In this document: one piece after another, positions 1 through 64,000 of the stretch
Layout: each line of letters opens with the position of its first letter
How positions within the stretch are numbered: the first letter of the stretch is position 1
NCBI GenBank assembly: GCA_021413945.1
Contig: JAIOPK010000006.1
Coordinates: 499,636 to 563,635, forward strand
Reading direction: 5' to 3'
Source of the DNA: Candidatus Uhrbacteria bacterium
GTDB lineage: Bacteria > Patescibacteriota > Patescibacteriia > 2-12-FULL-60-25
DNA length: 64,000 bases
Position numbers and translations under genes: made by a program
The notes under the pieces: generated by a model
Told to the model about the DNA's origin: nothing
Seen by the model: only the letters and a program-made list of their open reading frames with translations
Database searches by the model: none

Positions 1-345
1 CTCTTCTTGGGCATGCGGCAGTTCGAGCGGAGTCATCGTTACCTGGAATCGCGGGACATTGTCGGCGAGAACACGGCCTTGGCGGTCGCGGATGATTCCG
101 CGGCGTGGCAAGATCGACTGCTCGCGTAGTCGATTGGCCTCGGCTTTGCCTTGATATTCCGCGCCCTGAACGATCTGCATCCAACCCGCACGGAAAATGA
201 GCCCGGACAGGACAAACACCGGAACGAGTATCGCTACGAGGAAACGTCTTCGGCCAAATGCACGACCAACAAATAACGACTGACCACGGACCGTGGTTGT
301 CGATTCTTCAAACAGCACTTCATGCTGGAAATCTTCTCCGCGCAT
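1..345 (-). CDS. mrdA: Penicillin-binding protein 2, N-terminal part (truncated by window edge)
   Basis: Reverse-strand translation MRGEDFQHEV...FGRRRFLVAILVPVFVLSGLIFRAGWMQIVQGAEYQGKAEANRLREQSILPRRGIIRDRQGRVLADNVPRFQVTMTP is a PBP2-type N-terminus; sits after mreBCD. Confidence 0.85.
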   Translation of the reverse strand, partial: MRGEDFQHEVLFEESTTTVRGQSLFVGRAFGRRRFLVAILVPVFVLSGLIFRAGWMQIVQGAEYQGKAEANRLREQSILPRRGIIRDRQGRVLADNVPRFQVTMTPLELPHAQEE

Positions 346-346
346 A

Positions 347-868
347 TCAAAAAGAAGACGACCGCTGGCCCAGAGTCACAAAGCGCCTCGTGAATCCCGC
401 CAGAAGGAGGAAGCCGAGGGCGACGCTTACGGCGTCCCATACGAGAATCCACCAAGGCTCGATAGGCAAATGCCACGGGTAGCGCGAGGGGTCGAGCCAA
501 CCGCCCATGCCGGACAAAATAAAGGAACCGAACCATTCTAGTACTCGGCCAAGGAGCACGAGCGCAACGGACGCATAGACGGATCGGTTGGTCAGAAATC
601 GGTGCGAGACGGCGTCGAGAATCAGGAGGACCATCGAGAGGCGGAGCGCCGCCACATCCAGATGTGCCCAACCGTACGCATCAAGGACGAATGCGCCAAT
701 AATAATATAAACAAATGCACGAGCGCGGGTACTTGAGACCAGAAGGAGAACCGCGATCGGCAGAAGCGGATGGAATGCGAGCTCGGGCGGGAGAAATGGA
801 ACAACGGAAACTTCCCAAAGCCCGGCCATGAGAGCCACGAGAACGACGATGAGCCAGCGCCAGATCAT
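347..868 (-). CDS. mreD: Rod shape-determining protein MreD-like membrane protein
   Basis: Hydrophobic 173 aa ORF between mreC and PBP2. Confidence 0.75.
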   Translation of the reverse strand: MIWRWLIVVLVALMAGLWEVSVVPFLPPELAFHPLLPIAVLLLVSSTRARAFVYIIIGAFVLDAYGWAHLDVAALRLSMVLLILDAVSHRFLTNRSVYASVALVLLGRVLEWFGSFILSGMGGWLDPSRYPWHLPIEPWWILVWDAVSVALGFLLLAGFTRRFVTLGQRSSSF

Positions 869-1650
869 AGGCGAGGACGTAGTGCCGTCGGACGCAGTAC
901 CGATACAAAGACGACGCGGTCGAGAGAGACGATCGGTTCGATCGTTGCGTTCATAAACGGATCGGTTGGTTTACCCTCCACGGTGTTCACGACGCCGATC
1001 GGCAAATTTCCGGGAACTTTATCTTCCGTACCCGCCGTGACGATGAGTTGATCCGCTACTAAGGATTCTGATGACGGAATATAGGTGAGTACTCCGGCCC
1101 CATTCCCCCGCCCCTCGATGATGCCGGCGAGCTGGCCGTCCGCTTGAAGGGATGCGGCGACGCGGCTACGCGGATCGGTGACGAGTTCTACGGTCGCAAC
1201 ACGGTCAAGAATCTGGCTGATTTTGCCGATGAAGACGCCTTGGTCCGTAATCACGGCTTGGCCGATTTCAAGCGAGTCTTCACGGCCACGGTCGATGGTG
1301 AGCAACGCACGTTTTCCGCTAACATCACGACCGATCACGCGGGCACCGACGCTGTCGTAGCCGGAACGGTCGAGGAACTTTGCTTGAGCTCGAAGCGTTC
1401 GATTCTCCTCCTCAAGTGCCTTCAGTCGAACATAATCGACTGCCAGGGTTGCGACACGCGCATCCAATTCTTTGATACGTGCGTCGACCACATCGGTTGT
1501 CGCGCTCGACCAGCCGCTTACGAGGCGGATAACGGGGAGACTTGCGAATCGCGAAGCTTCGCCGATTGGACGAAATAATCCGGCCAATGCCAAAACCGCC
1601 ACCACGACGACGGCGGCGAGCAGCCAAAGCCATCGGAAAGAACTGTTCAT
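865..1650 (-). CDS. mreC: Rod shape-determining protein MreC
   Basis: N-terminal TM, coiled coil, GARVIGRD..GVFIGKISQI; follows mreB. Confidence 0.85.
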   Translation of the reverse strand: MNSSFRWLWLLAAVVVVAVLALAGLFRPIGEASRFASLPVIRLVSGWSSATTDVVDARIKELDARVATLAVDYVRLKALEEENRTLRAQAKFLDRSGYDSVGARVIGRDVSGKRALLTIDRGREDSLEIGQAVITDQGVFIGKISQILDRVATVELVTDPRSRVAASLQADGQLAGIIEGRGNGAGVLTYIPSSESLVADQLIVTAGTEDKVPGNLPIGVVNTVEGKPTDPFMNATIEPIVSLDRVVFVSVLRPTALRPRL

Positions 1651-1654
1651 AAAA

Positions 1655-2710
1655 TTAAATCGACTTCACGAGATCGGTTGCCGGGATGGCGACTTCCGCG
1701 AGCAGAGCGCGGTTGTCGATGAGCGCGGCTGTTCCGCGTACAACACAGTTCAGACAATCATCGGCGACGCGAACGGGCAATCCTGTGCCTCGCGAAAGAG
1801 CTTGGTCCAATCCGCGCAGGAGCGCTCCCCCGCCTGTCAGCACAATACCGCGCTGCTGAATGTCGGCAACAAGTTCCGGCGGCGTGATTTCCAAAATCGC
1901 TTTGGTCTGATCCATGATTGCCTTAATGGAACGACCGAGTGCTTCACGAATCTGCGCGTCGTTCACCGTGATCTCGCGAGGCAAACCTGAAAGCAAATCA
2001 CGTCCGCGCATCATCGCCTCCATTGGCTCGGGCAATTCTACGGCGGAACCGATCGCGATTTTGATTTGTTCAGCCACGCGTTCACCGAGGAGAATGTTAA
2101 AGACGTCTCTTGCGTATTGAATAATATTTTTGTTCAACTCGTCTCCGGCGATCGGAATGCTCTTGGAAGTGACAACACCGTTCAATGAGATGACGGCGAT
2201 CTCGGTGGAACCGGCACCGAGGTTGATGATCATGTTTCCAAACGGCTCCCCGATCGCGAGACCGGCACCGATCGCGGCGGCGATCGGTTCTTCGACCACG
2301 AGCACTTCTCGGGCTCCGGCCGCCGTTGCCGCATCGCCGACGGCTTTGCGTTCTACTTCCGTGACATCGAGCGGGACACAGATAACGACGGAGGGACGTG
2401 GAATCGCGAAAGCTTTGTCCTCGTGAACTTTTTCAAAGAAATAGCGCAGCATTTTTTCCGTGACTTCAAAGTCGGCGATAATGCCGCGCTGAAGCGGACG
2501 AGTGACCTGAATATGCGCCGGAGTTTTGCCGACCATCGAAAGGGCGTCCTCGCCGACGGCCATCACCTGATTATTTCTACGATTAATCGCCACAACGGAA
2601 GGTTCATTAATCACGACACCGCGTCCTTTTACAAAGACGCGGGTATTTGCTGTTCCCAAGTCGATTCCCAACTGCTTGGTCAGCCGGCCAAAAATGGAAG
2701 GCCACTTCAT
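1655..2710 (-). CDS. mreB: Rod shape-determining protein MreB
   Basis: LGIDLGTANTRVFVKGRGVVINEPSVVAI, GAGSTEIAVISL, LTGGGALLRGLDQ. Confidence 0.95.
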   Translation of the reverse strand: MKWPSIFGRLTKQLGIDLGTANTRVFVKGRGVVINEPSVVAINRRNNQVMAVGEDALSMVGKTPAHIQVTRPLQRGIIADFEVTEKMLRYFFEKVHEDKAFAIPRPSVVICVPLDVTEVERKAVGDAATAAGAREVLVVEEPIAAAIGAGLAIGEPFGNMIINLGAGSTEIAVISLNGVVTSKSIPIAGDELNKNIIQYARDVFNILLGERVAEQIKIAIGSAVELPEPMEAMMRGRDLLSGLPREITVNDAQIREALGRSIKAIMDQTKAILEITPPELVADIQQRGIVLTGGGALLRGLDQALSRGTGLPVRVADDCLNCVVRGTAALIDNRALLAEVAIPATDLVKSI

Positions 2711-2762
2711 AGTGGGCCTATCCTACCGTCCGGCTACCCAGTTTGCCACGCCCGTCAAGCCC

Positions 2763-3152
2763 TCAACCGCGGCGGGATTCTTGAATCGTTAAAAAGACGT
2801 ATTCTAACGTGCCTACGGCGGCTAAAATCAAGAGAAAGTTCCACCAAGCGAGATATCCAAGCGATGACAAAATCAGAGAGGAAACCGCGATTCCGGCCAA
2901 AAGAAGGCCGTGTCTAAAGGCGATGCGGACTTCTCGGTAAGCGGTTTGTTTCCTGCCACGAATATGGACGCGAAAAATGATGCCGCCAAAGCTTATGAGG
3001 CCGACCAGAGAGGCGTATAGAGCGATATAAAAGGCTGTAAGCCCCATCAACCCCGCATCGTCGGGGTTTACGTTATAGATGACGTAGGCGAGCAAGGCGC
3101 AGGCCACAAAGGCGACGGCGGCCATGAGGGCCACAAAAGAACGGTATCCCAT
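2763..3152 (-). CDS. Hypothetical multi-TM membrane protein
   Basis: 129 aa ORF with several hydrophobic segments. Confidence 0.55.
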   Translation of the reverse strand: MGYRSFVALMAAVAFVACALLAYVIYNVNPDDAGLMGLTAFYIALYASLVGLISFGGIIFRVHIRGRKQTAYREVRIAFRHGLLLAGIAVSSLILSSLGYLAWWNFLLILAAVGTLEYVFLTIQESRRG

Positions 3153-3166
3153 GGGTACAGTTTACT

Positions 3167-3466
3167 TCAGCCGTGCATGATTCTCAACGTGTGCACGATT
3201 TTGCCTCCGAGTTGGTGGTTGATTTCGTTTCGAAGACGCACGTCCCACATGCGGAGCTCCTGAACTGCCGCCGGCATGCGCGAGAGGAGGCGCAGCTCCC
3301 CTTCCGCGAATGAGACCGCGTCGACGGTGGAAGCTTTTTCCTCATCCCAAAGTTTCGCGAGACATTCTTTGGCGATTTCCAAAACCCGCGTCGCCTCGAC
3401 TTGGCGCGAGATGCCGGCTTTTTGAACGGCGCCGGGGAGAATGCGGCGGATGGGTTGGAATGCCAT
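3167..3466 (-). CDS. Small protein, possibly DUF721/DciA-like
   Basis: MAFQPIRRILPGAVQKAGISRQVEATRVLEIAKECLAKLW...; start trimmed from the 3598 ORF start. Confidence 0.45.
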   Translation of the reverse strand: MAFQPIRRILPGAVQKAGISRQVEATRVLEIAKECLAKLWDEEKASTVDAVSFAEGELRLLSRMPAAVQELRMWDVRLRNEINHQLGGKIVHTLRIMHG

Positions 3467-3467
3467 A

Positions 3468-6422
3468 TCAAAGTTTTTTAAACTCGCAGATATTTCTGAA
3501 GTCGCAGTACTTGCAGGTGAAGGGTTCCGGAGTCGCGATAAAGTCGGAAGTGACGATGGATTCCATGCGCTCCTGGAGTTTACCGAGGAAGGCTTCACGC
3601 TTTTCCTCCTTCAACACATCAACATCGGTTTCTACCCAGTCGATCACGTAAATATACTTCATCGAAGAGACTTTGAGTCCGCGTTCTTCGAGAGCGACTT
3701 GGTAGAGGTGAAGCTGCTCCTTATCTTCCGCCGACAACTCGTCTTTTGCTTTTCCGGTTTTGTAGTCGATAATCGAAACGGTGCCTTCCGGTCCTTGGTC
3801 GATGCGGTCGATTTTGCCTTTCAGCGAATGGAGGCCGAGGATAAGTGTAAACGGTTCTTCCACGCCAACAATGTCTGGCGCTTTGACGGCGCAATGCTGC
3901 CAAAAGTTTTTTACGGCTTTTCTGCCATTTTCTCTGTACTCGTCGTGACGTTCACGAGATTCGTACCACTCGTCGATCCATGCTTCCTCGTAAAGCTTCA
4001 TTGCTTCCTCGAGAGTGACGCGGAATCCTCCGGCCGTCGTTTCGAACGGACCTGTCGTTTCACCGAATAGCGAGCCTTGGGCGACTTTTCCGCGTAATTC
4101 GTGCAGCTGCATCACGTGCTGATAGGTATTGTGAACGCTTTGACCGAAGCTCTTCTGATACGTGCCGAATTTCGGGATACGATAAATGTGCTCGAGTTTG
4201 TACGAGTAGGGGCACTTGCGAAACGTTGCGAGCTGGGTGAAGCTGAATTTCTTTTTGAGTTCGTAGTGAACCAAGTCGGCGCGAGGATCTTCCTCAGGTT
4301 CATGGAGTTCGAGGCGGCGGGCGTCGGCGGTTAGGTCGCCGAGGACGGCGGGAACCTCGAGCGTTGCCTCGTTGAAAAAGACAGAAGGCTTTTTGGCGCG
4401 CGCTCCCCCGTAATGCGAGGCTCCGCTCAAATACAATCGATCCTTTGCGCGCGTCATTGCAACGTAAAATAATCGACGTTCTTCCTCGAGGTGAACATCT
4501 CCTTCAGGTAAACGTTCTTTGACGAGGCCGTCTGGCAATGGGATTGCGTCGGTGCGAGCTCTGGTTGGGAAACGCTGGTCGACGAGGGAGGCGACGAAGA
4601 CGTATTTGAATTCCAAGCCCTTGGCGGCGTGAATCGTCATGACGCGGACGAGTTCCGGACCGGCGTCGGGGTCAAAGTCGAGACCGCCTTCTTCTCCGGA
4701 GTCGATCTCTTGGCGGAGCTCTTCGAGGAAGCCGCGAAGCGAGGGGCCGTGCGTCGAACGTTCGTAGCGCTTGATGCGTTCCGCAAATCCGTTCAAGTGC
4801 TGGATGTATTCGCGCTTCTCTCGTTCCGGCAAACGCATCACCATTGCGAGGTAGCCGCTCTTGTCGAGGGCGAGCTGGAGAACTCGTAGCGGAGTCTCGC
4901 GCTTGGCTGTTTCCGCGAGGCCTTCCATGTGCGAGACGAGGCGCTCGACGATGCGCGTTCCGTCCTCCGAGATGTGAGCGTCACGGACTTGTTTGAGCGA
5001 AGCCCAAAGCGTCATCCCCTTGCGTTGCGCGTATTGCAGTAACTCGGCGATGTCTTTTGCGCCCATTGGATAGCAGGCAAGATTGAGTGCGCGCCAGACA
5101 GCGGGAGATTCGTGATAGGAATCGAGCAACGATAAGAGGGCCATCACGTCGAGCACAGCGGGCTTTCCGTAGAGACCGCGCAAGGCCATGAATTGGAATG
5201 GGATGCCGGCGCGGTCGAAGGTGTGAACGAATGGTTCGGCGCCGTCATTCGAACGAACAAGAACGCAGAAATCGTTCCATGTGGCTTCCGGATCCGCTTC
5301 TTTCAGTCTCTTCATCTCATCTGCGACAGCTTCGGTCTCATCCTCGACTGTCTTACGCCAAATAACTTCGACGGCACCGCCTACATCGCGTATCGCTTTC
5401 AGCTCTTTGGACAAGCCTGTGTCCGCCAATCGAACTTCGAGGCGATTTGGATCGTTCTTTTTGATGAAACGGTACGCGACATCGAGGATTTCTTTGTGTG
5501 AGCGATAGTTCTCGACGAGGGCGACGGTTTTGGCTTCAGGGAAATCATCTCGAAATTGAAGAATGTTAGCGAGAGATGCGCCGCGGAATTTGTAGATGGC
5601 TTGGTCGTCATCGCCTACGACCGTGAGATTCCGTGCCGAGCCGGTGAGCAGTTTCAACATTTCATACTGCGCCCAGTTGGTGTCCTGAAATTCATCGACC
5701 ATGATGTAGCGGAATTGTTTGCGATACTTTTCAAGCACAGCGGGACGCTCTCGAAAAAGGCGAAGCGTCTCCATGATGAGATCGTTCATGTCGAGACTCC
5801 CCTCCTCTCGCAGGATTTTGCGGTAAGCAAAGTAGACATTTGCGAGTTCGAGCAAGCGCGCGCGTTCGCCGCTAACAAATTCTACGTCGCCATCGAGAAC
5901 CGAGTTTTGGGCAAATTCGAGATACATTTCCGGTGTAACGTCCTCGTCCTTTGCTCTCGAAAAATGCTGGAGCAGAGCGCGAAGGAATTTCACGGGGTTG
6001 CCGAGCGGTCGATAGTGATCGAGCGGTAACTCGTCCATGCGACGTTTGAGAAGAATCCAGGCGTCCGTCGTCGTGAGCAGACGAAACTTGTTTGGGAGAC
6101 CGATTTCGAGCGCATGCGCTTCGAGTATGCGCTGGCAGAAGCCGTGGAATGTTGAAATCCAGAAATCGTATGTTCCGGTTTCCAGAAGCTTGAGCACGCG
6201 ATCTTCCATCTCTGTTGCGGACTTTTCCGTGAACGTGAGCGCGAGGATGTTCTCCGAGGAAATTTCTTCTTGCGAAAGAAGATGCGCGTAACGACGCGTA
6301 AGTACGGTCGTCTTTCCCGTGCCTGCGCCGGCAACAATCATCAAAGGCCCGTCCTTATGCATGACGGCAGAGGCTTGGGCTTCGTTTAGACCTTCGAACA
6401 GCGGATCTGACATGGGCGTCAT
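3468..6422 (-). CDS. UvrD/AddA-like superfamily 1 helicase with C-terminal RecB/Cas4-like nuclease and Cys cluster
   Basis: LNEAQASAVMHKDGPLMIVAGAGTGKTTVLTRR, VDEFQDTNWAQYEML, VVGDDDQAIYKFRGA; C-terminal KIDRID..VSIIDYKTGKA and CKYCDFRNIC. Confidence 0.9.
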   Translation of the reverse strand: MTPMSDPLFEGLNEAQASAVMHKDGPLMIVAGAGTGKTTVLTRRYAHLLSQEEISSENILALTFTEKSATEMEDRVLKLLETGTYDFWISTFHGFCQRILEAHALEIGLPNKFRLLTTTDAWILLKRRMDELPLDHYRPLGNPVKFLRALLQHFSRAKDEDVTPEMYLEFAQNSVLDGDVEFVSGERARLLELANVYFAYRKILREEGSLDMNDLIMETLRLFRERPAVLEKYRKQFRYIMVDEFQDTNWAQYEMLKLLTGSARNLTVVGDDDQAIYKFRGASLANILQFRDDFPEAKTVALVENYRSHKEILDVAYRFIKKNDPNRLEVRLADTGLSKELKAIRDVGGAVEVIWRKTVEDETEAVADEMKRLKEADPEATWNDFCVLVRSNDGAEPFVHTFDRAGIPFQFMALRGLYGKPAVLDVMALLSLLDSYHESPAVWRALNLACYPMGAKDIAELLQYAQRKGMTLWASLKQVRDAHISEDGTRIVERLVSHMEGLAETAKRETPLRVLQLALDKSGYLAMVMRLPEREKREYIQHLNGFAERIKRYERSTHGPSLRGFLEELRQEIDSGEEGGLDFDPDAGPELVRVMTIHAAKGLEFKYVFVASLVDQRFPTRARTDAIPLPDGLVKERLPEGDVHLEEERRLFYVAMTRAKDRLYLSGASHYGGARAKKPSVFFNEATLEVPAVLGDLTADARRLELHEPEEDPRADLVHYELKKKFSFTQLATFRKCPYSYKLEHIYRIPKFGTYQKSFGQSVHNTYQHVMQLHELRGKVAQGSLFGETTGPFETTAGGFRVTLEEAMKLYEEAWIDEWYESRERHDEYRENGRKAVKNFWQHCAVKAPDIVGVEEPFTLILGLHSLKGKIDRIDQGPEGTVSIIDYKTGKAKDELSAEDKEQLHLYQVALEERGLKVSSMKYIYVIDWVETDVDVLKEEKREAFLGKLQERMESIVTSDFIATPEPFTCKYCDFRNICEFKKL

Positions 6423-6459
6423 TTTGTACGTCCGTCGAAGGATACGCAACATATGACGA

Positions 6460-6490
6460 AACCCCGACGACGCAGTTGCGTGTCGGGGTT
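6460..6490. terminator. Intrinsic terminator-like hairpin
   Basis: aaccccgac/gtcggggtt 9 bp perfect inverted repeat between two minus-strand genes. Confidence 0.6.
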
Positions 6491-6855
6491 CAGGCGGCGC
6501 CATTTGGACCGGAGTCGTCCGGGTCTTTCTTGGCCTTGTTGCGGAAGTCCGCATGGACGACGGTCGCGTCTTGCCGATTCTTTGGCTGGGCGGAGGTGCG
6601 CAGGTGCACCGGCCGCTTTACGACATCCGTCCTGGTTCGGATGACGCTCAGGTAGGCTTCTTTCTGTTTTTGTACGAGATTTTCAAACTCCGCTTTTGAC
6701 TGTTTATGCTGCCGCTCAAACTCGTTCTTCATCAGTTCAAGCAGTTTCTTGAAGAGATACACGGCCGCGATCGTGATCGGTACCGCGCCGCACAGAGCCC
6801 CGAGAAAGAACGCGATGACCCAGCTACTATCCATTGTCGCCTCCACCTCTATCAT
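6490..6855 (-). CDS. Hypothetical membrane-anchored protein with charged coiled-coil region
   Basis: N-terminal TM (VIAFFLGALCGAVPITIAAVYLF), then KLLELMKNEFERQHKQSKAEFENLVQKQKEA. Confidence 0.5.
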   Translation of the reverse strand: MIEVEATMDSSWVIAFFLGALCGAVPITIAAVYLFKKLLELMKNEFERQHKQSKAEFENLVQKQKEAYLSVIRTRTDVVKRPVHLRTSAQPKNRQDATVVHADFRNKAKKDPDDSGPNGAA

Positions 6856-7946
6856 TAAACGTACTTACGAATTTTGTCCATCAGCTCGATATAGAACGCG
6901 ACGTTGTTGATCGTCGCAAGACGTTGGCCAAGCATTTCATCGACCGTGAAGAGATGGCGAAGATAGCCCATCGAATAACGACCGAGCTCCCCTGTCTTAC
7001 CGATGGGTTCGTGGCTGTTCTTCCATTTTTCGTTTGTAATCTGAACGGCTTCGTAAAAATCCGGCTTCGATAAATCATCGTGAACAAATCGATAGAGCTG
7101 GCCGTGGCGGGCGTTGCGAGTCGGGAGAACGCAGTCGAACATGTCGATGCCGCGTTTTACGTACTCGACGATCTCGTGAGGTTTTGCACCTCCCATGAAA
7201 TAGCGCGGTTTGTCTTTGGGGAGAATGTCATCGAGAGCCTCGAGGACTTTGCAGGCTTCTTCGAAAGGCTCGCCGACAGAGAGACCGCCGATCGCGTAGC
7301 CGTCGAAACCGATTTCGACAAGTTCGCGAGCGCTTCGCTTTCGCAATTCGATATCGGTTCCACCTTGGACGATACCGAAAAGCTTCGCGCCCGGATTCAC
7401 GCTCCCCTCTTTTGTGCGCTCGAATTCGTCCTTCGATCGCTTAGCCCAACGTGTCGTCAGTTCGAGAGCTTGTTCGAGAGCTTCCTTGGTCGCAGGCAAT
7501 TCCGTGCACACGTCGAGAACCATGACGATGTCTGAACCGATGGTGCGTTGGATTTGCATGCAGAGCTCAGGCGTCAGCATGAGCTTGGCGCCGTCGATGT
7601 GGGATTGGAACTCGACGCCGTTCTCCGAGAGCTTGCGAAGACCGGAGAGCGAGAAGACTTGGAAACCGCCGGAGTCGGTGAGAATTGCGCCTTTCCAGTC
7701 CATCAATTTATGCAATCCACCGAATTCCTTCATCACTTCCATGCCGGGACGAAGCCACAAGTGATAGGTGTTCGACAGGATGATCGGCGAGCCGATCTGT
7801 TCGATATCCTGCGACGACAAGGTTTTGACCGCGCCCTTGGTCGCGATCGGCATAAAAAAAGGCGTCTCGAGCGTGCCGTGAGGCGTCTCGAGAGAACCGC
7901 GTCGACCATTGGGTGACGATGAAGCGAGCTTAAACATCCTTTTCAA
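6855..7946 (-). CDS. tgt: tRNA-guanine transglycosylase
   Basis: LETPHGTLETPFFMPIATKGAVKTL, DSGGFQVFSL, MGGAKPHEIVEYVKRGIDMFDCVLPTRNARHG. Confidence 0.95.
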   Translation of the reverse strand: MKRMFKLASSSPNGRRGSLETPHGTLETPFFMPIATKGAVKTLSSQDIEQIGSPIILSNTYHLWLRPGMEVMKEFGGLHKLMDWKGAILTDSGGFQVFSLSGLRKLSENGVEFQSHIDGAKLMLTPELCMQIQRTIGSDIVMVLDVCTELPATKEALEQALELTTRWAKRSKDEFERTKEGSVNPGAKLFGIVQGGTDIELRKRSARELVEIGFDGYAIGGLSVGEPFEEACKVLEALDDILPKDKPRYFMGGAKPHEIVEYVKRGIDMFDCVLPTRNARHGQLYRFVHDDLSKPDFYEAVQITNEKWKNSHEPIGKTGELGRYSMGYLRHLFTVDEMLGQRLATINNVAFYIELMDKIRKYV

Positions 7947-8637
7947 AATCTTCCGGACTCTTTTTTGGTTCGACCAAGATCATCTTCTTTCCCCAGTTGG
8001 AACGGCGGATAAAGAATGCGATCGCGAGGGAAAGACAGAATAAGACCGCAAACAAACCCCACGTCTTTGGCGAGGACAACGATTCACCCAAGACGACAAA
8101 ACTCACGGTCGATGGGATAGATCCGAGTACGCTTGCGGCAACAAACTGTCGGAACGGCATGCGCGTAAGACCGGCGGCAAGACCGATGAAATCAAACGGC
8201 AGCATGAGCAAGCGCAAACCGAGCACCGTAATAAACCCTTGCTCGGAAAGGAGATCGTCATAGGCACGCACCCAGCCGCGCTCGTTCTCGCTCACAAAGT
8301 GACGACCAAGATATCGGCTCATCAAGAAACTAATCGACGCGGCAAGATTGATTCCGACCACAGCGAGCAATGCACCAAGCCAAGGTCCATAGAGGACGCC
8401 GGCAATAACGGAAATGCCGGCCGTCGGAAACGGGATCACGCTCGAGGATGCGGCGAATGCCAGCAGGACAATCGGACCAAAAATACCGGCATTGGAAACA
8501 TGACTCGCAATGATGCCGGGCACCGTTCGTAAAGGAATCTGCTGCCAGTACAAGAAGAAGTAAATTCCAAAGACAATCACCGCGTAAATGGCGAGAATGC
8601 CGATCTTCAGCCAATGGGCGCGATCAAAGGACTTCAT
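7930..8637 (-). CDS. TVP38/TMEM64 (DedA-like) family membrane protein
   Basis: PFPTAGISVIAGVLYGPWLGALLAVVGINLAASISFLMSRYLGR ... LRLLMLPFDFIGLAAGLTRMPFRQF. Confidence 0.75.
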   Translation of the reverse strand: MKSFDRAHWLKIGILAIYAVIVFGIYFFLYWQQIPLRTVPGIIASHVSNAGIFGPIVLLAFAASSSVIPFPTAGISVIAGVLYGPWLGALLAVVGINLAASISFLMSRYLGRHFVSENERGWVRAYDDLLSEQGFITVLGLRLLMLPFDFIGLAAGLTRMPFRQFVAASVLGSIPSTVSFVVLGESLSSPKTWGLFAVLFCLSLAIAFFIRRSNWGKKMILVEPKKSPEDFEKDV

Positions 8638-8641
8638 AGAC

Positions 8642-10231
8642 TTATTGAAGCTGTTCTTTCTTCTCCTTCATGAACGCGGACCATTCCTCGAGCAGGTTCA
8701 AGAAGATCTTGAATGGAGCCTCGATAATGAAATCAAAGAAGAAGATGAAGACATTGAACCGTGAAAGGGTCTCAGAAAGCAAGCGGCCAACGCGCAAAAC
8801 GGGCAACGAGAAGAAATCGGCGATGATGGTGCCGATATTGTCGGGACGCTCGACGGCGACGAACTCGCGGGAGGAAATGCGCAGGCGGAAGGCAAAGAAG
8901 CTCACCACGCACAAGAAGAAGATGAAGATCACCGAGCTCACCCAGGTGAATTGCAGGGCCATGAGGAAGAGATACACGAAACCGAAGCTCACGAGGAAGG
9001 TAAACAAGTAGGCAAATGTAAACAGCAAAGTTCCGAGCCATCCGCGCTTGCGTGCGATACGGACTTCACGGCCCTTGGGACCTTCCGGCGAAAGCAGTTC
9101 GTCGACACCGCGCTTGATGCGTTCGATGTTTTCCTTTGCCGGAGGACGGATGAGGACGCCCACGAAAAGCATGAGCACCGGCGGGAAGAATACGTTAATC
9201 GCAAGAGGGATCTGGTGGATGATGCCATAGATCAGACGTTCTGCCGGCACCTCGAGGATCAGCGCAATCAGCATCTTGGTAATAAAAAGGTAGATGATCG
9301 CGCGGATGGTGCCGCGGCGTAGCTTCGTCTTGGAATCCTTAATGCGGCGGTCAGCGATGCGCTCGACGGCGGCGTGGAGTTTTACGGGATCGGCAAGAAG
9401 CGCCGCGGCTTTGGGCGGATCTTCATGCAAGGCGGCGCGCAGAATGTTTAACGAAATCGACCACGGCTTAACGGCCGAAAGAAACTTGCTCGACAAGCGA
9501 TGCATTAAGACGTCGCGGACGCGCTTTTCCGTTTCAACCATGGTGAGCGCCATTTCCGTCGGCGAGTCGGTCCAATTTTCCGGCTTCATCCATTCCGCTT
9601 GAAACGCGCGGACGAGCTTGAAGCCGACCATTTCATCGTCGGCCTTCTCGAGCAAGCGATGACAGGCGACGTACACCTGAAGACGGCGATCCGTATCGTC
9701 GAGAAGATTGTCGCGGACGGTGATGCGCTCGCAGAGTTGCTCGAACAAAAAGTTCACGAAGGCTTTGGACTCGGAGTGGTCATCGAGTAATTCCTCGAGC
9801 TCGGCGGAAATAATGCCGAGCAGCCATTCTGCATAGGCCTCGGAACCGGCATTCACGCGGCGACAAGCAAGATATTTTTTGATGACGATGCCGACCTTCT
9901 CCCCCATCTCCTCATGCACCTGACCATTGGGAAGATAGCGCGCGGCGATAAGCTCGCGAATCAAATGACCGCCGATGATGGTCGGATCGCTCTCAAGGGC
10001 GAGCTGGCGTTTGAGGATGCGGTTGATGGCGGCTTTGCGCAGCAAGTGGTCGTCTTTGTAGTCGACGGCATTGCGGATGCGCTCGTATAAAACGGAAAAA
10101 CGGCTGACCGCCGCATGCACGTTCACGCGAGAAGACTCCGGGACTTCCGGAGGGGTAATCGGTTGTACGGCTTTGGCCAAAACCGAGGTTTTGGCAGGGG
10201 CGTAATCGGCCATAGAAGCGTTAGTGAACAT
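8642..10231 (-). CDS. Large conserved-looking protein with C-terminal TM cluster, unknown function
   Basis: 529 aa ORF; helical N-terminal ~300 aa, hydrophobic segments after residue ~310. Confidence 0.6.
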   Translation of the reverse strand: MFTNASMADYAPAKTSVLAKAVQPITPPEVPESSRVNVHAAVSRFSVLYERIRNAVDYKDDHLLRKAAINRILKRQLALESDPTIIGGHLIRELIAARYLPNGQVHEEMGEKVGIVIKKYLACRRVNAGSEAYAEWLLGIISAELEELLDDHSESKAFVNFLFEQLCERITVRDNLLDDTDRRLQVYVACHRLLEKADDEMVGFKLVRAFQAEWMKPENWTDSPTEMALTMVETEKRVRDVLMHRLSSKFLSAVKPWSISLNILRAALHEDPPKAAALLADPVKLHAAVERIADRRIKDSKTKLRRGTIRAIIYLFITKMLIALILEVPAERLIYGIIHQIPLAINVFFPPVLMLFVGVLIRPPAKENIERIKRGVDELLSPEGPKGREVRIARKRGWLGTLLFTFAYLFTFLVSFGFVYLFLMALQFTWVSSVIFIFFLCVVSFFAFRLRISSREFVAVERPDNIGTIIADFFSLPVLRVGRLLSETLSRFNVFIFFFDFIIEAPFKIFLNLLEEWSAFMKEKKEQLQ

Positions 10232-10306
10232 ACCTTAAAATAGGCTTTTTGTCCAGACGCCGCTGGTAGGATTTTATAAAAAGATTCGATAAGCTAGCCA
10301 AGGAAA

Positions 10307-11104
10307 CTAAAGCGATGTCGCAGAAGTCCACCGTCCATTGAAGCTACTGATAAGTGTCTTCCGAATATCCTTCCCGAACTGGTCCGGTATCATAACAATC
10401 AAGGATTCTTTGCTTCCAATATCCATGAGACCGTGACCGATAATCAGAAACCGATCCGATGAAAGAATGTAACGGTCGTGGAAATCTCTCGTGGTCGTCA
10501 AGAATAGTTCAACTTTTGTTCCATACTGTTTCTTGAATTGTGACACTGCGGTAGCAAGTGCTGATTTTTTTTCCCGGGAACCTGGCTGTCGTGTGAGGAA
10601 CCTGATTTTCTTGTGGTGCTTCGCGAATTCTTCCAATACGTCAAGGGTATTGACCCCATAGTAGGGGTCGCAAATAAGCAGCTCACCCTTTGGAATCGAC
10701 CTAACAAGCTGACGCAGATTTTGCTGAGCTTCCCTCGGTCGCTTCGGATCAATGCAAACAACATTCAAGAGCCCGTCTTTGCGGAGACTCTTCAAATGAT
10801 TCTCAGCAGAATTACTAATCTTCACGCCCGCGTCGCTTTTACTTTTGATAATTTTCGTGCCTATCGCGGGAGCAATGGCCTTCTTGAGACTGTTCAGCTT
10901 GATAGGAATATCAAAATAGCCAACGAGAATATTCTCGATCTGATCGTAGGTCAGGTATTCAATATCGAAATGATGCTTACTCACATAGAGACACCACAAA
11001 GCCAGACCGAGAAGTTTCTTTACCGGAAGATCATATATAGATGGCACATCCGCCTGCTTCTCGTTCACCTCCCTCCACTTTCTCTTTTCAACAGACATAG
11101 TCAC
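10307..11104 (-). CDS. wHTH-like N-terminus plus phospholipase D-like (HDRY) C-terminal domain protein
   Basis: GELLICDPYYGVNTLDVLEEFAKHHKKIRFLT...DFHDRYILSSDRFLIIGHGLMDIGSKESLIVMIPDQ. Confidence 0.55.
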   Translation of the reverse strand: MTMSVEKRKWREVNEKQADVPSIYDLPVKKLLGLALWCLYVSKHHFDIEYLTYDQIENILVGYFDIPIKLNSLKKAIAPAIGTKIIKSKSDAGVKISNSAENHLKSLRKDGLLNVVCIDPKRPREAQQNLRQLVRSIPKGELLICDPYYGVNTLDVLEEFAKHHKKIRFLTRQPGSREKKSALATAVSQFKKQYGTKVELFLTTTRDFHDRYILSSDRFLIIGHGLMDIGSKESLIVMIPDQFGKDIRKTLISSFNGRWTSATSL

Positions 11105-11550
11105 GAGAAGATTTCATTCCACGCATCGCGTAGATGATAGGTGCCGTGTTTCTTAGAATCAATCCAGCCGCTGGTCTTTGCGGCAGTTGGATACTTGTCA
11201 TTGTATGCGTACCCTAAAAGCTCTTTGGCTTTCATTTTTCCCCAGAGTGGGGTGATAGTGCCGGTTTCGACGTCCGTCCCAGTCTTGCCCTTAGTAAGGT
11301 AGGCAAGAAGTAGCACGAACTTTTTCTGACCGTTCATATTGCGACCATAGGTCTTTACGAAATTCCGTGCATTAAGACTAAAGTCAACATTCGTGACTTT
11401 CGGAGCGGTTGGGATCGACATCTTCCGCGCAGTTGCTCTGGTAGCTGGCAACTCTAGCGCAGTGATGCAGCGGTTCACGATTCCTTGCGCCACTTTTAAT
11501 TGCGCGAGTATTTCTTCGTTCTTCATACGCTTGCTATTTACGTTTCGCAT
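11101..11550 (-). CDS. Small protein with putative winged-helix-like C-terminal module
   Basis: GQKKFVLLLAYLTKGKTG...KELLGYAYNDKYPTAAKTSGWIDSKKHGTYHLRDAWNEIF; 4 nt overlap with next gene. Confidence 0.5.
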   Translation of the reverse strand: MRNVNSKRMKNEEILAQLKVAQGIVNRCITALELPATRATARKMSIPTAPKVTNVDFSLNARNFVKTYGRNMNGQKKFVLLLAYLTKGKTGTDVETGTITPLWGKMKAKELLGYAYNDKYPTAAKTSGWIDSKKHGTYHLRDAWNEIFS

Positions 11551-11869
11551 AAATTCGTACTCCCCCTTCGATGGAGGAAATGAGTGGCCCTTTGCTGGCG
11601 CTTAGGCGGTTCAGCGCGTTGTGTATTACTTGGCGCCGGTATCCGATGTAGCCCATTCCCTTGAGTTCTGCCATCACTTGTGCGGCACTCCTCTGGCGTG
11701 TGAAAAAGCCTTTCGAGATCAATAGAAGAACTCCGCCCTTTGGGCCGGAGAATTCCCCTTCGCTAGCGATCTTCCGTGACGCGGTCTTCCTGGTTAGAAA
11801 AACAGCGCGTTCGAGCCGCACAATCCGTTTTAAAATATCATCGGTGACTTTTTTATTATTGTCCAACAT
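11534..11869 (-). CDS. Small protein with putative winged-helix-like module
   Basis: KGFFTRQRSAAQVMAELKGMGYIGYRRQVIHNALNRLSASKGPLISSIEGGVRIYAKRK. Confidence 0.5.
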   Translation of the reverse strand: MLDNNKKVTDDILKRIVRLERAVFLTRKTASRKIASEGEFSGPKGGVLLLISKGFFTRQRSAAQVMAELKGMGYIGYRRQVIHNALNRLSASKGPLISSIEGGVRIYAKRK

Positions 11870-12230
11870 ATGTCCATCGGTTGCCCTCCCGGATCCGGCG
11901 TAGCTGACGCCTTTTTACAAGGCGGAGCAGCGTCGGGGAGAGGGTGGTTACTGGGTAATGATAGCCGTGTTCCTCAAGTGCTAGTTTTATTGCGCCAAGC
12001 TCTTTGGGCTTCTTAAAAAATCCACCGTCAGTTAGCTCTCCGATCAGGCTCCCGAGAGTAGGTCCGGACGAAGTCGTTCTGCTGCCCTGCTTAGTCTTAC
12101 CAGGGTTTTTTGTAACGGGTCCCGCTGGAATCGATCGGTCGAGGGCAGCCACGAGCTCAGCGACTTCCTTTGAAGTACCTTCAATGGTAATTATCGCCCC
12201 ACTTTTTGAAGTTATTTGTGCTTTTGCCAT
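11856..12230 (-). CDS. Small protein with putative winged-helix-like module
   Basis: GGFFKKPKELGAIKLALEEHGYHYPVTTLSPTLLRLVKRRQLRRIREGNRWTYVGQ. Confidence 0.5.
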   Translation of the reverse strand: MAKAQITSKSGAIITIEGTSKEVAELVAALDRSIPAGPVTKNPGKTKQGSRTTSSGPTLGSLIGELTDGGFFKKPKELGAIKLALEEHGYHYPVTTLSPTLLRLVKRRQLRRIREGNRWTYVGQ

Positions 12231-12504
12231 ATGCAGTTATTCATTTATTCATTTTTTACAAGCCAAGAATAACTGAATAGCCTGTAGGGAGTCAACCCCC
12301 CTTTTTTTGGGTGCTCGGCGAGATCCTTTTTGACCTCGTCTATCCTTACCGCCAGTAGGAACAGAGTCTTATTCCGACTACCAATACTTCACCTTCTCTA
12401 ATAGCCTAAGTCCCTAGTGAGAACACGGTTTCCGAAGCCGTTACTTAGTCACCTGACAACCCATTTTGGTCGCTATGGCCGGAGCCCGTCATGAGTGACC
12501 GTTC

Positions 12505-15441
12505 TCAACCTCGAATTTCTTCCACGATTCGAACCTCCTCTTCCGTCAGTCCATAGAGTTCATACACCAACGCATCAATTTGTTTGTCGGTGGCCGTGAT
12601 TGCATTCTGGAGTGTGATTTTTCCCGATTCCGACGCTGACTCGTGAAGCTCACGCGTATGCGCTAGTCGTCGGTTGGCCAAGTCCACCATCTTCTCATAC
12701 ATAACTTTCTCCGCGGATTTCTTCAAATCAAGTTTCCGCACTGGAATTTGCTCCATATATTGGTAAATGAGGCGGTACCGAAACTCTCCAGCGCGTACGC
12801 CGAACGGGATACTGATGTTGCTAATCGCGAACCAGAACAACCTACTATTGAGAATTCCTAATAAATATTTGTCGCCCGTCCCGAGCGCGTAAATGGTGTT
12901 TGTCGGGTATATACCAGATTCGTCATAAGCGAAGCGTGGGTGCTTGCAGATGTCTGGATAAAGCAGTTTTGGCTGGTTAAAAGTTTCGTAGTAATCGCAC
13001 GGACGAAGTTCCCACCAGAAATCGCCTTGGTCTTGCCGTTCGCGGAGCGCTTTGGTGAACGGCTCAAGATGACTAACGATGGACGGATGTTCTTCACTCA
13101 GCCAAGCCCAAGCTTTAACTTCAGAGGCGCTTGCGCCTGCTTTGCCCATTTGCGAACGAGTCCAGCCAGCTGGCAAGACGATGAGCCACGAATCTGTTGG
13201 CTCGATGAAGTATTCCCGCACATCTTCGCCGCCACGACAGGGATGAATCAAGACCGCACTTGCTTCAGCTTTCGCAACGAGCCTGTCTCGCTGTTCGGTT
13301 GTGACGACGAAGGCTTCGTTCAAGCCGGTTTTGATTCCGTAGAATATCTTCTTGTTGACGTAGCTACCGAGTGGTTCGCCAGCTTTCACGATTTTGGCAA
13401 ACGTCTTCAGTTGCGCTCCGCTTCGCAATGACCACGCATCGCGATTGAACTGCTTTACTGACGCAAAGAAATCCGTCTTGCTCATCTCGGCTAGCACGCT
13501 ATCCGTTTCTAGGGTTCTCACCTTGCTGATTTCCACTTGATCGGATTGCTTTTCTTTCGCCAGCACCGGAATACAAACGTAGGTGTCCTTGGCATCGGCA
13601 AACACGGCCAAGCCCCCGAAATCCACGATGCGAATAAGCGCTGCGTGTTTGAGCAAAGTTTCACGCAGGGCTTCGGCATACGTTGCCCGCAGAAAGCTGC
13701 TGGAAACGATGATGCTGTAACGTCCGCCGGGACGAATCAACTTCACACCCTTTTCCATGAAGTAGGTGAATAGGTCGCCCGTGCCTGAATAGGATTCGTA
13801 ATGCTTTTCGAAATAGTCTTTGGATTCCTTCAGAGATTCTTGCCTGAGATATGGCGGGTTGCCAATAACCGCGTCGAAACCTCCAGACTTTATAATGGAC
13901 TCGAACTGAACTGCCCAATCGAATGCGTGAACGCGCACAAGGTCCTCAGGTTTCTCCGAAAAATCGGAAGCGATGAGTGAGTTGCCGCACTTAATATTGT
14001 CTCCCAAACGCGGAAGCATTCGATCGTTAAAAAGACTCTGCTGTTCTGGTGAGCGTAGCGCCTCCAACATCAGAGACAACTTCGCTAGCTCAACCGCCTG
14101 TCGATCAAGGTCGACGCCATAGATGTGCGCCGTAAGCACACGTTTTCTTTCTTCAAGCGTCAGTTGCCATTGCCCTGCTGGGTCTCGATAAACCTTTTTC
14201 GCTTTCTCATGCTTCTTCGCATCATCGGCGACATACCAATCCCGATACCAATCTGCTAGGAATTTGTACGCCCCGAGCAAGAATGAGCCTGATCCGCAGG
14301 CCGGATCGACTATTGAGAGCTTCTCTATCTGTTTCGGAGTCTTCCCCTCAACCAGCTTCCCTACCGTGTTCTGAACGATGTATTCAACAATATACGTCGG
14401 AGTGTAATAGATGCCACCCGCCTTGCGGACTTCAGGCTTCAATTCCACCTTCGCATGACCGCCCTCGGTCAGGCGTATGACTTTACCAAGAAACTGTTCA
14501 TAGACCTGCCCAAGAATTTCCGCTGGAATGGCATCAAACTTGTATGGGCTTTTCGGGAAATAGAGTTCGGAAATGACATCCTTCAAAACCTTATCATCGA
14601 TTTTAAGATCCGCAATCGAGGCGACCTCGAAAAGATCAGAGTCGTAGCGCTGCTCCGCCTTCTTAAAAAGTTTATAAAGCTTTGCATAATTATCCTCCCC
14701 TTCTATCACCCCTCTCAAGTCCCCCTCATTCGCGATTCCGCGATCCTCGCAAATACGGAGAAACAAAATGCGTCCGATTGTATCCTGAACAATACGGTTT
14801 AAGCGTTCTTCTGAAACCTCGTTGCGGTTGGCAATGTTATGGGCCAACAAATTCCTCCATTTGGAAATATCTTCGAGCAGTTCGCCATCAACGGTCTGCT
14901 GGGCGCGCTTCTTTGTCAGCTTCTCTAAAGATCCTCCAAGGACCTTCTCGCGAGAAAATAAATCCACGATCTCGTCCCACCTGTCAACATATTCATCGAA
15001 CTTTATGCAGTCGATACGAGCAATCCGAGAGGTATCTCCATTCTTTGGCCTTACTGACGTGTCGTAAATTGCGAACTCTTCAAAATCCGTCAGAATACTC
15101 CGCACCGTCTTTGCGCTCCACCCATATCCACGTAACTGGAGGGCAGCGTCCTGATTGCTACAGATATTCAATGAAGGCTTTTTAGCCTCAACGAAGAACC
15201 TAATCTTCTTATCCAAGTAGAAACCGAAATCCGGAGCTTTTCCGTGAACGAGCTTCTCGTAATGAACATCACGGTCTGCCCCCTTTGCCAGCTTGTTCTC
15301 CATATCCCAACCCAAAACCTCAAAAAACGGGTTGAGAAACTCAGTCCTTAGCTGTTCCTCGTTATACTCGCTGGATTGGTAGTAATCGAAGTGGAGTTTG
15401 AACTTATCTACAAGCTCCACGATACGTTGCGGTGCGGGCAT
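12505..15441 (-). CDS. Type IIG (Eco57I-like) restriction-modification enzyme
   Basis: N-terminal APDFGFYLDKKIRFFVEAKKPS (PD-(D/E)XK-like), motif I DPACGSGSFLLGAY, motif IV NPPYLRQ; C-terminal specificity-like region. Confidence 0.85.
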   Translation of the reverse strand: MPAPQRIVELVDKFKLHFDYYQSSEYNEEQLRTEFLNPFFEVLGWDMENKLAKGADRDVHYEKLVHGKAPDFGFYLDKKIRFFVEAKKPSLNICSNQDAALQLRGYGWSAKTVRSILTDFEEFAIYDTSVRPKNGDTSRIARIDCIKFDEYVDRWDEIVDLFSREKVLGGSLEKLTKKRAQQTVDGELLEDISKWRNLLAHNIANRNEVSEERLNRIVQDTIGRILFLRICEDRGIANEGDLRGVIEGEDNYAKLYKLFKKAEQRYDSDLFEVASIADLKIDDKVLKDVISELYFPKSPYKFDAIPAEILGQVYEQFLGKVIRLTEGGHAKVELKPEVRKAGGIYYTPTYIVEYIVQNTVGKLVEGKTPKQIEKLSIVDPACGSGSFLLGAYKFLADWYRDWYVADDAKKHEKAKKVYRDPAGQWQLTLEERKRVLTAHIYGVDLDRQAVELAKLSLMLEALRSPEQQSLFNDRMLPRLGDNIKCGNSLIASDFSEKPEDLVRVHAFDWAVQFESIIKSGGFDAVIGNPPYLRQESLKESKDYFEKHYESYSGTGDLFTYFMEKGVKLIRPGGRYSIIVSSSFLRATYAEALRETLLKHAALIRIVDFGGLAVFADAKDTYVCIPVLAKEKQSDQVEISKVRTLETDSVLAEMSKTDFFASVKQFNRDAWSLRSGAQLKTFAKIVKAGEPLGSYVNKKIFYGIKTGLNEAFVVTTEQRDRLVAKAEASAVLIHPCRGGEDVREYFIEPTDSWLIVLPAGWTRSQMGKAGASASEVKAWAWLSEEHPSIVSHLEPFTKALRERQDQGDFWWELRPCDYYETFNQPKLLYPDICKHPRFAYDESGIYPTNTIYALGTGDKYLLGILNSRLFWFAISNISIPFGVRAGEFRYRLIYQYMEQIPVRKLDLKKSAEKVMYEKMVDLANRRLAHTRELHESASESGKITLQNAITATDKQIDALVYELYGLTEEEVRIVEEIRG

Positions 15442-15467
15442 ACGGCCAGCTTAGCAGGATAACGCGG

Positions 15468-15503
15468 AACGTAAAAATCCCTGCTTTCGCGGGGATTTTT
15501 ACG
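15468..15503. terminator. Terminator-like hairpin
   Basis: gtaaaaatccc...ggggatttttac inverted repeat between tRNA-Val and the R-M gene. Confidence 0.6.
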
Positions 15504-15580
15504 TGGTGGACGCTGTAGGATTCGAACCTACGACCCTCTCGGTGTAAACGAGATGCTCTAACCAACTGAGCTAAGCGTCC
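15504..15580 (-). tRNA. tRNA-Val (TAC), CCA encoded
   Basis: Reverse strand GGACGCTTAGCTCAGTTGGTTAGAGCATCTCGTTTACACCGAGAGGGTCGTAGGTTCGAATCCTACAGCGTCCACCA folds as a full cloverleaf. Confidence 0.95.
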
Positions 15581-15600
15581 CGATACATTTTCAGAATACG

Positions 15601-15687
15601 TGGTGCGGCGAGAGAGATTTGAACTCTCATAACCTTGCGGTTGCTACCACCTCAAGGTAGTGCGTCTACCAATTTCGCCATCGCCGC
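15601..15687 (-). tRNA. tRNA-Leu (GAG), CCA encoded
   Basis: Reverse strand GCGGCGATGGCGAAATTGGTAGACGCACTACCTTGAGGTGGTAGCAACCGCAAGGTTATGAGAGTTCAAATCTCTCTCGCCGCACCA with long variable arm. Confidence 0.95.
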
Positions 15688-15750
15688 CCCACATATTCTC
15701 AAAGCTTGCGCGGAAAACGTTATCAAAACTTACTTAGATTGGCAAGCGCT

Positions 15751-18700
15751 TCAGGGCGTGTACAAATAGGCGTCCATGACCCCGTTCATGCCGGATTTGA
15801 TCGCCATACGCTGGAGTGCGTGGAAGTTTTTGAGGAGCAGGGTGATGTTGAGCGGGATGCGTACGCCCCGGCGCTTGATCGCCGTCATGGCTCGCAAACC
15901 CTCCTGCCAGTCATGCCGCGAAGATGCGTCGGCCAAACGATGGACTTCAAGGCGCGTTTGCTCGTCCATGACTCCTCCGCTCTCGGCGACGAAGCCGGCC
16001 AACATCTCTTCCTTGGCCGATATGTCGGCAAACGGATTGATGAACTGGGAAACGATCACCCGTTCCTGCGGAGACAAATGAAGAAAGAAGTTGCGGTCGT
16101 AAACGGCGATCTCTCCTTTTGGCGTTACGGAGAAGTTGCCGATATGGATATCCGAAAGCGCCTGCCCATGGGCAATCTGCTCGATGTAACTCTTGGTAAT
16201 CACGCTGATCACCTGTCGCATGTCGTGACCTTTTTTCTCCAATTGCTTCCACTGCGTCAAGTTTGTTCCCGGGATATACTCCTCTCTTGAGAAATACGCG
16301 TTCTCCGGTCCGCGTGAACGCGGAATGCGCAGACCATACCGATGACCTTCCGGTTTATATCCTTGATGGCGTTCGAAGAAGCGCTTGTCGTTTTCCAAGA
16401 AGTTTTCAAACGCGACATCCTTGGCGATCCATTCCTTCATATCGTCGAGCAAAACATTGGCTGACTCATATCCCCCGCCGTGATTTTTCGCGAGAGATCC
16501 GATCACATCTTTGGCGAGTCCATACATCCCATCAATGTGATGCTTGATGTTTGGATTCAATATTTTGACTACTTCTTTTCTGCCGTCCGTCGCCTCGACT
16601 TCATAAACCGTAACGATCGAGCCGCCGCCGATGCGCTTCCCAAATCGAGCGATCTCATCCCACATCGTGGGCCATTCACGCTCCATGGTGAGTAACGCCG
16701 ATATCTTTGATTGACCTTTTGCCTGATCAAAAACCTCATTGAATTCTTGAGCGTATTTTTCCGGAATGTCCGCCGCGAGCGGAAGGTTCTGTAAAAATCG
16801 GACGCCCATCGCCGACATGCGCTGAACCGTGTCTTTTACAAAGCGGAGCGGCGTCATCGCTTCAAAGACTTCCGGTTTTCCGGCGCCCAACAAATCGTAA
16901 GCGATACGTTGGGAATATTCGCGATAGGCAAAACGGTAGCGATCCATGTTTGACAGGGCGCCTGCGGGAACAGACTTCCAATCTACCAATTTTTTTGTCT
17001 TAACCAGCAGTGCGGATTCGGGACTAATCCTCTCCGTATCATCCAGCGTCAACCATTCGGATGCTTGAGAACGTCTCTTCGGCGGGCGGGCGATGCGCTC
17101 CCCAAGGCTTCCCTGAAAGGCAATGTACAACAGCTCCCAATCTTTGACGTCAACCAGTCCTCCGCGTACTCGTTCCAGCACCTGCTCCAAATCGTTCTCC
17201 CCTTCCGTTGGTTTAATCCATTCCTTGAACAGCGACTCGAGGAAAATTTTGCGTCTCTGCGGATCCGGGAGCAAACCTCCCTCTGATGTCAGGATCTTGC
17301 GGAGCAAGGCATGCCGGCCGACCGGACCAATCGAGTAGATCGTGCGCAAGGCGCTTTCGCAATCGGAGACAATAGCGGCCGCCTCGACCTCTTCTCCAAA
17401 TTTTTGACTGTACTGGGGCCCGGATACCACTCTGTTAAAAATCACTTTGCGCAATTCCGTATCGTCCTCCGACGATTTGAGCAAGGCAAGCATGGTCTTA
17501 ACGATTTCCCTGGGTTCGGTGTGCCGAAAATCTTTTTCGAGAAGTAAGCCGGCTCCAATGCTCGACGATCCTTCCTTCAGCATTTCGTCGAGCTGTCCTT
17601 CTACGCGCTTCTTCACGAGTGTAAACGTTTCTTGCGAGTCGACTTGTTCATCCAAAAAACGTTCGCGCAAATTGAAATCCGTCACGCCGCTTCCACGCCC
17701 TTCCGGAAAGAGCGTGTCGAGTTTTTCCACAAAACCAACGGAAGACCAGCGGTCATTCAGTAGGCGCTTCTCCCATTGATCCCGTAGGGCCGGGTCGGGA
17801 ACGATCGAGACGAGCTCGATACCTTCCGCCAAGCTTAGCTTTTTAAATTCGCCCTTTTTATACATCAAAACCAAACGTTCCAAGATCGGCCCCGTTTCAA
17901 TCGAGCGCCGTACAAATTCTTCACGGGCCCGATAATTCGCGTCGCCTTCCAGTCGGACAACCTCTTTAGATAGCGCCTGCGGATCTTCAATAGAAAGAAG
18001 GTGGCGTACCGCGATTCGCGTGCGCATCACGTCCTCATATTCCTCTTGAAGCGATTGTTCAAAGTCTTGAGGCAGTGTCCCCCACGCGACATCGAGTTTT
18101 GTAAAATCGGGATCCAGTCTCTTGATCAGCCTCGTCGCTCGGTCGCGATCCAAGCGCCCGAGCAAGTTTATGTGTTGAACTTCTTTTTCCAAATACTTGG
18201 CCTGTTTATTAAACTCCGGATCTTCTTTGTTATCCATTTTGTAGCCGTATTCCGGATCCTCATCCGATATTTCCTGCGTAGCCAGCACCCTCACATTCTC
18301 CAATCCGTTCAGCCAATAGTAAAGAAAGAGCGCTTCTTCCTTTTCCGGGAGCGGAATTGAATGACATTCCGGTAGAGCTAGCGCCGTCTTCAACCATTCA
18401 TACCCCGCCGTCGTCAGTAGTCGTATCTTGCGATCCGCGATCTCCGCCTGTTCAAAATTGCCTTTCTGGGTTTTTGATGACACGTATTCATTAACCTTTA
18501 AAAACGTGCTCCGCAGATGGCTCGCGAGGTCTTCTACCTGTACGGACTCTTTGTTCTCCAGAAATTCTGCCGCGAGCGCGCGGGCAAGATTTTTTGCTTT
18601 CTGAAAATCCTTGAGATGCTCGGTCTTGGTTATCCAATCCCGAACCTCCTTGTCTTGTATCTGCTCGACGGACAACGGTTTGTTCTTCTCGATGAGAGCC

Positions 18701-20103
18701 TCCTTGGGCAATTCCAGCGTTTCGCGCAGCGAATCTATCACCTGCTCGTTCTTTGAGGTGTGCACGGAATATGCCTTCGACCAATCCGTAAGAATCGGTG
18801 CCCAGGCCTTTACCGCATCAACTTTTGTCTCCATGTCCGATGAGGCCATCCCATACTTCATTCCCGCCTGAAAGCCGAACTGGGATCTTGAAGCGTACGG
18901 GTAGGCGCGCTCATCGAGAATGCGCTTGACCTCTCCTTGAACCCTCGGGTCTGCCGGCCACGGTTTTGTAGCCGCTTCCAAAACTTCCGGAGCGGCGATA
19001 GCCTCTGTTGGACGCACTTCCGCCGTGCGTTTGGCGTTCTTTACAGGTTTGGGACCGACTTGGATCAGGCCGTTCTTGATATCCATTCCGCAGACCAGCG
19101 AAATAAGTGCTGGTGCAAGCTCGACCTGCAGACGTTCCTCGGCTGGAATCTTTTTAACGAACCGCTCGATAAGCTTTCGTAAGACGGCGACATCTTCTTT
19201 TTCAACCGTCTCGCTCGTCCGGAGAAGTTTTCCGCTCAATTTCTCAATCGCGATCGACACCATATCATCCGGCAGCCGCTCCAATGCCTGAAGCTGACGT
19301 TCGCGCGATTCCTTGACCGACTCGGGATTTGAATAAAGGAGTGAAGGACGCGACGCGACATCCCGATACGAGTAGATTTTCTTATCCTCACTGATCGTTT
19401 TTCTTATGTCTTCCGAGATTGGCGTAAGCGGCTGCGAGGTAGACGGCAAGTGCACGGCAAATGTCGTCTCGGCGATATTCAACGCGCGGTCGCGGCTTGT
19501 CCCGTGGGAAACCGTTTTTGACGGATCGCGTTCAAACATCCGTTCAAGGAGCTGTTTGTAGCCCATTGGATTTTCGCCGGCTTCATCCATCCATTTCACG
19601 GCGCCTCTCAAATCGGCGTCATACTCGTGCATGCGCTCGAGACTCAACGACTGAAGATAGTTATGGATCGCTCCCGATACATCCGGTTTCGGCCCCTCGA
19701 TCTTTCCGGCGGCTATTTGTTTTTTCTCTCTTTGCTTGGCGTTATGTGTTTTTTGGACGTGGACCAGTTCATGTGCGATCACGCCCAACAGCGCTTGTTC
19801 CGTTTGCGCCCGTTCCACCAAGCGCGAGGCAACAAGAAGCGTACCGTCCGGGAAGGCTACGGCATTCATCTCGTGCCAATCCGGCGCAACCTGTACATGG
19901 GGTTCAAGCCCGATCTTGTTCAGACGGTCTGCGACAGATTGGACGTAATTTTGTACCGGGTGATTTTCCGGATAGGCGCCATATTCAAATTCAAAACGTT
20001 TGCGTTCAAGCGCAACCGTACGGCGAAGCCCTTCTCGTTCCGAACGTTCCGGCTTGGGAGAGACATTCGGTGTTTGAATCGGCCCTAGAGCCTCCTTTGA
20101 CAT
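15751..20103 (-). CDS. Giant fusion: N-terminal M48-like metallopeptidase, long helical middle, C-terminal UbiB/ABC1-like kinase
   Basis: ALLGVIAHELVHVQKTHN (HExxH) near N-terminus; C-terminal IGGGSIVTVYEVEATDGRKEVVKILNPNI ... QALSDIHIGNFSVTPKGEIAVYDRN. Confidence 0.75.
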   Translation of the reverse strand: MSKEALGPIQTPNVSPKPERSEREGLRRTVALERKRFEFEYGAYPENHPVQNYVQSVADRLNKIGLEPHVQVAPDWHEMNAVAFPDGTLLVASRLVERAQTEQALLGVIAHELVHVQKTHNAKQREKKQIAAGKIEGPKPDVSGAIHNYLQSLSLERMHEYDADLRGAVKWMDEAGENPMGYKQLLERMFERDPSKTVSHGTSRDRALNIAETTFAVHLPSTSQPLTPISEDIRKTISEDKKIYSYRDVASRPSLLYSNPESVKESRERQLQALERLPDDMVSIAIEKLSGKLLRTSETVEKEDVAVLRKLIERFVKKIPAEERLQVELAPALISLVCGMDIKNGLIQVGPKPVKNAKRTAEVRPTEAIAAPEVLEAATKPWPADPRVQGEVKRILDERAYPYASRSQFGFQAGMKYGMASSDMETKVDAVKAWAPILTDWSKAYSVHTSKNEQVIDSLRETLELPKEALIEKNKPLSVEQIQDKEVRDWITKTEHLKDFQKAKNLARALAAEFLENKESVQVEDLASHLRSTFLKVNEYVSSKTQKGNFEQAEIADRKIRLLTTAGYEWLKTALALPECHSIPLPEKEEALFLYYWLNGLENVRVLATQEISDEDPEYGYKMDNKEDPEFNKQAKYLEKEVQHINLLGRLDRDRATRLIKRLDPDFTKLDVAWGTLPQDFEQSLQEEYEDVMRTRIAVRHLLSIEDPQALSKEVVRLEGDANYRAREEFVRRSIETGPILERLVLMYKKGEFKKLSLAEGIELVSIVPDPALRDQWEKRLLNDRWSSVGFVEKLDTLFPEGRGSGVTDFNLRERFLDEQVDSQETFTLVKKRVEGQLDEMLKEGSSSIGAGLLLEKDFRHTEPREIVKTMLALLKSSEDDTELRKVIFNRVVSGPQYSQKFGEEVEAAAIVSDCESALRTIYSIGPVGRHALLRKILTSEGGLLPDPQRRKIFLESLFKEWIKPTEGENDLEQVLERVRGGLVDVKDWELLYIAFQGSLGERIARPPKRRSQASEWLTLDDTERISPESALLVKTKKLVDWKSVPAGALSNMDRYRFAYREYSQRIAYDLLGAGKPEVFEAMTPLRFVKDTVQRMSAMGVRFLQNLPLAADIPEKYAQEFNEVFDQAKGQSKISALLTMEREWPTMWDEIARFGKRIGGGSIVTVYEVEATDGRKEVVKILNPNIKHHIDGMYGLAKDVIGSLAKNHGGGYESANVLLDDMKEWIAKDVAFENFLENDKRFFERHQGYKPEGHRYGLRIPRSRGPENAYFSREEYIPGTNLTQWKQLEKKGHDMRQVISVITKSYIEQIAHGQALSDIHIGNFSVTPKGEIAVYDRNFFLHLSPQERVIVSQFINPFADISAKEEMLAGFVAESGGVMDEQTRLEVHRLADASSRHDWQEGLRAMTAIKRRGVRIPLNITLLLKNFHALQRMAIKSGMNGVMDAYLYTP

Positions 20104-20123
20104 GAGGAAATAGTACCACGGAA

Positions 20124-20870
20124 TCACGCTTCAGCCCTGCCCCTTCTGCCCGTAATGATCTTGAGCGCTTGCGGCCTCACCCCGAGCTCCAGCGTCTCCC
20201 CTTCCAACGGCGCGCCGTCGACCATGCAGGAGCCGGCGACGGTACGTTCGAGACGCGCTTCCTTGAACTGCAAATGCGTTTGATCCGACGACTCCTTCTT
20301 CCAAGTGAAACGACGACGGTCGGGCGGTGGAAGAATAAAAACATCGAGCTTGCCGTCATGGGCGTCGCTATCGACTCCAAGATTTCTGATGACGAGTGAC
20401 CCTCCCGGAGGCGGCGCGATCTTGAATTGTTTGTCGACGTGAAGCGTGATGCCGGGGCCGTCGGCGACGAGTTCCGATAAAAATGCCCGAGTACCGACGA
20501 GGCCGAGGTCGACGGTCTCGTGAAAGCGGGCCATGAGCGTATCGACCGATGCGATACCCTTGGGAATGCCGAGACCTTTTGCCACGGGTCCGTCATCGAG
20601 CAGCGAAACAAATCCGATCATCGGATTGGCATCACCGAGCGCGCCGATCGCCGTGAACAGGGTTTTGTCATCGCCGACGACAACAAGGGTTTGCGCGCCG
20701 GAGTGCATCAAGTCGGCGACAATGTCTCGGGCATGACGAAACAACGCAAATTTACCGACGCGGCCGTTCATGCCACGGCGCGAAATCTCGGCCTCGAACC
20801 GCGAAACTTCCCGGTCGTATTTCCGGTCATTCAGCCGCTCGTCGTAGAGATAAGCGTATCCGGACAACAC
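20124..20870 (-). CDS. Divergent diacylglycerol/lipid kinase-like protein
   Basis: AQTLVVVGDDKTLFTAIGALGDANPMIGFVSL...GIPKGI; C-terminal VDGAPLEGETLELGVRPQALKII. Confidence 0.6.
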   Translation of the reverse strand: MLSGYAYLYDERLNDRKYDREVSRFEAEISRRGMNGRVGKFALFRHARDIVADLMHSGAQTLVVVGDDKTLFTAIGALGDANPMIGFVSLLDDGPVAKGLGIPKGIASVDTLMARFHETVDLGLVGTRAFLSELVADGPGITLHVDKQFKIAPPPGGSLVIRNLGVDSDAHDGKLDVFILPPPDRRRFTWKKESSDQTHLQFKEARLERTVAGSCMVDGAPLEGETLELGVRPQALKIITGRRGRAEA

Positions 20871-20875
20871 ATGAT

Positions 20876-21289
20876 TTAGGATTTGGCTTGGCCAACCGTG
20901 ACCTTGCCATTCACTTTTGCGCCTGCCTCGACCGTGAGCGCTTCCGATGTGAGGTCGCCGGCAAGTTTGGCTGTCGACTTCAAATCGATGCGGCGCTCCA
21001 CGATCACGTTGCCTTCGATCGTGCCCGCGATGATCGCGTCACCGGCTTTTACTTCGGCTCGGATAATCGCCTCGACGCCGACCGTGAGTCGGCCTTTGGT
21101 TGCGAGCGAGCCTTTTACTTCTCCCTCGATTTGAACATCGCCGTCACTCGCAAAATCACCCTCGACTTTTACGCCTTTGGCGATCACGGTCGCGGTTGGG
21201 CGCGAGGACGACGGGCTTGGTTCCGGTTTTGGATCGGCCGAAAGAATCGGCTTGATATCGGGAACTTGAGGGGAAGAAAAGAGAGCCAT
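20876..21289 (-). CDS. Bactofilin-family polymer-forming protein
   Basis: IAKGVKVEGDFASDGDVQIEGEVKGSLATKGRLTVGVEAIIRAEVKAGDAIIAGTIEGNVIVERRIDLKSTAKLAGDLTSEALTVEAGAKVNGKV. Confidence 0.9.
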   Translation of the reverse strand: MALFSSPQVPDIKPILSADPKPEPSPSSSRPTATVIAKGVKVEGDFASDGDVQIEGEVKGSLATKGRLTVGVEAIIRAEVKAGDAIIAGTIEGNVIVERRIDLKSTAKLAGDLTSEALTVEAGAKVNGKVTVGQAKS

Positions 21290-21339
21290 ATCGTTGGCGA
21301 GACCTTACAAAGAGAGTGGCGGGAGGTCAAAGCCAATTC

Positions 21340-23070
21340 CTACATCTCGTCCGGCACAGTAATTCCAAGCAAGCCAAGGCCAAGAACGAGGGCTTCGCGG
21401 GCAACAGATGCGAGTCGGATGCGGGCTTCGCGTAATTCCCCTTCCGATTCAAGCACGGGAACATCGCGATAGAATGCGTTGATCTTTTGCGAGGCATCGA
21501 GACACCATTGTGCGACGATGGCGGGGCGGAGTTCTGCTGCGGCTTGTCGAACTCTCGATGGGAATGCGGCGAGGACGAGGGCGAGGGCTTTTTCCGAGTC
21601 GTGGTCGAATGTGGAGGCGAGCTCGCCGTCAAAGGGGTTTTGCGGTCCGGCTTTGCGGATAATCGAGGCGAGACGCGTGGCGGCGTACAAACAGTAAGGG
21701 CCGGTGTCGCCGTCGAAAGAGAGGGCTTGCTCGAGATCGAAGGTGAAAATCTTGTCCGAGTCCTGTTTCAACATTCCGAACTTGATTCCAGCCATCGCGA
21801 TGCACCAGCTCACAAGCGTCACTTTTCCCTCCGTCCAGTCTTCATGGCGTTTTAATACTTCTCCGCGAGCGTAGTCGGTGACGGAGTTGCGGAAGTCTTC
21901 GAACGAGACAATGTTGCCTTCGCGAGAAGACATGGCTCCTGACTTCAGAGTAACGAATTCGTAGCCAATAAATTCATGCGGAACCGAAATTCCCATGCGC
22001 TTCAGCGTTTCGAAGAGCTGTTTGAAATAAAATTGCTGGCGATTGTCGACGAGAATCAACGAGCGAACGGCTTTTGGATATTCCGCATGTTTCTTTTCCG
22101 CGAGCGCGAGGTCTTTTGTTCCGTAGAGCGAGGTGCCGTCCGATTTGCGGACGAGGAAGACCCCGAGTTTCACATCCTCAAGATCGACGATCATGGCACC
22201 TTGCGATTCCTTGGCAATCCCCTTTTTGAGGAGATCATCCACCATCTGTTGGCCGCGTTCCGTCACTTCCGACTCGAGGTATTGGCGCTCGATGACAACA
22301 CCGAGGTCATCGAAGATTTCCGCCATTTCATCGAGAGACCAGCGGCGTGTTTCCAGCCAGAGCGATTCCAGTTCCGGATCATGCGCTTCCAATTTCTGTT
22401 GAACCGCCGAAATTTCCTCTTGGTATTCCGGATGTGCTTCCAGCTGGCGCGTGGCTTCCGCGTACATTTCTCCGAGATATTTTCCGGTGCGCTGATCCAT
22501 CGGTAAATCATCGATAGACATTGAGCCTTTTCGCGATTTCACCATCCACCACAAGCATTTGGCTACGTGGGCGCCGACATCGCCGTGGTACGACGCGGTT
22601 ACGACGTTCCAGCCGGCCTTTTTCAATAGCAAGTTTTCGCTCACGCCGAGGACGAGATTTCTAAGATGACCAACGTGGATTTCTTTGTGTGTATTGGGCT
22701 GGGCGTATTCGAGAACCACTTGGCGATCGGCTCCGTCGACGGAGTTGCCGTATTTCTCGTGGCTGACCTCGATATCGCGAACAACACGATGAACCGACAT
22801 GCCCGTCGAAAGCAAAAAGTTCACATATGGTCCTGCGGCCGAGACGGTTGCGACATCAGAGTTTTTTGTTTCGAACTTGGAGGCCAGATCTTTCGCGATT
22901 TCCGCCGGAGACTTCCCCATCGACTTGGCGAGCTTGAAACAACCGAAGGCGAGATCGCCGAGCTTGGAGTCCGGTGGGACGACAAGATCGCCCGGCTCGA
23001 TGGTCGAGTCGGTCAATTTCGAAAGCCGCTTGGCGATTTCCGAGGTCCAGTAACTCCAAGCGGTGGTCAT
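21340..23070 (-). CDS. argS: Arginyl-tRNA synthetase
   Basis: EYAQPNTHKEIHVGHLRNLVLG, FEFVTLKSGAMSSREGN-like region, C-terminal anticodon-binding domain. Confidence 0.95.
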   Translation of the reverse strand: MTTAWSYWTSEIAKRLSKLTDSTIEPGDLVVPPDSKLGDLAFGCFKLAKSMGKSPAEIAKDLASKFETKNSDVATVSAAGPYVNFLLSTGMSVHRVVRDIEVSHEKYGNSVDGADRQVVLEYAQPNTHKEIHVGHLRNLVLGVSENLLLKKAGWNVVTASYHGDVGAHVAKCLWWMVKSRKGSMSIDDLPMDQRTGKYLGEMYAEATRQLEAHPEYQEEISAVQQKLEAHDPELESLWLETRRWSLDEMAEIFDDLGVVIERQYLESEVTERGQQMVDDLLKKGIAKESQGAMIVDLEDVKLGVFLVRKSDGTSLYGTKDLALAEKKHAEYPKAVRSLILVDNRQQFYFKQLFETLKRMGISVPHEFIGYEFVTLKSGAMSSREGNIVSFEDFRNSVTDYARGEVLKRHEDWTEGKVTLVSWCIAMAGIKFGMLKQDSDKIFTFDLEQALSFDGDTGPYCLYAATRLASIIRKAGPQNPFDGELASTFDHDSEKALALVLAAFPSRVRQAAAELRPAIVAQWCLDASQKINAFYRDVPVLESEGELREARIRLASVAREALVLGLGLLGITVPDEM

Positions 23071-24266
23071 ACGAGCTTCACAAAGTGGCGTTTACCTTTT
23101 TGGATGATCGAACCTTTGGCGACGGTGGCGGCGACATCCTTCACGACCACGTCATCGACCTTCACACCGCCTTGCTCGACTTGGCGTCGGGCATCAGACT
23201 TTGATGTACACAATTTTGATTCGACGAGAGCGTCGACCAAAGACATCGTTTTCTTGATCTTCAACTCGGGAACTTCTTCCGGCTTTTCTCCTTTTTGGTG
23301 TACCGAAGAGAACTGCGATGCGGCTTGTTCGGCTGATTCATCTCCCGCAAGCCACGCGACAATGCGTTTCGCGAGGTCGCGTTTGAATGTCATCGGGTTC
23401 TCGCCTTTGGAAATCGCTTTCTCTATTGCCTTCATGTCTGCGTCCGACAACTTGGTACACGCGGCAAAGCCCGGAACAATCATTCCGTCGGTCCAGCTCA
23501 TGACTTTTCCGTACATATCTTCCGGCGAGTCTGTGAAGGCAACGATGTTGCCCTCCGTCTTTCCCATTTTCTTACCCGTCGCGTCGGCGAGGAGTTTGAG
23601 CGTGAGCACGGCTTTATCTTTTTTCTTGAGCTCGCGCTGAAGATCGCGTCCGGCGAGCATGTTGAATGTCTGATCATTTCCGCCGATCTCAAGATCGACA
23701 TCCATCGCAACAGAATCGTAACCTTGCATGAGCGGGTACAAGAATTCGTGGAGATGCACGGGCTTGCCCTCGGCGATGCGCTTCTCGAACATGTCACGCT
23801 CTACCATCTGTTGGACGGTGAAGTGTGAGGCAAGTTCTACGACGTCGGCGAAGGACATTTTGCCCAGCCACTCGCTGTTGAACATGAGCTTAGCTGGGTT
23901 TGGGCCGTCGAATTTGAGAATCGTTGAGGCTTGTTTCTGATATTGCTTACAGTTAGCCAAGACTTCCTCGCGGGTGAGGACTTTTCTTGTCGCGAACTTG
24001 TCCGTCGGGTCGCCGATCATGGCGGTGAAATCACCAATAAGCATGATGACCTCGTGGCCGAGCGCTTGGACTTCTGCGAGCTTCTGCAACCAAATCGCAT
24101 GGCCGAGGTGAAGCGTCGGACCGGTCGGATCGACGCCGACATAGACGCGCATGCGCTCGCCTTTCATGAAGCGTGTACGTAATGCGTCCATCGAAGGATA
24201 GACGTGCTCGACGCCATGCGAGAGCACCCAGTCGATTTGTTTTTTGTCCGTAGAAACCTTTGGCAT
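23067..24266 (-). CDS. tyrS: Tyrosyl-tRNA synthetase
   Basis: YVGVDPTGPTLHLGHAIWLQKLAEVQALGHEVIMLIGDFTAMIGDP, C-terminal S4-like domain; MPKVST start preferred. Confidence 0.92.
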   Translation of the reverse strand: MPKVSTDKKQIDWVLSHGVEHVYPSMDALRTRFMKGERMRVYVGVDPTGPTLHLGHAIWLQKLAEVQALGHEVIMLIGDFTAMIGDPTDKFATRKVLTREEVLANCKQYQKQASTILKFDGPNPAKLMFNSEWLGKMSFADVVELASHFTVQQMVERDMFEKRIAEGKPVHLHEFLYPLMQGYDSVAMDVDLEIGGNDQTFNMLAGRDLQRELKKKDKAVLTLKLLADATGKKMGKTEGNIVAFTDSPEDMYGKVMSWTDGMIVPGFAACTKLSDADMKAIEKAISKGENPMTFKRDLAKRIVAWLAGDESAEQAASQFSSVHQKGEKPEEVPELKIKKTMSLVDALVESKLCTSKSDARRQVEQGGVKVDDVVVKDVAATVAKGSIIQKGKRHFVKLV

Positions 24267-24286
24267 AAATATTATTTCATTGTAGC

Positions 24287-26923
24287 TCAAAGTCGCGACT
24301 TAATCACTTTCACCTTTTCTTTTGCTTCCTCAAGTTTATCCGACATGTTGCGAACGACTTGTTCCGGCGCCTTGCTCGAGAACTCGGCGTTTGAGAGTTT
24401 TGCCTCCGTCGATTTGATATACGCCTCGAGCTGTTCTAATTCTTTTTCCATTTTCTCGCGTTCCGCTTCCATGTCGACGCCCTCCGCTTTATCGAAGCCG
24501 ATGGTCGATGCTCCGGAAGTGGCGACGACCCAGTTGTCGGGCATGTCATTCATGACTTCAATCGCAGAAGTGTTGGTGAGACGCTTGATCCACTCCAAAT
24601 TGTCACCTACGAGGCCTTCCATTTCTTCATCGGCGACGAATCCAAACGAAATCTTTTTTGCCGCTTCGACACCTTGCTCGGCACGGAGACGGCGGATGTC
24701 GGTCACGAAGAGTCGGAGTTTTTCGAATTCGACGGCACGACCCATTGAATCATTTACGTACTCGGGCCATTCGGCGACCATGAGATGGCCTTCGGCACCC
24801 ATCACTTTCCAGACATGCTCGGTCACGAAGGGCATGAAGGGATGCCACATGCGGAGAATGCCATTCAGGAGCGACTTCAAGATGTCGGCTTTGCCTCCCT
24901 CAACTTTGGCGATCTCCAAGTACCAGTCGGCCAAGTCGCTCCATGTGAAATCGCGAAGCTCCTCCCCTGCTGCGGAGAACTGGAATTTTTCGAGCTTGTC
25001 GGTGATGGAGGCGTTTACGTCGGCGAGTCGGGAGAGGATCCAGTCGTCGGCAAGGGTTCTGGTTTTTGAGGCTTTTTGCTTCTCGTCTTCGAGCTGGAGC
25101 AGGATGAAGCGCGAGATGTTCCAAAGCTTGTTCGTGAAATTTCGAAACGCTTCGATCTTGGTTTCCGAGAGCTTTCCATCTTGGCCGGGTGTCATGCCCA
25201 GCAAAAGCGAGAGTCGAACGGCGTCGGTGCCGTATTTTGGGATCAGTTCGAGCGGATCGAGGACATTTCCAAGAGACTTGGACATTTTGCGTCCTTGCTC
25301 GTCCATGACGAGGCCGCTCAAGTAAACGTTCTTGAATGGAATCTCGCCGATGGCATACGTCGACATCAGAATCATGCGGGCGACCCAGAAGAACAGAATG
25401 TCACGGCCTGTCTCAAGGACAGCCGTTGGGTGATAGTCGCGGTGGGCTTTCCATTCCTTCTTGTCAGGCCAGCCAAGGGCAGAAAACGTCCAAGAACCGG
25501 AGGAAAACCACGTATCGAGCGTGTCAGGATCGCGTTCCCAGCCTTCGCCTGGGGATTCGACAGAGCATTTGGCTTCATCGTCCTTATACCAAACCGGAAT
25601 CTGGTGCCCGAACCAAATTTGGCGCGAAATGCACCAGTCGCGGAGATTGTTGATCCAGTGGAAATAGATTTTGTCGAAGCGCTCCGGGATCAGCTTGATT
25701 TGATTGGATTCGACCGCGACGAGCATCAGCTCTTTGAGCGTCACTTCATCCCCTTTCTTGTATTTGTTCCCGAGAGTCTTCTGCCGAAGTTTGAACGGCT
25801 TATTCACGCGGACAAACCACTGCTTGCTAGGAAGCTGTTCGACAATGGCGCCGCCGCGTTGGGCAACGGGGAGCGCTTGCTGGACTTCTTCGGCGGATAC
25901 GAGCAAATCGTTGTCCGACAAGAATTGCTCGATCTTGGCGCGAGCCTCGACGGTCGTGAGGCCCTCGAACTCCGGGCCGCAGTCGGCCATCATACGAGCC
26001 TGTTGGTCGATTACTTGAACGGTCGGAAGCCCGTGACGCGAGGCAATTTCCGCGTCGATCATCGAGTGGGCGGGCGTGACGCCGAGGGCGCCGGTGCCGA
26101 AGGCGGGGTCGACGGCTTCGTCGGCGATGATTTTGATCGAGAGTTTCTTTCCGCAGAATTCCGGCTCGAATGTTTGGCCGATCAGCTTCGAATAGCGCTT
26201 ATCATCCGGATGAACGGCAACGGCGGTGTCGCCGAACTTGGTTTCAGGGCGCGTCGAGGAGATGGCGATCGGGAAATTTTTGTCGTATTTGAATGTGAGC
26301 AAACGAGCGGTGACGTCTTTGCTCTCTACTTCATCGTCCGACAATGTCGTCTGGAATTGTGGATCCCAGTTTACGACGCGGAAGCCGCGCTCGATGAGAC
26401 CGTCCTCGAACATCATTTCGAATATCGTGTTCACGGCGAGGTTGCGCTCGGCATCGAATGTGTAGCGCTCGCGGGTCCAATCGCAAGAGGAACCCATTTT
26501 GCGGGCTTGCGCGACAATCGTGTTGCGGGACTTGTCGGCAAAGTCGACGACGCGTTCGAGAAACGCTTCTCGACCTAGATCCTTGCGTGGATCTTTGTAT
26601 CCCTCCTTTATGAGCAGCTGTTCGACTTTAACCTGTGTCGCGATGGCGGCGTGGTCGGTTCCGGGGATCCAGAGCGTCTTCTTGCCGCGCATGCGCTCAA
26701 AGCGGATCATCAAATCCTGCGTGGTCATGCGCTGGGCATGGCCCATGTGGAGGGTGCCGGTTCGATTTGGAGGCGGCATCATTATGCAGTACGGCTCGCC
26801 TTTTTGGTTACGATCAGGCAATTGATCCGGATTGAAAGCGCCGGACGCTTCCCAGGCGGCGTAGATCGCATCTTCGACCGAGGAGGCATCGTAGGCCTTT
26901 GGTAGCTCGCGCAAATCGCTCAT
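24287..26923 (-). CDS. valS: Valyl-tRNA synthetase
   Basis: PPPNRTGTLHMGHAQRMTTQDLMIRFERMRGKKTLWIPGTDHAAIATQ, GRKMSKSLGNVLDPLEL. Confidence 0.95.
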   Translation of the reverse strand: MSDLRELPKAYDASSVEDAIYAAWEASGAFNPDQLPDRNQKGEPYCIMMPPPNRTGTLHMGHAQRMTTQDLMIRFERMRGKKTLWIPGTDHAAIATQVKVEQLLIKEGYKDPRKDLGREAFLERVVDFADKSRNTIVAQARKMGSSCDWTRERYTFDAERNLAVNTIFEMMFEDGLIERGFRVVNWDPQFQTTLSDDEVESKDVTARLLTFKYDKNFPIAISSTRPETKFGDTAVAVHPDDKRYSKLIGQTFEPEFCGKKLSIKIIADEAVDPAFGTGALGVTPAHSMIDAEIASRHGLPTVQVIDQQARMMADCGPEFEGLTTVEARAKIEQFLSDNDLLVSAEEVQQALPVAQRGGAIVEQLPSKQWFVRVNKPFKLRQKTLGNKYKKGDEVTLKELMLVAVESNQIKLIPERFDKIYFHWINNLRDWCISRQIWFGHQIPVWYKDDEAKCSVESPGEGWERDPDTLDTWFSSGSWTFSALGWPDKKEWKAHRDYHPTAVLETGRDILFFWVARMILMSTYAIGEIPFKNVYLSGLVMDEQGRKMSKSLGNVLDPLELIPKYGTDAVRLSLLLGMTPGQDGKLSETKIEAFRNFTNKLWNISRFILLQLEDEKQKASKTRTLADDWILSRLADVNASITDKLEKFQFSAAGEELRDFTWSDLADWYLEIAKVEGGKADILKSLLNGILRMWHPFMPFVTEHVWKVMGAEGHLMVAEWPEYVNDSMGRAVEFEKLRLFVTDIRRLRAEQGVEAAKKISFGFVADEEMEGLVGDNLEWIKRLTNTSAIEVMNDMPDNWVVATSGASTIGFDKAEGVDMEAEREKMEKELEQLEAYIKSTEAKLSNAEFSSKAPEQVVRNMSDKLEEAKEKVKVIKSRL

Positions 26924-26972
26924 AGAGAATGAGCCTAGATTAACCGAGAAACGGCGAATGGTCGAGAGGCGT

Positions 26973-26998
26973 ATTTTGTCAGGAATTATTGACAAAAT
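26973..26998. repeat. 9-bp perfect inverted repeat in divergent intergenic region (possible operator)
   Basis: attttgtca-ggaattat-tgacaaaat. Confidence 0.6.
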
Positions 26999-27013
26999 TG
27001 CTCTGTCAAAGCC

Positions 27014-27042
27014 TTGACACTAGGTGTAAAAAGCCGTAGGTT
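27014..27042 (+). promoter_or_regulatory. Candidate sigma70-like promoter for the DHH-family gene
   Basis: TTGACA - 17 nt - TAGGTT upstream of 27063. Confidence 0.4.
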
Positions 27043-27062
27043 AGTTCATTAATTCAATTGTC

Positions 27063-28220
27063 ATGGCTTTACTCCCCCACGAGCAAGCGGTCGAGTTGAT
27101 CGGCCGAAGTAAGAACATCCTTCTGACGACACGTGAACACGCGTCGATGGATGCGATTGCCTCGCTGATTGCGATGGGTCTCGTGTTGAAGAAGCTGAAC
27201 AAGACCTTTGATGTGACGGTTCCCGGCTATGACGCCAAGGAACTCCCCTCTTTCTTGCCGACCGGCGTCGAGATTCGTTCGACCGTTGGCGCGATGCGCT
27301 CATTCCATTTGTCGATCGACGTGGCAAAGACACCTCTTTCCGAGCTCATGTACGACGTGAAGGATGGCAAGCTCGATATCACCATCGTTCCGAAGCATGG
27401 CGAGTGGGCGGAGACGGATGTGAAATTGCGCGCAGGAAGCGATCGCTACGACCTCGTGATCGCCGTTGATGCGCCGGACATGGCCTCGCTTGGAGCATTG
27501 TTCCGCGACAAGGCCGACTTTTTGTATCGAACGACCGTGATTAATATCGATTGCGCGTCGACGAACGAGTCTTGGGGTCAGGTGAACTTGGTCGATTTGA
27601 ATGCCGTCGCGACGAGTGAAGTCGTGTACGGATTTTTATCGCGCTGGAATAAACAGCATGTCGATGCCGAGGTTGCGACGGCTGTGTTGGCAGGAATGAT
27701 TAGCCGTACGCGCAGTTTCCGTAGTTCAAATGTGACACCAAAGACACTGCACCTTGCTTCCGAGCTTGTGACGCTTGGCGCACGTCGTGGCGATATCGTT
27801 CAGGGCTTGTGGCGCAATCAGTCGATTCCGACGTTGAAGCTGTGGGGCCGTATTCTCTCGCGCCTTGAACAGGATGTGGCGAGCGGTTTGGTGTCTGCGA
27901 TTATTTCCGATAGCGACTTTATCGAGTCGGGCGCACGACCGGAGGCGCTTGAGGGCGTGGTCGATGAGCTGATTGCCTATGCGCCGTCGGCCAAAGTTGT
28001 CGTACTCTTCCAGCAAAAGACCGATGAGCTGCTCGTACATGTGCATGCACAGGCTCCCCTGTCTGCTGTCGAGCTGGTGCGACCATTTGGAGGAACCGGT
28101 ACGCGGGAACGGGCGCATTTTACGTATAAAGAGGCGCAGGATGTGCATGAGGCGAAGGGGAAGATTATCGCTTCACTTTCTGCCTTTCTTGGATCGCTGA
28201 CGAAAGGATTCGTAAAGTAA
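27063..28220 (+). CDS. DHH-family (NrnA/RecJ-like) phosphoesterase-like protein
   Basis: ELIGRSKNILLTTREHASMDAIASLIAMGLVLKKLNKTFDV, YDLVIAVDAPDMASLG, VINIDCASTNESWGQVNLVD. Confidence 0.7.
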   Translation: MALLPHEQAVELIGRSKNILLTTREHASMDAIASLIAMGLVLKKLNKTFDVTVPGYDAKELPSFLPTGVEIRSTVGAMRSFHLSIDVAKTPLSELMYDVKDGKLDITIVPKHGEWAETDVKLRAGSDRYDLVIAVDAPDMASLGALFRDKADFLYRTTVINIDCASTNESWGQVNLVDLNAVATSEVVYGFLSRWNKQHVDAEVATAVLAGMISRTRSFRSSNVTPKTLHLASELVTLGARRGDIVQGLWRNQSIPTLKLWGRILSRLEQDVASGLVSAIISDSDFIESGARPEALEGVVDELIAYAPSAKVVVLFQQKTDELLVHVHAQAPLSAVELVRPFGGTGTRERAHFTYKEAQDVHEAKGKIIASLSAFLGSLTKGFVK

Positions 28221-28700
28221 CAAAGCTGCCGCAACCGAGACGTTAAAGCTCTGAATAAATCCAACCATCGGGATCTTTAAATTCAACGTCGCTTTTTTTG
28301 CCATGGCATCGCTGACACCGTCTTTTTCATTGCCGATGACGATGGCGACGGGTTTGCGCAGGTCGACGGTGGCGGGATCGACGGAAGAGTCGACTAAGCG
28401 CGTGACGGCGATCGTCATCTTTTTTCTTTTCAAATATGCGACAAGTTTTGGAAGCGAATCCCACTTGGTAATCTTCAACCATTTTGCCGCCGATGCCGCC
28501 GACTTGGATTTCAGCTGCCGATTTCTTGGCGGCTTATTAATCGTGTAAAGCAAGTGCACTTCGCCGACGCCGAATGCGTCGCAGGATCGCAGGATGGCAC
28601 CGACATTGTGCGGGTCATCAACGTTTTCCAAAACCACCGCCAATGTGGATTGGCGGTGGGACATGACCTGTTTGATTTTCTGTTTGCGTTCCGGCGTCAT
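28173..28700 (-). CDS. SpoU/TrmH-family RNA methyltransferase
   Basis: LAVVLENVDDPHNVGAILRSCDAFGVGEVHLL, VAIVIGNEKDGVSD, LKIPMVGFIQSFNVSVAAALLLYE. Confidence 0.92.
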   Translation of the reverse strand: MTPERKQKIKQVMSHRQSTLAVVLENVDDPHNVGAILRSCDAFGVGEVHLLYTINKPPRNRQLKSKSAASAAKWLKITKWDSLPKLVAYLKRKKMTIAVTRLVDSSVDPATVDLRKPVAIVIGNEKDGVSDAMAKKATLNLKIPMVGFIQSFNVSVAAALLLYESFRQRSKKGRK

Positions 28701-29005
28701 GCTTCAAAGGTAAAGCCTTTGCGTCGATATTTTTCCTTTTCCGTATCAAGATAAAAAAGGATTTGCAGTGTTTCATCCTTGAGTTCCTGCATGCGGTTCT
28801 TCACGCCTCTGTACGTCTGACTTGATTCTTTGGGATCGAGCGGAGAATCAAGTTCAATACCGAGGTCTTTGGTCACGGTATTTATTTCCGACCATTGCAT
28901 GAGCGTGTCTTGCTCGTTTTTTTTCAAACGCTCCACCTCGAGCTCGGCTTCGCTCTTTGGGCGCTCCGGAGACGGTGAATAACCCATGCGTTCCATCGTT
29001 GCCAT
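28697..29005 (-). CDS. Small hypothetical protein
   Basis: 102 aa ORF, overlaps TrmH start by 4 nt. Confidence 0.5.
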   Translation of the reverse strand: MATMERMGYSPSPERPKSEAELEVERLKKNEQDTLMQWSEINTVTKDLGIELDSPLDPKESSQTYRGVKNRMQELKDETLQILFYLDTEKEKYRRKGFTFEA

Positions 29006-29006
29006 A

Positions 29007-29240
29007 TTAGTTGGACTGCAATTGATTGTGAATCCAATCGATGCGGGACTGTCCTTGTCCCGGTGCTGAGGCGGCCAGGTCCTTCATGCGCTTCACCTCG
29101 ACCTTGAGGTATTCGATACGCGCGGTGACATCGTGCGCATTCTTGCTGATCGCGGAGAGCGTGCTCGTGCGATGCGTTTGCGGCGTCGATGAGAGTTGTC
29201 TTGCAACTTTGTTGGACTTGGCGAGCATAACCGCCTGCAT
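29007..29240 (-). CDS. Small hypothetical protein
   Basis: 77 aa ORF in tandem with previous gene. Confidence 0.4.
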   Translation of the reverse strand: MQAVMLAKSNKVARQLSSTPQTHRTSTLSAISKNAHDVTARIEYLKVEVKRMKDLAASAPGQGQSRIDWIHNQLQSN

Positions 29241-29254
29241 GGTAACGTAGGGGT

Positions 29255-29755
29255 ATGTCCATGTCCATTGATGTCAATACTTCCTATCTCGCAATCATCC
29301 GCGACAGCATCGGAAGCCGCATGTTTCGGCATTTGTATGCGATCGCGGAGGATGGAACGCGCAAAGAAATCCTACAAAACGGCCGTTTGGCTTGCGCGTA
29401 TTATGTTGCATTCATTCTCTATCATTTCCAGCTCGTCGCATCGCCACATGCTACGGTGGAATCGACGGTGAAGGACATGGAGGAGCATGGTTGGAGCGTG
29501 GTCGACACTCCGGAAGTCGGCGACGTCCTTGTTTGGGAGGCGTCCGTCGAACATGTGGAAGACGAATCGCACACGCATATCGGATTTTATGTGGGCGACG
29601 AACGTGCCGTTAGCAATCAGTCATCAACCGGAGAGATTGTCGAGCACGATTGGACGTTTGGGGTTGATAACGAGGGTGAGCCAAATCGAAAAGTTACGAA
29701 GATTTTGCGATATAACTTTGTCATTGCGAGGAGTCCGACGACGAAGCAATCTTGA
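29255..29755 (+). CDS. Putative NlpC/P60- or CHAP-like protein
   Basis: GRLACAYYVAFILYHF ... GWSVVDTPEVGDVLVWE...THIGFYVGDERAVSNQS; C-terminus encoded by REP-like repeat. Confidence 0.5.
   Translation: MSMSIDVNTSYLAIIRDSIGSRMFRHLYAIAEDGTRKEILQNGRLACAYYVAFILYHFQLVASPHATVESTVKDMEEHGWSVVDTPEVGDVLVWEASVEHVEDESHTHIGFYVGDERAVSNQSSTGEIVEHDWTFGVDNEGEPNRKVTKILRYNFVIARSPTTKQS
29720..29752 (+). repeat. REP-like repeat, direct copy 1
   Basis: gtcattgcgaggagtccgacgacgaagcaatct. Confidence 0.9.
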
Positions 29756-29759
29756 ACCT

Positions 29760-30041
29760 ATGCACCGCTACTTCGTCTACATCATGACTAACTCCGGTCA
29801 TAGCGCTTTGTATACCGGAGTAACAAGTGACTTAGAGAAAAGGGTTGATCAGCACAGGAAAGGGACTGCGGATAGCTTTACCTCTAAGTACAAGATCGTA
29901 AAACTTGTTTGGTACGTTGAGACCAGCGATGTATATTCTGCGATTGCCGAAGAGAAGCGGATCAAGGGAGGTTCGAGGAAAAAGAAAATTGACCTGATTG
30001 AGTCGATGAATCCAAAATGGGAAGAATTACTGCCGGGGTAG
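29760..30041 (+). CDS. GIY-YIG superfamily nuclease (UPF0213-like)
   Basis: MHRYFVYIMTNSGHSALYTGVTSDLEKRVDQHRKG...YKIVKLVWYVETSDVYSAIAEEKRIKGGSRKKKIDLIESMNPKWEEL. Confidence 0.9.
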   Translation: MHRYFVYIMTNSGHSALYTGVTSDLEKRVDQHRKGTADSFTSKYKIVKLVWYVETSDVYSAIAEEKRIKGGSRKKKIDLIESMNPKWEELLPG

Positions 30042-30046
30042 CTACT

Positions 30047-30079
30047 GTCACTGCGAGGAGTCCGACGACGAAGCAGTCT
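30047..30079 (+). repeat. REP-like repeat, direct copy 2
   Basis: gtcactgcgaggagtccgacgacgaagcagtct, 31/33 identical to copy 1. Confidence 0.9.
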
Positions 30080-30095
30080 GGGGTGCGGGACGGGA

Positions 30096-30632
30096 TCAGG
30101 ATTGCTTCGTCGCTTCTGCTCCTCGCAATGACAGGAGGACGCGCTCCAACTCATTCCAAACAGGCGTATCCCCCGCTTCATTCCACGACAAGCGTAGTAA
30201 GAACGGTGCCTTGGCCTCGAGCATAAATTTACGACGATCCTCGGGCATGGTGTCGGAGGATTTTACGTTGTCTGTGAGGTCGGCGAGTTTGATGGACCAG
30301 GCTTCTTTATCTTTTGCATCGATGAGGCCGGCCATCATGTTGACCCAGCGGGCGTCGCCTCCCTCGATCATGTCGTCGTGGGTGCAGAGATCGACGAGGT
30401 TGACGATGCGCTCGGAAAAACCCATGCCTCGCAAGTCATCGAGCGACGTATCTCCGTCCTCGACAATGTCGTGCAACATACCGGCGATGACGACTTCCTC
30501 GCTAAAACCAAAACGCGCGAGGGCATCGCTCACGCGGGTCGAGTGGATGTAGGCGGGCTCGTCGGAACCTTTGCGCGTGCCGGGAATTCGCTCTTTTACC
30601 AATGCCTTGGCGCGTATCAGCAAGTCTTCCAT
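30096..30632 (-). CDS. HD-domain (RelA/SpoT-like HD) phosphohydrolase
   Basis: YIHSTRVSDALARFGFSEEVVIAGMLHDIVEDGDTSLDDL...IKLADLTDNVK; C-terminal LRGAEATKQS is repeat-encoded. Confidence 0.8.
   Translation of the reverse strand: MEDLLIRAKALVKERIPGTRKGSDEPAYIHSTRVSDALARFGFSEEVVIAGMLHDIVEDGDTSLDDLRGMGFSERIVNLVDLCTHDDMIEGGDARWVNMMAGLIDAKDKEAWSIKLADLTDNVKSSDTMPEDRRKFMLEAKAPFLLRLSWNEAGDTPVWNELERVLLSLRGAEATKQS
30101..30132 (-). repeat. REP-like repeat, inverted copy 3
   Basis: Reverse complement gtcattgcgaggagcagaagcgacgaagcaat. Confidence 0.85.
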
Positions 30633-30634
30633 GT

Positions 30635-31963
30635 TTAATTTACGACAGGGGCCGTCGACATGCGTATAACGCGTTCCTGACGGAGAGCCGGAATGGCGTT
30701 GCGAAGCTTCTTCACGTAGTCGATGGTTTCCGGATGGAGACGCGATCGCTTATTAATTTCTTTTGGTTTGAGAACGCCGTTGATTTGATCGTCCCAGATT
30801 TGGATGGCAGTTTTGACGCGGCCGTATCCCCCGTTGTATCCGGCGGCGATGTATTCAAACGTTTTGAAATCGGTGTTAGCGGCGCGGACTTCACTCGGGT
30901 ACTGGGCGAGGATAATGTCCATGTAAATCGCGGCGGCTTTCATCGCGTTCTGGTGGTCGCGCATGCCTTCCTCGAAGTTCGTCTTCAAACCGTATCCTTG
31001 CTTGGCGAGCGAGGCGTAGGTGTTTGGCATGAACTGGAAGAGACCAAGTGCGCCGGCCGAAGAACGCGAATAGTTGTAGGCGACTCCGGGATTGAGGCCA
31101 ATGGTTGCGTAGACGCGCTCAATGGTTCCGGCCGGATCACGGCGGAGAGCGACGGAATCGGCGTGTTCGATCACGGCGATCGACGTGAGCAAGTCCGTGT
31201 CGATGATGTCGGCGACGAGTTTGTCGGGCTGAGCGCGGGACGTGATGCCGCGGGCGCGCAAATCGGTGAGGGCGCCGGCGACGAGATCGTCGACAACCTT
31301 CTTGCCGCGTGCGACCACTTCCGGCTGATGCAATGTCGTCGAGTACGGCGTGTACACCGCCTGTTCGGTTTCATACGCGATCACTTTCTTGCCCTCTTTT
31401 ATTTCATTATGAATCGGATAACGCACCGCGACGACGAGATGCGTCGGGTCCACGCTCTGATAATCGGAATTGATCCAGTTGGAACGTTTGACGGTGATGT
31501 CGGAAGGGCTCGGCGATGTGAGAACTAGCTCGGTACCATTTTTTACGGCATGCACAAGATCGATGTTACCGGTTTCCTTGTCCCAAACGGCAAGCGTGAC
31601 GGCCCGCGGGGTTTCTTGGCCGATGACGGGTCCGCGAATGCGTCCTTGGAGACCCTGCAACAAGATCTCATCGCGAAGCATCTGCTGACCTTTTTCAATC
31701 GCGGCGATGAGCGGAGGGAGAACAATGGCAGGGGTCGACGGAATCGGATCATTGGTGATGACGGTGGAGGAAGCGGCGGGAGCGTTCAAAACTTCGAGTA
31801 ACGCATCTCTGGTCGGCGCTGTTTTGCCTGTGGATGGATTATAGAAAGACCCGTCCTTCATCTGCAAAATAAGCACTTCTTGGGCAGAAGCAACCGATGC
31901 CATTCCCGCAAAAATGGAGACGCCGATAAACAGCGAAACGAGCTTCAATCGCATGAGGTACAT
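30635..31963 (-). CDS. Secreted lytic transglycosylase (SLT-like)
   Basis: N-terminal signal peptide; SSAGALGLFQFMPNTYASLAKQGYGLKTNFEEGMRDHQNAMKAAAIYMDIILAQYP...AAGYNGGYGRV. Confidence 0.85.
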   Translation of the reverse strand: MYLMRLKLVSLFIGVSIFAGMASVASAQEVLILQMKDGSFYNPSTGKTAPTRDALLEVLNAPAASSTVITNDPIPSTPAIVLPPLIAAIEKGQQMLRDEILLQGLQGRIRGPVIGQETPRAVTLAVWDKETGNIDLVHAVKNGTELVLTSPSPSDITVKRSNWINSDYQSVDPTHLVVAVRYPIHNEIKEGKKVIAYETEQAVYTPYSTTLHQPEVVARGKKVVDDLVAGALTDLRARGITSRAQPDKLVADIIDTDLLTSIAVIEHADSVALRRDPAGTIERVYATIGLNPGVAYNYSRSSAGALGLFQFMPNTYASLAKQGYGLKTNFEEGMRDHQNAMKAAAIYMDIILAQYPSEVRAANTDFKTFEYIAAGYNGGYGRVKTAIQIWDDQINGVLKPKEINKRSRLHPETIDYVKKLRNAIPALRQERVIRMSTAPVVN

Positions 31964-31971
31964 CGTAGCAC

Positions 31972-32628
31972 CTATGTGATGATTCGAGGACGGCGGGAAC
32001 GAAATGGCTGTGGATTGTTTTGAGGGGGTCGTTGCTGATTTTGCGGAGTTGCGCCAAAGCTTGAAGGATTTTTTGCGCTAAATCCTCGCGTTTTGCGTTC
32101 TTCGTACGAAATGATGCGGAGTGCTTTCGACAGAAGACGATCGAGGTTGCGATAGCCGTTCGCATCGAAGACTTGATGGGCGCGTACCCACTTCCCTTCC
32201 CAGATTCCGCCTTCTCCCGTGAGCTTCTCCTTGGCGGTAAGCGGTGCTTCAAACAAGAAGAACAAAACCGAGCGGTCGATGACGACGCCGTTTCTGCGGA
32301 AACTGAACTTGCTTTGGCCGACAGGCGAGATCAAGCGCAAACCCTCGAGACCGGATTCCTCTTTGATCTCGCGTATCGCCGTCTGCGTCAGGTTCTCCCC
32401 TGCTTCGCGACGACCCTTGGGAAACGTCCAGCGCTGGTACGGATCTTTGATAAAGAAAATCTCCACGTGTCCTCCACGCTTCCGATAGATAATGCCCCCT
32501 GCCGCGAGTGCGGCATGGAAGTGGCGATTACCGCTTTGTGGACGATGGGACCCCGTCCGCCGTTCCGGTCGCGCTCCCGTTGAGGATGCCGACGGCGCGG
32601 TCGAGCTGGGGGTCGAGGGATTTTTCAT
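31972..32628 (-). CDS. NUDIX hydrolase (start uncertain)
   Basis: WTFPKGRREAGENLTQTAIREIKEESGLEGL NUDIX box; annotated start overlaps ctpA by 101 nt. Confidence 0.85.
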   Translation of the reverse strand: MKNPSTPSSTAPSASSTGARPERRTGSHRPQSGNRHFHAALAAGGIIYRKRGGHVEIFFIKDPYQRWTFPKGRREAGENLTQTAIREIKEESGLEGLRLISPVGQSKFSFRRNGVVIDRSVLFFLFEAPLTAKEKLTGEGGIWEGKWVRAHQVFDANGYRNLDRLLSKALRIISYEERKTRGFSAKNPSSFGATPQNQQRPPQNNPQPFRSRRPRIIT

Positions 32629-33844
32629 AATCTTCAGGTGTGCGCTCGATAGAGATATCCGGATCGAGACCGGTCTTGTTGATCGTGCGTTCTTGCGGCG
32701 TCAGCCACTCGGCGATCGTGATTTTGATGGCCGAGCCGTCTCGCAGGTTGGTGTAGTCCTGCACCGAGCCTTTGCCGAATGTTTTCTTGCCGACGATCGT
32801 CGCGGCTTTGTAGTCCTGCAATGCACCGGAAACGATTTCCGAGGCCGAGGCGGAACCTTCGTTGACGAGGACGACGGTCGGGATGCCGTTGAGGCGATTC
32901 TTTCCCGTGCCTGCCAATTGCTCGACGATCACGCCCTGCCTGCGCTCCTTCACCACGATACGTTCCCCCACCCACTCGCCGGCCATGTAGGTTGCGGTGT
33001 CGAGGAAGCCTCCCGGATTGTTGCGCAGGTCGAGGATGATCGCTTTGACGTCCTTGGCGAGCATTTCATCGATCGCCTTGTTTAATCCGTCGACGGTGTC
33101 GGTGTTGAAGTTGGAAATCTCGAGATGCGCGATCTTGTCCTGTTTATCGATCCACTTGAGACGCACGCTCTTTACTTGGATTTCATCGCGCGTGATCTCT
33201 ACGTCAAATGGTTCGGTTTTTTTCTTGTCGTTGAGGCGGACAATCGTGAGCACAACCTTGGTGCCTTTATCGCCGCGGATCATGCTGACCGCTTGCTCGA
33301 CAGAGAAGCCGGTTGTTTCCTTCCCGTCGATTTTGGCGATCAAGTCGCCGGCTTTGACACCCGCTCGGTCTGCCGGCGTATCGGGAAGCGGTGCGACGAC
33401 GGTGATAATCCCCTCGCGTAGTCCGATCTCGGCGCCGATGCCGGAAAATTTGCCGGACAAGGCCTCCTGGAATTCCTGGGCTCCTTTGGGTTCAAAGAAT
33501 GTCGTGTACGGATCGCCGACGGATTCCGCCAAGCCTTTCATCGCTCCATAGAACATCGCCTTGTCCTCTACTTCCGATGCTTTGTAGTATTTATCCTTGA
33601 GCAATTGCCACTCTTCCCAGAACAAACGGAACTCGACATCTTCTGAGGCGATATTTGGCGGAGCATTCTGACCGAGACCTAACACAAAACCACTGGTCGA
33701 TGTTGCGGACGATGCGATGCTCGGCGACTCGGCCTTGGTCCATCCGCGGCCGATGAGCGCACCGATGACGAGACCAACAACTAAAAAGACGAACACCGCG
33801 CGGTGGCTTTTTTGTGTTTCCGGAGGTCGATACACGGTGTCCAT
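32528..33844 (-). CDS. S41 family C-terminal processing peptidase
   Basis: PDZ region and KAIILDLRNNPGGFLDTATYMAGEWV, VLVNEGSASASEIVSGALQDYKAATIVGKKTFGKGSVQ. Confidence 0.93.
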   Translation of the reverse strand: MDTVYRPPETQKSHRAVFVFLVVGLVIGALIGRGWTKAESPSIASSATSTSGFVLGLGQNAPPNIASEDVEFRLFWEEWQLLKDKYYKASEVEDKAMFYGAMKGLAESVGDPYTTFFEPKGAQEFQEALSGKFSGIGAEIGLREGIITVVAPLPDTPADRAGVKAGDLIAKIDGKETTGFSVEQAVSMIRGDKGTKVVLTIVRLNDKKKTEPFDVEITRDEIQVKSVRLKWIDKQDKIAHLEISNFNTDTVDGLNKAIDEMLAKDVKAIILDLRNNPGGFLDTATYMAGEWVGERIVVKERRQGVIVEQLAGTGKNRLNGIPTVVLVNEGSASASEIVSGALQDYKAATIVGKKTFGKGSVQDYTNLRDGSAIKITIAEWLTPQERTINKTGLDPDISIERTPEDYEKSLDPQLDRAVGILNGSATGTADGVPSSTKR

Positions 33845-33879
33845 ATTAATCGTTGATACGCGTGATATCGGCGCCTAAT

Positions 33880-35046
33880 TCACGGAGACGACCATCGAGA
33901 TCGAACCATAGTGGCTCCGGCTCGCAAGTCGAGGGAGCGGATCTCGGTTCCTCGAAGTGGGGTCGGGCCGGTAACGATCGCGCGGTGCGGGTCGGCGATG
34001 ATCGCGTTGGCGCCCATCTTGGTCAGCTCATTGATATAGCCCATGCGGGATTCAAACATTGGGTCATGAAGCAGCGTTGTGCCGTGGCATTGTGTTGCGA
34101 GAAGACCAAAGATTGCTTGCAAGTCTGTTGGGAAGCCGGGGTAGATCATCGTTTGGAGTTTGAACGAATCCATACGGCCGACGCCTTGGACGCGGAACAC
34201 ATCGCCTTGTACTTCATTGCGAACGCCGGCGCGGTTCAGCATGTTGCGGATGGCGTCGAGATGTTCCGGGACGACGGGCGACATTTCAATGTCGCCTTTG
34301 GTGAGAGCGGCGGCGACGGCGAATGTGCCGATCTCGAGCATGTCGGGAACGACGGACCATGCGGTCTTTGGAGCTTTCAGCGACTTTACGCCGTCGATCT
34401 CGATGTCATGCGAACCAATGCCTTTGATTTTCGCACCACATTTTACGAGGAAGCGGCAGAGGTCTTGAACGTGGGGCTCGGCGGCAGCAAGTCGAATGGA
34501 TGTGTGACCTTCTGCCATCACAGCGGCCATGATGAGGTTTTCTGTTGCCGTGACGGAGAATTCCGGAAGGGCGATGTAGGCGCCGCGTAATTCTTTGGCC
34601 TGCATGTAGAGCATGCCGTCGGCATCATCCGTCTCGATTTTGGCGCCGAGCGAGGAGAGCGCGAAGAGATGCGTGTCGATCGGGCGGTTGCCGATGGAGC
34701 ATCCGCCCGGTTCATTGACGGTAATCTTTTTAAAACGCGCGAGCATCGGTCCGAGCAAGAGGATCGAGAAGCGCATCTTCTTCATCTTCTTTTTGTCGAG
34801 CTTGTTTGGGTCGATATTCGTCGTATCGATTTCAAGTTCATGATCCCCTGTCCACTCGATTTTTGCACCCATGTCGCGGATGATATCGAGCAATTGCAAA
34901 AGATCCGTGAGTTTTGGCACGTTTTTGAAACGGACTTTTCCTTTGACGAGCAGAGAGGCTGCCGCCAATGGGCCGATGGCGTTTTTGGCGCCCAAGATAT
35001 GGATACGGCCCGTCAAACGACGGCCGCCCTGGATGTGCATCTTCAT
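33880..35046 (-). CDS. murA: UDP-N-acetylglucosamine 1-carboxyvinyltransferase; C-terminus apparently disrupted
   Basis: PGGCSIGNRPIDTHLFAL, YPGFPTDLQAIFGLLATQ, DLRAGATMV then out-of-frame RSRWSSP*. Confidence 0.9.
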   Translation of the reverse strand: MKMHIQGGRRLTGRIHILGAKNAIGPLAAASLLVKGKVRFKNVPKLTDLLQLLDIIRDMGAKIEWTGDHELEIDTTNIDPNKLDKKKMKKMRFSILLLGPMLARFKKITVNEPGGCSIGNRPIDTHLFALSSLGAKIETDDADGMLYMQAKELRGAYIALPEFSVTATENLIMAAVMAEGHTSIRLAAAEPHVQDLCRFLVKCGAKIKGIGSHDIEIDGVKSLKAPKTAWSVVPDMLEIGTFAVAAALTKGDIEMSPVVPEHLDAIRNMLNRAGVRNEVQGDVFRVQGVGRMDSFKLQTMIYPGFPTDLQAIFGLLATQCHGTTLLHDPMFESRMGYINELTKMGANAIIADPHRAIVTGPTPLRGTEIRSLDLRAGATMVRSRWSSP

Positions 35047-35110
35047 GATAGTTGTGGAGATTGAAAAACTAGCCTCCGATTCTCAGCGAGTGTATCCTTA
35101 AAGTCATTGC

Positions 35111-36421
35111 ATGCCAAGGTCGATCTATGAGCCCCCTTTCCACAGGCGTATTGCGCCTTGGGTTTTTGTGACGATTTTCCTCGTCGCCGCTCCGGTATTG
35201 ATCTTTTACACGTCCGGTTATCGATTTAACCCAAATAAAATCACGATCGAGAGGAATGGCACGCTCATTGTCGACTCGGTGCCTCGCGGTGCAGCGGTTT
35301 TCTTGAATGGCACGAACATCAACGACGCAACGGCGGCGACATTACAGAATCTCGCTCCGGGACCGTACAACATTCGCGTAACGCGTAACTCATATCTTCC
35401 TTGGGAGAAGACGCTCGACGTACGGGCGGAACAAGTCACGTTTGCAAACCTCATTCATCTCTGGTTTAGCGCGCCGGCGACGTTGGTGCGACAAGGAATG
35501 TTTACGCGACTCTCAGCCAATAGCGATGGCGATACGATCGCGGCATTGGACGCGAGCTCGACCGAGATGCTTTTCCTTACGACCGACAATCGCCTACTCA
35601 CCAAGGTTCGCGCGCCGGAGTCGACAGTAATTGCTCAAGCGCCGATTAGGTGGAGTGATAATGGGACGTCGCTCTTGATGGGAGGGACGAATATGGATGA
35701 GGAAGCTTGGTGGACGGCGCCGGATGCGTTGTCGAAAGAGAGCGGCGTGTTGCCGTCGGGACAATATTTTTGGAATGCAAACGAGCTCACAGGATATGAC
35801 GGGGAGCGACAATATACGCTCAATCCCCGCTTGCGGACGTTGTCGAGTGAGCGGTTGGTCGCCAATAGACTTGGCATCTTAGAAGGACTGACGTTGGAAG
35901 AAAATACGTCGACGGGGTTTCTTGTTCTGCGCTCGCGATCGATCCTGCATCAAGTTTTCCAACTTCCGCGCGGGAATTGGCAATTTGGCGATCAGCAGGG
36001 GTCGTATACGCTTTTGAAAGACGGGAATCGATGGCTTGCGGTGCGCATCAGAGTCGATGGAAATCGTGCGGAAGAAGTGACAGGCGATTGGCCGCGCTGG
36101 CTCCCCGAGTCGGATGTGCCGACGGCATTGTTTCTGAATCAGAATGAGATTTGGACTTGGGCACTTGGCTCACAGCCGACGCTGATCGCAAGACAGAGCG
36201 AGCCTTTCGTCCAAGTTGCGTGGCATCCGGATGGGCAGACGATATTTGTCGCAAGCAAAAACGAGGTGTATGCGCTTGAGCTTGATGACCGCGGAGGACG
36301 ACAAAAAACCTCGCTGGCGAGTTTCGATAAGATTTATGATATGGCGTATGCGGACGGGTCAATCTTTGTGACGGCGGAACAAGGGGGCGTGAGAGGGATG
36401 TATCGCCGTATCGTCGATTAG
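35111..36421 (+). CDS. Membrane-anchored PEGA-domain protein with beta-propeller-like C-terminus
   Basis: N-terminal TM, GTLIVDSVPRGAAVFLNGTNINDATAATLQNLAPGPYNIRVTRNSYLPWEKTLDVRAEQ. Confidence 0.75.
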   Translation: MPRSIYEPPFHRRIAPWVFVTIFLVAAPVLIFYTSGYRFNPNKITIERNGTLIVDSVPRGAAVFLNGTNINDATAATLQNLAPGPYNIRVTRNSYLPWEKTLDVRAEQVTFANLIHLWFSAPATLVRQGMFTRLSANSDGDTIAALDASSTEMLFLTTDNRLLTKVRAPESTVIAQAPIRWSDNGTSLLMGGTNMDEEAWWTAPDALSKESGVLPSGQYFWNANELTGYDGERQYTLNPRLRTLSSERLVANRLGILEGLTLEENTSTGFLVLRSRSILHQVFQLPRGNWQFGDQQGSYTLLKDGNRWLAVRIRVDGNRAEEVTGDWPRWLPESDVPTALFLNQNEIWTWALGSQPTLIARQSEPFVQVAWHPDGQTIFVASKNEVYALELDDRGGRQKTSLASFDKIYDMAYADGSIFVTAEQGGVRGMYRRIVD

Positions 36422-36645
36422 ACTTTGGGAGCTCGGATTTTTGCGTGCTTGGCGATGAATCGATAGAACGGGCTCGATGAGTTCTTATCGTACAACGTGG
36501 CACAGCCTTTGCAGGCTCTCATTTTTTCCGGCTTGCGAAAGGATTCACAGCAGATATCCTTAACCTCCTTCTTACGAAGGAAGACGAGGATATTCCAAAA
36601 CCAGCGGTGAGGGCGGTCGCGGAAGTCGGCGGGGAGATTGTTCAT
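36418..36645 (-). CDS. Small Cys-containing hypothetical protein
   Basis: 75 aa ORF; 4-nt convergent stop overlap with 35111-36421. Confidence 0.45.
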   Translation of the reverse strand: MNNLPADFRDRPHRWFWNILVFLRKKEVKDICCESFRKPEKMRACKGCATLYDKNSSSPFYRFIAKHAKIRAPKV

Positions 36646-36652
36646 GTCGTTG

Positions 36653-36880
36653 TCATTCCATCATCTTCCTAAATTCGGAGTACTCCAGCTTTGCCATATC
36701 CAAAATACTTCTCAAGGTTCCATGGGACAGCTCCTTGTGTAGTGGAACAACTGCCGTCTCTATCTTTCCGTATCTGAATCCTTTCAAAACCACATGGCTC
36801 CCCTTCTGGCGGTCGACGACAAAATCAAAATGTTTCATCAGAAATTTTATGATAAAAATTCCCGAGTAGCCTTTCGGCAT
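36653..36880 (-). CDS. hicA: HicA-like mRNA interferase toxin
   Basis: LMKHFDFVVDRQKGSHVVLKGFRYGKIETAVVPLHKELSHGTLRSILDMAKL. Confidence 0.85.
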   Translation of the reverse strand: MPKGYSGIFIIKFLMKHFDFVVDRQKGSHVVLKGFRYGKIETAVVPLHKELSHGTLRSILDMAKLEYSEFRKMME

Positions 36881-36885
36881 AGACG

Positions 36886-37101
36886 CTAGACGGCCGCTTC
36901 TAGTACCGCGAGCACAGGTGGAGTCTTGAGTGACTTTCTGTAGCTCTTTGGCTGGGATTCTAGATAAACTTCAACAGCTTCTTGTAAATTCTTTTTTGCC
37001 TCTGTGAGTGTTTTTCCCTGACTTGCAACGCCAAATTCTACCGCTTGAGCGACATAATACTTGCCCTCTTTCCAAATAGAAGCGGTGAATTTAATAGACA
37101 T
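36886..37101 (-). CDS. hicB: HicB-like antitoxin
   Basis: MSIKFTASIWKEGKYYVAQAVEFGVASQGKTLTEAKKNLQEAVEVYLES; start trimmed to 37101. Confidence 0.85.
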   Translation of the reverse strand: MSIKFTASIWKEGKYYVAQAVEFGVASQGKTLTEAKKNLQEAVEVYLESQPKSYRKSLKTPPVLAVLEAAV

Positions 37102-37154
37102 ATCAATAGTTAGATGATGCCACAGGGCAGGGGTGGTCGCAAGGAGAGGGAGGT

Positions 37155-37673
37155 TTAGAACACTCGCGAGTCGTAGGCCCAATGGAGCAAGGCTTGGCGT
37201 TGGCGCGGATGACACATCCAGTCCCCCACTCGGCAATTCTTTTTTATTTGCATGATGTGACGGCGCATCGCCTTCCATCGGCGTATCTGACGTCGATCTT
37301 CTTCCGGAAGCCTGCGCCCCATGTAGTAACGACAATACCATTGGAACCAGCCGCGTGGGTCGTGCTCCTCGTTAATCCAGCCTTTCTTGCGCCAGACGGA
37401 AAGAGGCTGTGAGGCGTCTTTGCGGAAGAAATTTATATTCTTGTCATGTGTTTCAGAAAGCTTGGCTTTGGTGAACCATGTTTTTGGAAATTCTTTCTTG
37501 CCGTCCGTCATGTATCGTCCGCCAAAAACGCCGAGCTCAAGCATGAGCTGCGGCGTTAAGGTTGGCTTGAATTCCGGATCAAAATTCTTCCCGACCGGTT
37601 CAACGAGTTGATACCGATACCGTTTTTGCATCTTGTCGTTTACGACGACGGTGAGAGGGGTACGGCGGGGCAT
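37155..37673 (-). CDS. Conserved-looking hypothetical protein rich in W/Y/R
   Basis: 172 aa ORF MPRRTPLTVVVNDKMQKRYRYQLVEPVGKNFDPEFKPTLTPQLMLELGVFGGRYM. Confidence 0.6.
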   Translation of the reverse strand: MPRRTPLTVVVNDKMQKRYRYQLVEPVGKNFDPEFKPTLTPQLMLELGVFGGRYMTDGKKEFPKTWFTKAKLSETHDKNINFFRKDASQPLSVWRKKGWINEEHDPRGWFQWYCRYYMGRRLPEEDRRQIRRWKAMRRHIMQIKKNCRVGDWMCHPRQRQALLHWAYDSRVF

Positions 37674-37734
37674 GGGGGTAGTTTAGCAGAACGACCACGG
37701 GAACACCTCGCGCTCGGCTCGGGGAACACCTCTC

Positions 37735-37769
37735 CCTCAATCCCTCTCCTTCGTAAGGAGAGGGAGGTT
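37735..37769. repeat. Palindromic intergenic element / terminator-like
   Basis: ccctcaatccctctccttcgtaaggagaggga: ccctctcctt/aaggagaggg hairpin. Confidence 0.6.
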
Positions 37770-37773
37770 GGGA

Positions 37774-38565
37774 TTAGCGGATGACGCTACCAACGTTGAT
37801 GAATGGTGTGGCGCCGGAGCCCATGACGGATGGGAGTTTGCCGTCCCACTTCTCCAATGCGCGGAGCTCGAGAATTTGCGGGCTGGATTGCAAGGCGGCG
37901 GATTCAATGCGGAGGGCTTCTGCTTTACCGCGGGCTTCTGCGACTTGCTGTTCTGCCTCGAACTTAATCTGTTCGAGTTTATTTTTGGCGGCGAGGGCGG
38001 ATTGTTCGGCTGTTACTTTGAGTTCGATGGCTTGGTTGAAGGAGGCGGAGAATTGGAAGTCGACGATGTTGAAATCATCGATGAGGATTCCGCGGGGTTC
38101 GAGTTTGGTTACGAGATGCGCTTTGATTGCGTCGCGCACTTCCTCGCGCTTGGTAATCAATTCTTCCGCCGTGTATTTAGCGGTCGTCGACTTAACGGAT
38201 TCTTGAAGAGCCGGGTCGATTAAACGGAGATTGTAGCTGATGCCGATTTCTTGGTAGATGTTGGCGACGCGTTCCGGGTCGATGTGATAGTTCAAAGCGA
38301 CTTTGCTTTCCACGGTCTGAAGATCTCTGGAAGCGGCTGTTGCGAGGACTTCTTCCTTTTGGATTTTGACGTCCATGATTTCAATGCGGTCTGCGAGCGG
38401 GATGCGGATGTAGAGGCCTTCGTTAAGGACTTTTCCGGTCACGGCGCCCCAACGGAGCAAAATACCGCGCTCACCGGCGCCAACGGTGCCGAGGGGCCAG
38501 AGGACGATGAAGGCGATGATGGCGAGGACGGCCAAGATAATGGCTAGGATGGAGAGGTTTTTCAT
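37774..38565 (-). CDS. Prohibitin/SPFH-domain protein
   Basis: N-terminal TM; GAGERGILLRWGAVTGKVLNEGLYIRIPLADRIEIMDVKIQKEEV...RGILIDDFNIVDFQFSASFNQAIELKVTAEQSALAAKNKLEQIKFEAEQQVAEARGKAEA. Confidence 0.92.
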   Translation of the reverse strand: MKNLSILAIILAVLAIIAFIVLWPLGTVGAGERGILLRWGAVTGKVLNEGLYIRIPLADRIEIMDVKIQKEEVLATAASRDLQTVESKVALNYHIDPERVANIYQEIGISYNLRLIDPALQESVKSTTAKYTAEELITKREEVRDAIKAHLVTKLEPRGILIDDFNIVDFQFSASFNQAIELKVTAEQSALAAKNKLEQIKFEAEQQVAEARGKAEALRIESAALQSSPQILELRALEKWDGKLPSVMGSGATPFINVGSVIR

Positions 38566-38694
38566 AATGGCGATACCTTAGCAAAAGGGGTGGGGAGGGC
38601 AAGACCATTGCTATACTCGAGACAAAGCTACTTAGCCGTGATACATATAAGGTAGTTTGCAAGGATATACGATAAACATTTTGTGAAATAACGT

Positions 38695-39447
38695 ATGGAT
38701 ACGGGGAAGCGTAAAATCATTCAGCTGTTCAATAAAAAGGTCAAAGGCAGGAAAGCCGATCTATCCAAATATCAGGGTAAGCATGATGGCAAAGAAGGGC
38801 ACTGGCTTGAAGCACAGATGAATATCAAGCCAAATGCTTCCAATCTTCCGGATCTATACGGATACGAGATGAAAAAATCCACAAAAGGCAAAACCACTTT
38901 CGGTGACTGGTCGGCCAACTACTATATTTTCAACGATAAAAAATATAAGATCACTCGTGATGATTTTCTTCAAATATTTGGGAAAGCGAATGTAAAGAAG
39001 AAGAGTCGTTTTTATTGGTCAGGCGAGCCGTGCCCGTCATTCAAGTGTCATAATTCATTTGGCCAACGACTTTTTGTCGATAAAGACAAGAACATACTGG
39101 TCAGATACAGCTACAGTAAAGACCAAAGGAAGAACAAGAAAAAGATTGTGCCCGTAAATATGCAGGTGGAACGTCTCGTTATAGCGCGTTGGGATGTCGA
39201 TTCGATCAAGAAGAAAGTCGAGAGCAAGTTTAACGATAAGGGATGGTTCCGATGTCTAAAGAATGCTGACGGAATATACACAGGAATAGTGTTCGGCGAT
39301 CCTTTGGATTTTAAGAAATGGATTCAGGGCGTTGAAGCAGGAGAGATATTTTTTGATAGCGGCATGTACCAAGGCAACGTAAGACCCTACTCGCAATGGC
39401 GTGCAAATAATTCGTATTGGGACAACTTGATAACAAGCACCTACTAA
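38695..39447 (+). CDS. MvaI/BcnI-family restriction endonuclease
   Basis: GHWLEAQMNIKPNASNLPDLYGYEMKKSTKGKTTFGDWSANYYIF. Confidence 0.85.
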   Translation: MDTGKRKIIQLFNKKVKGRKADLSKYQGKHDGKEGHWLEAQMNIKPNASNLPDLYGYEMKKSTKGKTTFGDWSANYYIFNDKKYKITRDDFLQIFGKANVKKKSRFYWSGEPCPSFKCHNSFGQRLFVDKDKNILVRYSYSKDQRKNKKKIVPVNMQVERLVIARWDVDSIKKKVESKFNDKGWFRCLKNADGIYTGIVFGDPLDFKKWIQGVEAGEIFFDSGMYQGNVRPYSQWRANNSYWDNLITSTY

Positions 39448-40511
39448 ACGGCGACCAACGGACGAACATTCTGCGCAACAATTCTATCGATATCAATCTG
39501 TTGATAAGTCTTTTTCTTTTGTTCCATCTTATCCATTTCACCAACAATTCTTCTAGCCAGTTCCCGAATTACCGGTACTGCTACACTATTCCCGAATTGC
39601 TTGTAAGCCTGAGCATCGCTGACTGGAATTGCAAAGTCCTCAGGGAAGCCCTGTAAGCGCGCCGCTTCTCTTGGTGTAAGTTTACGCGGGTTCTTGCCTT
39701 TTTGTTTAATCAATATTTCCGAGCCATCCTTATAATATCTGGCCGAAATTGTACTCGTATATTCCGAACCTTCGTCAAACAACGAGTAACCAAAACCATT
39801 TCCCTTCTCTTCATGCTGTTTCTTTCTTCGTTGGTGACCTGCCCAAAGCTTATCTGAAATTGTATATTTTGGATTAACTTTCTTCTCCAAGATCTCGCCA
39901 AGGATCTTCTTTTTAAGAACACCCTTTGGAAATTCAAAGTTTGTTTTACCTAAAAATCCGATGATATAAATACGTTCCCTGTTTTGCGGAACGCCAAAGT
40001 TCTTAGCATTAAGTACTTCTGCATGGACTTCATATCCCATTTCTTCAAGTGTGTTTTTTACAACCTTAAACGTATTGCCTCCGTCATGAGTTCTGAAGCG
40101 TTTCACGTTTTCTAGAAATACAACCTTTGGCCTGTGGTGGTTGATTATTTTGGCGATGTTAAAAAATAATGTTCCTCTCGTATCAGAAAAACCTTTTTTT
40201 AAACCAGCTTGCGAAAATGGCTGGCACGGGAAACCTGCGAGCAGAACATCAAAGCTCGGAATTTCTTCTGGTTCAATGCAGGTGATATCGCCGTGCGGAA
40301 TTTCTCCAAAGTTAGTTTGATACGTCTTTTGGGCGCTTGAATCCCATTCCGAAGAAAATACGCTCTCTCCACCGTGCGCTTCAAAACCCAACCGGATTCC
40401 TCCGATGCCGGCAAACAGGTCGATAGTTCTGAATTTTGCATTAAAACCTTTCTTCTTATCGAAAATCGTAGGAGTCTTAACACTTGTCTTCACCGAAGTT
40501 TTTATTGTCAT
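39444..40511 (-). CDS. DNA (cytosine-5) methyltransferase
   Basis: FRTIDLFAGIGGIRLGFEAHGGESVFSSEWD, LLAGFPCQPFSQAG, VVFLENVKRF, QNRERIYIIGF, LTPREAARLQGFP, YKQFGNSVAVPVI. Confidence 0.97.
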   Translation of the reverse strand: MTIKTSVKTSVKTPTIFDKKKGFNAKFRTIDLFAGIGGIRLGFEAHGGESVFSSEWDSSAQKTYQTNFGEIPHGDITCIEPEEIPSFDVLLAGFPCQPFSQAGLKKGFSDTRGTLFFNIAKIINHHRPKVVFLENVKRFRTHDGGNTFKVVKNTLEEMGYEVHAEVLNAKNFGVPQNRERIYIIGFLGKTNFEFPKGVLKKKILGEILEKKVNPKYTISDKLWAGHQRRKKQHEEKGNGFGYSLFDEGSEYTSTISARYYKDGSEILIKQKGKNPRKLTPREAARLQGFPEDFAIPVSDAQAYKQFGNSVAVPVIRELARRIVGEMDKMEQKKKTYQQIDIDRIVAQNVRPLVAV

Positions 40512-40723
40512 ATCGATTGTTCAACTCAGAGTGAATAAAGTTCCATCTCCGCTAAATACTACCATCAGAACAAAAGTAGAACAATGAAACTTATCCCCAT
40601 CTTCCATCCAAGATCACTCCATTGTTACGAGAATGCTTTCGTTTGCCAACTTGTTTTATCTCGCTCTAAGATCACCCATGAATATGACTGATATATATAG
40701 TCTCGAAAAAGAAACGGAGCAAG

Positions 40724-41098
40724 ATGATGTCGGGCATCGGAGGGAAAAATACTAAACCCGCGCTTTTAGTATTTTCCTATTTACTGAAACAAGGAATCTA
40801 CTTTCAAAAACATTACAGCAAGGTACTCGGCTGTCCTGACGTCGCGGTTCCGAGCAAGAAGCTTGCCGTGTTTATTGATGGTGATTTTTGGCATGCAAAA
40901 GGCTATCCGAAATGTCTTAAACGACTTCGCCCATTTTGGAAAAATAAACTGACTAGTAATTATTTGCGTGACAAGAGGTCACGTCGGATTCTTGCTCGGT
41001 CGGGCTGGAAAATAGTCAGGGTCTGGGAATCCGATCTTAAATTAGATCCAGAAAAATATTTGGCGCAATGTAAGGCCCATCTAAAAGGCGATGCTTAA
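40724..41098 (+). CDS. vsr: Vsr very-short-patch-repair endonuclease
   Basis: MSGIGGKNTKPALLVFSYLLKQGIYF...FIDGDFWHAKGY...FWKNKLTSNYLRDKRSRRILARSGWKIVRVWESDL. Confidence 0.92.
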   Translation: MMSGIGGKNTKPALLVFSYLLKQGIYFQKHYSKVLGCPDVAVPSKKLAVFIDGDFWHAKGYPKCLKRLRPFWKNKLTSNYLRDKRSRRILARSGWKIVRVWESDLKLDPEKYLAQCKAHLKGDA

Positions 41099-42447
41099 AT
41101 TATTTTTTTTAATTTATCTAATTTCTTTTGTGAGTTCTGCCTTAATCCGATGGGGACCTCCGTATTCGTGGAAAGCATAGCCAGATGCTGCAACCCTTCA
41201 TCTGGATTCACTTGGTATTTCAACTTGATCAAACCCAAAAAGTACCACAACATCCACTTCTTGGGTTCCTCGCCTAAAATCATTTCAAAAAAGAAGATCA
41301 CATCCTTTACACTGGTCGGAGTTCCTCTAAATGCCTTTGTATATGCATTATTAGCCAATGTAAATTTTTCCTCGTAGGCCAGTAGAAAGGCCTCACTAAA
41401 CAGATGGTCGGCTGAACGGTTCTTTATTCTTTTCTTCAATACCTTTTTTGCATTTGCGATGTCCCTACCATTTAAAAAATAGAAAATCGATTCAAGTAGC
41501 ACAGAGTGCTTGTTCGTTCCACCTAATCCGTTTACCTCTTCAATCAGTTTACCCATCTTCTTAAGACTCTTCACAGATCTGTTTCGGATATATTCCAAAT
41601 AATGACCAACAGATAAATTTATTGCAGACTGAGCAAGTCTTTTTCTAGAGATGCGATTAAGCTGGTAATATGTTGCATTGTTTTCCTCTTTTACCTCCTC
41701 CAGTAACGTAGAAAGTTTCGTAAATAAATCATAAGACATCAACCAGTCTCTCGAAAGCAGGGCCGCCGTGCCCAAGATATAACCAAGGCACAGAGCCATG
41801 TTATTCTTCGTAACTTCAAAGCCGTATATCTCTTCCTTGGTCCTGAATGCAACACGCATCGGGTAAAACGTGCCAAATTCCTTACCGACCTCTTCACTCA
41901 CTTTTTTAGGTATCTCTGCATGACGTACATAGACCCCCGTCGTAATGACATACGCGGGCTCGCCGTCCAGGAATTCTCTTTCCACAGCCTTTCCAAATAC
42001 TATAAGATGACCTTTTGCAATTTGAGTTAAAAATTTTTCTGCATCCTTTGCAGACACGATCTTCGCTGAGATATGCTCAGGTTCAACTATTACTTTCGCC
42101 TCTTCGAGCGGCGTGCAGCTCTTGAGGAAAGACTCGATTCCTTCTATAAGATCTCCTCTGACCCTTTTCCTGACCTTCCTATCATCACTACGAATTGCAA
42201 AGACGATCCCGATAGACTTACTGTTGTTGATCTTCGGTCGTCGTGCATATAGCCAAAATAAAAAAACAACAAAAATACTTAACGCGATAAGGCCAACCTC
42301 AATCAGATCTATTCCCTTCCCGAAATTAGCCCAAAAAAATATGGCTTCACCGGCTCCAAGAAGTACATTGAATATCAAAAGACCCTTCGGATACAGGAAG
42401 TCGTCAAAATCAGTAGCCTTTAGCTCATTCCAAATAGTCCTCAACAT
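41095..42447 (-). CDS. Membrane-anchored protein of unknown function beside R-M/Vsr
   Basis: 450 aa; two N-terminal TM segments, then soluble region with helical C-terminal half (TPR-like appearance). Confidence 0.6.
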   Translation of the reverse strand: MLRTIWNELKATDFDDFLYPKGLLIFNVLLGAGEAIFFWANFGKGIDLIEVGLIALSIFVVFLFWLYARRPKINNSKSIGIVFAIRSDDRKVRKRVRGDLIEGIESFLKSCTPLEEAKVIVEPEHISAKIVSAKDAEKFLTQIAKGHLIVFGKAVEREFLDGEPAYVITTGVYVRHAEIPKKVSEEVGKEFGTFYPMRVAFRTKEEIYGFEVTKNNMALCLGYILGTAALLSRDWLMSYDLFTKLSTLLEEVKEENNATYYQLNRISRKRLAQSAINLSVGHYLEYIRNRSVKSLKKMGKLIEEVNGLGGTNKHSVLLESIFYFLNGRDIANAKKVLKKRIKNRSADHLFSEAFLLAYEEKFTLANNAYTKAFRGTPTSVKDVIFFFEMILGEEPKKWMLWYFLGLIKLKYQVNPDEGLQHLAMLSTNTEVPIGLRQNSQKKLDKLKKII

Positions 42448-42490
42448 AGAATTTTCCCATCGCCAAAAGACGTTAGCACACCTTTTTGTT

Positions 42491-42566
42491 TGGCACCCGT
42501 GCGAGGATTCGAACCTCGAAGTCCGCGATAGAAGCGCGGCAGTTTATCCGGTTAGCTTACACGGGC
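42491..42566 (-). tRNA. tRNA-Arg (TCT), CCA encoded
   Basis: Reverse strand GCCCGTGTAAGCTAACCGGATAAACTGCCGCGCTTCTATCGCGGACTTCGAGGTTCGAATCCTCGCACGGGTGCCA; D-stem has a mismatch. Confidence 0.9.
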
Positions 42567-42585
42567 ATTAATTGGATGCTTTGTA

Positions 42586-42834
42586 TTACCGTCTAGCTCT
42601 AGGCCTCACCTTTTTCTTCAAGCAAAACTTATTATCCGTACAATAATTACAATACCCCGTATCCCCGCAAATATACGGCTTCTTTGATCCCGGGTCTGGC
42701 GGGCAAGAATGCCAACGATGACAACCATTCTGATGCGCGAACACAATCTGCGGTACCCCTGTCACCACAATCAACGCACCCCACGTTCCTAGCGTGACAA
42801 GTGCCAATGTTGCGAATACGGCTTTCTTTTGCAT
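42586..42834 (-). CDS. Small secreted Cys-rich protein
   Basis: Signal peptide then HQNGCHRWHSCPPDPGSKKPYICGDTGYCNYCTDNKFC. Confidence 0.65.
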   Translation of the reverse strand: MQKKAVFATLALVTLGTWGALIVVTGVPQIVFAHQNGCHRWHSCPPDPGSKKPYICGDTGYCNYCTDNKFCLKKKVRPRARR

Positions 42835-42883
42835 GTTGTTACTATATTAGGCTACCGTCATCATTTTGAGAAAATGCTCAATT

Positions 42884-43453
42884 CTACCTGTACTTGTCTA
42901 CAGCCGATTTTGCTTCTACCTCTGTATTGAAGACTTCACTCCGCTGAATTAGCTGTATCCAGGGCTGACCCTTGTAAAAATCAATCTCAGCACCTGTCAG
43001 TACATCCATCATATACCATGTCTCGTAACTTATTTCCCAGTCCTCTTTACCCGGAGTTGCATCTTCGGCTGCAATTAACGTCCTATGTGATTCAACATAA
43101 ACACATGAATCTACTTTAGGGCTGTAAAATACATTGATCAAAAGGTTATTGTTGAGATATTTCCGGTATATCGGTGGTCCCTCTCCTGCAGGAACACTAC
43201 TGTCACCGATCTCAACTTTCTGAGATGCATTAAATCGCTTAATCTTTTCTGAGATTGAATCAGCATATTTCTCACATATGACTTTTTTTGAAAAAAGATC
43301 ATTCGCTGTGGCCTCTTCATTGGTGGTGCTGGACTGACCCATGCCTTGCTGAGTGGTTGTTTTGGTAATTACGAGAGGCTCGCATCCAGAGCCTAACAAA
43401 GCCAGCAATAAACCAGCACACAAAAATCTCTTGAAGTCATTTTTCTTTTGCAT
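42884..43453 (-). CDS. Putative lipoprotein, unknown function
   Basis: N-terminal LCAGLLLALLGSGC lipobox. Confidence 0.6.
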   Translation of the reverse strand: MQKKNDFKRFLCAGLLLALLGSGCEPLVITKTTTQQGMGQSSTTNEEATANDLFSKKVICEKYADSISEKIKRFNASQKVEIGDSSVPAGEGPPIYRKYLNNNLLINVFYSPKVDSCVYVESHRTLIAAEDATPGKEDWEISYETWYMMDVLTGAEIDFYKGQPWIQLIQRSEVFNTEVEAKSAVDKYR

Positions 43454-43482
43454 GTCCCCACTATATCAAATATCCTTCTCCC

Positions 43483-44226
43483 ATGCCCTCCCTCCTCCAT
43501 TTATCTGTAAATCGCGGCTTCCGCGACCACGACTGGCTCCAAACAGCCCATTCCTTTAGCTTCGGCAATTACTGGGACCCCGCCAAAATGGGTTTTGGGC
43601 TTTTGCGTGTCTTGAATGACGATACGATTCAGGGCGGGGTCGAGTACGAGGTTGGAAACGATAAGCCGCAGCGCTTAGGTTTTGGTATGCATCCTCACCG
43701 CGACATGGAGATCGTGACCATTCCCCTATCCGGTCAGATCGAGCACAAGGACAATCATGGACATCACGGGGTTATCGGGGCGGGCGACGTGCAAGTGATG
43801 AGCGCGGGGACGGGAATTACGCATTCTGAATTTAATGCGTCGGAGACGGAGGCGGTTTCTGTTTTGCAGATGTGGGTGGAGACGGATGCGCTTGATCATG
43901 ATCCTCGCTATGAGGATCGCAAATTTCTAAAGGCCGATAAGAATACGTTTCAGCTCCTCGTCTCACCCGATGAACGCGATGGCTCGCTCATGATCCATCA
44001 GCAAGCCTTTTTCAATCTCGGCGAATTTGATGCCGACCACGTTACGCGTTATGTGTTACGTGATGCAAAGCACGGCGTATACATCTTTGTAATCGAGGGC
44101 GAGATAGAAGTCGATGGAAACAACCTTGGTAGAAGGGATGCGATTGGGGTTTGGGGTGAGAAGGAAGTCGAGATAAAAACCAAAAAGGACTCGAAAGTCC
44201 TTTTGATTGAGGTGCCGATGCGTTAG
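43483..44226 (+). CDS. Pirin family protein
   Basis: SFSFGNYWDPAKMGFGLLRVLNDDTIQGG...GFGMHPHRDMEIVTIPLSGQIEHKDNHGHHGVIGAGDVQVMSAGTGITHSEFN. Confidence 0.95.
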   Translation: MPSLLHLSVNRGFRDHDWLQTAHSFSFGNYWDPAKMGFGLLRVLNDDTIQGGVEYEVGNDKPQRLGFGMHPHRDMEIVTIPLSGQIEHKDNHGHHGVIGAGDVQVMSAGTGITHSEFNASETEAVSVLQMWVETDALDHDPRYEDRKFLKADKNTFQLLVSPDERDGSLMIHQQAFFNLGEFDADHVTRYVLRDAKHGVYIFVIEGEIEVDGNNLGRRDAIGVWGEKEVEIKTKKDSKVLLIEVPMR

Positions 44227-44714
44227 TAAACCTTGCCGTCATCCGTAATCGGCTCCCCTTCTCGCTGCAGCACAAACACCGCCGCTCCTTGCATCACGAG
44301 GTTGTCTCCCTGTTTCACCATCTTGTACCCCTTCTCAAGCCCATTCGAGAACGCCACCTCAACTTCCCCCGGCTTTCCCTCGCAGAACATCAAGGTCGAT
44401 TCTACCGGTCCAAAGACCATGACATCGTCTTTTAGCGTGTACTTGCCTCCCATGAGATTACAAACCTTTGCCTGCATCCTCTCGCCATCAAATCTGACCG
44501 TCAGACCCAAACCCGACACATCCTGCGATTCTCCCCCGACGGTCTGCATCGACTTAATCTTCCAAGAGCCGGTGATGAATTGACCCATCGACATCTTTGG
44601 GGCAGTTGTCGGTTCTCCGTTGTCAGTTGGTCGTGGGGAGGGTGCGGGAGATGATGCGGAACAGCCGGCGCCCATGAGGGCGATCATCGAGACAGCGGCG
44701 AGGAGTTTTTTCAT
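44223..44714 (-). CDS. META-domain (HslJ-like) lipoprotein
   Basis: MKKLLAAVSMIALMGAGC lipobox; SWKIKSMQTVGG...GLTVRFDGERMQAKVCNLMGGKYTLKDDVMVFGPVESTLMFC. Confidence 0.75.
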   Translation of the reverse strand: MKKLLAAVSMIALMGAGCSASSPAPSPRPTDNGEPTTAPKMSMGQFITGSWKIKSMQTVGGESQDVSGLGLTVRFDGERMQAKVCNLMGGKYTLKDDVMVFGPVESTLMFCEGKPGEVEVAFSNGLEKGYKMVKQGDNLVMQGAAVFVLQREGEPITDDGKVY

Positions 44715-44724
44715 ATGTGCGCGA

Positions 44725-45129
44725 TTATAGCATCTTACGAATTTTTTCCCCCACCAACTTCTCTTCACCATTCTCATACGGCTTCCCGTGCCAATGCTCG
44801 TATCCATCGCCCTCGAATCGAGGGATCACGTGGAAGTGCAAGTGAAACACTTTTTGTCCCGCCCCCTCGCGGTTATTCTGCGCAACATTCACGCCCACAG
44901 CCCCCGTCGCTTCCATAACCGCCTTGGCGATCTTTTGCACGACAACAATCAACCGCTTCAACGTTTCCTCATCCGTATCAAGTAAATCCGATGACCATTT
45001 CTTTGGCACGACGAGTGTGTGACCGGGATTTGTCGGAATGATATCGAGAAACGCAAAGACGTGGTCGTCCTCGTAGATTTTTTCGCACGGGATTTCACCG
45101 GAGATGATTTTGGAGAAGATGGTGTCCAT
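44725..45129 (-). CDS. HIT-family hydrolase
   Basis: SGEIPCEKIYEDDHVFAFLDIIPTNPGHTLVVPKKW...VFHLHFHVIPRFEGD. Confidence 0.95.
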   Translation of the reverse strand: MDTIFSKIISGEIPCEKIYEDDHVFAFLDIIPTNPGHTLVVPKKWSSDLLDTDEETLKRLIVVVQKIAKAVMEATGAVGVNVAQNNREGAGQKVFHLHFHVIPRFEGDGYEHWHGKPYENGEEKLVGEKIRKML

Positions 45130-45135
45130 AAAGTT

Positions 45136-45666
45136 TTAACGCATAAAGACTGAAGTTTCGTCGATTTCTATTCCGTCCGCTGTAATTGTAATTGTTTCTA
45201 CCGTCTCCTCAACTACGTTCTCCCCTGACAAGGGGAGAAGGCGGACGGAGTCCGACAGAGGGGTCCGTGTACCCCATGCGGCGGGAGTCGGACCCCCTGA
45301 CTCCTCTTCGTGGAGTCTGTCCCCCTTGGCAGGGTGACACAGAGCGATTGTGACGCCGACGATCAAGATCGTCAGCGCTACAAACAACGCCAACCCACTC
45401 GTCGACGTCCCAAACATAAGCCACGCGTATGCGAGGAGCAATGTGCTGAGCGTAGCGCATAACGCATAACGCATAACGCGGGATTTTTCCTCGATCATCG
45501 GACTGGCGACGGCGATGATGAGCGTCACCAAAACAAGAATATGCAAATTGAAATACGGCAGAATCGACGCCGGCATCAGGATTTCTGAGATCAGCAAGAT
45601 CGACGTCACGACAACGAGGGCGGTCGCGAGTTGACGGAGTAGGAAACGGAACCAATCGATTACCAT
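45136..45666 (-). CDS. Hypothetical multi-TM protein carrying a repeat-encoded insertion
   Basis: 4-5 TM segments; CHPAKGDRLHEEESGGPTPAAWGTRTPLSDSVRLLPLSGE from palindromic element. Confidence 0.5.
   Translation of the reverse strand: MVIDWFRFLLRQLATALVVVTSILLISEILMPASILPYFNLHILVLVTLIIAVASPMIEEKSRVMRYALCATLSTLLLAYAWLMFGTSTSGLALFVALTILIVGVTIALCHPAKGDRLHEEESGGPTPAAWGTRTPLSDSVRLLPLSGENVVEETVETITITADGIEIDETSVFMR
45219..45340. repeat. Compound palindromic element inside an ORF
   Basis: tctcccct-gaca-aggggaga hairpin followed by ...gtccgac.../...gtcggac... inverted segments. Confidence 0.6.
45458..45478. repeat. Tandem heptamer (cataacg)x3
   Basis: cataacgcataacgcataacg inside ORF. Confidence 0.9.
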
Positions 45667-47120
45667 ATTCGATTCAAGATAGCGCTTGCTTCACGGCGTA
45701 GCGTGACGAGGAGTTGTGGGATCGATAATGCTGGGCGGCGGTACTCGACGGAGGCGGCGCGGATGTCGAAGGCGCCGGTGCGGGAGACGATTCCTGGGAG
45801 ACCAAGGGAGAATTTTAAGTCCTGCGTGTCGCGTAACGCGTAGCGCGTAGCGACACGCCACCAGCCGTCTCCGAGGTCTGTGGGCTTCTCGTACGACGTG
45901 AGGACTGCGGTGATGCCTTCTGTGACTGGGTCTGTTTCCGCCGTTAGTCGACGAGGGCGTGGGAGGAAGGAGGCGGTTGCGTCAAAAGAGAAGAAGCCGT
46001 CGCCGATGACGCGGACATTCCCCTTTCCGGCGGATAATTGTTTCCAGCCTGCGCGCTCTGAAGAGGATCGACTTAACACAAACGGCGTGTGCGTTTTATC
46101 GACTTTGACCGACGCGGAACCGAGCGTCACGCTCTGCATTCCTTCTTTGTGAAATGTGTCGACAACTGTGTGGATTGAGTTGGTGTAGACGATGAGCGGT
46201 GTGGATGTTGCGCGATAGCCGACGGTATCGCCAACGTAAAGTCTTGGGCCGATGACCCAGTGGCGGTTTCTCGTGGAAATCGAACGGATGAAGAAGTCGT
46301 CGTCGGCTACAAATGAGAGCTTGTAGACGCCGGCTTGGAGGCCGTCGAGCTTGATCGTTTTTTCTACGGGTTCACTCATGCGCGTATCGACGACACCGCT
46401 CACGGAAACGGATTCTGTGTAGAGGATGTCATCGCCGTGGGTGATGCGGAATGCGGCGGTGTTTTTTGGGTCGCGGGAGCGGTTGACGTCTTGGACGATG
46501 AACTTGTATTCGATAACGCCATCGGCAGGGACGACGTGGAAGTCGTGACCACCGCGCAGGGAAATATCGAAGGTTTTCCAGGGGCCGACGGAGTCTTTCA
46601 GCAGTGGCTCACTTGTTGTGGCTTGCCAGACGAGGAGTTTTTCAAATTCATCGGAGAGGATCTCGGAATCGGCGGAGCCGTCACGAACAAAACCTCGGCG
46701 GTCGCCAAGCGTGACGGGGCGCCAGCCTTTTGATAGCGCCTCGCTCCAGAGAGGTTTGATTTCAAAGGCGAACGAGGCTTCATCGCGGAGAATGCCGAGC
46801 TCTGCGAGGGGCTGTCTTGTTGAGCGGATATCAAAGGAGATACCGACGGAATCGTAAGCGCCAGGGACGCGGGCACTGCCGTAGACGGGTTCTTCAAGAA
46901 TGCGTTGGCCGATCCAGCCTTCAGGTTGTTGGCCGGGAGATGTCACGCGCTCGCCCGGTTGAAATGGGTTGAACCATGGGGAGCGGCCGTCAAAAGCGAA
47001 ATCAAATTTGGCGATGCCGTCGAGAGGAAATCGCTGTGACAAAATCCAGCCGGCGAAGAGAATCGCGGGAATCCAAATGAGGATGAGGGCGAGGAGCCGG
47101 GTCCAGAGCGGGAGTTTCAT
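45660..47120 (-). CDS. Hypothetical membrane-anchored protein, envelope-associated
   Basis: N-terminal TM, long beta-rich extracytoplasmic region; tandem with 47117-48739. Confidence 0.6.
   Translation of the reverse strand: MKLPLWTRLLALILIWIPAILFAGWILSQRFPLDGIAKFDFAFDGRSPWFNPFQPGERVTSPGQQPEGWIGQRILEEPVYGSARVPGAYDSVGISFDIRSTRQPLAELGILRDEASFAFEIKPLWSEALSKGWRPVTLGDRRGFVRDGSADSEILSDEFEKLLVWQATTSEPLLKDSVGPWKTFDISLRGGHDFHVVPADGVIEYKFIVQDVNRSRDPKNTAAFRITHGDDILYTESVSVSGVVDTRMSEPVEKTIKLDGLQAGVYKLSFVADDDFFIRSISTRNRHWVIGPRLYVGDTVGYRATSTPLIVYTNSIHTVVDTFHKEGMQSVTLGSASVKVDKTHTPFVLSRSSSERAGWKQLSAGKGNVRVIGDGFFSFDATASFLPRPRRLTAETDPVTEGITAVLTSYEKPTDLGDGWWRVATRYALRDTQDLKFSLGLPGIVSRTGAFDIRAASVEYRRPALSIPQLLVTLRREASAILNRIW
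45824..45858. repeat. Palindromic heptamer-repeat element
   Basis: gcgtgtcgc-gtaacgcgtagcgcgta-gcgacacgc. Confidence 0.8.
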
Positions 47121-48739
47121 CGGACGGGTTGCAAGCGATAGAGTTTCTCTCGGCCAAATGAGGTGATTTCGATAGGTTCGAGACCGACTTTGCGCCAGAG
47201 ATCGGCTTGCGCTTGGGTCATCGGGCGCACAAAGAGACCAACGGCGTAGCCTTCATCGATGGCCGCCGACAGACGGGAGGCTTCATCGATCGCGGGTAAT
47301 GGTGAAACGGCGCGATACGCTGGGAAGAAGATCTTGTCGGAACGCTCGGAAAGAATGATATCGCCGGGCTTGAACCACAGGGAGGCCGCGTCCCGAATAA
47401 GCGAGTAACGCGTAACTTCTTTGCGGTCGGCGAGCAAACCTTCTTCATCGGCAGCATACGCGCGCCAAATGCCGGTGAATGCGAGGAGGACGGCGATTGC
47501 AATGACGACGGGGCGGCCGTATTTGGAGATGGTCGAAAGTCGATAAATCCATGCGAGAGACAACGCGCTTATGAATCCAAGCGGTAACAAGTAGCGAATG
47601 TAAGAGTTGCCAATGGTCGCGTTGCCGTTGATGTTGTCGAGATAGCGTCCGTTGCCGTAGTACAAGACGAGAAAAGCAAAAGTCCACAGCGAGGCGAGGA
47701 AATACTTGCCACGAGTGCCGGATACAAATTTCTTAAGCCTAGCCTGCCAATTTAACTTCGCGTCCCCTTTTATGATTCCGATCGCAACGAGTGCGAACAT
47801 GATCAAAAGCGGAACCATCCATGGGAAAAGCGTCATTCCGAGGAACGAGTAGGCATTTGAGGCGATCGAACGCGGATGGATGCCAAATGGGAAGAGTTCC
47901 GGAGAATAGATATTCTGTGCGATCGGCGCCGTCGTCGTAATCAGGCTATTTCCCTTCATCCAGTAACCGGCTTTCCAAAATCCTCCATAAGCGACTTGGG
48001 CTTCCCATGCGAGAGGCGCGAGGGCGATGAAAAGACCGAGGACTATCCACAAGGCCTGTTTCAAGGTCGGTCGCCAGTTCCAGCCGAGAACGACAAACCA
48101 AGGGAGGATCCAGATGGCTTCCACGGGACGGATCGCGAGCATCAAGCCGGAGAGGAGGCCAAAGAGTACAATGAGGACTCGGCTGCGCACCCCCTCTAAC
48201 TCCCCCTTCGTAAGGGGGAGAACCTTATCGCGGAACATCCACCCACACCAAAGCGCAAGCGCAACGATCGCCGCATTAGGAAAGAGCGAACGATTTCCAT
48301 ACAACACGAATGCGGGTGAAGTGACTGCTACGACGGTGCCGATGAATGCTGGAACTTTTCCGATCGGACGCATCAAGCGATAGAGCGGATAGATACACGA
48401 CAAGATGACGAGCATCGCACCGATTGAGGCCGACATGGGACCGAGAACTCTAATGAACCATGAAATGATCCAAGGCCAACCCAGGAAGCCGACCGGTACG
48501 ATGGTCGAGTTGTTGGAGATCCAGCTTCTGGGGTGCAACCACGGAATCTTGGTAGCCAGCTTCTCCTCGACCACGACACTCCCCTGTTCTGCCCAATTTT
48601 TGGCCGCGACAAATACGCCGGTTTCATCAGGAGAAAGGAAGGCTAGGGAGCTGGAAAATGGCAGATACGACAGTAATATTCCCGCGACCAACAAAAGGGC
48701 GGAGAGGGCTAGCCATTCTCGTTTTTCCAACCGTTCCAT
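47117..48739 (-). CDS. Multi-TM glycosyltransferase-like (PMT/ArnT-like) protein
   Basis: 540 aa, ~12 hydrophobic segments, FLSPDETGVFVAAKNWAEQG N-terminal loop. Confidence 0.65.
   Translation of the reverse strand: MERLEKREWLALSALLLVAGILLSYLPFSSSLAFLSPDETGVFVAAKNWAEQGSVVVEEKLATKIPWLHPRSWISNNSTIVPVGFLGWPWIISWFIRVLGPMSASIGAMLVILSCIYPLYRLMRPIGKVPAFIGTVVAVTSPAFVLYGNRSLFPNAAIVALALWCGWMFRDKVLPLTKGELEGVRSRVLIVLFGLLSGLMLAIRPVEAIWILPWFVVLGWNWRPTLKQALWIVLGLFIALAPLAWEAQVAYGGFWKAGYWMKGNSLITTTAPIAQNIYSPELFPFGIHPRSIASNAYSFLGMTLFPWMVPLLIMFALVAIGIIKGDAKLNWQARLKKFVSGTRGKYFLASLWTFAFLVLYYGNGRYLDNINGNATIGNSYIRYLLPLGFISALSLAWIYRLSTISKYGRPVVIAIAVLLAFTGIWRAYAADEEGLLADRKEVTRYSLIRDAASLWFKPGDIILSERSDKIFFPAYRAVSPLPAIDEASRLSAAIDEGYAVGLFVRPMTQAQADLWRKVGLEPIEITSFGREKLYRLQPVR
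48200..48220. repeat. 9-bp palindrome inside ORF
   Basis: ctccccctt-cgt-aagggggag, encodes LPLTKGELEGV-type insertion. Confidence 0.8.
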
Positions 48740-48757
48740 ACATGCTAACCTTACCTC

Positions 48758-50221
48758 ATGAGACGACTTTCTTCCACGGTGGCCGTAAGCCTTGGCTTAC
48801 TGGCCATGCTAGCTCAGCCCTTGGCCCTTTTTGCGCAGACCGACGACGCCTACGTTGTCCCTGCGGAAGATGCGGCAAATGGGTTTGACCCAAATGCGAT
48901 TCTCGACGATCGCGACATCTTTGATCTCGGTACGATGGACTTGCCGGCTCTGCGCCGCTTCCTTGATGAGCGCGGTGCGCTTGGGCGGATCAAGATCGTC
49001 GATATCGATGGCGTTGAAAAAGAACCGGCGGAAATCATTTGGCGCGTTGCGACGAGCTATAAAGTGAATCCAAAGTATCTTCTCGCACTTTTGCAGAAGG
49101 AACAAAGCCTTGTTGAAGATCAAAGCCCGACAGAGCGCCAGCTTGATTGGGCGATGGGATTTGGTGTTTGCGATAGCTGTTCCAAAGACGATCCCCGCAT
49201 TCAAGCGTACAAAGGCTTTGCCAATCAGATCGAATACGCCGCTAAACAACATCGAGAACGGTATTTGTTTCAGTTGCTCGGCAAGGGCACTACGATTTCC
49301 GGATATGCGCCGGGGAAATTAACGGTGGTCGACGGGAGAGATGTGCGTCCCGTGAATAACGCGACGGCGATGCTCTACACGTACACGCCTCACATTCACG
49401 GCAACTTAAACTTGTGGCGTATTTGGCGCCGTTGGTTCTCGCTTTCTTTTCCGGATGGAACCGTCGCACAAGGCAAGAGCTCCAAAGACATTTACTTGAT
49501 CCGCTTTGGTCAAAAGCGATTGTTCAAGAGCAAGCTTGCCGCCGCGAGCATGGTTGAGACTTCCAAGATCGTTCAAGTCGAGGACAGCCAGCTTTCTGCC
49601 TACGCCGATGGACGGCCGATCAGTTTCCCAAATTATTCGATCATCGAGGTTGAAGACGGCAAGCGCTACCTGATCGACGGAAATACAAAACGATTTATTG
49701 TGAATGCGGCGGCGTTCCGACGTTTAGGCTTTGTGGAGGACGATGTGATTGAGGCGGAGGCGACCGAGCTTGAAGGGTATGAGGACGGCCGCGATCTCAC
49801 TATCTCCTCCCAGTTTCCGATGGGGCAGTTGGCAAAAGCCTTGGATGGGACACTTTGGTATGTGGAGGATGGCATCAAGCGAGAGATCAAACATCCGGCT
49901 TTGCTCAATTTGTATTTCAAGGGAAGAAAGGCCAAGAGCCTGACGGATAAACAACTTGCGACATTCAAAACGATCGAGCCGTACTTGCTGCGTGATCGTG
50001 AGCTTGTGAGCAGCGATAAGAGTACTGCCGTGTATGTCGTCGAGAATACGCAGTTACGTCCGATTCAATCCGGAACCGTGTTTGAGCAGTTAGGTTGGCA
50101 GTGGCGTAACGTAATCAAGCTTCCGGATGCCGTGATTCAGCTCCATCAGATCGGTGCGCCTGTTGAATTACAGACGCCGCCAAAGCTTACTGAAGAGCAT
50201 GATTTAGCCACCGACCTATGA
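48758..50221 (+). CDS. Secreted lysozyme/transglycosylase-like protein with C-terminal repeats
   Basis: Signal peptide; AEIIWRVATSYKVNPKYLLALLQKEQSLVEDQSPTERQLDWAMGFGVCD; C-terminal repeated modules. Confidence 0.7.
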   Translation: MRRLSSTVAVSLGLLAMLAQPLALFAQTDDAYVVPAEDAANGFDPNAILDDRDIFDLGTMDLPALRRFLDERGALGRIKIVDIDGVEKEPAEIIWRVATSYKVNPKYLLALLQKEQSLVEDQSPTERQLDWAMGFGVCDSCSKDDPRIQAYKGFANQIEYAAKQHRERYLFQLLGKGTTISGYAPGKLTVVDGRDVRPVNNATAMLYTYTPHIHGNLNLWRIWRRWFSLSFPDGTVAQGKSSKDIYLIRFGQKRLFKSKLAAASMVETSKIVQVEDSQLSAYADGRPISFPNYSIIEVEDGKRYLIDGNTKRFIVNAAAFRRLGFVEDDVIEAEATELEGYEDGRDLTISSQFPMGQLAKALDGTLWYVEDGIKREIKHPALLNLYFKGRKAKSLTDKQLATFKTIEPYLLRDRELVSSDKSTAVYVVENTQLRPIQSGTVFEQLGWQWRNVIKLPDAVIQLHQIGAPVELQTPPKLTEEHDLATDL

Positions 50222-51009
50222 TTGTCCTCGCCGCCATTGTCCCCCATTCTCCTTTGCTTGCACCGACCATCGGTAAAGAACATCGCGAGAAAATGACGGA
50301 CACGTTGAACGCCTTTGAGGAATTGGCGCAGTCTTTGTATCTCGCTAAACCCGACACGATCGTCATGCTCTCTCCGCATGCCCCGATGTACCCGGATTCC
50401 TTCAGCGGAAATATCGCTCCGTCCTTCAAAGGTTCACTCAAAGAATTTGGCGATCACGGCACCGAACTCCCGATCAAGGCCGACTTTCTTTTGCTCGACC
50501 ACATCCATCGCCACATGCGCGACAACAAAACGCCGTTCACGATGACGAGCGCCGAGGAGCTCGACTACGCAACGACCATTCCCCTCATGTTCCTCAACAA
50601 GAATTTACCGACCGTAAAACTTGTTCCGATCGGCATGAGCGGCCTTGATATCCAAAAACATTACGAGTTTGGCGAGGAGTTAAAAAACGTCCTCCATTCC
50701 GAGTCACGCCGTGTCGCCATCATCGCCTCCGCCGATCTTTCCCATGCCGCGAGCACAACGTCACCGGAAGGCGTCACCGAGGAAGGCATGATGTTTGATA
50801 AAACGATCCGCGAGAAAGCCCTCGCCCTCGATGCCGCAGGCATCCTTGCGATGGATCCTGCGATGCTTGAAAAGGCAAAACAAAGCGGACACAAGCCGAT
50901 TGTGATGCTGATGGGCTGTATGAAGGATATGAACTGCAAAGCCAAAGAACTTTCTTACGAGGCTCCGTTTGGCGTTGGAATGATGGTGATGCGTTACGAC
51001 CTAGCTTAA
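50218..51009 (+). CDS. MEMO1/LigB-like (class III extradiol dioxygenase fold) protein
   Basis: LAAIVPHSPLLAPTIGKEH...TIVMLSPHAPMYPDSF...RVAIIASADLSHAASTTSPEG. Confidence 0.75.
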   Translation: MIVLAAIVPHSPLLAPTIGKEHREKMTDTLNAFEELAQSLYLAKPDTIVMLSPHAPMYPDSFSGNIAPSFKGSLKEFGDHGTELPIKADFLLLDHIHRHMRDNKTPFTMTSAEELDYATTIPLMFLNKNLPTVKLVPIGMSGLDIQKHYEFGEELKNVLHSESRRVAIIASADLSHAASTTSPEGVTEEGMMFDKTIREKALALDAAGILAMDPAMLEKAKQSGHKPIVMLMGCMKDMNCKAKELSYEAPFGVGMMVMRYDLA

Positions 51010-51013
51010 GAAT

Positions 51014-52711
51014 ATGTACTGTCGGGTGGTTCCGCTCACCAGAACACCGCCTGGTGTTGAAGTGTTTGATTATCGCGTACCGACGACGATGAAAGTCGAA
51101 GTCGGTGATTTAATTTTGGTGCCTTTTCGACGCAGTAAAATGCCCGCGATGGTGCTCGCAAAGATGTCGACCTCGCCTTTTGCGAGTAAAGCGCAGGATG
51201 TGATCGGATCGTATGCCGGTATTCGATTTCCGCTTTCGATTGTGGAGCTTCTCTCGCATGTTGCGACAACGACGTTCACAAGCAAGCCCGCCGTGCTAAA
51301 AGCATGGCTGCGCAGCCTCCCAAAACGAATCCCCGATGTCATTCCAGCGAACGCTGGAATCCAGCGTAAGAAATCCAAACCAAGCGTGACCGCCTCCTGG
51401 TCCACTGATCATGAAGCGAAGCTGATCGAACGGGCTCGCGTACTCCTCGCCGACGGCAAACGCGTCCTCATCCTCACACCTTGGAAGGCGCGCTTGGCGA
51501 TGTTCGTCGAAAAGATCGGGCAAGGCTCGGTTTATTCTTCCGACTTGAACGATGGAGACGCCTTCCGCGCCTGGAGCGAGTTTTATTCCGGTGAGTCGAG
51601 CTTGGTCGTGGCGACTCGGCTCGGTGGCTGGCTCTCCCCTCTTGCCGACGTTGTCTTGCTCGACGAGCCGGAGAATGACGATTACAAGCAAGATGAGCTC
51701 GCTCCACGATACGATGCTCGCAAGTTGGCGATCTGGAGCGCCGAGCATGCGTCGACCGTGGTCGAGGCGTACGGTCTGACCCCTCCGCTCCACTCGGATG
51801 AGGACGCACCGGCGGTCGAAGTCGACCTTGAAGTCGTCATCCGACACCCTCAAGGCCGAGGAGCGATCCCGATGGTACAAGGCGAGGCATTGAACACGTT
51901 ACGTGAACATGAGGGAGTTCGGATTATTGTCCATCCAATCAAGGGGGACGTTGCGAGACTGACGTGTCGCGACTGCGGTCATCAAGTGATTTGTCCTAAG
52001 TGTGATTTTGTTTTGTCCGCTGATGGCGTGAATGCGCGATGCCGAAGGTGCGGCTTCAAGGGAGATTTGCCGCTCGATTGTCCTTCCTGCGGTGGAACGG
52101 ATCTTGGAAAGTCATTGCCTGGTATCGAACGATTGAAAACCGCATGGAAAAAACATGAGGCCGACATTGAAGTCGAGTGGCGTGGTGTATCGAACGCCGA
52201 CTTTGAGTTACCGATTCCTTGGGGAGCATGCATTCTCGTGACAGATGCGACGTTGATCATCGGTGGAGCAGAAGACGTGCGTCGATTGGAAAAGCTTGCC
52301 GTGACGTTTCGACGACTTGCTCGCGATGTCGCTCAATCAAAAGGAACGCTCATCATCCAATCGGAAGAACATATGGCCGAGTTCTGGACGCGTGTCCTTT
52401 CGACAGAGGGCTTCAAAGGTTTCCGCGAACAGGAGCGCGATGCTCGGCACACGTTTGGATATCCGCCGGCCAAGCGATTAATTAAAGTGATCGTCGAATC
52501 CGAGAGTGAAGCGCTCCTCGCGCCCATTAAAAAGCTCGCCGACGTGAGGGGTCCATACCCCGTCCCGTATAGGGTCAAAACCCGGAAAAACAGGTATATT
52601 TGGCATGTCCTGCCCAAAACCAATACGGTGAGCCGAGAACTGCTGGATGCCCTTTCGACGCTTTCGAAGCAGGCGCTCATAGACCTTGACCCAATCGCCT
52701 TTTTGCGCTAA
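51014..52711 (+). CDS. PriA-like primosomal protein, helicase core degenerate
   Basis: N-terminal 3'BD-like YCRVVPLTRTPPGVEVFDYRVP; CRDCGHQVICPKCDFVLSADGVNARCRRCGFKGDLPLDCPSCGGTDL zinc region; no GxxGxGKT. Confidence 0.75.
   Translation: MYCRVVPLTRTPPGVEVFDYRVPTTMKVEVGDLILVPFRRSKMPAMVLAKMSTSPFASKAQDVIGSYAGIRFPLSIVELLSHVATTTFTSKPAVLKAWLRSLPKRIPDVIPANAGIQRKKSKPSVTASWSTDHEAKLIERARVLLADGKRVLILTPWKARLAMFVEKIGQGSVYSSDLNDGDAFRAWSEFYSGESSLVVATRLGGWLSPLADVVLLDEPENDDYKQDELAPRYDARKLAIWSAEHASTVVEAYGLTPPLHSDEDAPAVEVDLEVVIRHPQGRGAIPMVQGEALNTLREHEGVRIIVHPIKGDVARLTCRDCGHQVICPKCDFVLSADGVNARCRRCGFKGDLPLDCPSCGGTDLGKSLPGIERLKTAWKKHEADIEVEWRGVSNADFELPIPWGACILVTDATLIIGGAEDVRRLEKLAVTFRRLARDVAQSKGTLIIQSEEHMAEFWTRVLSTEGFKGFREQERDARHTFGYPPAKRLIKVIVESESEALLAPIKKLADVRGPYPVPYRVKTRKNRYIWHVLPKTNTVSRELLDALSTLSKQALIDLDPIAFLR
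51337..51365. repeat. 29-nt palindromic element copy A
   Basis: tgtcattccagcgaacgctggaatccagc, identical to copy B at 56264. Confidence 0.95.
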
Positions 52712-52725
52712 TATCAGCCCTTGAT

Positions 52726-53208
52726 ATGGAGACCTTTCCGATCGTAAAAGATCCGACCCCGAGCCTGCGCCAACGTTCGCGGGAAGTTGAGGTATCTGAA
52801 ATCCAGACGCCGGAGTTTCAGGTGTATCTCGATAAGCTCGCTCGGACGATGATTGTTGAGGATGGCGTTGGTATTGCCTCGCCGCAGGTTGGACGAAATA
52901 TCCGCGCGATTGTCGTGAACATGCCTAAGGGACCGGAGTGTTTTATGAACCCGGAGATCGTAAAGAAATCGGAAGCGATGGAAGCGAGCGATGAGGGATG
53001 TCTCTCCGTTCCGGGGAAATACGGTGTCGTACAGCGTCACAAGAAAGTGACTCTGCGCGCGCTGAATCGCCACGGACGTCGCGTCCAGTTTGAAGCCAAG
53101 GCTTTTCCTGCGATTATTTTTCAACATGAAATCGATCACCTCGATGGCATCCTTTTTATCGACAAGGCCACGAACATCGTGACTGCGTCGAATGGAAAAC
53201 ACATCTAA
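52726..53208 (+). CDS. def: Peptide deformylase
   Basis: GVGIASPQVGRNIRAIVV, DEGCLSVPGKYG, IIFQHEIDHLDGILFID. Confidence 0.97.
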   Translation: METFPIVKDPTPSLRQRSREVEVSEIQTPEFQVYLDKLARTMIVEDGVGIASPQVGRNIRAIVVNMPKGPECFMNPEIVKKSEAMEASDEGCLSVPGKYGVVQRHKKVTLRALNRHGRRVQFEAKAFPAIIFQHEIDHLDGILFIDKATNIVTASNGKHI

Positions 53209-53209
53209 C

Positions 53210-54154
53210 ATGATTTCGATTCTTTTCTACGGCACGTCAGAGTTCGCCGTTCCTTCACTTGAAGCTTTGCTTGGTGATCGAACGGGTACGGTTGGTGCGG
53301 GGAACCGTTTTAAAGTTGTCGGTGTCGTCACGCAACCGGATCGACCGGTCGGACGACATGCGACGATGCAGAAATCGGCTGTAAAAATCGCTGCAGAAAA
53401 ATTTGGTATTCCTGTTTTGCAGTTTGAGCAGGTGAAGTCAGACGAGGCTCTTGAGAAATTGTCGACGTTAAAGGCGGATGTAGCGGTGGTCGCGAGCTTT
53501 GGGCAGATCATTCCGCAACGAGTACTAGACTTGTACAAATACGGAATGGTGAATGTCCATTCTTCCCTCCTTCCCAAATATCGTGGCGCATCCCCCATCA
53601 CAGCCGCCATCGCCAATGGCGACGAGGAGACGGGTGTTACAATCATGCTCATCGACGCCAAAATGGATCATGGGCCGATTTTAGATATGTGGCCGACTAA
53701 GATCGAACCGACGGATACGACGGCAACGCTGACGCCGAGGCTCGCGGAATTGGGAGCTGAACTCCTTGCACGAACTCTTCCCGACTATATCGACGGCAAG
53801 ATTAAGCCTGTCGAGCAGGATCACGACAAAGCGACGACTGTAAAGCTCCTCAACCGCGAGGATGGACGGCTGGATCCGGCGACAAAGAGCGCAAACGAGC
53901 TCGAACGGCTTGTTCGCGCCAATGACCCTTGGCCGGGTACGTTTATCGAGGTTGAAGGCAAGCGCCTGAAGGTTTTGGCTTGCGAAGTCGACGGGGCAAC
54001 AGATGAACCAGCCGGAACGCGCTATCAAGTCGATGGCATGCCTGCGCTTGCTTGCGCCGATTCCGTCGGACTCATTTTGACGACCGTTCAACCAGAAGGA
54101 AAACCGCCCCTTGAGGGAGCGGCTTTCTTGCGTGGTGCGCGGGATTGGTCTTAG
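53210..54154 (+). CDS. fmt: Methionyl-tRNA formyltransferase
   Basis: ILFYGTSEFAVPSLEALL, GMVNVHSSLLPKYRGASPITAAIANGDEETGVTIMLIDAKMDHGPIL. Confidence 0.97.
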   Translation: MISILFYGTSEFAVPSLEALLGDRTGTVGAGNRFKVVGVVTQPDRPVGRHATMQKSAVKIAAEKFGIPVLQFEQVKSDEALEKLSTLKADVAVVASFGQIIPQRVLDLYKYGMVNVHSSLLPKYRGASPITAAIANGDEETGVTIMLIDAKMDHGPILDMWPTKIEPTDTTATLTPRLAELGAELLARTLPDYIDGKIKPVEQDHDKATTVKLLNREDGRLDPATKSANELERLVRANDPWPGTFIEVEGKRLKVLACEVDGATDEPAGTRYQVDGMPALACADSVGLILTTVQPEGKPPLEGAAFLRGARDWS

Positions 54155-54906
54155 TTCTCGATTGTTTTTGCCTCCATGCGGAAGGCGTTGGCGCCCGTAC
54201 CGCTCGATGTCTTCACCAAACCGACATCTTTCACGTACCAGGCGGTATTTTGCGTTACATTGTGTACAGGTCGGCCGCCGATGGTCTGGTCCATCGTAAC
54301 GGTCTGTTCTACTTTCATGGCTGTAAACGTACCGGCAGGAACCGTGACGCTTTCTTCCGCAACCACCTTGCTTGCAATAGACGTTGAAGCAATCATGCCG
54401 TTCATCATGCGGCCGATCGTACCCGTGTCTGCCGTATTGATCTTCACCTTGGTCTTTGTGTTCCATTCCGAGCCAACGCGGAAGTTAGACGGGAAAATTT
54501 CACCGGACATTTCAAGAACATCGTAGCTAATGTCGAGACCCGTGAAGGCCTGCATGAAGTCAAAGTAGCCTTTACCGCGAATAGCGCCGTTCTCACAGAC
54601 AAGCTCTTGATTGATATGCGCGACACGACCCTGAACCGTGATGTCATATTGAAGCTTGATATTGGCGCCGTCATGCTCGAGTACCGCAATCTTGAACGGA
54701 ACTTCCGTTCCTCCCGTATACGACGTGTAGAGGATCGAAGAACCCTCTTTCAACGGATAGTAGGCGCTTTCACAAGCCGAACCGCGAGAAGCGGTCGTGC
54801 CCGGCGAGGCCGGAGTGCTGCCCGACGGGGACGGCGATCCAAAACAACCGGCACCCAAAAGGGCGATCACGGAAGTGGCCGCTAGCAAACGATGGAGATG
54901 ATTCAT
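54151..54906 (-). CDS. Putative lipoprotein, unknown function
   Basis: LLAATSVIALLGAGC lipobox; beta-rich remainder. Confidence 0.65.
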   Translation of the reverse strand: MNHLHRLLAATSVIALLGAGCFGSPSPSGSTPASPGTTASRGSACESAYYPLKEGSSILYTSYTGGTEVPFKIAVLEHDGANIKLQYDITVQGRVAHINQELVCENGAIRGKGYFDFMQAFTGLDISYDVLEMSGEIFPSNFRVGSEWNTKTKVKINTADTGTIGRMMNGMIASTSIASKVVAEESVTVPAGTFTAMKVEQTVTMDQTIGGRPVHNVTQNTAWYVKDVGLVKTSSGTGANAFRMEAKTIEN

Positions 54907-54921
54907 ATGAAGAAAAGTCTA

Positions 54922-56967
54922 TCAGGCCGCCAACATGAGAACAAGCAAGCCCAGTGGATGGTTTAGATACGGCGTAAAGACGTGCACGACGGCAAGCGTG
55001 ACGATAACGGGCGCAAGTTGCGGGCGTTTTTTGATGATCGAGGCGAGGAGCAGGAGCATGACGATCGGCCCGAGGATCCCGAACTTGATCCAGAGGTCGA
55101 GCCAGCCCCATTCAAACGCGTAGGTCGTGTATAAGCCTCCCGTTTGAGCGACTACGCGCGGGTCAGCGCTCTGATATGTGACGGTTGCACCAAAGCCGTG
55201 GCCGAGGATTGGGGCTTCAAGCGCCTTGTCGATCAGGATCGGCAACAGCTCCCATCGACTTGTGGCGGCGCTCTCCCCTGTATCGACGCGGGCCGTGAAC
55301 CAATCGATAGGGTTTCCAGCGGTCGACAAAGGGAGCGGGAACCATGCGACACCGACAAGCGCGAACAACGAGAGAATTCCCGCTACAAGCAACCCCTTAA
55401 ACCAATGCCATGTCTTGCGTCGCAAAACGTAGGCGATACAAGAAAAAATACCAAGAGCTAGTGCGATCCAGAAACTGCGTGAGAACGAAATCAAAACGGC
55501 GAGGAAACATAGGGCGAGCACGGCGAGATGTTGTCGACCAACGCGACGGCGTGCGGCATCGACAGAAAGCCAGACCGCTCCGAGTAACGGATAGATCTCT
55601 GATTGGAGAAAGACGCGTGCGACACCGCCCTCACCAAGAACCGTGATCTCCCCTATTCCGGTGCGACGGATCCAGCGGTGAACGGATTCGAGCCAAGTCG
55701 CGTCGAATGAATGGGAGAAAAGATAGAAGAGTGCAATCGATTTCAGAATGATCCACGCAACACCAACCATGGCGACGCGTTTCATCGTCGGCCAGAATGA
55801 GGGGCTGTCGCACTTGGCGAGATCGACAATTGGAATGATGAGCAAGAGAACGCCCCAAGCATTGGCGTCGGCAAAGAGATAAGGCTGATTGAGCGATAGT
55901 CCACGACAAACCGCGTAGCCGACGAGCGCTGCCAGCGCGAGAAAGATTGTCGGGATTCGGAAATCTGTTTTGCGGATGCGTGCGAGGAACCAGCCGAGGA
56001 GGAATGCCGCGAACAGGATTATGCGAAGTGATACGCCTCCGTCGTTCGAAGCATTCGCGCCGTAGACGAGAAGACGGCCCTTCGAACCGATGAGGAACTC
56101 AAGAATGAGAATGCTAAGCGCCGCCGTCGGTTTCTTGTAAGCAAAGAGGAGCGTCAAGATTCCGGCGAGGATCGCGAGGGCTGAGTTGAGGTCGGCGTTC
56201 CATGCGGCGGGGATAGACAGAAGTTCGACGACAGCTACGACGCCGAACAACCACCAAATCTTGTCATTCCAGCGAACGCTGGAATCCAGCTGATCAAGGT
56301 TATGCTTCCTCCGAATAATCGCCTCCGCATCTTTGTACTTTTTCACCGCCTTTGGCATCCAACCAATCCAGCTCCATGGAAGTTTGTACGCAACGACCGG
56401 CATCCACTGGCTCATTCCTGTCTGACGCGGTTTGAGCGAAAAGAGAACTTCATCGATGAAGATTCCCTTTTTGCCTTGCTCCTCCATCGTCAAAAACAAA
56501 TCCCAGTCTTGGAATTTCTTGAGCGATTCGTCAAATCCGAGGAATGCTTTGCGGCGGATGAGGGCGCTCGTGTGGATGTAGTTTTGCTTTTTGAGTTCTT
56601 CGACGTTCCACGGTTGGCCGGTGAATACGGTGTAACCGAATTTGAACGAAGGGTAAACAAAATCGACTTCCGGATGTGCGTCGAGCACTTCGCGCATGCG
56701 CTCGATGGCATGCGATTTGAGCTCTGCGTCGGCGTCGAGGAATATGACGTACTCCCCTTTTGAACGAGCGAATCCGGCATTGCGGGCGGCGGGAGCGCCG
56801 AGATTTTTGTTGAAGCGAATCGTCGCGTTGGTGATCGGCTTAGTCGAACCGTCATCGACAATGATGATTTCAATATCTTTCTCCGTCTGCCGATGTAGCG
56901 ATGCCAAACACGCCTCGAGTTCATCACCGTGATTGAAGGTCGGAATGATGACGGAAATCTTTGGCAT
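54922..56967 (-). CDS. Fusion of GT2 glycosyltransferase (N-term) and O-antigen ligase/polymerase-like membrane domain (C-term)
   Basis: MPKISVIIPTFNHGDELEACLASLHRQTEKDIEIIIVDDGS...GEYVIFLDADAE then ~12 TM segments. Confidence 0.8.
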   Translation of the reverse strand: MPKISVIIPTFNHGDELEACLASLHRQTEKDIEIIIVDDGSTKPITNATIRFNKNLGAPAARNAGFARSKGEYVIFLDADAELKSHAIERMREVLDAHPEVDFVYPSFKFGYTVFTGQPWNVEELKKQNYIHTSALIRRKAFLGFDESLKKFQDWDLFLTMEEQGKKGIFIDEVLFSLKPRQTGMSQWMPVVAYKLPWSWIGWMPKAVKKYKDAEAIIRRKHNLDQLDSSVRWNDKIWWLFGVVAVVELLSIPAAWNADLNSALAILAGILTLLFAYKKPTAALSILILEFLIGSKGRLLVYGANASNDGGVSLRIILFAAFLLGWFLARIRKTDFRIPTIFLALAALVGYAVCRGLSLNQPYLFADANAWGVLLLIIPIVDLAKCDSPSFWPTMKRVAMVGVAWIILKSIALFYLFSHSFDATWLESVHRWIRRTGIGEITVLGEGGVARVFLQSEIYPLLGAVWLSVDAARRRVGRQHLAVLALCFLAVLISFSRSFWIALALGIFSCIAYVLRRKTWHWFKGLLVAGILSLFALVGVAWFPLPLSTAGNPIDWFTARVDTGESAATSRWELLPILIDKALEAPILGHGFGATVTYQSADPRVVAQTGGLYTTYAFEWGWLDLWIKFGILGPIVMLLLLASIIKKRPQLAPVIVTLAVVHVFTPYLNHPLGLLVLMLAA
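56264..56292. repeat. 29-nt palindromic element copy B
   Basis: tgtcattccagcgaacgctggaatccagc, identical to copy A. Confidence 0.95.
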
Positions 56968-56968
56968 A

Positions 56969-58054
56969 TTAGCTGTCGATGCCTTCCAGAATTTGGCGGA
57001 AGGTTTGCGCGCGGTCTTCCCATCGGAAATCGCGGAGCGCGCGGAGTTTTCCCGCCTCGCCAAACTGTCGGCCGATGTCGGGCCGGTCGTACAGTGCTTT
57101 CACCGCTTCCGCGATTTCGCGCGGATTATGCGGATCGACGAGGAGTCCGGTGACGCCGTCGACGACGGCTTCCGGCGCTCCCCCGCTCTTTCCGGCGATG
57201 ACGGGCAATCCCGCGAGGGCCGCCTCGAGAAACACGATGCCAAAGCCCTCCACGTCGGCGGGCTCTTCACGGACCGGAAGTACAAAGACATCAGCGGCGG
57301 CGTACCAGAGATTGCGCTCGAGATCGGTGGCGTTGGTGAGGAGGCGTACGCGTTCGCGGAATCGCCAGGCGAATGTTTCAATACGCGCGCGATCGGGACC
57401 ATCGCCAATGATGACGAGGCTGACTTCTTTTGGAAGAAAGCCGAGACTCTCAACGAGACGGTCGAGACCCTTGCGCTGTACGTGGCGAGAAACCGCGAGC
57501 AAGACATACGCGTTTTCCGGAAGTCCGATGACACGGCGCGCATCCGCGCGCGTGGGAATCGTAAACGGTTCCGCGCCCGGGGTGACGACCTTTGGGTAGA
57601 TGCTCGGTTCAAAGGCGTTGATTTCCGCCGCGATCGCGCGGGAGTTGGCGATAACGTTCTGTGCGCCGTTGAGGATCTTCCTTGCCAGCCACGCTTTACG
57701 CCCCGTCGACTGCGCGAGACGCAGATCAAGGCCGTGGACAATAACAGAATAGGGAAGACCGCCGAGCTTGGAGGCGATCCACGCGGCGGTACCGACGGGC
57801 AAGAGATGGCTCACGAGCACTTGATCGTAACCGGATTTCTTTAAACCGCGCATGAAGCCGATCATCGGACGCCAGGCAAAAGGACCGCGCGCAAGAAGTC
57901 GGACGCGTACGACATGGCCCGGACCTTCCGCGGGATGCGCGAGATTCACAAACACGTCGATCAGGCCTTCACAGCCGGCGACGAGATTTCCAAGATAGCG
58001 CGCAACACCGCCGCGCTCGGGAGGATAATCGAGAGTAACCAATGCAACCTTCAT
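56969..58054 (-). CDS. Glycosyltransferase family 4
   Basis: ALVTLDYPPERGGVARYLGNLVAG, VTPGAEPFTIP, GFGIVFLEAALAGLPVIAGKSGGAPEAV. Confidence 0.93.
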   Translation of the reverse strand: MKVALVTLDYPPERGGVARYLGNLVAGCEGLIDVFVNLAHPAEGPGHVVRVRLLARGPFAWRPMIGFMRGLKKSGYDQVLVSHLLPVGTAAWIASKLGGLPYSVIVHGLDLRLAQSTGRKAWLARKILNGAQNVIANSRAIAAEINAFEPSIYPKVVTPGAEPFTIPTRADARRVIGLPENAYVLLAVSRHVQRKGLDRLVESLGFLPKEVSLVIIGDGPDRARIETFAWRFRERVRLLTNATDLERNLWYAAADVFVLPVREEPADVEGFGIVFLEAALAGLPVIAGKSGGAPEAVVDGVTGLLVDPHNPREIAEAVKALYDRPDIGRQFGEAGKLRALRDFRWEDRAQTFRQILEGIDS

Positions 58055-58056
58055 AA

Positions 58057-59526
58057 TTATGGTTTATCGTGAAGCGATTCATCTTCAATCGGCAGGGGCC
58101 AAATACGACGATGAAGCCAAGTGTATGCCATTAACACGTCTCTCACGAGCAGTAAGCGGAAGACAAAAAGAAGGGAGATGGAGATGGCGCCACCGAATAT
58201 GATCGCAAAAATTGGCGTCATGATTGGTGTCATCTCATGGACGGCGAGCCATGTGAGAATCGCCGCACCGAGTCCTTGAGCGAGAAGCCTTGAGAGCCAG
58301 ACGGAGTCGATCTCGCTACGAGCAAACCACCAGCCGAGAACAAAGAGAACAATAAAACTGATTACGCCCGCCCATGCGGCTCCGGCCGGGCCCATCGTCG
58401 GAATAAGCAACGCGTTGGCGATGACGTTGACGACCATCGTGATTCCCATCGCGAGCGTCTTTTTTCCGGCGCGATGCGTCGCGTTCAAGAGCGAGCCAAT
58501 CGGAAAATCGAGGAAGATCGGAATGAGCACCCAAGGCAGAATCATCAGCGGAGCGATCGAACCTTCAAACTGCTTGCCGTAAACCGAAGGAATAATAATA
58601 TAAGCAAGCGATGAGAGGAGAGCGCTCAACGGAACGGCGACGATCAGCATTAAGCGCAGCGAACCTTTGAGAATTCCCGGAAGCGAGGCGCGGTCGTTCT
58701 GCGCGGCATTGCTCATGCCGGGGTACAACGCTGCAACAAAGGCGAGCGGTAAAAATTGAAGTGCGTACGTCAGCTTGTAGGCGACGGCATACTCCCCCAC
58801 ATCGACGGAGCCATGCAGGCGCTGAAGCATGATCGAGTCGATGTAGGAATAAATTTTGACAAAAATGCCGGCGAGTCCAAATGGAAGCGCCGAGCAAAAC
58901 AGTTTTTGTAGCGACGCACCCCCCTTTTGCGGATAGAGCCCGAGTTTGAGTGCGCGAGAAATGCTCCAACCGACATGCCATGTGCTGCCGACCATGAGCG
59001 AGAAAACAAGACCCATCACACCGTAGCCGAGATATGCGGCCGCGATGCCGATGATCGCCGTGATGATTTGTCCGACAAACATGCCGGCCGCCTCATATCG
59101 GAGCTCGCGCTTGCCGCGAATGGCGCCGTACCAAATCAAGTGAATCGAGTCGGCGCTCATCACGTAACAGGCCATTGCGATCGCAAGAAATGTCGTTCCG
59201 GTTATACCTGTGTAATACGCGTAGGCGAGCGTTGCGAGAACGGCGACGGGAATGAGAATCAGCTTGAGACGAAGTGCTTGGCCAAGAACATGACGGCCGC
59301 GGGATTCATCGGCGGCCATTTCCCGGATGACAACAGGCGTTAAACCGAGGTCTTGAAGGACCACGAATATCGACGTGATAGAAACGGCAAAAAAATAGAC
59401 GCCGGTGATCTCAACGCCGACAAGGCGGGCGATTATCGTGAAAGCGACAAAGGAGACGGCCTTCTGTGCCGTATTGGCGATCACAAGCCAAGCCGCATTT
59501 TCCGCAATTTTCTTGGCGTGACTCAT
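58057..59526 (-). CDS. Wzx-like flippase / polysaccharide transporter
   Basis: IAENAAWLVIANTAQKAVSFVAFTIIARLVGVEITGVYFFAVSIT; ~14 TM segments. Confidence 0.88.
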   Translation of the reverse strand: MSHAKKIAENAAWLVIANTAQKAVSFVAFTIIARLVGVEITGVYFFAVSITSIFVVLQDLGLTPVVIREMAADESRGRHVLGQALRLKLILIPVAVLATLAYAYYTGITGTTFLAIAMACYVMSADSIHLIWYGAIRGKRELRYEAAGMFVGQIITAIIGIAAAYLGYGVMGLVFSLMVGSTWHVGWSISRALKLGLYPQKGGASLQKLFCSALPFGLAGIFVKIYSYIDSIMLQRLHGSVDVGEYAVAYKLTYALQFLPLAFVAALYPGMSNAAQNDRASLPGILKGSLRLMLIVAVPLSALLSSLAYIIIPSVYGKQFEGSIAPLMILPWVLIPIFLDFPIGSLLNATHRAGKKTLAMGITMVVNVIANALLIPTMGPAGAAWAGVISFIVLFVLGWWFARSEIDSVWLSRLLAQGLGAAILTWLAVHEMTPIMTPIFAIIFGGAISISLLFVFRLLLVRDVLMAYTWLHRRIWPLPIEDESLHDKP

Positions 59527-59546
59527 GGCGATATCCTACACAATCC

Positions 59547-59575
59547 TTGACAATTTAGCCAAATTCTAGTATTTG
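59547..59575 (+). promoter_or_regulatory. Candidate sigma70-like promoter
   Basis: TTGACA - 17 nt - TATTTG upstream of 59612. Confidence 0.5.
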
Positions 59576-59611
59576 TAGGCTGTTCCTTTCTTCCAGTAAC
59601 AAACCAGGACT

Positions 59612-60019
59612 ATGTCCAGTTCGACCACGGTCGAACCTTTCCGCCACGAGAGGTGGTATATGGGTCAGCCGAAGACCGTCATCAGGATTCCCAAGCACAT
59701 CGCGCATGCACTCAAGAAGTATCAGGTATGGGCAATGCGAGCGTCCAAACCGCTCGAGAAACTCCACCTGACCGCCGTCGCACTTCCGCTCGAGATCGAG
59801 TATCGCGAGACGAGTGTCCAAATCAGCGACATGGAACGGATCTTTCATTTGCACAGCATGACGCTGCGCTGGGAGGGCTTCCGAGCAGACGTCTCGATCG
59901 AGGTCTACGAAGGAACGCTGATCTGTCTCCATGAGGTCAAGACGCGTGAAGGTACGAAGCGCCGAACATTCAACCGCGACGAGCTCCAGCCTCCGCCGCC
60001 GCGCGAGTGGATGCCCTAA
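59612..60019 (+). CDS. Hypothetical protein, monocistronic
   Basis: 135 aa ORF between candidate promoter and terminator. Confidence 0.55.
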   Translation: MSSSTTVEPFRHERWYMGQPKTVIRIPKHIAHALKKYQVWAMRASKPLEKLHLTAVALPLEIEYRETSVQISDMERIFHLHSMTLRWEGFRADVSIEVYEGTLICLHEVKTREGTKRRTFNRDELQPPPPREWMP

Positions 60020-60022
60020 CAA

Positions 60023-60060
60023 CCAAAAACCCCGCATTCCGATTCTGGAGTGCGGGGTTT
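60023..60060. terminator. Bidirectional intrinsic terminator
   Basis: aaaaaccccgcattcc-gattct-ggagtgcggggttttt between convergent genes. Confidence 0.85.
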
Positions 60061-60072
60061 TTCGTTGGACTA

Positions 60073-60585
60073 TTAACGCTTTGACCACTGCGGTGCGCGG
60101 CGTGCCTTCTTGAGACCGAATTTCTTACGTTCCTTGGCGCGCGGGTCGCGCATGAGGAAGCCGAGTTTCTTGAGGGTCTTGCGGTAGGTTGGGTTCAGTT
60201 CGATGAGGGCGCGGGAGATGCCGAGACGGGTGGCGTCGGCTTGGCCGAGCTGTCCGCCGCCTTGAGCTTTGACACTAATGTCGATAGCGCCTTCCAAACC
60301 GGCCATTTTGATCGGCGAGGTGACCATGTCGCGCGATTCAAATGTGGTGAAATACTTTTCCATCGGCTTGCCGTTGACGATGATCGTCCCCTTGCCGTTC
60401 TTGATCAAATACACCTTGGCGATGGCCGTCTTGCGGCGTCCGAGCGCATAGATGTAGGAGCCTCCGGAAAGCGTCGGGGTTTCTGCGGCTTCCTCGACAA
60501 CCTTCTTCTTGGCCGGAGCCTTTTTGGCGGCCGTCTTTTTCACCGGCTTCTTTACCTCCGTTGTTTCCGTTGTTTCCATAATCAA
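60073..60585 (-). CDS. rpsI: 30S ribosomal protein S9 with Lys/Ala-rich N-terminal extension
   Basis: YALGRRKTAIAKVYLIKNGKGTIIVNGKPMEKYF ... DPRAKERKKFGLKKARRAPQWSKR. Confidence 0.97.
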   Translation of the reverse strand: MIMETTETTEVKKPVKKTAAKKAPAKKKVVEEAAETPTLSGGSYIYALGRRKTAIAKVYLIKNGKGTIIVNGKPMEKYFTTFESRDMVTSPIKMAGLEGAIDISVKAQGGGQLGQADATRLGISRALIELNPTYRKTLKKLGFLMRDPRAKERKKFGLKKARRAPQWSKR

Positions 60586-60588
60586 ATA

Positions 60589-60972
60589 TTAGGCGATAAT
60601 GAGACGCTTCAAACGCTCATCCTGCGTGCGGTTCTTGGGAAGCATGTACTTGACCGCATGCACCAAAATCTCGCCCGGATTCTCTTTCATGAGCTTGACC
60701 ATCGAGGTTGCCTTCACACCGCTTGGGCGGTTACTCGATCGGAAGTGGACCTTCTGTTCCATCTTCTTACCCGTGAGCACAAGCTTGTCGGCGTTCAAGA
60801 CCTTAACGATCGCTCCGGCATCGATATGCGGAACATAGGTCGGCTTATCCTTGCCGATCAAAATCTTGGCGATGTGCGTCGCGAGACGGCCAACGACCTT
60901 ACCCGAGGCGTCGATGGTGACGATCTCGCGCTTGATTTCCGGCATTCCGCGGAGGTTCAATTTACGTGCCAT
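60589..60972 (-). CDS. rplM: 50S ribosomal protein L13
   Basis: IDASGKVVGRLATHIAKILIGKDKPTYVPHIDAGAIVKVLNADKLVLTGKK. Confidence 0.95.
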   Translation of the reverse strand: MARKLNLRGMPEIKREIVTIDASGKVVGRLATHIAKILIGKDKPTYVPHIDAGAIVKVLNADKLVLTGKKMEQKVHFRSSNRPSGVKATSMVKLMKENPGEILVHAVKYMLPKNRTQDERLKRLIIA

Positions 60973-60973
60973 A

Positions 60974-61327
60974 TTATTTTACAAGCTGGATCTGGGCGAT
61001 TTCCGCACCATCTCCCTTGCGCGTTCCAAGCTTAATAATGCGCGTGTAGCCGCCCGGACGAGTGGCATAGCGCGGACCCAATTCCTCAAGCACCTTGTTC
61101 ACGGCGGATTCCGACATGAGCACGGCCTTCAACTGACGGCGGGCCACAAGGCTCTTGGCCTTGCCCTTGGTGATCAGACGCTCCACAAACGGGCGCACGG
61201 CCTTGGCCTTGGCCAATGTCGTGTTCACGTTCTCATAGAGAACGACCGAGGTCGCCAAACCGCGCAGGAGGGCCCGGCGGGCACTCGCGTTGCGATCCAA
61301 TGTTTTTCCTACGCGGTTGTGTTTCAT
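60974..61327 (-). CDS. rplQ: 50S ribosomal protein L17
   Basis: MKHNRVGKTLDRNASARRALLRGLATSVVLYENVNTTLAKAKAVRPFVERLITKGK. Confidence 0.96.
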   Translation of the reverse strand: MKHNRVGKTLDRNASARRALLRGLATSVVLYENVNTTLAKAKAVRPFVERLITKGKAKSLVARRQLKAVLMSESAVNKVLEELGPRYATRPGGYTRIIKLGTRKGDGAEIAQIQLVK

Positions 61328-61338
61328 AAGACTGAGAT

Positions 61339-62046
61339 TTAAGCGGTTTCTTCCGTATAGGTCAAGTCCTTCAGGACCGACACGTTATCCATCAAAATGG
61401 TGACCGACTGGTTGCAGGCATCGAGCGGATCCAATGTTCCATCGGTTTCAACGCGCAAAACAAGCTTATCGAAGTCGATTTTCTCTCCGACGCGGGCCAT
61501 CTCGACCTTGTAGGAGACGTTCAAAACCGGGCTGTAGAGGGCGTCGATCGCAATCGTACCGAGCTCGGTCTTTTCCTTGTTGCGCTCTTCCGTCGAGCGA
61601 TAGCCGCGGCCGGTGGCGACCGTGACTTCCATCTCAAGCGTTGCGGACGGGTCCGTGAGCGTCGCGATGTGAAGGTCGCTGTTCACGATCTCGACTTGGG
61701 CGTCCTTGGTAAAATCCTTGGCCGTGACGATTTTCTCGCCCTTGACCGTCAAATGGATTTTTACCGGCTCTTCCGAGAACAACTTCACGCGCAACGCTTT
61801 GAGCGCGAGGATCATTTCCAACACGTCTTCTTTGACATGCGGGAGGGTCGAGAACTCGTGCTCGGCGCCCTTGATGCGGACGGCGGTAACGGCGGCGCCC
61901 GGAAGCGAGGAAAGGAGAACGCGGCGCATGGCGTTGCCCAGCGTCGTGCCGTAACCCTGAGCGCAAGGCTCAACGGTAAGAACGCCCTCGTTAGGGCGTT
62001 CGCCGCGCGTAAACTTAATTTTGTTTGGGAGGAGGATCGATTCCAT
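61339..62046 (-). CDS. rpoA: RNA polymerase alpha subunit, NTD only
   Basis: CAQGYGTTLGNAMRRVLLSSLPGAAVTAVRIKGAEHEFSTLPHVKEDVLEMILALK; ORF ends at 235 aa. Confidence 0.95.
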   Translation of the reverse strand: MESILLPNKIKFTRGERPNEGVLTVEPCAQGYGTTLGNAMRRVLLSSLPGAAVTAVRIKGAEHEFSTLPHVKEDVLEMILALKALRVKLFSEEPVKIHLTVKGEKIVTAKDFTKDAQVEIVNSDLHIATLTDPSATLEMEVTVATGRGYRSTEERNKEKTELGTIAIDALYSPVLNVSYKVEMARVGEKIDFDKLVLRVETDGTLDPLDACNQSVTILMDNVSVLKDLTYTEETA

Positions 62047-62076
62047 ATGAAGGCTCTATGGATTAAAAGGTACGAA

Positions 62077-62691
62077 TTAGCGAGAGTAGAATTCGACGAT
62101 CATCTTGGCGTCGAAAGGCTGCTGCAGCTCAACGCCGGTCGGGCGGCCGGTGACCTTGGCGGAGAGTGTCTTTGCATCGATAGCCAACCAGGACAGGTTT
62201 TCTTTTTTGGAGAGAACTTCCTCGGCGCCTTTCAAATTGCCCTTGGCTTTCTTGTTCTCGCGGACGCTGATCACGTCTCCCGAGCGGACACGGTAGGACG
62301 GGATGTTCAGCTTTTTGCCGTTGACCATAAAATGGGCGTGGGAAACGGCCTGACGTGCGGCCGGGCGCGTCTTGGCAAAGCCGGCGCGGTACACGACGTT
62401 GTCCAAACGCGCTTCCAATTCCTGCACAAGCATTTCACCCGTGTTGCCCTTTTTCTTGGACACTTCATCAAAAACGTTGGCAAACTGGCGCTCATTCAAA
62501 CCGTAGAGGCGCTTGGCCTTTTGCTTCTCGCGGAGCTGCTTACCGTAGTCGGTCAAGCGGGTTCGGCTTTCCGGACCGTGGGCACCCGGAGCAAACGGGC
62601 GACGTGAAAGCGCACGGGCATGCTTGGCAGCATCCGTGAGCGGCACGCCTTCGCGGCGTGTCATTTTGGCGGTAACTTGGAGTTTCTTCAT
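62077..62691 (-). CDS. rpsD: 30S ribosomal protein S4
   Basis: MKKLQVTAKMTRREG...QLREKQKAKRLYGLNERQF...LEARLDNVVYRAGFAKTRPAARQAVSHAHFMVNGKKLNIPSYRV. Confidence 0.95.
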   Translation of the reverse strand: MKKLQVTAKMTRREGVPLTDAAKHARALSRRPFAPGAHGPESRTRLTDYGKQLREKQKAKRLYGLNERQFANVFDEVSKKKGNTGEMLVQELEARLDNVVYRAGFAKTRPAARQAVSHAHFMVNGKKLNIPSYRVRSGDVISVRENKKAKGNLKGAEEVLSKKENLSWLAIDAKTLSAKVTGRPTGVELQQPFDAKMIVEFYSR

Positions 62692-62725
62692 AGGGGGGGA
62701 CAATTCAGCCAGGGTTGTTAGGAGG

Positions 62726-63166
62726 CTAGACGCGGCGGGGACGAGGCGGACGGCAGCCGTTGTGCGGGATCGGCGTTACGTCCTTGATCGAGAGAATTGT
62801 GAGTCCGTTGGCGTTGAATGCGCGGAGGGCGCCTTCGCGGCCCTGGCCGACGCCGCTGATGAAGACGTTCACATCTTTCAAACCCGTATCCGCAGCCTTC
62901 TCGCAGGCATCTTTCACGATGAGCGAAGCGGCGTATGGCGTTGCCTTCTTGGGGCCCTTGAATCCGTTGACGCCGGCACTCGACCACGAGATCACGTTGC
63001 CGTTTGTATCGGTCAGCGTGACGATGGTGTTGTTATAGGTCGCCTGAATATGGGCATTCCCGACCGGCACTTGCGTGCGGGCCTTCTTGTTCTTCTTCGG
63101 CTTGGGTTTGACGGCGGTCTTCTCGACTCCGTCGGCTCCTGCCTTCTGTTTGATTTCTTCAGCCAT
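62726..63166 (-). CDS. rpsK: 30S ribosomal protein S11
   Basis: [45 protein letters not shown]...[17 protein letters not shown]. Confidence 0.97.
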
Positions 63167-63172
63167 AATAGT

Positions 63173-63559
63173 TTATGTCTTTTCAAGTTTACGCTTACCC
63201 GAGCCCATCGTCTTACGGACGTTACCGCGAATGGTGCGGGAGTTGGTCTTGGTGCGCTGACCGCGAACCGGGAGCGACTTGATGTGGCGGAGACCGCGAT
63301 AGGAACCGATTTCCTTCAAGCGCTTGATGTTGGTCAGAACTTCACGGCGGAGGTCACCCTCGACCTTGTATTCCTTTTCCACGGCATCGCGGAGCTTGTT
63401 GGCGTCGGCCTCGGCGAGGTCCTTGATGCGGATCGAAGGATCGACGCCCGTCTTTTTGACGATGGCAAGAGCCGTCGTCTGACCGATGCCGTAAATATAT
63501 TGAAGCGCGATATCAACGCGCTTGTTGGCGGGGAGGGTTACACCGGCGATACGTGCCAT
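63173..63559 (-). CDS. rpsM: 30S ribosomal protein S13
   Basis: [30 protein letters not shown]...[25 protein letters not shown]. Confidence 0.97.
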
Positions 63560-63574
63560 AAGAAGAATAGAAGA

Positions 63575-63688
63575 TTAACCTTGACGCTGTTTATGCTTTG
63601 GGGTGCTGCAAATCACCACAACACGGCCCTTACGTCGAAGGACTTGGCAGTTGCGGCACATGGCCTTAACCGAGGATCGTACTTTCAT
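63575..63688 (-). CDS. rpmJ: 50S ribosomal protein L36 (missing from ORF track)
   Basis: Reverse-strand translation [37 protein letters not shown]. Confidence 0.97.
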
Positions 63689-63724
63689 AGCAAGAGTTCG
63701 CAAAAAACCGTTACGTTTAGTGGG

Positions 63725-63958
63725 CTACAACCTATAGGTAATGCGACCCTTTGTCAAATCGTACGGGCTCACCTCGACTTGGACGTCATCTCCCGGGGTC
63801 AAACGGATGCGGTTCATGCGCATTTTTCCCCCAAGATAGCACAAAATGACCTGTCCGTTCTCGAGTTTTACCTTGAAGTTGGCTGATGGCAGGTTCTCCT
63901 CGACCGTCCCCTTCATGACGAGAAATTCCTTGCTGGGAGACGTGTTTTTACCGGCCAT
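63725..63958 (-). CDS. infA: Translation initiation factor IF-1
   Basis: [63 protein letters not shown]. Confidence 0.96.
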
Positions 63959-64000
63959 AGGTTGTTGAAATCATGGTCGGATCATAACAAAGCCAAAAAA

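Follow-up and report, generated by a model that had tools for sequence, protein, structure and literature searches.

The window analysed here, a stretch of 64,000 nucleotides from a Candidatus Uhrbacteria contig, carries four short overlapping genes next to a type IIG restriction-modification (R-M) gene, raising the question of whether they encode a defence module and, if so, of which kind. An association of HEPN toxins with R-M systems is well established, and release of such toxins upon R-M failure has been argued (PMC3710099). A preliminary description of this DNA had seen in the four genes a possible undescribed defence cassette of small winged-helix (wHTH) proteins ending in a PLD-like effector. 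We found no description of this gene set in open-access papers on the combination of HEPN, wHTH, PLD and R-M.

Gene organization

The four co-directional reading frames of the preliminary description were recovered at their exact positions on the minus strand: g1 (11856..12230, 124 aa), g2 (11534..11869, 111 aa), g3 (11101..11550, 149 aa) and g4 (10307..11104, 265 aa), the effector candidate, which starts with GTG and has an in-frame ATG at 11098. They overlap by 14 (g1/g2), 17 (g2/g3) and 4 bp (g3/g4). The co-directional gene upstream of g1 (12505..15441, minus strand) is confirmed as a type IIG R-M enzyme (PADLOC REase_MTase_IIG, E=1.5e-198; Pfam Eco57I, 9.6e-41), and its distance of 274 bp places the cassette where an R-M accessory toxin of the PrrC/RloC type is expected. 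The 274-bp intergenic region (12231..12504, minus strand) contains a weak promoter-like match just upstream of g1 (12295-12266); the number of such matches in the region is not clearly above that in shuffled sequences and gives no evidence of function.

Families and fold of the three small proteins

The g1 protein comprises an N-terminal beta-beta-alpha unit (AKAxI...IEGTxxEVAxLV), a linker and a winged-helix-like domain (GFFKKPKEL...GYHYPVTTLSPTLLRLV...W.YV), and g2 a basic N-terminal segment followed by a winged-helix-like domain homologous to that of g1. The pattern shared by the two, previously noticed by eye, proved real. BLASTP between the two proteins reaches only marginal significance (E=6e-4), but profile-profile comparison with hhalign gives 98.5% probability (E=2e-15), by which measure g1 and g2 are one family. 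A homologue of g2 from the Kazan group shares 39% identity with it (E=1e-20). The g3 protein, to which the likeness had been extended by eye, is winged-helix-like as judged by its sequence (GPKKFVLLLAYLTKG...W.KM..K.LLG...AK..GWVDSKK.G.Y.L) and belongs to a separate family from g1/g2. Its C-terminal half corresponds to the N-terminal domain of PLD effectors found at other loci (97.9%, E=5e-13).

An AlphaFold2 model of g1, computed with nine homologues, shows the order EE-H, a low-confidence linker, then HHH-EE, with block pLDDT values of about 50-80 once the linker is left aside. The H-H-H-E-E order is that expected of a winged helix, and this one model of moderate confidence makes the wHTH a candidate fold for g1; g2 would be winged-helix-like by homology. 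Foldseek with the g1 model returned no usable match, and g1-g3 have no convincing model in Pfam, NCBIfam, PADLOC 2.0 or PHROGs. Profile searches of the PDB with the g1, g3, PLD and HEPN alignments likewise gave no convincing relatives, the g1 alignment matching Hef at E=0.0015. Two further sets of candidates were rejected. A g3-only search of the phylum produced three matches at E~1e-3, of which the two inspected were unrelated ORFs and were attributed to chance, and a g1 match in genome G036 (E=0.006) fell within an unrelated ORF.

The N-terminal unit of g1 can be regarded as a module of its own, because at another locus (L033, 1423-1968) it precedes another kind of C-terminal domain (profile E=6e-6 over residues 1-51).

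The fourth gene and its PLD-like domain

Residues ~114-263 of g4 appear to form a single-copy PLD-like domain of the MIT_C/PDC-S05 kind, in support of the PLD-like reading of this gene. PADLOC PDC-S05 matches residues 124-242 with E=5.2e-9, over profile positions 181-290 of 306 only and with no match over the N-terminal half of g4; a homologue in genome G129 shares 37% identity (E=9e-27). When g4 was checked for membership of a known non-defence family, it was thus a candidate defence profile that the PLD domain matched. The structural model of g4 is poor (pLDDT <50 in the N-terminal segment and about 53-73 in the PLD core), and Foldseek against the PDB with this model ranked the MITD1 PLD-like domain first, second, third and fifth (prob 0.99). 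Pfam gave MIT_C (PF16565) and PLDc_2, both below threshold, and no MIT domain was detected. Profile similarity extends to haloarchaeal and ORF6N/RhuM PLD proteins. A viral Foldseek search yielded weak, low-confidence matches only, and g4-only searches of genome contigs, viral contigs and phages found none.

The HDRY motif noted earlier is present and has to be read as HDRYILSSD, an HxR whose Asp stands one position further along than in the HxRx4D...GxS kept by the PLD relatives of g4, and with Arg in place of the Lys of the superfamily (HKD) reference motif, HxKx4D...GS. We consider the domain a candidate nuclease. On a contrary reading the assembly would be non-catalytic, its PLD-like domain serving to bind DNA, a nucleotide or a membrane and the complex regulating or assisting the R-M system. 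The solved structure closest to the PLD half of g4, MITD1, binds membranes and is not known to be catalytic, and the displaced Asp and the Lys-to-Arg change in g4 point the same way. Retention of HxRx4D and GxS in the relatives, alignment of the PLD profile with a true HKD protein (E=3e-6) and the occupation of the same slot by HEPN-like proteins at other loci argue against it, and we regard a non-catalytic assembly as decidedly unlikely.

The N-terminal part of g4 had been described as resembling g1-g3. Profile comparisons of residues 1-110 with g3 and with the C-terminal domain of the HEPN-family effectors were negative, and we therefore leave this stretch unassigned and make no claim of an N-terminal wHTH in g4.

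Conservation of gene order and exchange of the fourth gene

A scan with the g1 alignment, using one genome per species, identified 11 loci, to which a class-level profile search added more. The 491 ORFs of the locus neighbourhoods were re-scored with profiles built in this analysis; many of these ORFs also went into the profiles, and their E-values are inflated accordingly. Rather than being scattered, homologues were found as g1-g2-g3 in this order in five other lineages, namely L029 (Nitrospirae), L032 and L037 (Gammaproteobacteria), L035 (Vogelbacteria) and L036 (Parcubacteria). Identity to the window genes in these operons is 46-59% for g1, 38-46% for g2 and 37-46% for g3, and pairwise z-scores against shuffled sequences are 32-51, 21-30 and 38-47, respectively. 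The four genes are real and conserved as a unit. Gene 4 of L029, L032, L035 and L037 scores only -1.0 to 0.5 against g4 and is HEPN-like instead, whereas g1-g3 score 21-51, so that the effector is swapped at a fixed position; in L036 the contig edge precedes gene 4. The HEPN-like gene 4 proteins of these operons share a conserved C-terminal domain (alignment A8), to which the HEPN label applies weakly by sequence (PF05168 in 3/7 members, best E=0.01). A cassette with a PLD-like effector, as first proposed, is supported for the window; the exchangeability of the effector slot, and its use by a HEPN-like protein elsewhere, had been missed. At a Kazan-group locus (L022, 10021-15392) tandem g1/g2-like genes are followed by two further small genes, a HEPN-like effector, a SIR2-like protein and a Tsp45I R-M pair.

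PLD versions of the module occur elsewhere as domain fusions. Four loci (L028, L048, L049 and L051) combine g1/g2-like genes or domains with a g3-like-PLD fusion, the L028 effector matching PDC-S05 at E=7e-18, and L028 and L050 have a Ymh-HEPN domain (Pfam E about 1e-21) with a fused g1/g2-like one. Starting instead from the PLD effectors, a search of 257 genomes of the class gave full-length matches to the N-terminal domain plus PLD in G000, G290, G482 and G496, all four beside g1/g2/g3-like genes. These four proteins are themselves members of the searching profile, and the search therefore shows only that it recovered no additional full-length copy lacking them. The other PLD matches in the 257 genomes were one of the ORF6N type (G421), one with another N-terminal domain (G114) and one double-HKD protein (G531). 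Since HEPN-like genes take the fourth position elsewhere and g3-like domains are fused to PLD at other loci, the module is one of small winged-helix-like genes whose effector is interchangeable and may be HEPN-like, Ymh-HEPN or PLD. The fusions of g1/g2/g3-like domains to effectors further suggest that the proteins act in one complex.

Genes of this kind might also belong to the regulatory or replication repertoire of mobile elements (phage, ICE) and have no role in defence. Relatives of the PLD protein are found in ORF6N/RhuM-PLD proteins and on haloarchaeal plasmids, which carry integrase/replication genes, and prophage-like genes lie near L035. Scans of 50,697 phage records and of IMG/VR found no homologue of g1 or g4, however, and R-M genes are the commonest neighbours, leaving this origin very improbable in our judgement. 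Among plasmids and phages, the HEPN, g3 and PLD relatives used as queries recovered only one haloarchaeal HEPN-like homologue, a Natronomonas pharaonis plasmid PL131 protein (L083, 4974-5846; HEPN-like domain E=2e-22, RNNRDSVH motif), which has no g1-g3 neighbours.

Linkage to restriction-modification genes

R-M genes adjoin 8 of the 17 loci with usable flanks, the remaining 9 being without an adjacent R-M gene. The linked loci are the window (IIG), L022 (Tsp45I), L025 (MTase and ResIII helicase), L031 and L052 (type I), L032 (HsdS), and L036 and L037 (type III). In ten genomes with counts of N6-MTase loci, 4 adjacencies were seen against 0.15 expected (P~8e-6, a value to be read with the possible shared ancestry of the loci in mind). 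The N6-MTase loci number none to two per genome, counted for two MTase families with the counts merged by hand. Linkage to R-M genes is above chance in the ten genomes tested.

A toxin-antitoxin or addiction unit, in which the small winged-helix proteins would be antitoxins or repressors of the effector and would stabilise the R-M island with no phage sensing, is another reading. In keeping with such a unit, the small genes are translationally coupled and precede a toxin-like gene, and a serine recombinase or transposase lies near some relatives. Three conserved small proteins exceed what the usual toxin-antitoxin pair needs, however, and effector swapping together with R-M association fits defence at least equally; on balance we find such a unit unlikely.

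A further family of small proteins (130-133 aa), with no Pfam match, lies by R-M genes in L025 (7330-7728) and L052 (4635-5024) and also adjoins a PLD or winged-helix-like gene.

Comparison with known systems

The closest listed system, the PADLOC candidate PDC-S05, shares a single C-terminal PLD-like domain with g4; its N-terminal half is unmatched, and g4 is preceded by three small winged-helix-like genes, whereas PDC-S05 is, as we take from its name, a single-gene candidate. PLD domains akin to it are also found following ORF6N/RhuM domains. MIT_C (PF16565)/MITD1 resembles g4 in predicted fold, as the top Foldseek match in the PDB, and in a weak Pfam match, but that match is below the Pfam cut-off, no MIT domain was detected in g4 and its relatives keep HxRx4D. 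PrrC/RloC and Ymh-paraMORC (PMC3710099) are alike in having a candidate nucleic-acid-attacking effector by R-M genes, and Ymh-HEPN recurs in L028 and L050. Those systems use ABC or GHKL ATPases, whereas no ATPase domain was matched in g1-g4, which have three winged-helix-like proteins instead and do not make up an ATPase-fused anticodon nuclease. Effector domains of the relatives also match Menshen NsnC (E=1.5e-6), PD-Lambda-3_B (5e-9) and Aga_HEPN, weakly to moderately; the locus proteins scanned gave no match to any other component of these three systems. NsnA and NsnB have no match in g1-g4, where g4 matches NsnC weakly (E=0.017), and neither is among the best 25 matches listed for the IIG gene.

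Proposed function

Building on the directly observed conserved operon, effector swap, g3-like-PLD fusions and R-M linkage, we propose a horizontally spread, R-M-associated conflict module in which g1-g3 restrain an interchangeable effector, a reading to which we give an even chance. The g1-g3 proteins would form a DNA-binding, sensing complex that keeps the C-terminal effector in check, this slot being filled by a PLD-like phosphodiesterase here and by HEPN-like RNases elsewhere. Breach of the partner R-M system, or binding of foreign DNA, may cause the complex to free the effector, a proposal that follows the argument made for R-M-linked HEPN toxins (PMC3710099). The freed effector could then cut nucleic acid and stop the cell or the invader, as in abortive infection. 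We regard the module as most likely a partner of R-M systems that would work by abortive infection or in a toxin-antitoxin-like manner.

As to novelty, an R-M-associated toxin or abortive-infection module is of a known kind, and it is the set of small accessory proteins that appears undescribed. The proposal of an undescribed defence cassette gains from the conservation, the R-M linkage and the lack of library models for g1-g3, and loses the wHTH of g4. A new type of defence is in our estimate plausible, at somewhat less than an even chance: three small winged-helix proteins would form a complex that senses DNA with no ATPase and protects R-M systems, it could be equipped with effectors unrelated to one another (HEPN-like, Ymh-HEPN or PLD nuclease), and it would have spread over Patescibacteria, Nitrospirae, Proteobacteria and Acidobacteria. 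If true, it would mean a defence architecture that senses through small winged-helix proteins with no ATPase, and a concrete back-up of R-M in candidate-phylum bacteria with tiny genomes, whose anti-viral repertoire is poorly known. Its fixed gene order and swapped effector make the module directly testable, since one g1-g3 set is paired with two kinds of effector, among others in Gammaproteobacteria, which are nearer to laboratory hosts.

Genomic surroundings

No further g1/g2 copies were found in the genome of the window (G000) by g1/g2 profile search; the genome has a second R-M methylase, of the Eco57I kind (G000:C16:11391-12413). In an empty-site test, the 529-aa gene downstream of the island was kept in 29/30 family genomes, and the protein upstream of it (15751-20127, minus strand) was not beside the 529-aa gene in the relatives retrieved. 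This upstream protein of 1458 aa, with its reading frame at 15754-20127, pairs an N-terminal M48 metallopeptidase with a C-terminal ABC1/UbiB-like atypical kinase, an unusual combination.

Follow-up and report, generated by a model that had tools for sequence, protein, structure and literature searches.

This locus raises the question of whether an M48-like metallopeptidase and a UbiB/ABC1-like kinase really reside in one polypeptide and, if so, what the two enzymes do together. The gene lies in a window of 64,000 nucleotides from a Candidatus Uhrbacteria genome (G000), and "the window" refers to this whole stretch of DNA as analysed here.

One reading frame with M48 and ABC1 domains

The fusion gene is an uninterrupted frame of 1450 codons plus a stop codon, encoding 1450 amino acids. 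A GTG at 20127 offers an alternative start upstream of the ATG at 20103; the ATG is the better choice since MSxE also opens both homologues present in another Patescibacteria genome (G019, the contigs of which match public records of Patescibacteria isolate Gw_Eff_bin_431). These two full-length homologues (1496 aa with 28% and 1569 aa with 26% identity to the window protein) reside on separate contigs, which rules out an assembly error, and together with the window protein they constitute the three rows of alignment and profile A1. Moreover, the same parts recur, fused or adjacent, in many independent genomes, which leaves an assembly error or a chance joining of two genes with negligible probability. 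Both domains exceed their Pfam cut-offs within the one frame, as the earlier note had proposed; its own grounds for doubt, a misassembled join or profiles failing at the two ends, were dispelled by the homologues and the Pfam matches. The M48-ABC1 architecture of the window protein is real. Its features are as follows:

15751..20103 (-), M48 - helical - ABC1 fusion gene; single ORF, full-length homologues P0002 and P0003
19522..19965 (-), M48 metallopeptidase domain, residues 47-194; PF01435, matches BepA and 3c37
19759..19773 (-), HELVH zinc-binding/catalytic motif, residues 111-115; H111, E112 and H115 invariant in A1
19612..19626 (-), EYDAD, residues 160-164, with putative third zinc ligand E160 and with D164; E160, A163 and D164 invariant in A1
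19486..19506 (-), HGTSRDR, counterpart of the M48 HP...R motif; H200, G201 and R206 invariant in A1, aligned in 15 members
16849..19476 (-), middle region, approximately residues 210-1085, mostly helical in a low-confidence model; unmatched in Pfam and NCBIfam
17269..17307 (-), LLRKILTSEGGLL, family signature (LLxGExGLL) preceding the kinase; aligned in fused as well as split forms
16789..16803 (-), VRFLQ replacing UbiB KxGQ, residues 1101-1105; sequence comparison
16036..16683 (-), ABC1 kinase-like domain, residues 1141-1356; PF03109, COQ8A as top structural match
16618..16629 (-), GGGS replacing the UbiB Ala-rich loop, residues 1159-1162; sequence comparison
16564..16566 (-), K1180, ATP-binding Lys; invariant in A1
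16135..16152 (-), DIHIGN catalytic loop with D1318 and N1323; sequence comparison
16096..16098 (-), D1336, Mg-binding Asp (DRN, not DFG); sequence comparison

The N-terminal domain matches Peptidase_M48 with an E-value of 8.8e-10 (39.2 bits vs the 20.3 cut-off; Pfam). The HExxH noticed earlier near the N-terminus is indeed there, as HELVH, and the downstream zinc ligand that was to be checked has a putative counterpart in E160, accompanied by D164. Using Foldseek, the predicted model, in which only the M48 domain is predicted with confidence, was matched to BepA (E 6e-6) and 3c37 (E 8e-5). Judged by its Pfam score, its HExxH and E..AD motifs and its predicted fold, this is an M48 domain. M48 peptidases of the BepA / Q74D82 (3c37) type are the best matches in both sequence and structure and share the HExxH, E..AD, NA and H...R motifs, but the family protein differs from them in that no membrane segment was seen and in having a kinase joined to it or encoded next to it; BepA carries a TPR domain. 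HtpX, BepA and LoiP are membrane-embedded or exported M48 peptidases, whereas a hydropathy scan of the window protein predicted no transmembrane segment (top 19-residue mean 1.41); among the members scanned, G019b alone exceeded the usual threshold, in two windows. The window genome also encodes a separate M48 protein of 296 aa.

At the C-terminal end, ABC1 is matched with an E-value of 4.6e-15 (55.9 bits vs the 22.9 cut-off; Pfam), and COQ8A came out as the top structural match. The kinase K/D/D residues that the earlier note wanted checked (K1180, D1318 and D1336) are present, as is N1323; its reading of DRN in place of DFG was correct, with the Mg-binding Asp retained. The domain thus has the same ABC1 fold and catalytic Lys, Asp, Asn and Asp as UbiB and COQ8A (ADCK3), but the window lineage departs from them at KxGQ, at the Ala-rich loop and, in part, at ExD, and the window protein has an extra upstream module and is without predicted transmembrane segments. 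Specifically, KxGQ has become RxLQ and the Ala-rich loop GGGS in the window group, while ExD reads DVA in the window protein, is altered also in G442 and G019b and is kept as EID in G019a. Elsewhere in the family, most clade A members retain KxGQ-like motifs, and most of clade B has DRN, DRT or DRS at the DFG position. Protein-kinase activity is suppressed by the UbiB hallmarks KxGQ, Ala-rich loop and ExD, all three of which are changed in the window protein. The match to the UbiB equivalog in NCBIfam (TIGR01982) is partial, with 46 bits vs a cut-off of 488, and so is the match to BepA, likewise far below cut-off; because of this we regard the two ends, on profile evidence, as divergent members of M48 and of the UbiB superfamily, distinct from the named proteins.

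According to a review on ADCK3, the A339G substitution inverts the enzyme's preference for ADP and makes autophosphorylation possible, an effect enhanced by removal of KxGQ (PMC4718504; PMC7263595). In our reading of the alignment, G1161 sits at the position of Ala339. Given that the window lineage already has the Ala-to-Gly change unlocking human COQ8A (ADCK3), along with a modified KxGQ brake, its kinase end probably uses ATP as a true kinase and is not a pseudokinase that prefers ADP. Some members may be catalytically inactive, since key residues have been lost in G110, where the beta3 Lys as well as the M48 E..AD motif is missing, and in G442, which has an Arg at the beta3 Lys position. 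The G110 member (L041 3015-7838) is possibly inactive at both ends.

No trustworthy family match in Pfam or NCBIfam was found for the middle region. The helical character ascribed to it earlier agrees with the prediction, which is mostly helix, yet the pLDDT is only approximately 30-40 (the modelling used only three sequences), and this low-confidence model shows no path through the region linking the protease and kinase ends.

Fused and split forms in Patescibacteria

Three clade B proteins, the window protein and the two G019 copies, show no variation at the zinc and kinase catalytic residues, both G019 copies keeping H111, E112, H115, E160, D164, GGGS, K1180, D1318, N1323 and D1336. To find further members we searched with the three-row profile and then with A2, a nine-row profile of the C-terminal part. 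With A2, the long form was detected in 7 of the 379 genomes of a phylum-wide sample (window genome included) and in 9 of the 285 genomes of a class sample. Most long members are frames of 1425-1945 aa matching nearly all of A2; in ordinary UbiB (approximately 500-600 aa) the match is confined to the kinase part, outside which the LLxGExGLL signature falls. According to the profile searches the architecture is spread over approximately 10-11 taxonomic families, and the survey across CPR genomes suggested by the earlier note thus reveals a recurring architecture in the Patescibacteria samples. Pattern scans of the genome contigs returned the two G019 loci and nothing else.

The fused members are those of the window, G019 (twice), G442, G225, G110, G124, G457, G414 and G282. 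Both domains exceed the Pfam cut-offs also in G457, G282, G414 and G110, while M48 is below the cut-off in G442. G225 (M48 20.1 vs 20.3, ABC1 absent from its Pfam matches) was counted as fused on the basis that A1 matched both ends and A2 the C-terminal part. A 1695-aa hit in G598 was left out because it is another kind of protein; its frame (L110 2399-7486) encodes a Pkinase, a HAD hydrolase, a GNAT domain and a second kinase-like/APH region, and is another large multi-enzyme Patescibacteria protein. Assignments to a defence system (no PADLOC match) or to a phage gene (tblastn against phage records gave no match) were rejected. PHROG 9248 and 26636, both of unknown function, weakly match the kinase and M48 parts of the window protein; PHROG 9248 matches the split kinase of G430 with an E-value of 5e-16, and phages may carry kinases related to this one.

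A split form was found in five genomes (G008, G430, G022, G585 and G569), where an M48 gene (approximately 920-1010 aa) lies directly upstream of, and on the same strand as, an ABC1 gene of 1415-1529 aa; at the best-defined junctions the two genes overlap by 4 bp or are a few bases apart, and the loci in G005 and G586 run off the contig ends. Beside ordinary UbiB genes no M48 match was found, at 4 loci with flanks of approximately 9 kb and approximately 20 loci with approximately 1.5 kb on each side. Adjacency to M48 (5/5) differs from that of ordinary UbiB with Fisher p 0.008 (vs 0/4) or p 7e-6 (vs 0/25), p values that overstate independence since the split cases constitute one clade.

In profile comparisons the split kinases, G124/G457, G414/G282 and G586 share approximately 400-600 aligned residues starting well before the kinase, and the window protein, G019 and G442 have 483 aligned residues in common with G225. 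The M48 parts match between groups from clearly (split vs G124/G457, E 4e-16) to weakly (G225 and G110). Trees of the M48 and of the kinase parts both recover the window protein with G019a, G019b, G442 and G225, G124 with G457, G414 with G282, and the split group. In the M48 tree the support for the window group is 94/94, and elsewhere the tree is weakly resolved with long branches; in the kinase tree the long forms fall in two groups, and a single clade is not rejected (AU p 0.2). Since the two trees give largely the same groups, the M48 and kinase parts appear to have been inherited together.

Neighbouring genes and the quinone question

In the window, two genes lie next to the start of the fusion gene (local context only):

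20124..20870 (-), lipid-kinase-like gene, 20 bp upstream of the fusion gene; DAGK_cat E 0.0015
20876..21289 (-), bactofilin gene; PF04519 E 1.1e-24

Both had been named correctly in the earlier note; the bactofilin is clear (E 1e-24), and the lipid-kinase-like gene scores 18.5 bits, below the Pfam cut-off of 23.6 for DAGK_cat. The two genes (20124-21289) are closely packed and with the fusion gene probably form one transcription unit. Directly downstream of the fusion gene, a large ORF (12505-15441) resembles a type IIG restriction-modification enzyme (NPPY motif). Across the loci compared no neighbour is conserved, and the bactofilin and lipid-kinase pair is absent at the other loci.

The window genome has no UbiA-type prenyltransferase, and with A2 no second ABC1 match was found in it; UbiA is over cut-off in 4 of 16 carrier genomes. 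The window protein departs from the UbiB equivalog in its TIGR01982 score, in the KxGQ, Ala-rich loop and ExD motifs and in the UbiA content of its genome. A quinone role of the window protein is unlikely because its genome is without a UbiA family member. With no predicted transmembrane segment, no repeated neighbours and no UbiA homologue, the envelope or lipid-stress sensor proposed earlier was not borne out.

How the two ends may act together

Functional coupling of the protease and kinase ends is very likely, and as the best explanation, held tentatively and at somewhat below an even chance, we suggest a protease-kinase unit, soluble and cytoplasmic, whose M48 peptidase is switched or directed by the kinase end. 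The domains, the catalytic residues, the recurrence and the operon form are observed; from these we infer how the kinase might act on the protease, and any lipid or envelope theme. The peptidase and the UbiB-superfamily kinase would act as one unit, either fused via the long helical region or made from two adjacent genes. The C-terminal kinase end would bind ATP and signal to the N-terminal protease through phosphorylation, or through a nucleotide-dependent change of shape relayed by the helical region, and would thereby switch or direct it against targets that both ends have in common, perhaps at the surface of a membrane or of lipid. Fusion and operon form also fit with two enzymes that merely share a substrate.

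The kinase end could instead be a nucleotide-binding pseudokinase or ATPase, acting as a scaffold or chaperone that hands substrates to the protease with no phosphotransfer to protein. A role of this type has been proposed for COQ8-type proteins, and ATPase activity has been found for UbiB-type proteins, but no phosphorylation of other proteins in trans by UbiB, Coq8 or COQ8A has been demonstrated (PMC7263595). The substitutions at DFG, seen in most clade B members, and the missing beta3 Lys of G110 and G442 also speak for it, but the window protein has all the catalytic residues and the loop change that unlocks autophosphorylation of ADCK3, and we consider this reading somewhat unlikely. It is distinctly unlikely that the unit is a stress device of lipid or membrane surfaces, with the kinase end sensing lipid and the protease trimming envelope or lipid-associated proteins: the lipid-kinase-like gene 20 bp upstream would fit, but no transmembrane segment is predicted for the window protein, the neighbours are not conserved at other loci and the genome is without a UbiA-type enzyme. 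Plant plastoglobules, which house the M48 peptidase PGM48 alongside ABC1 kinases (PMC9725166; PMC12587418), make a lipid-surface role conceivable by analogy. There, an M48 peptidase and ABC1 kinases share one site, but they are unfused, plastid-acting and encoded by separate nuclear genes; by this analogy the plastoglobules may be an independent hint that the two activities can combine at a lipid surface.

Sequential action on a peptide or protein product, phosphorylation being followed by cleavage in the manner of ribosomal peptide biosynthesis or of protein maturation, is very improbable. Pairing of kinase and peptidase is a known theme in peptide maturation, and by profile the kinase part weakly resembles class III lanthionine synthetases; however, this likeness extends no further than the general kinase fold, Pfam and NCBIfam matched neither a lyase nor a cyclase part, and no repeated precursor gene was apparent at the loci inspected by reading.

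We found no description of the M48-ABC1 architecture in the open-access subset of the literature searched. The role of UbiB/COQ8-type kinases is a long-standing question. Here a kinase of this type, which naturally carries the Ala-to-Gly change unlocking COQ8A, forms one polypeptide with a defined enzyme, and the genome encoding it has no UbiA. That a UbiB-type kinase freed of its inhibitory motifs switches a cytoplasmic M48 protease, within a single polypeptide or from a two-gene operon, as a new form of regulated proteolysis with a direct, quinone-independent protein-kinase role, would be a bold proposal and an unlikely one. With a single soluble protein it could be learned whether UbiB-type domains are protein kinases or nucleotide switches, and the same protein could reveal a kinase-gated protease in Patescibacteria, bacteria with reduced genomes.
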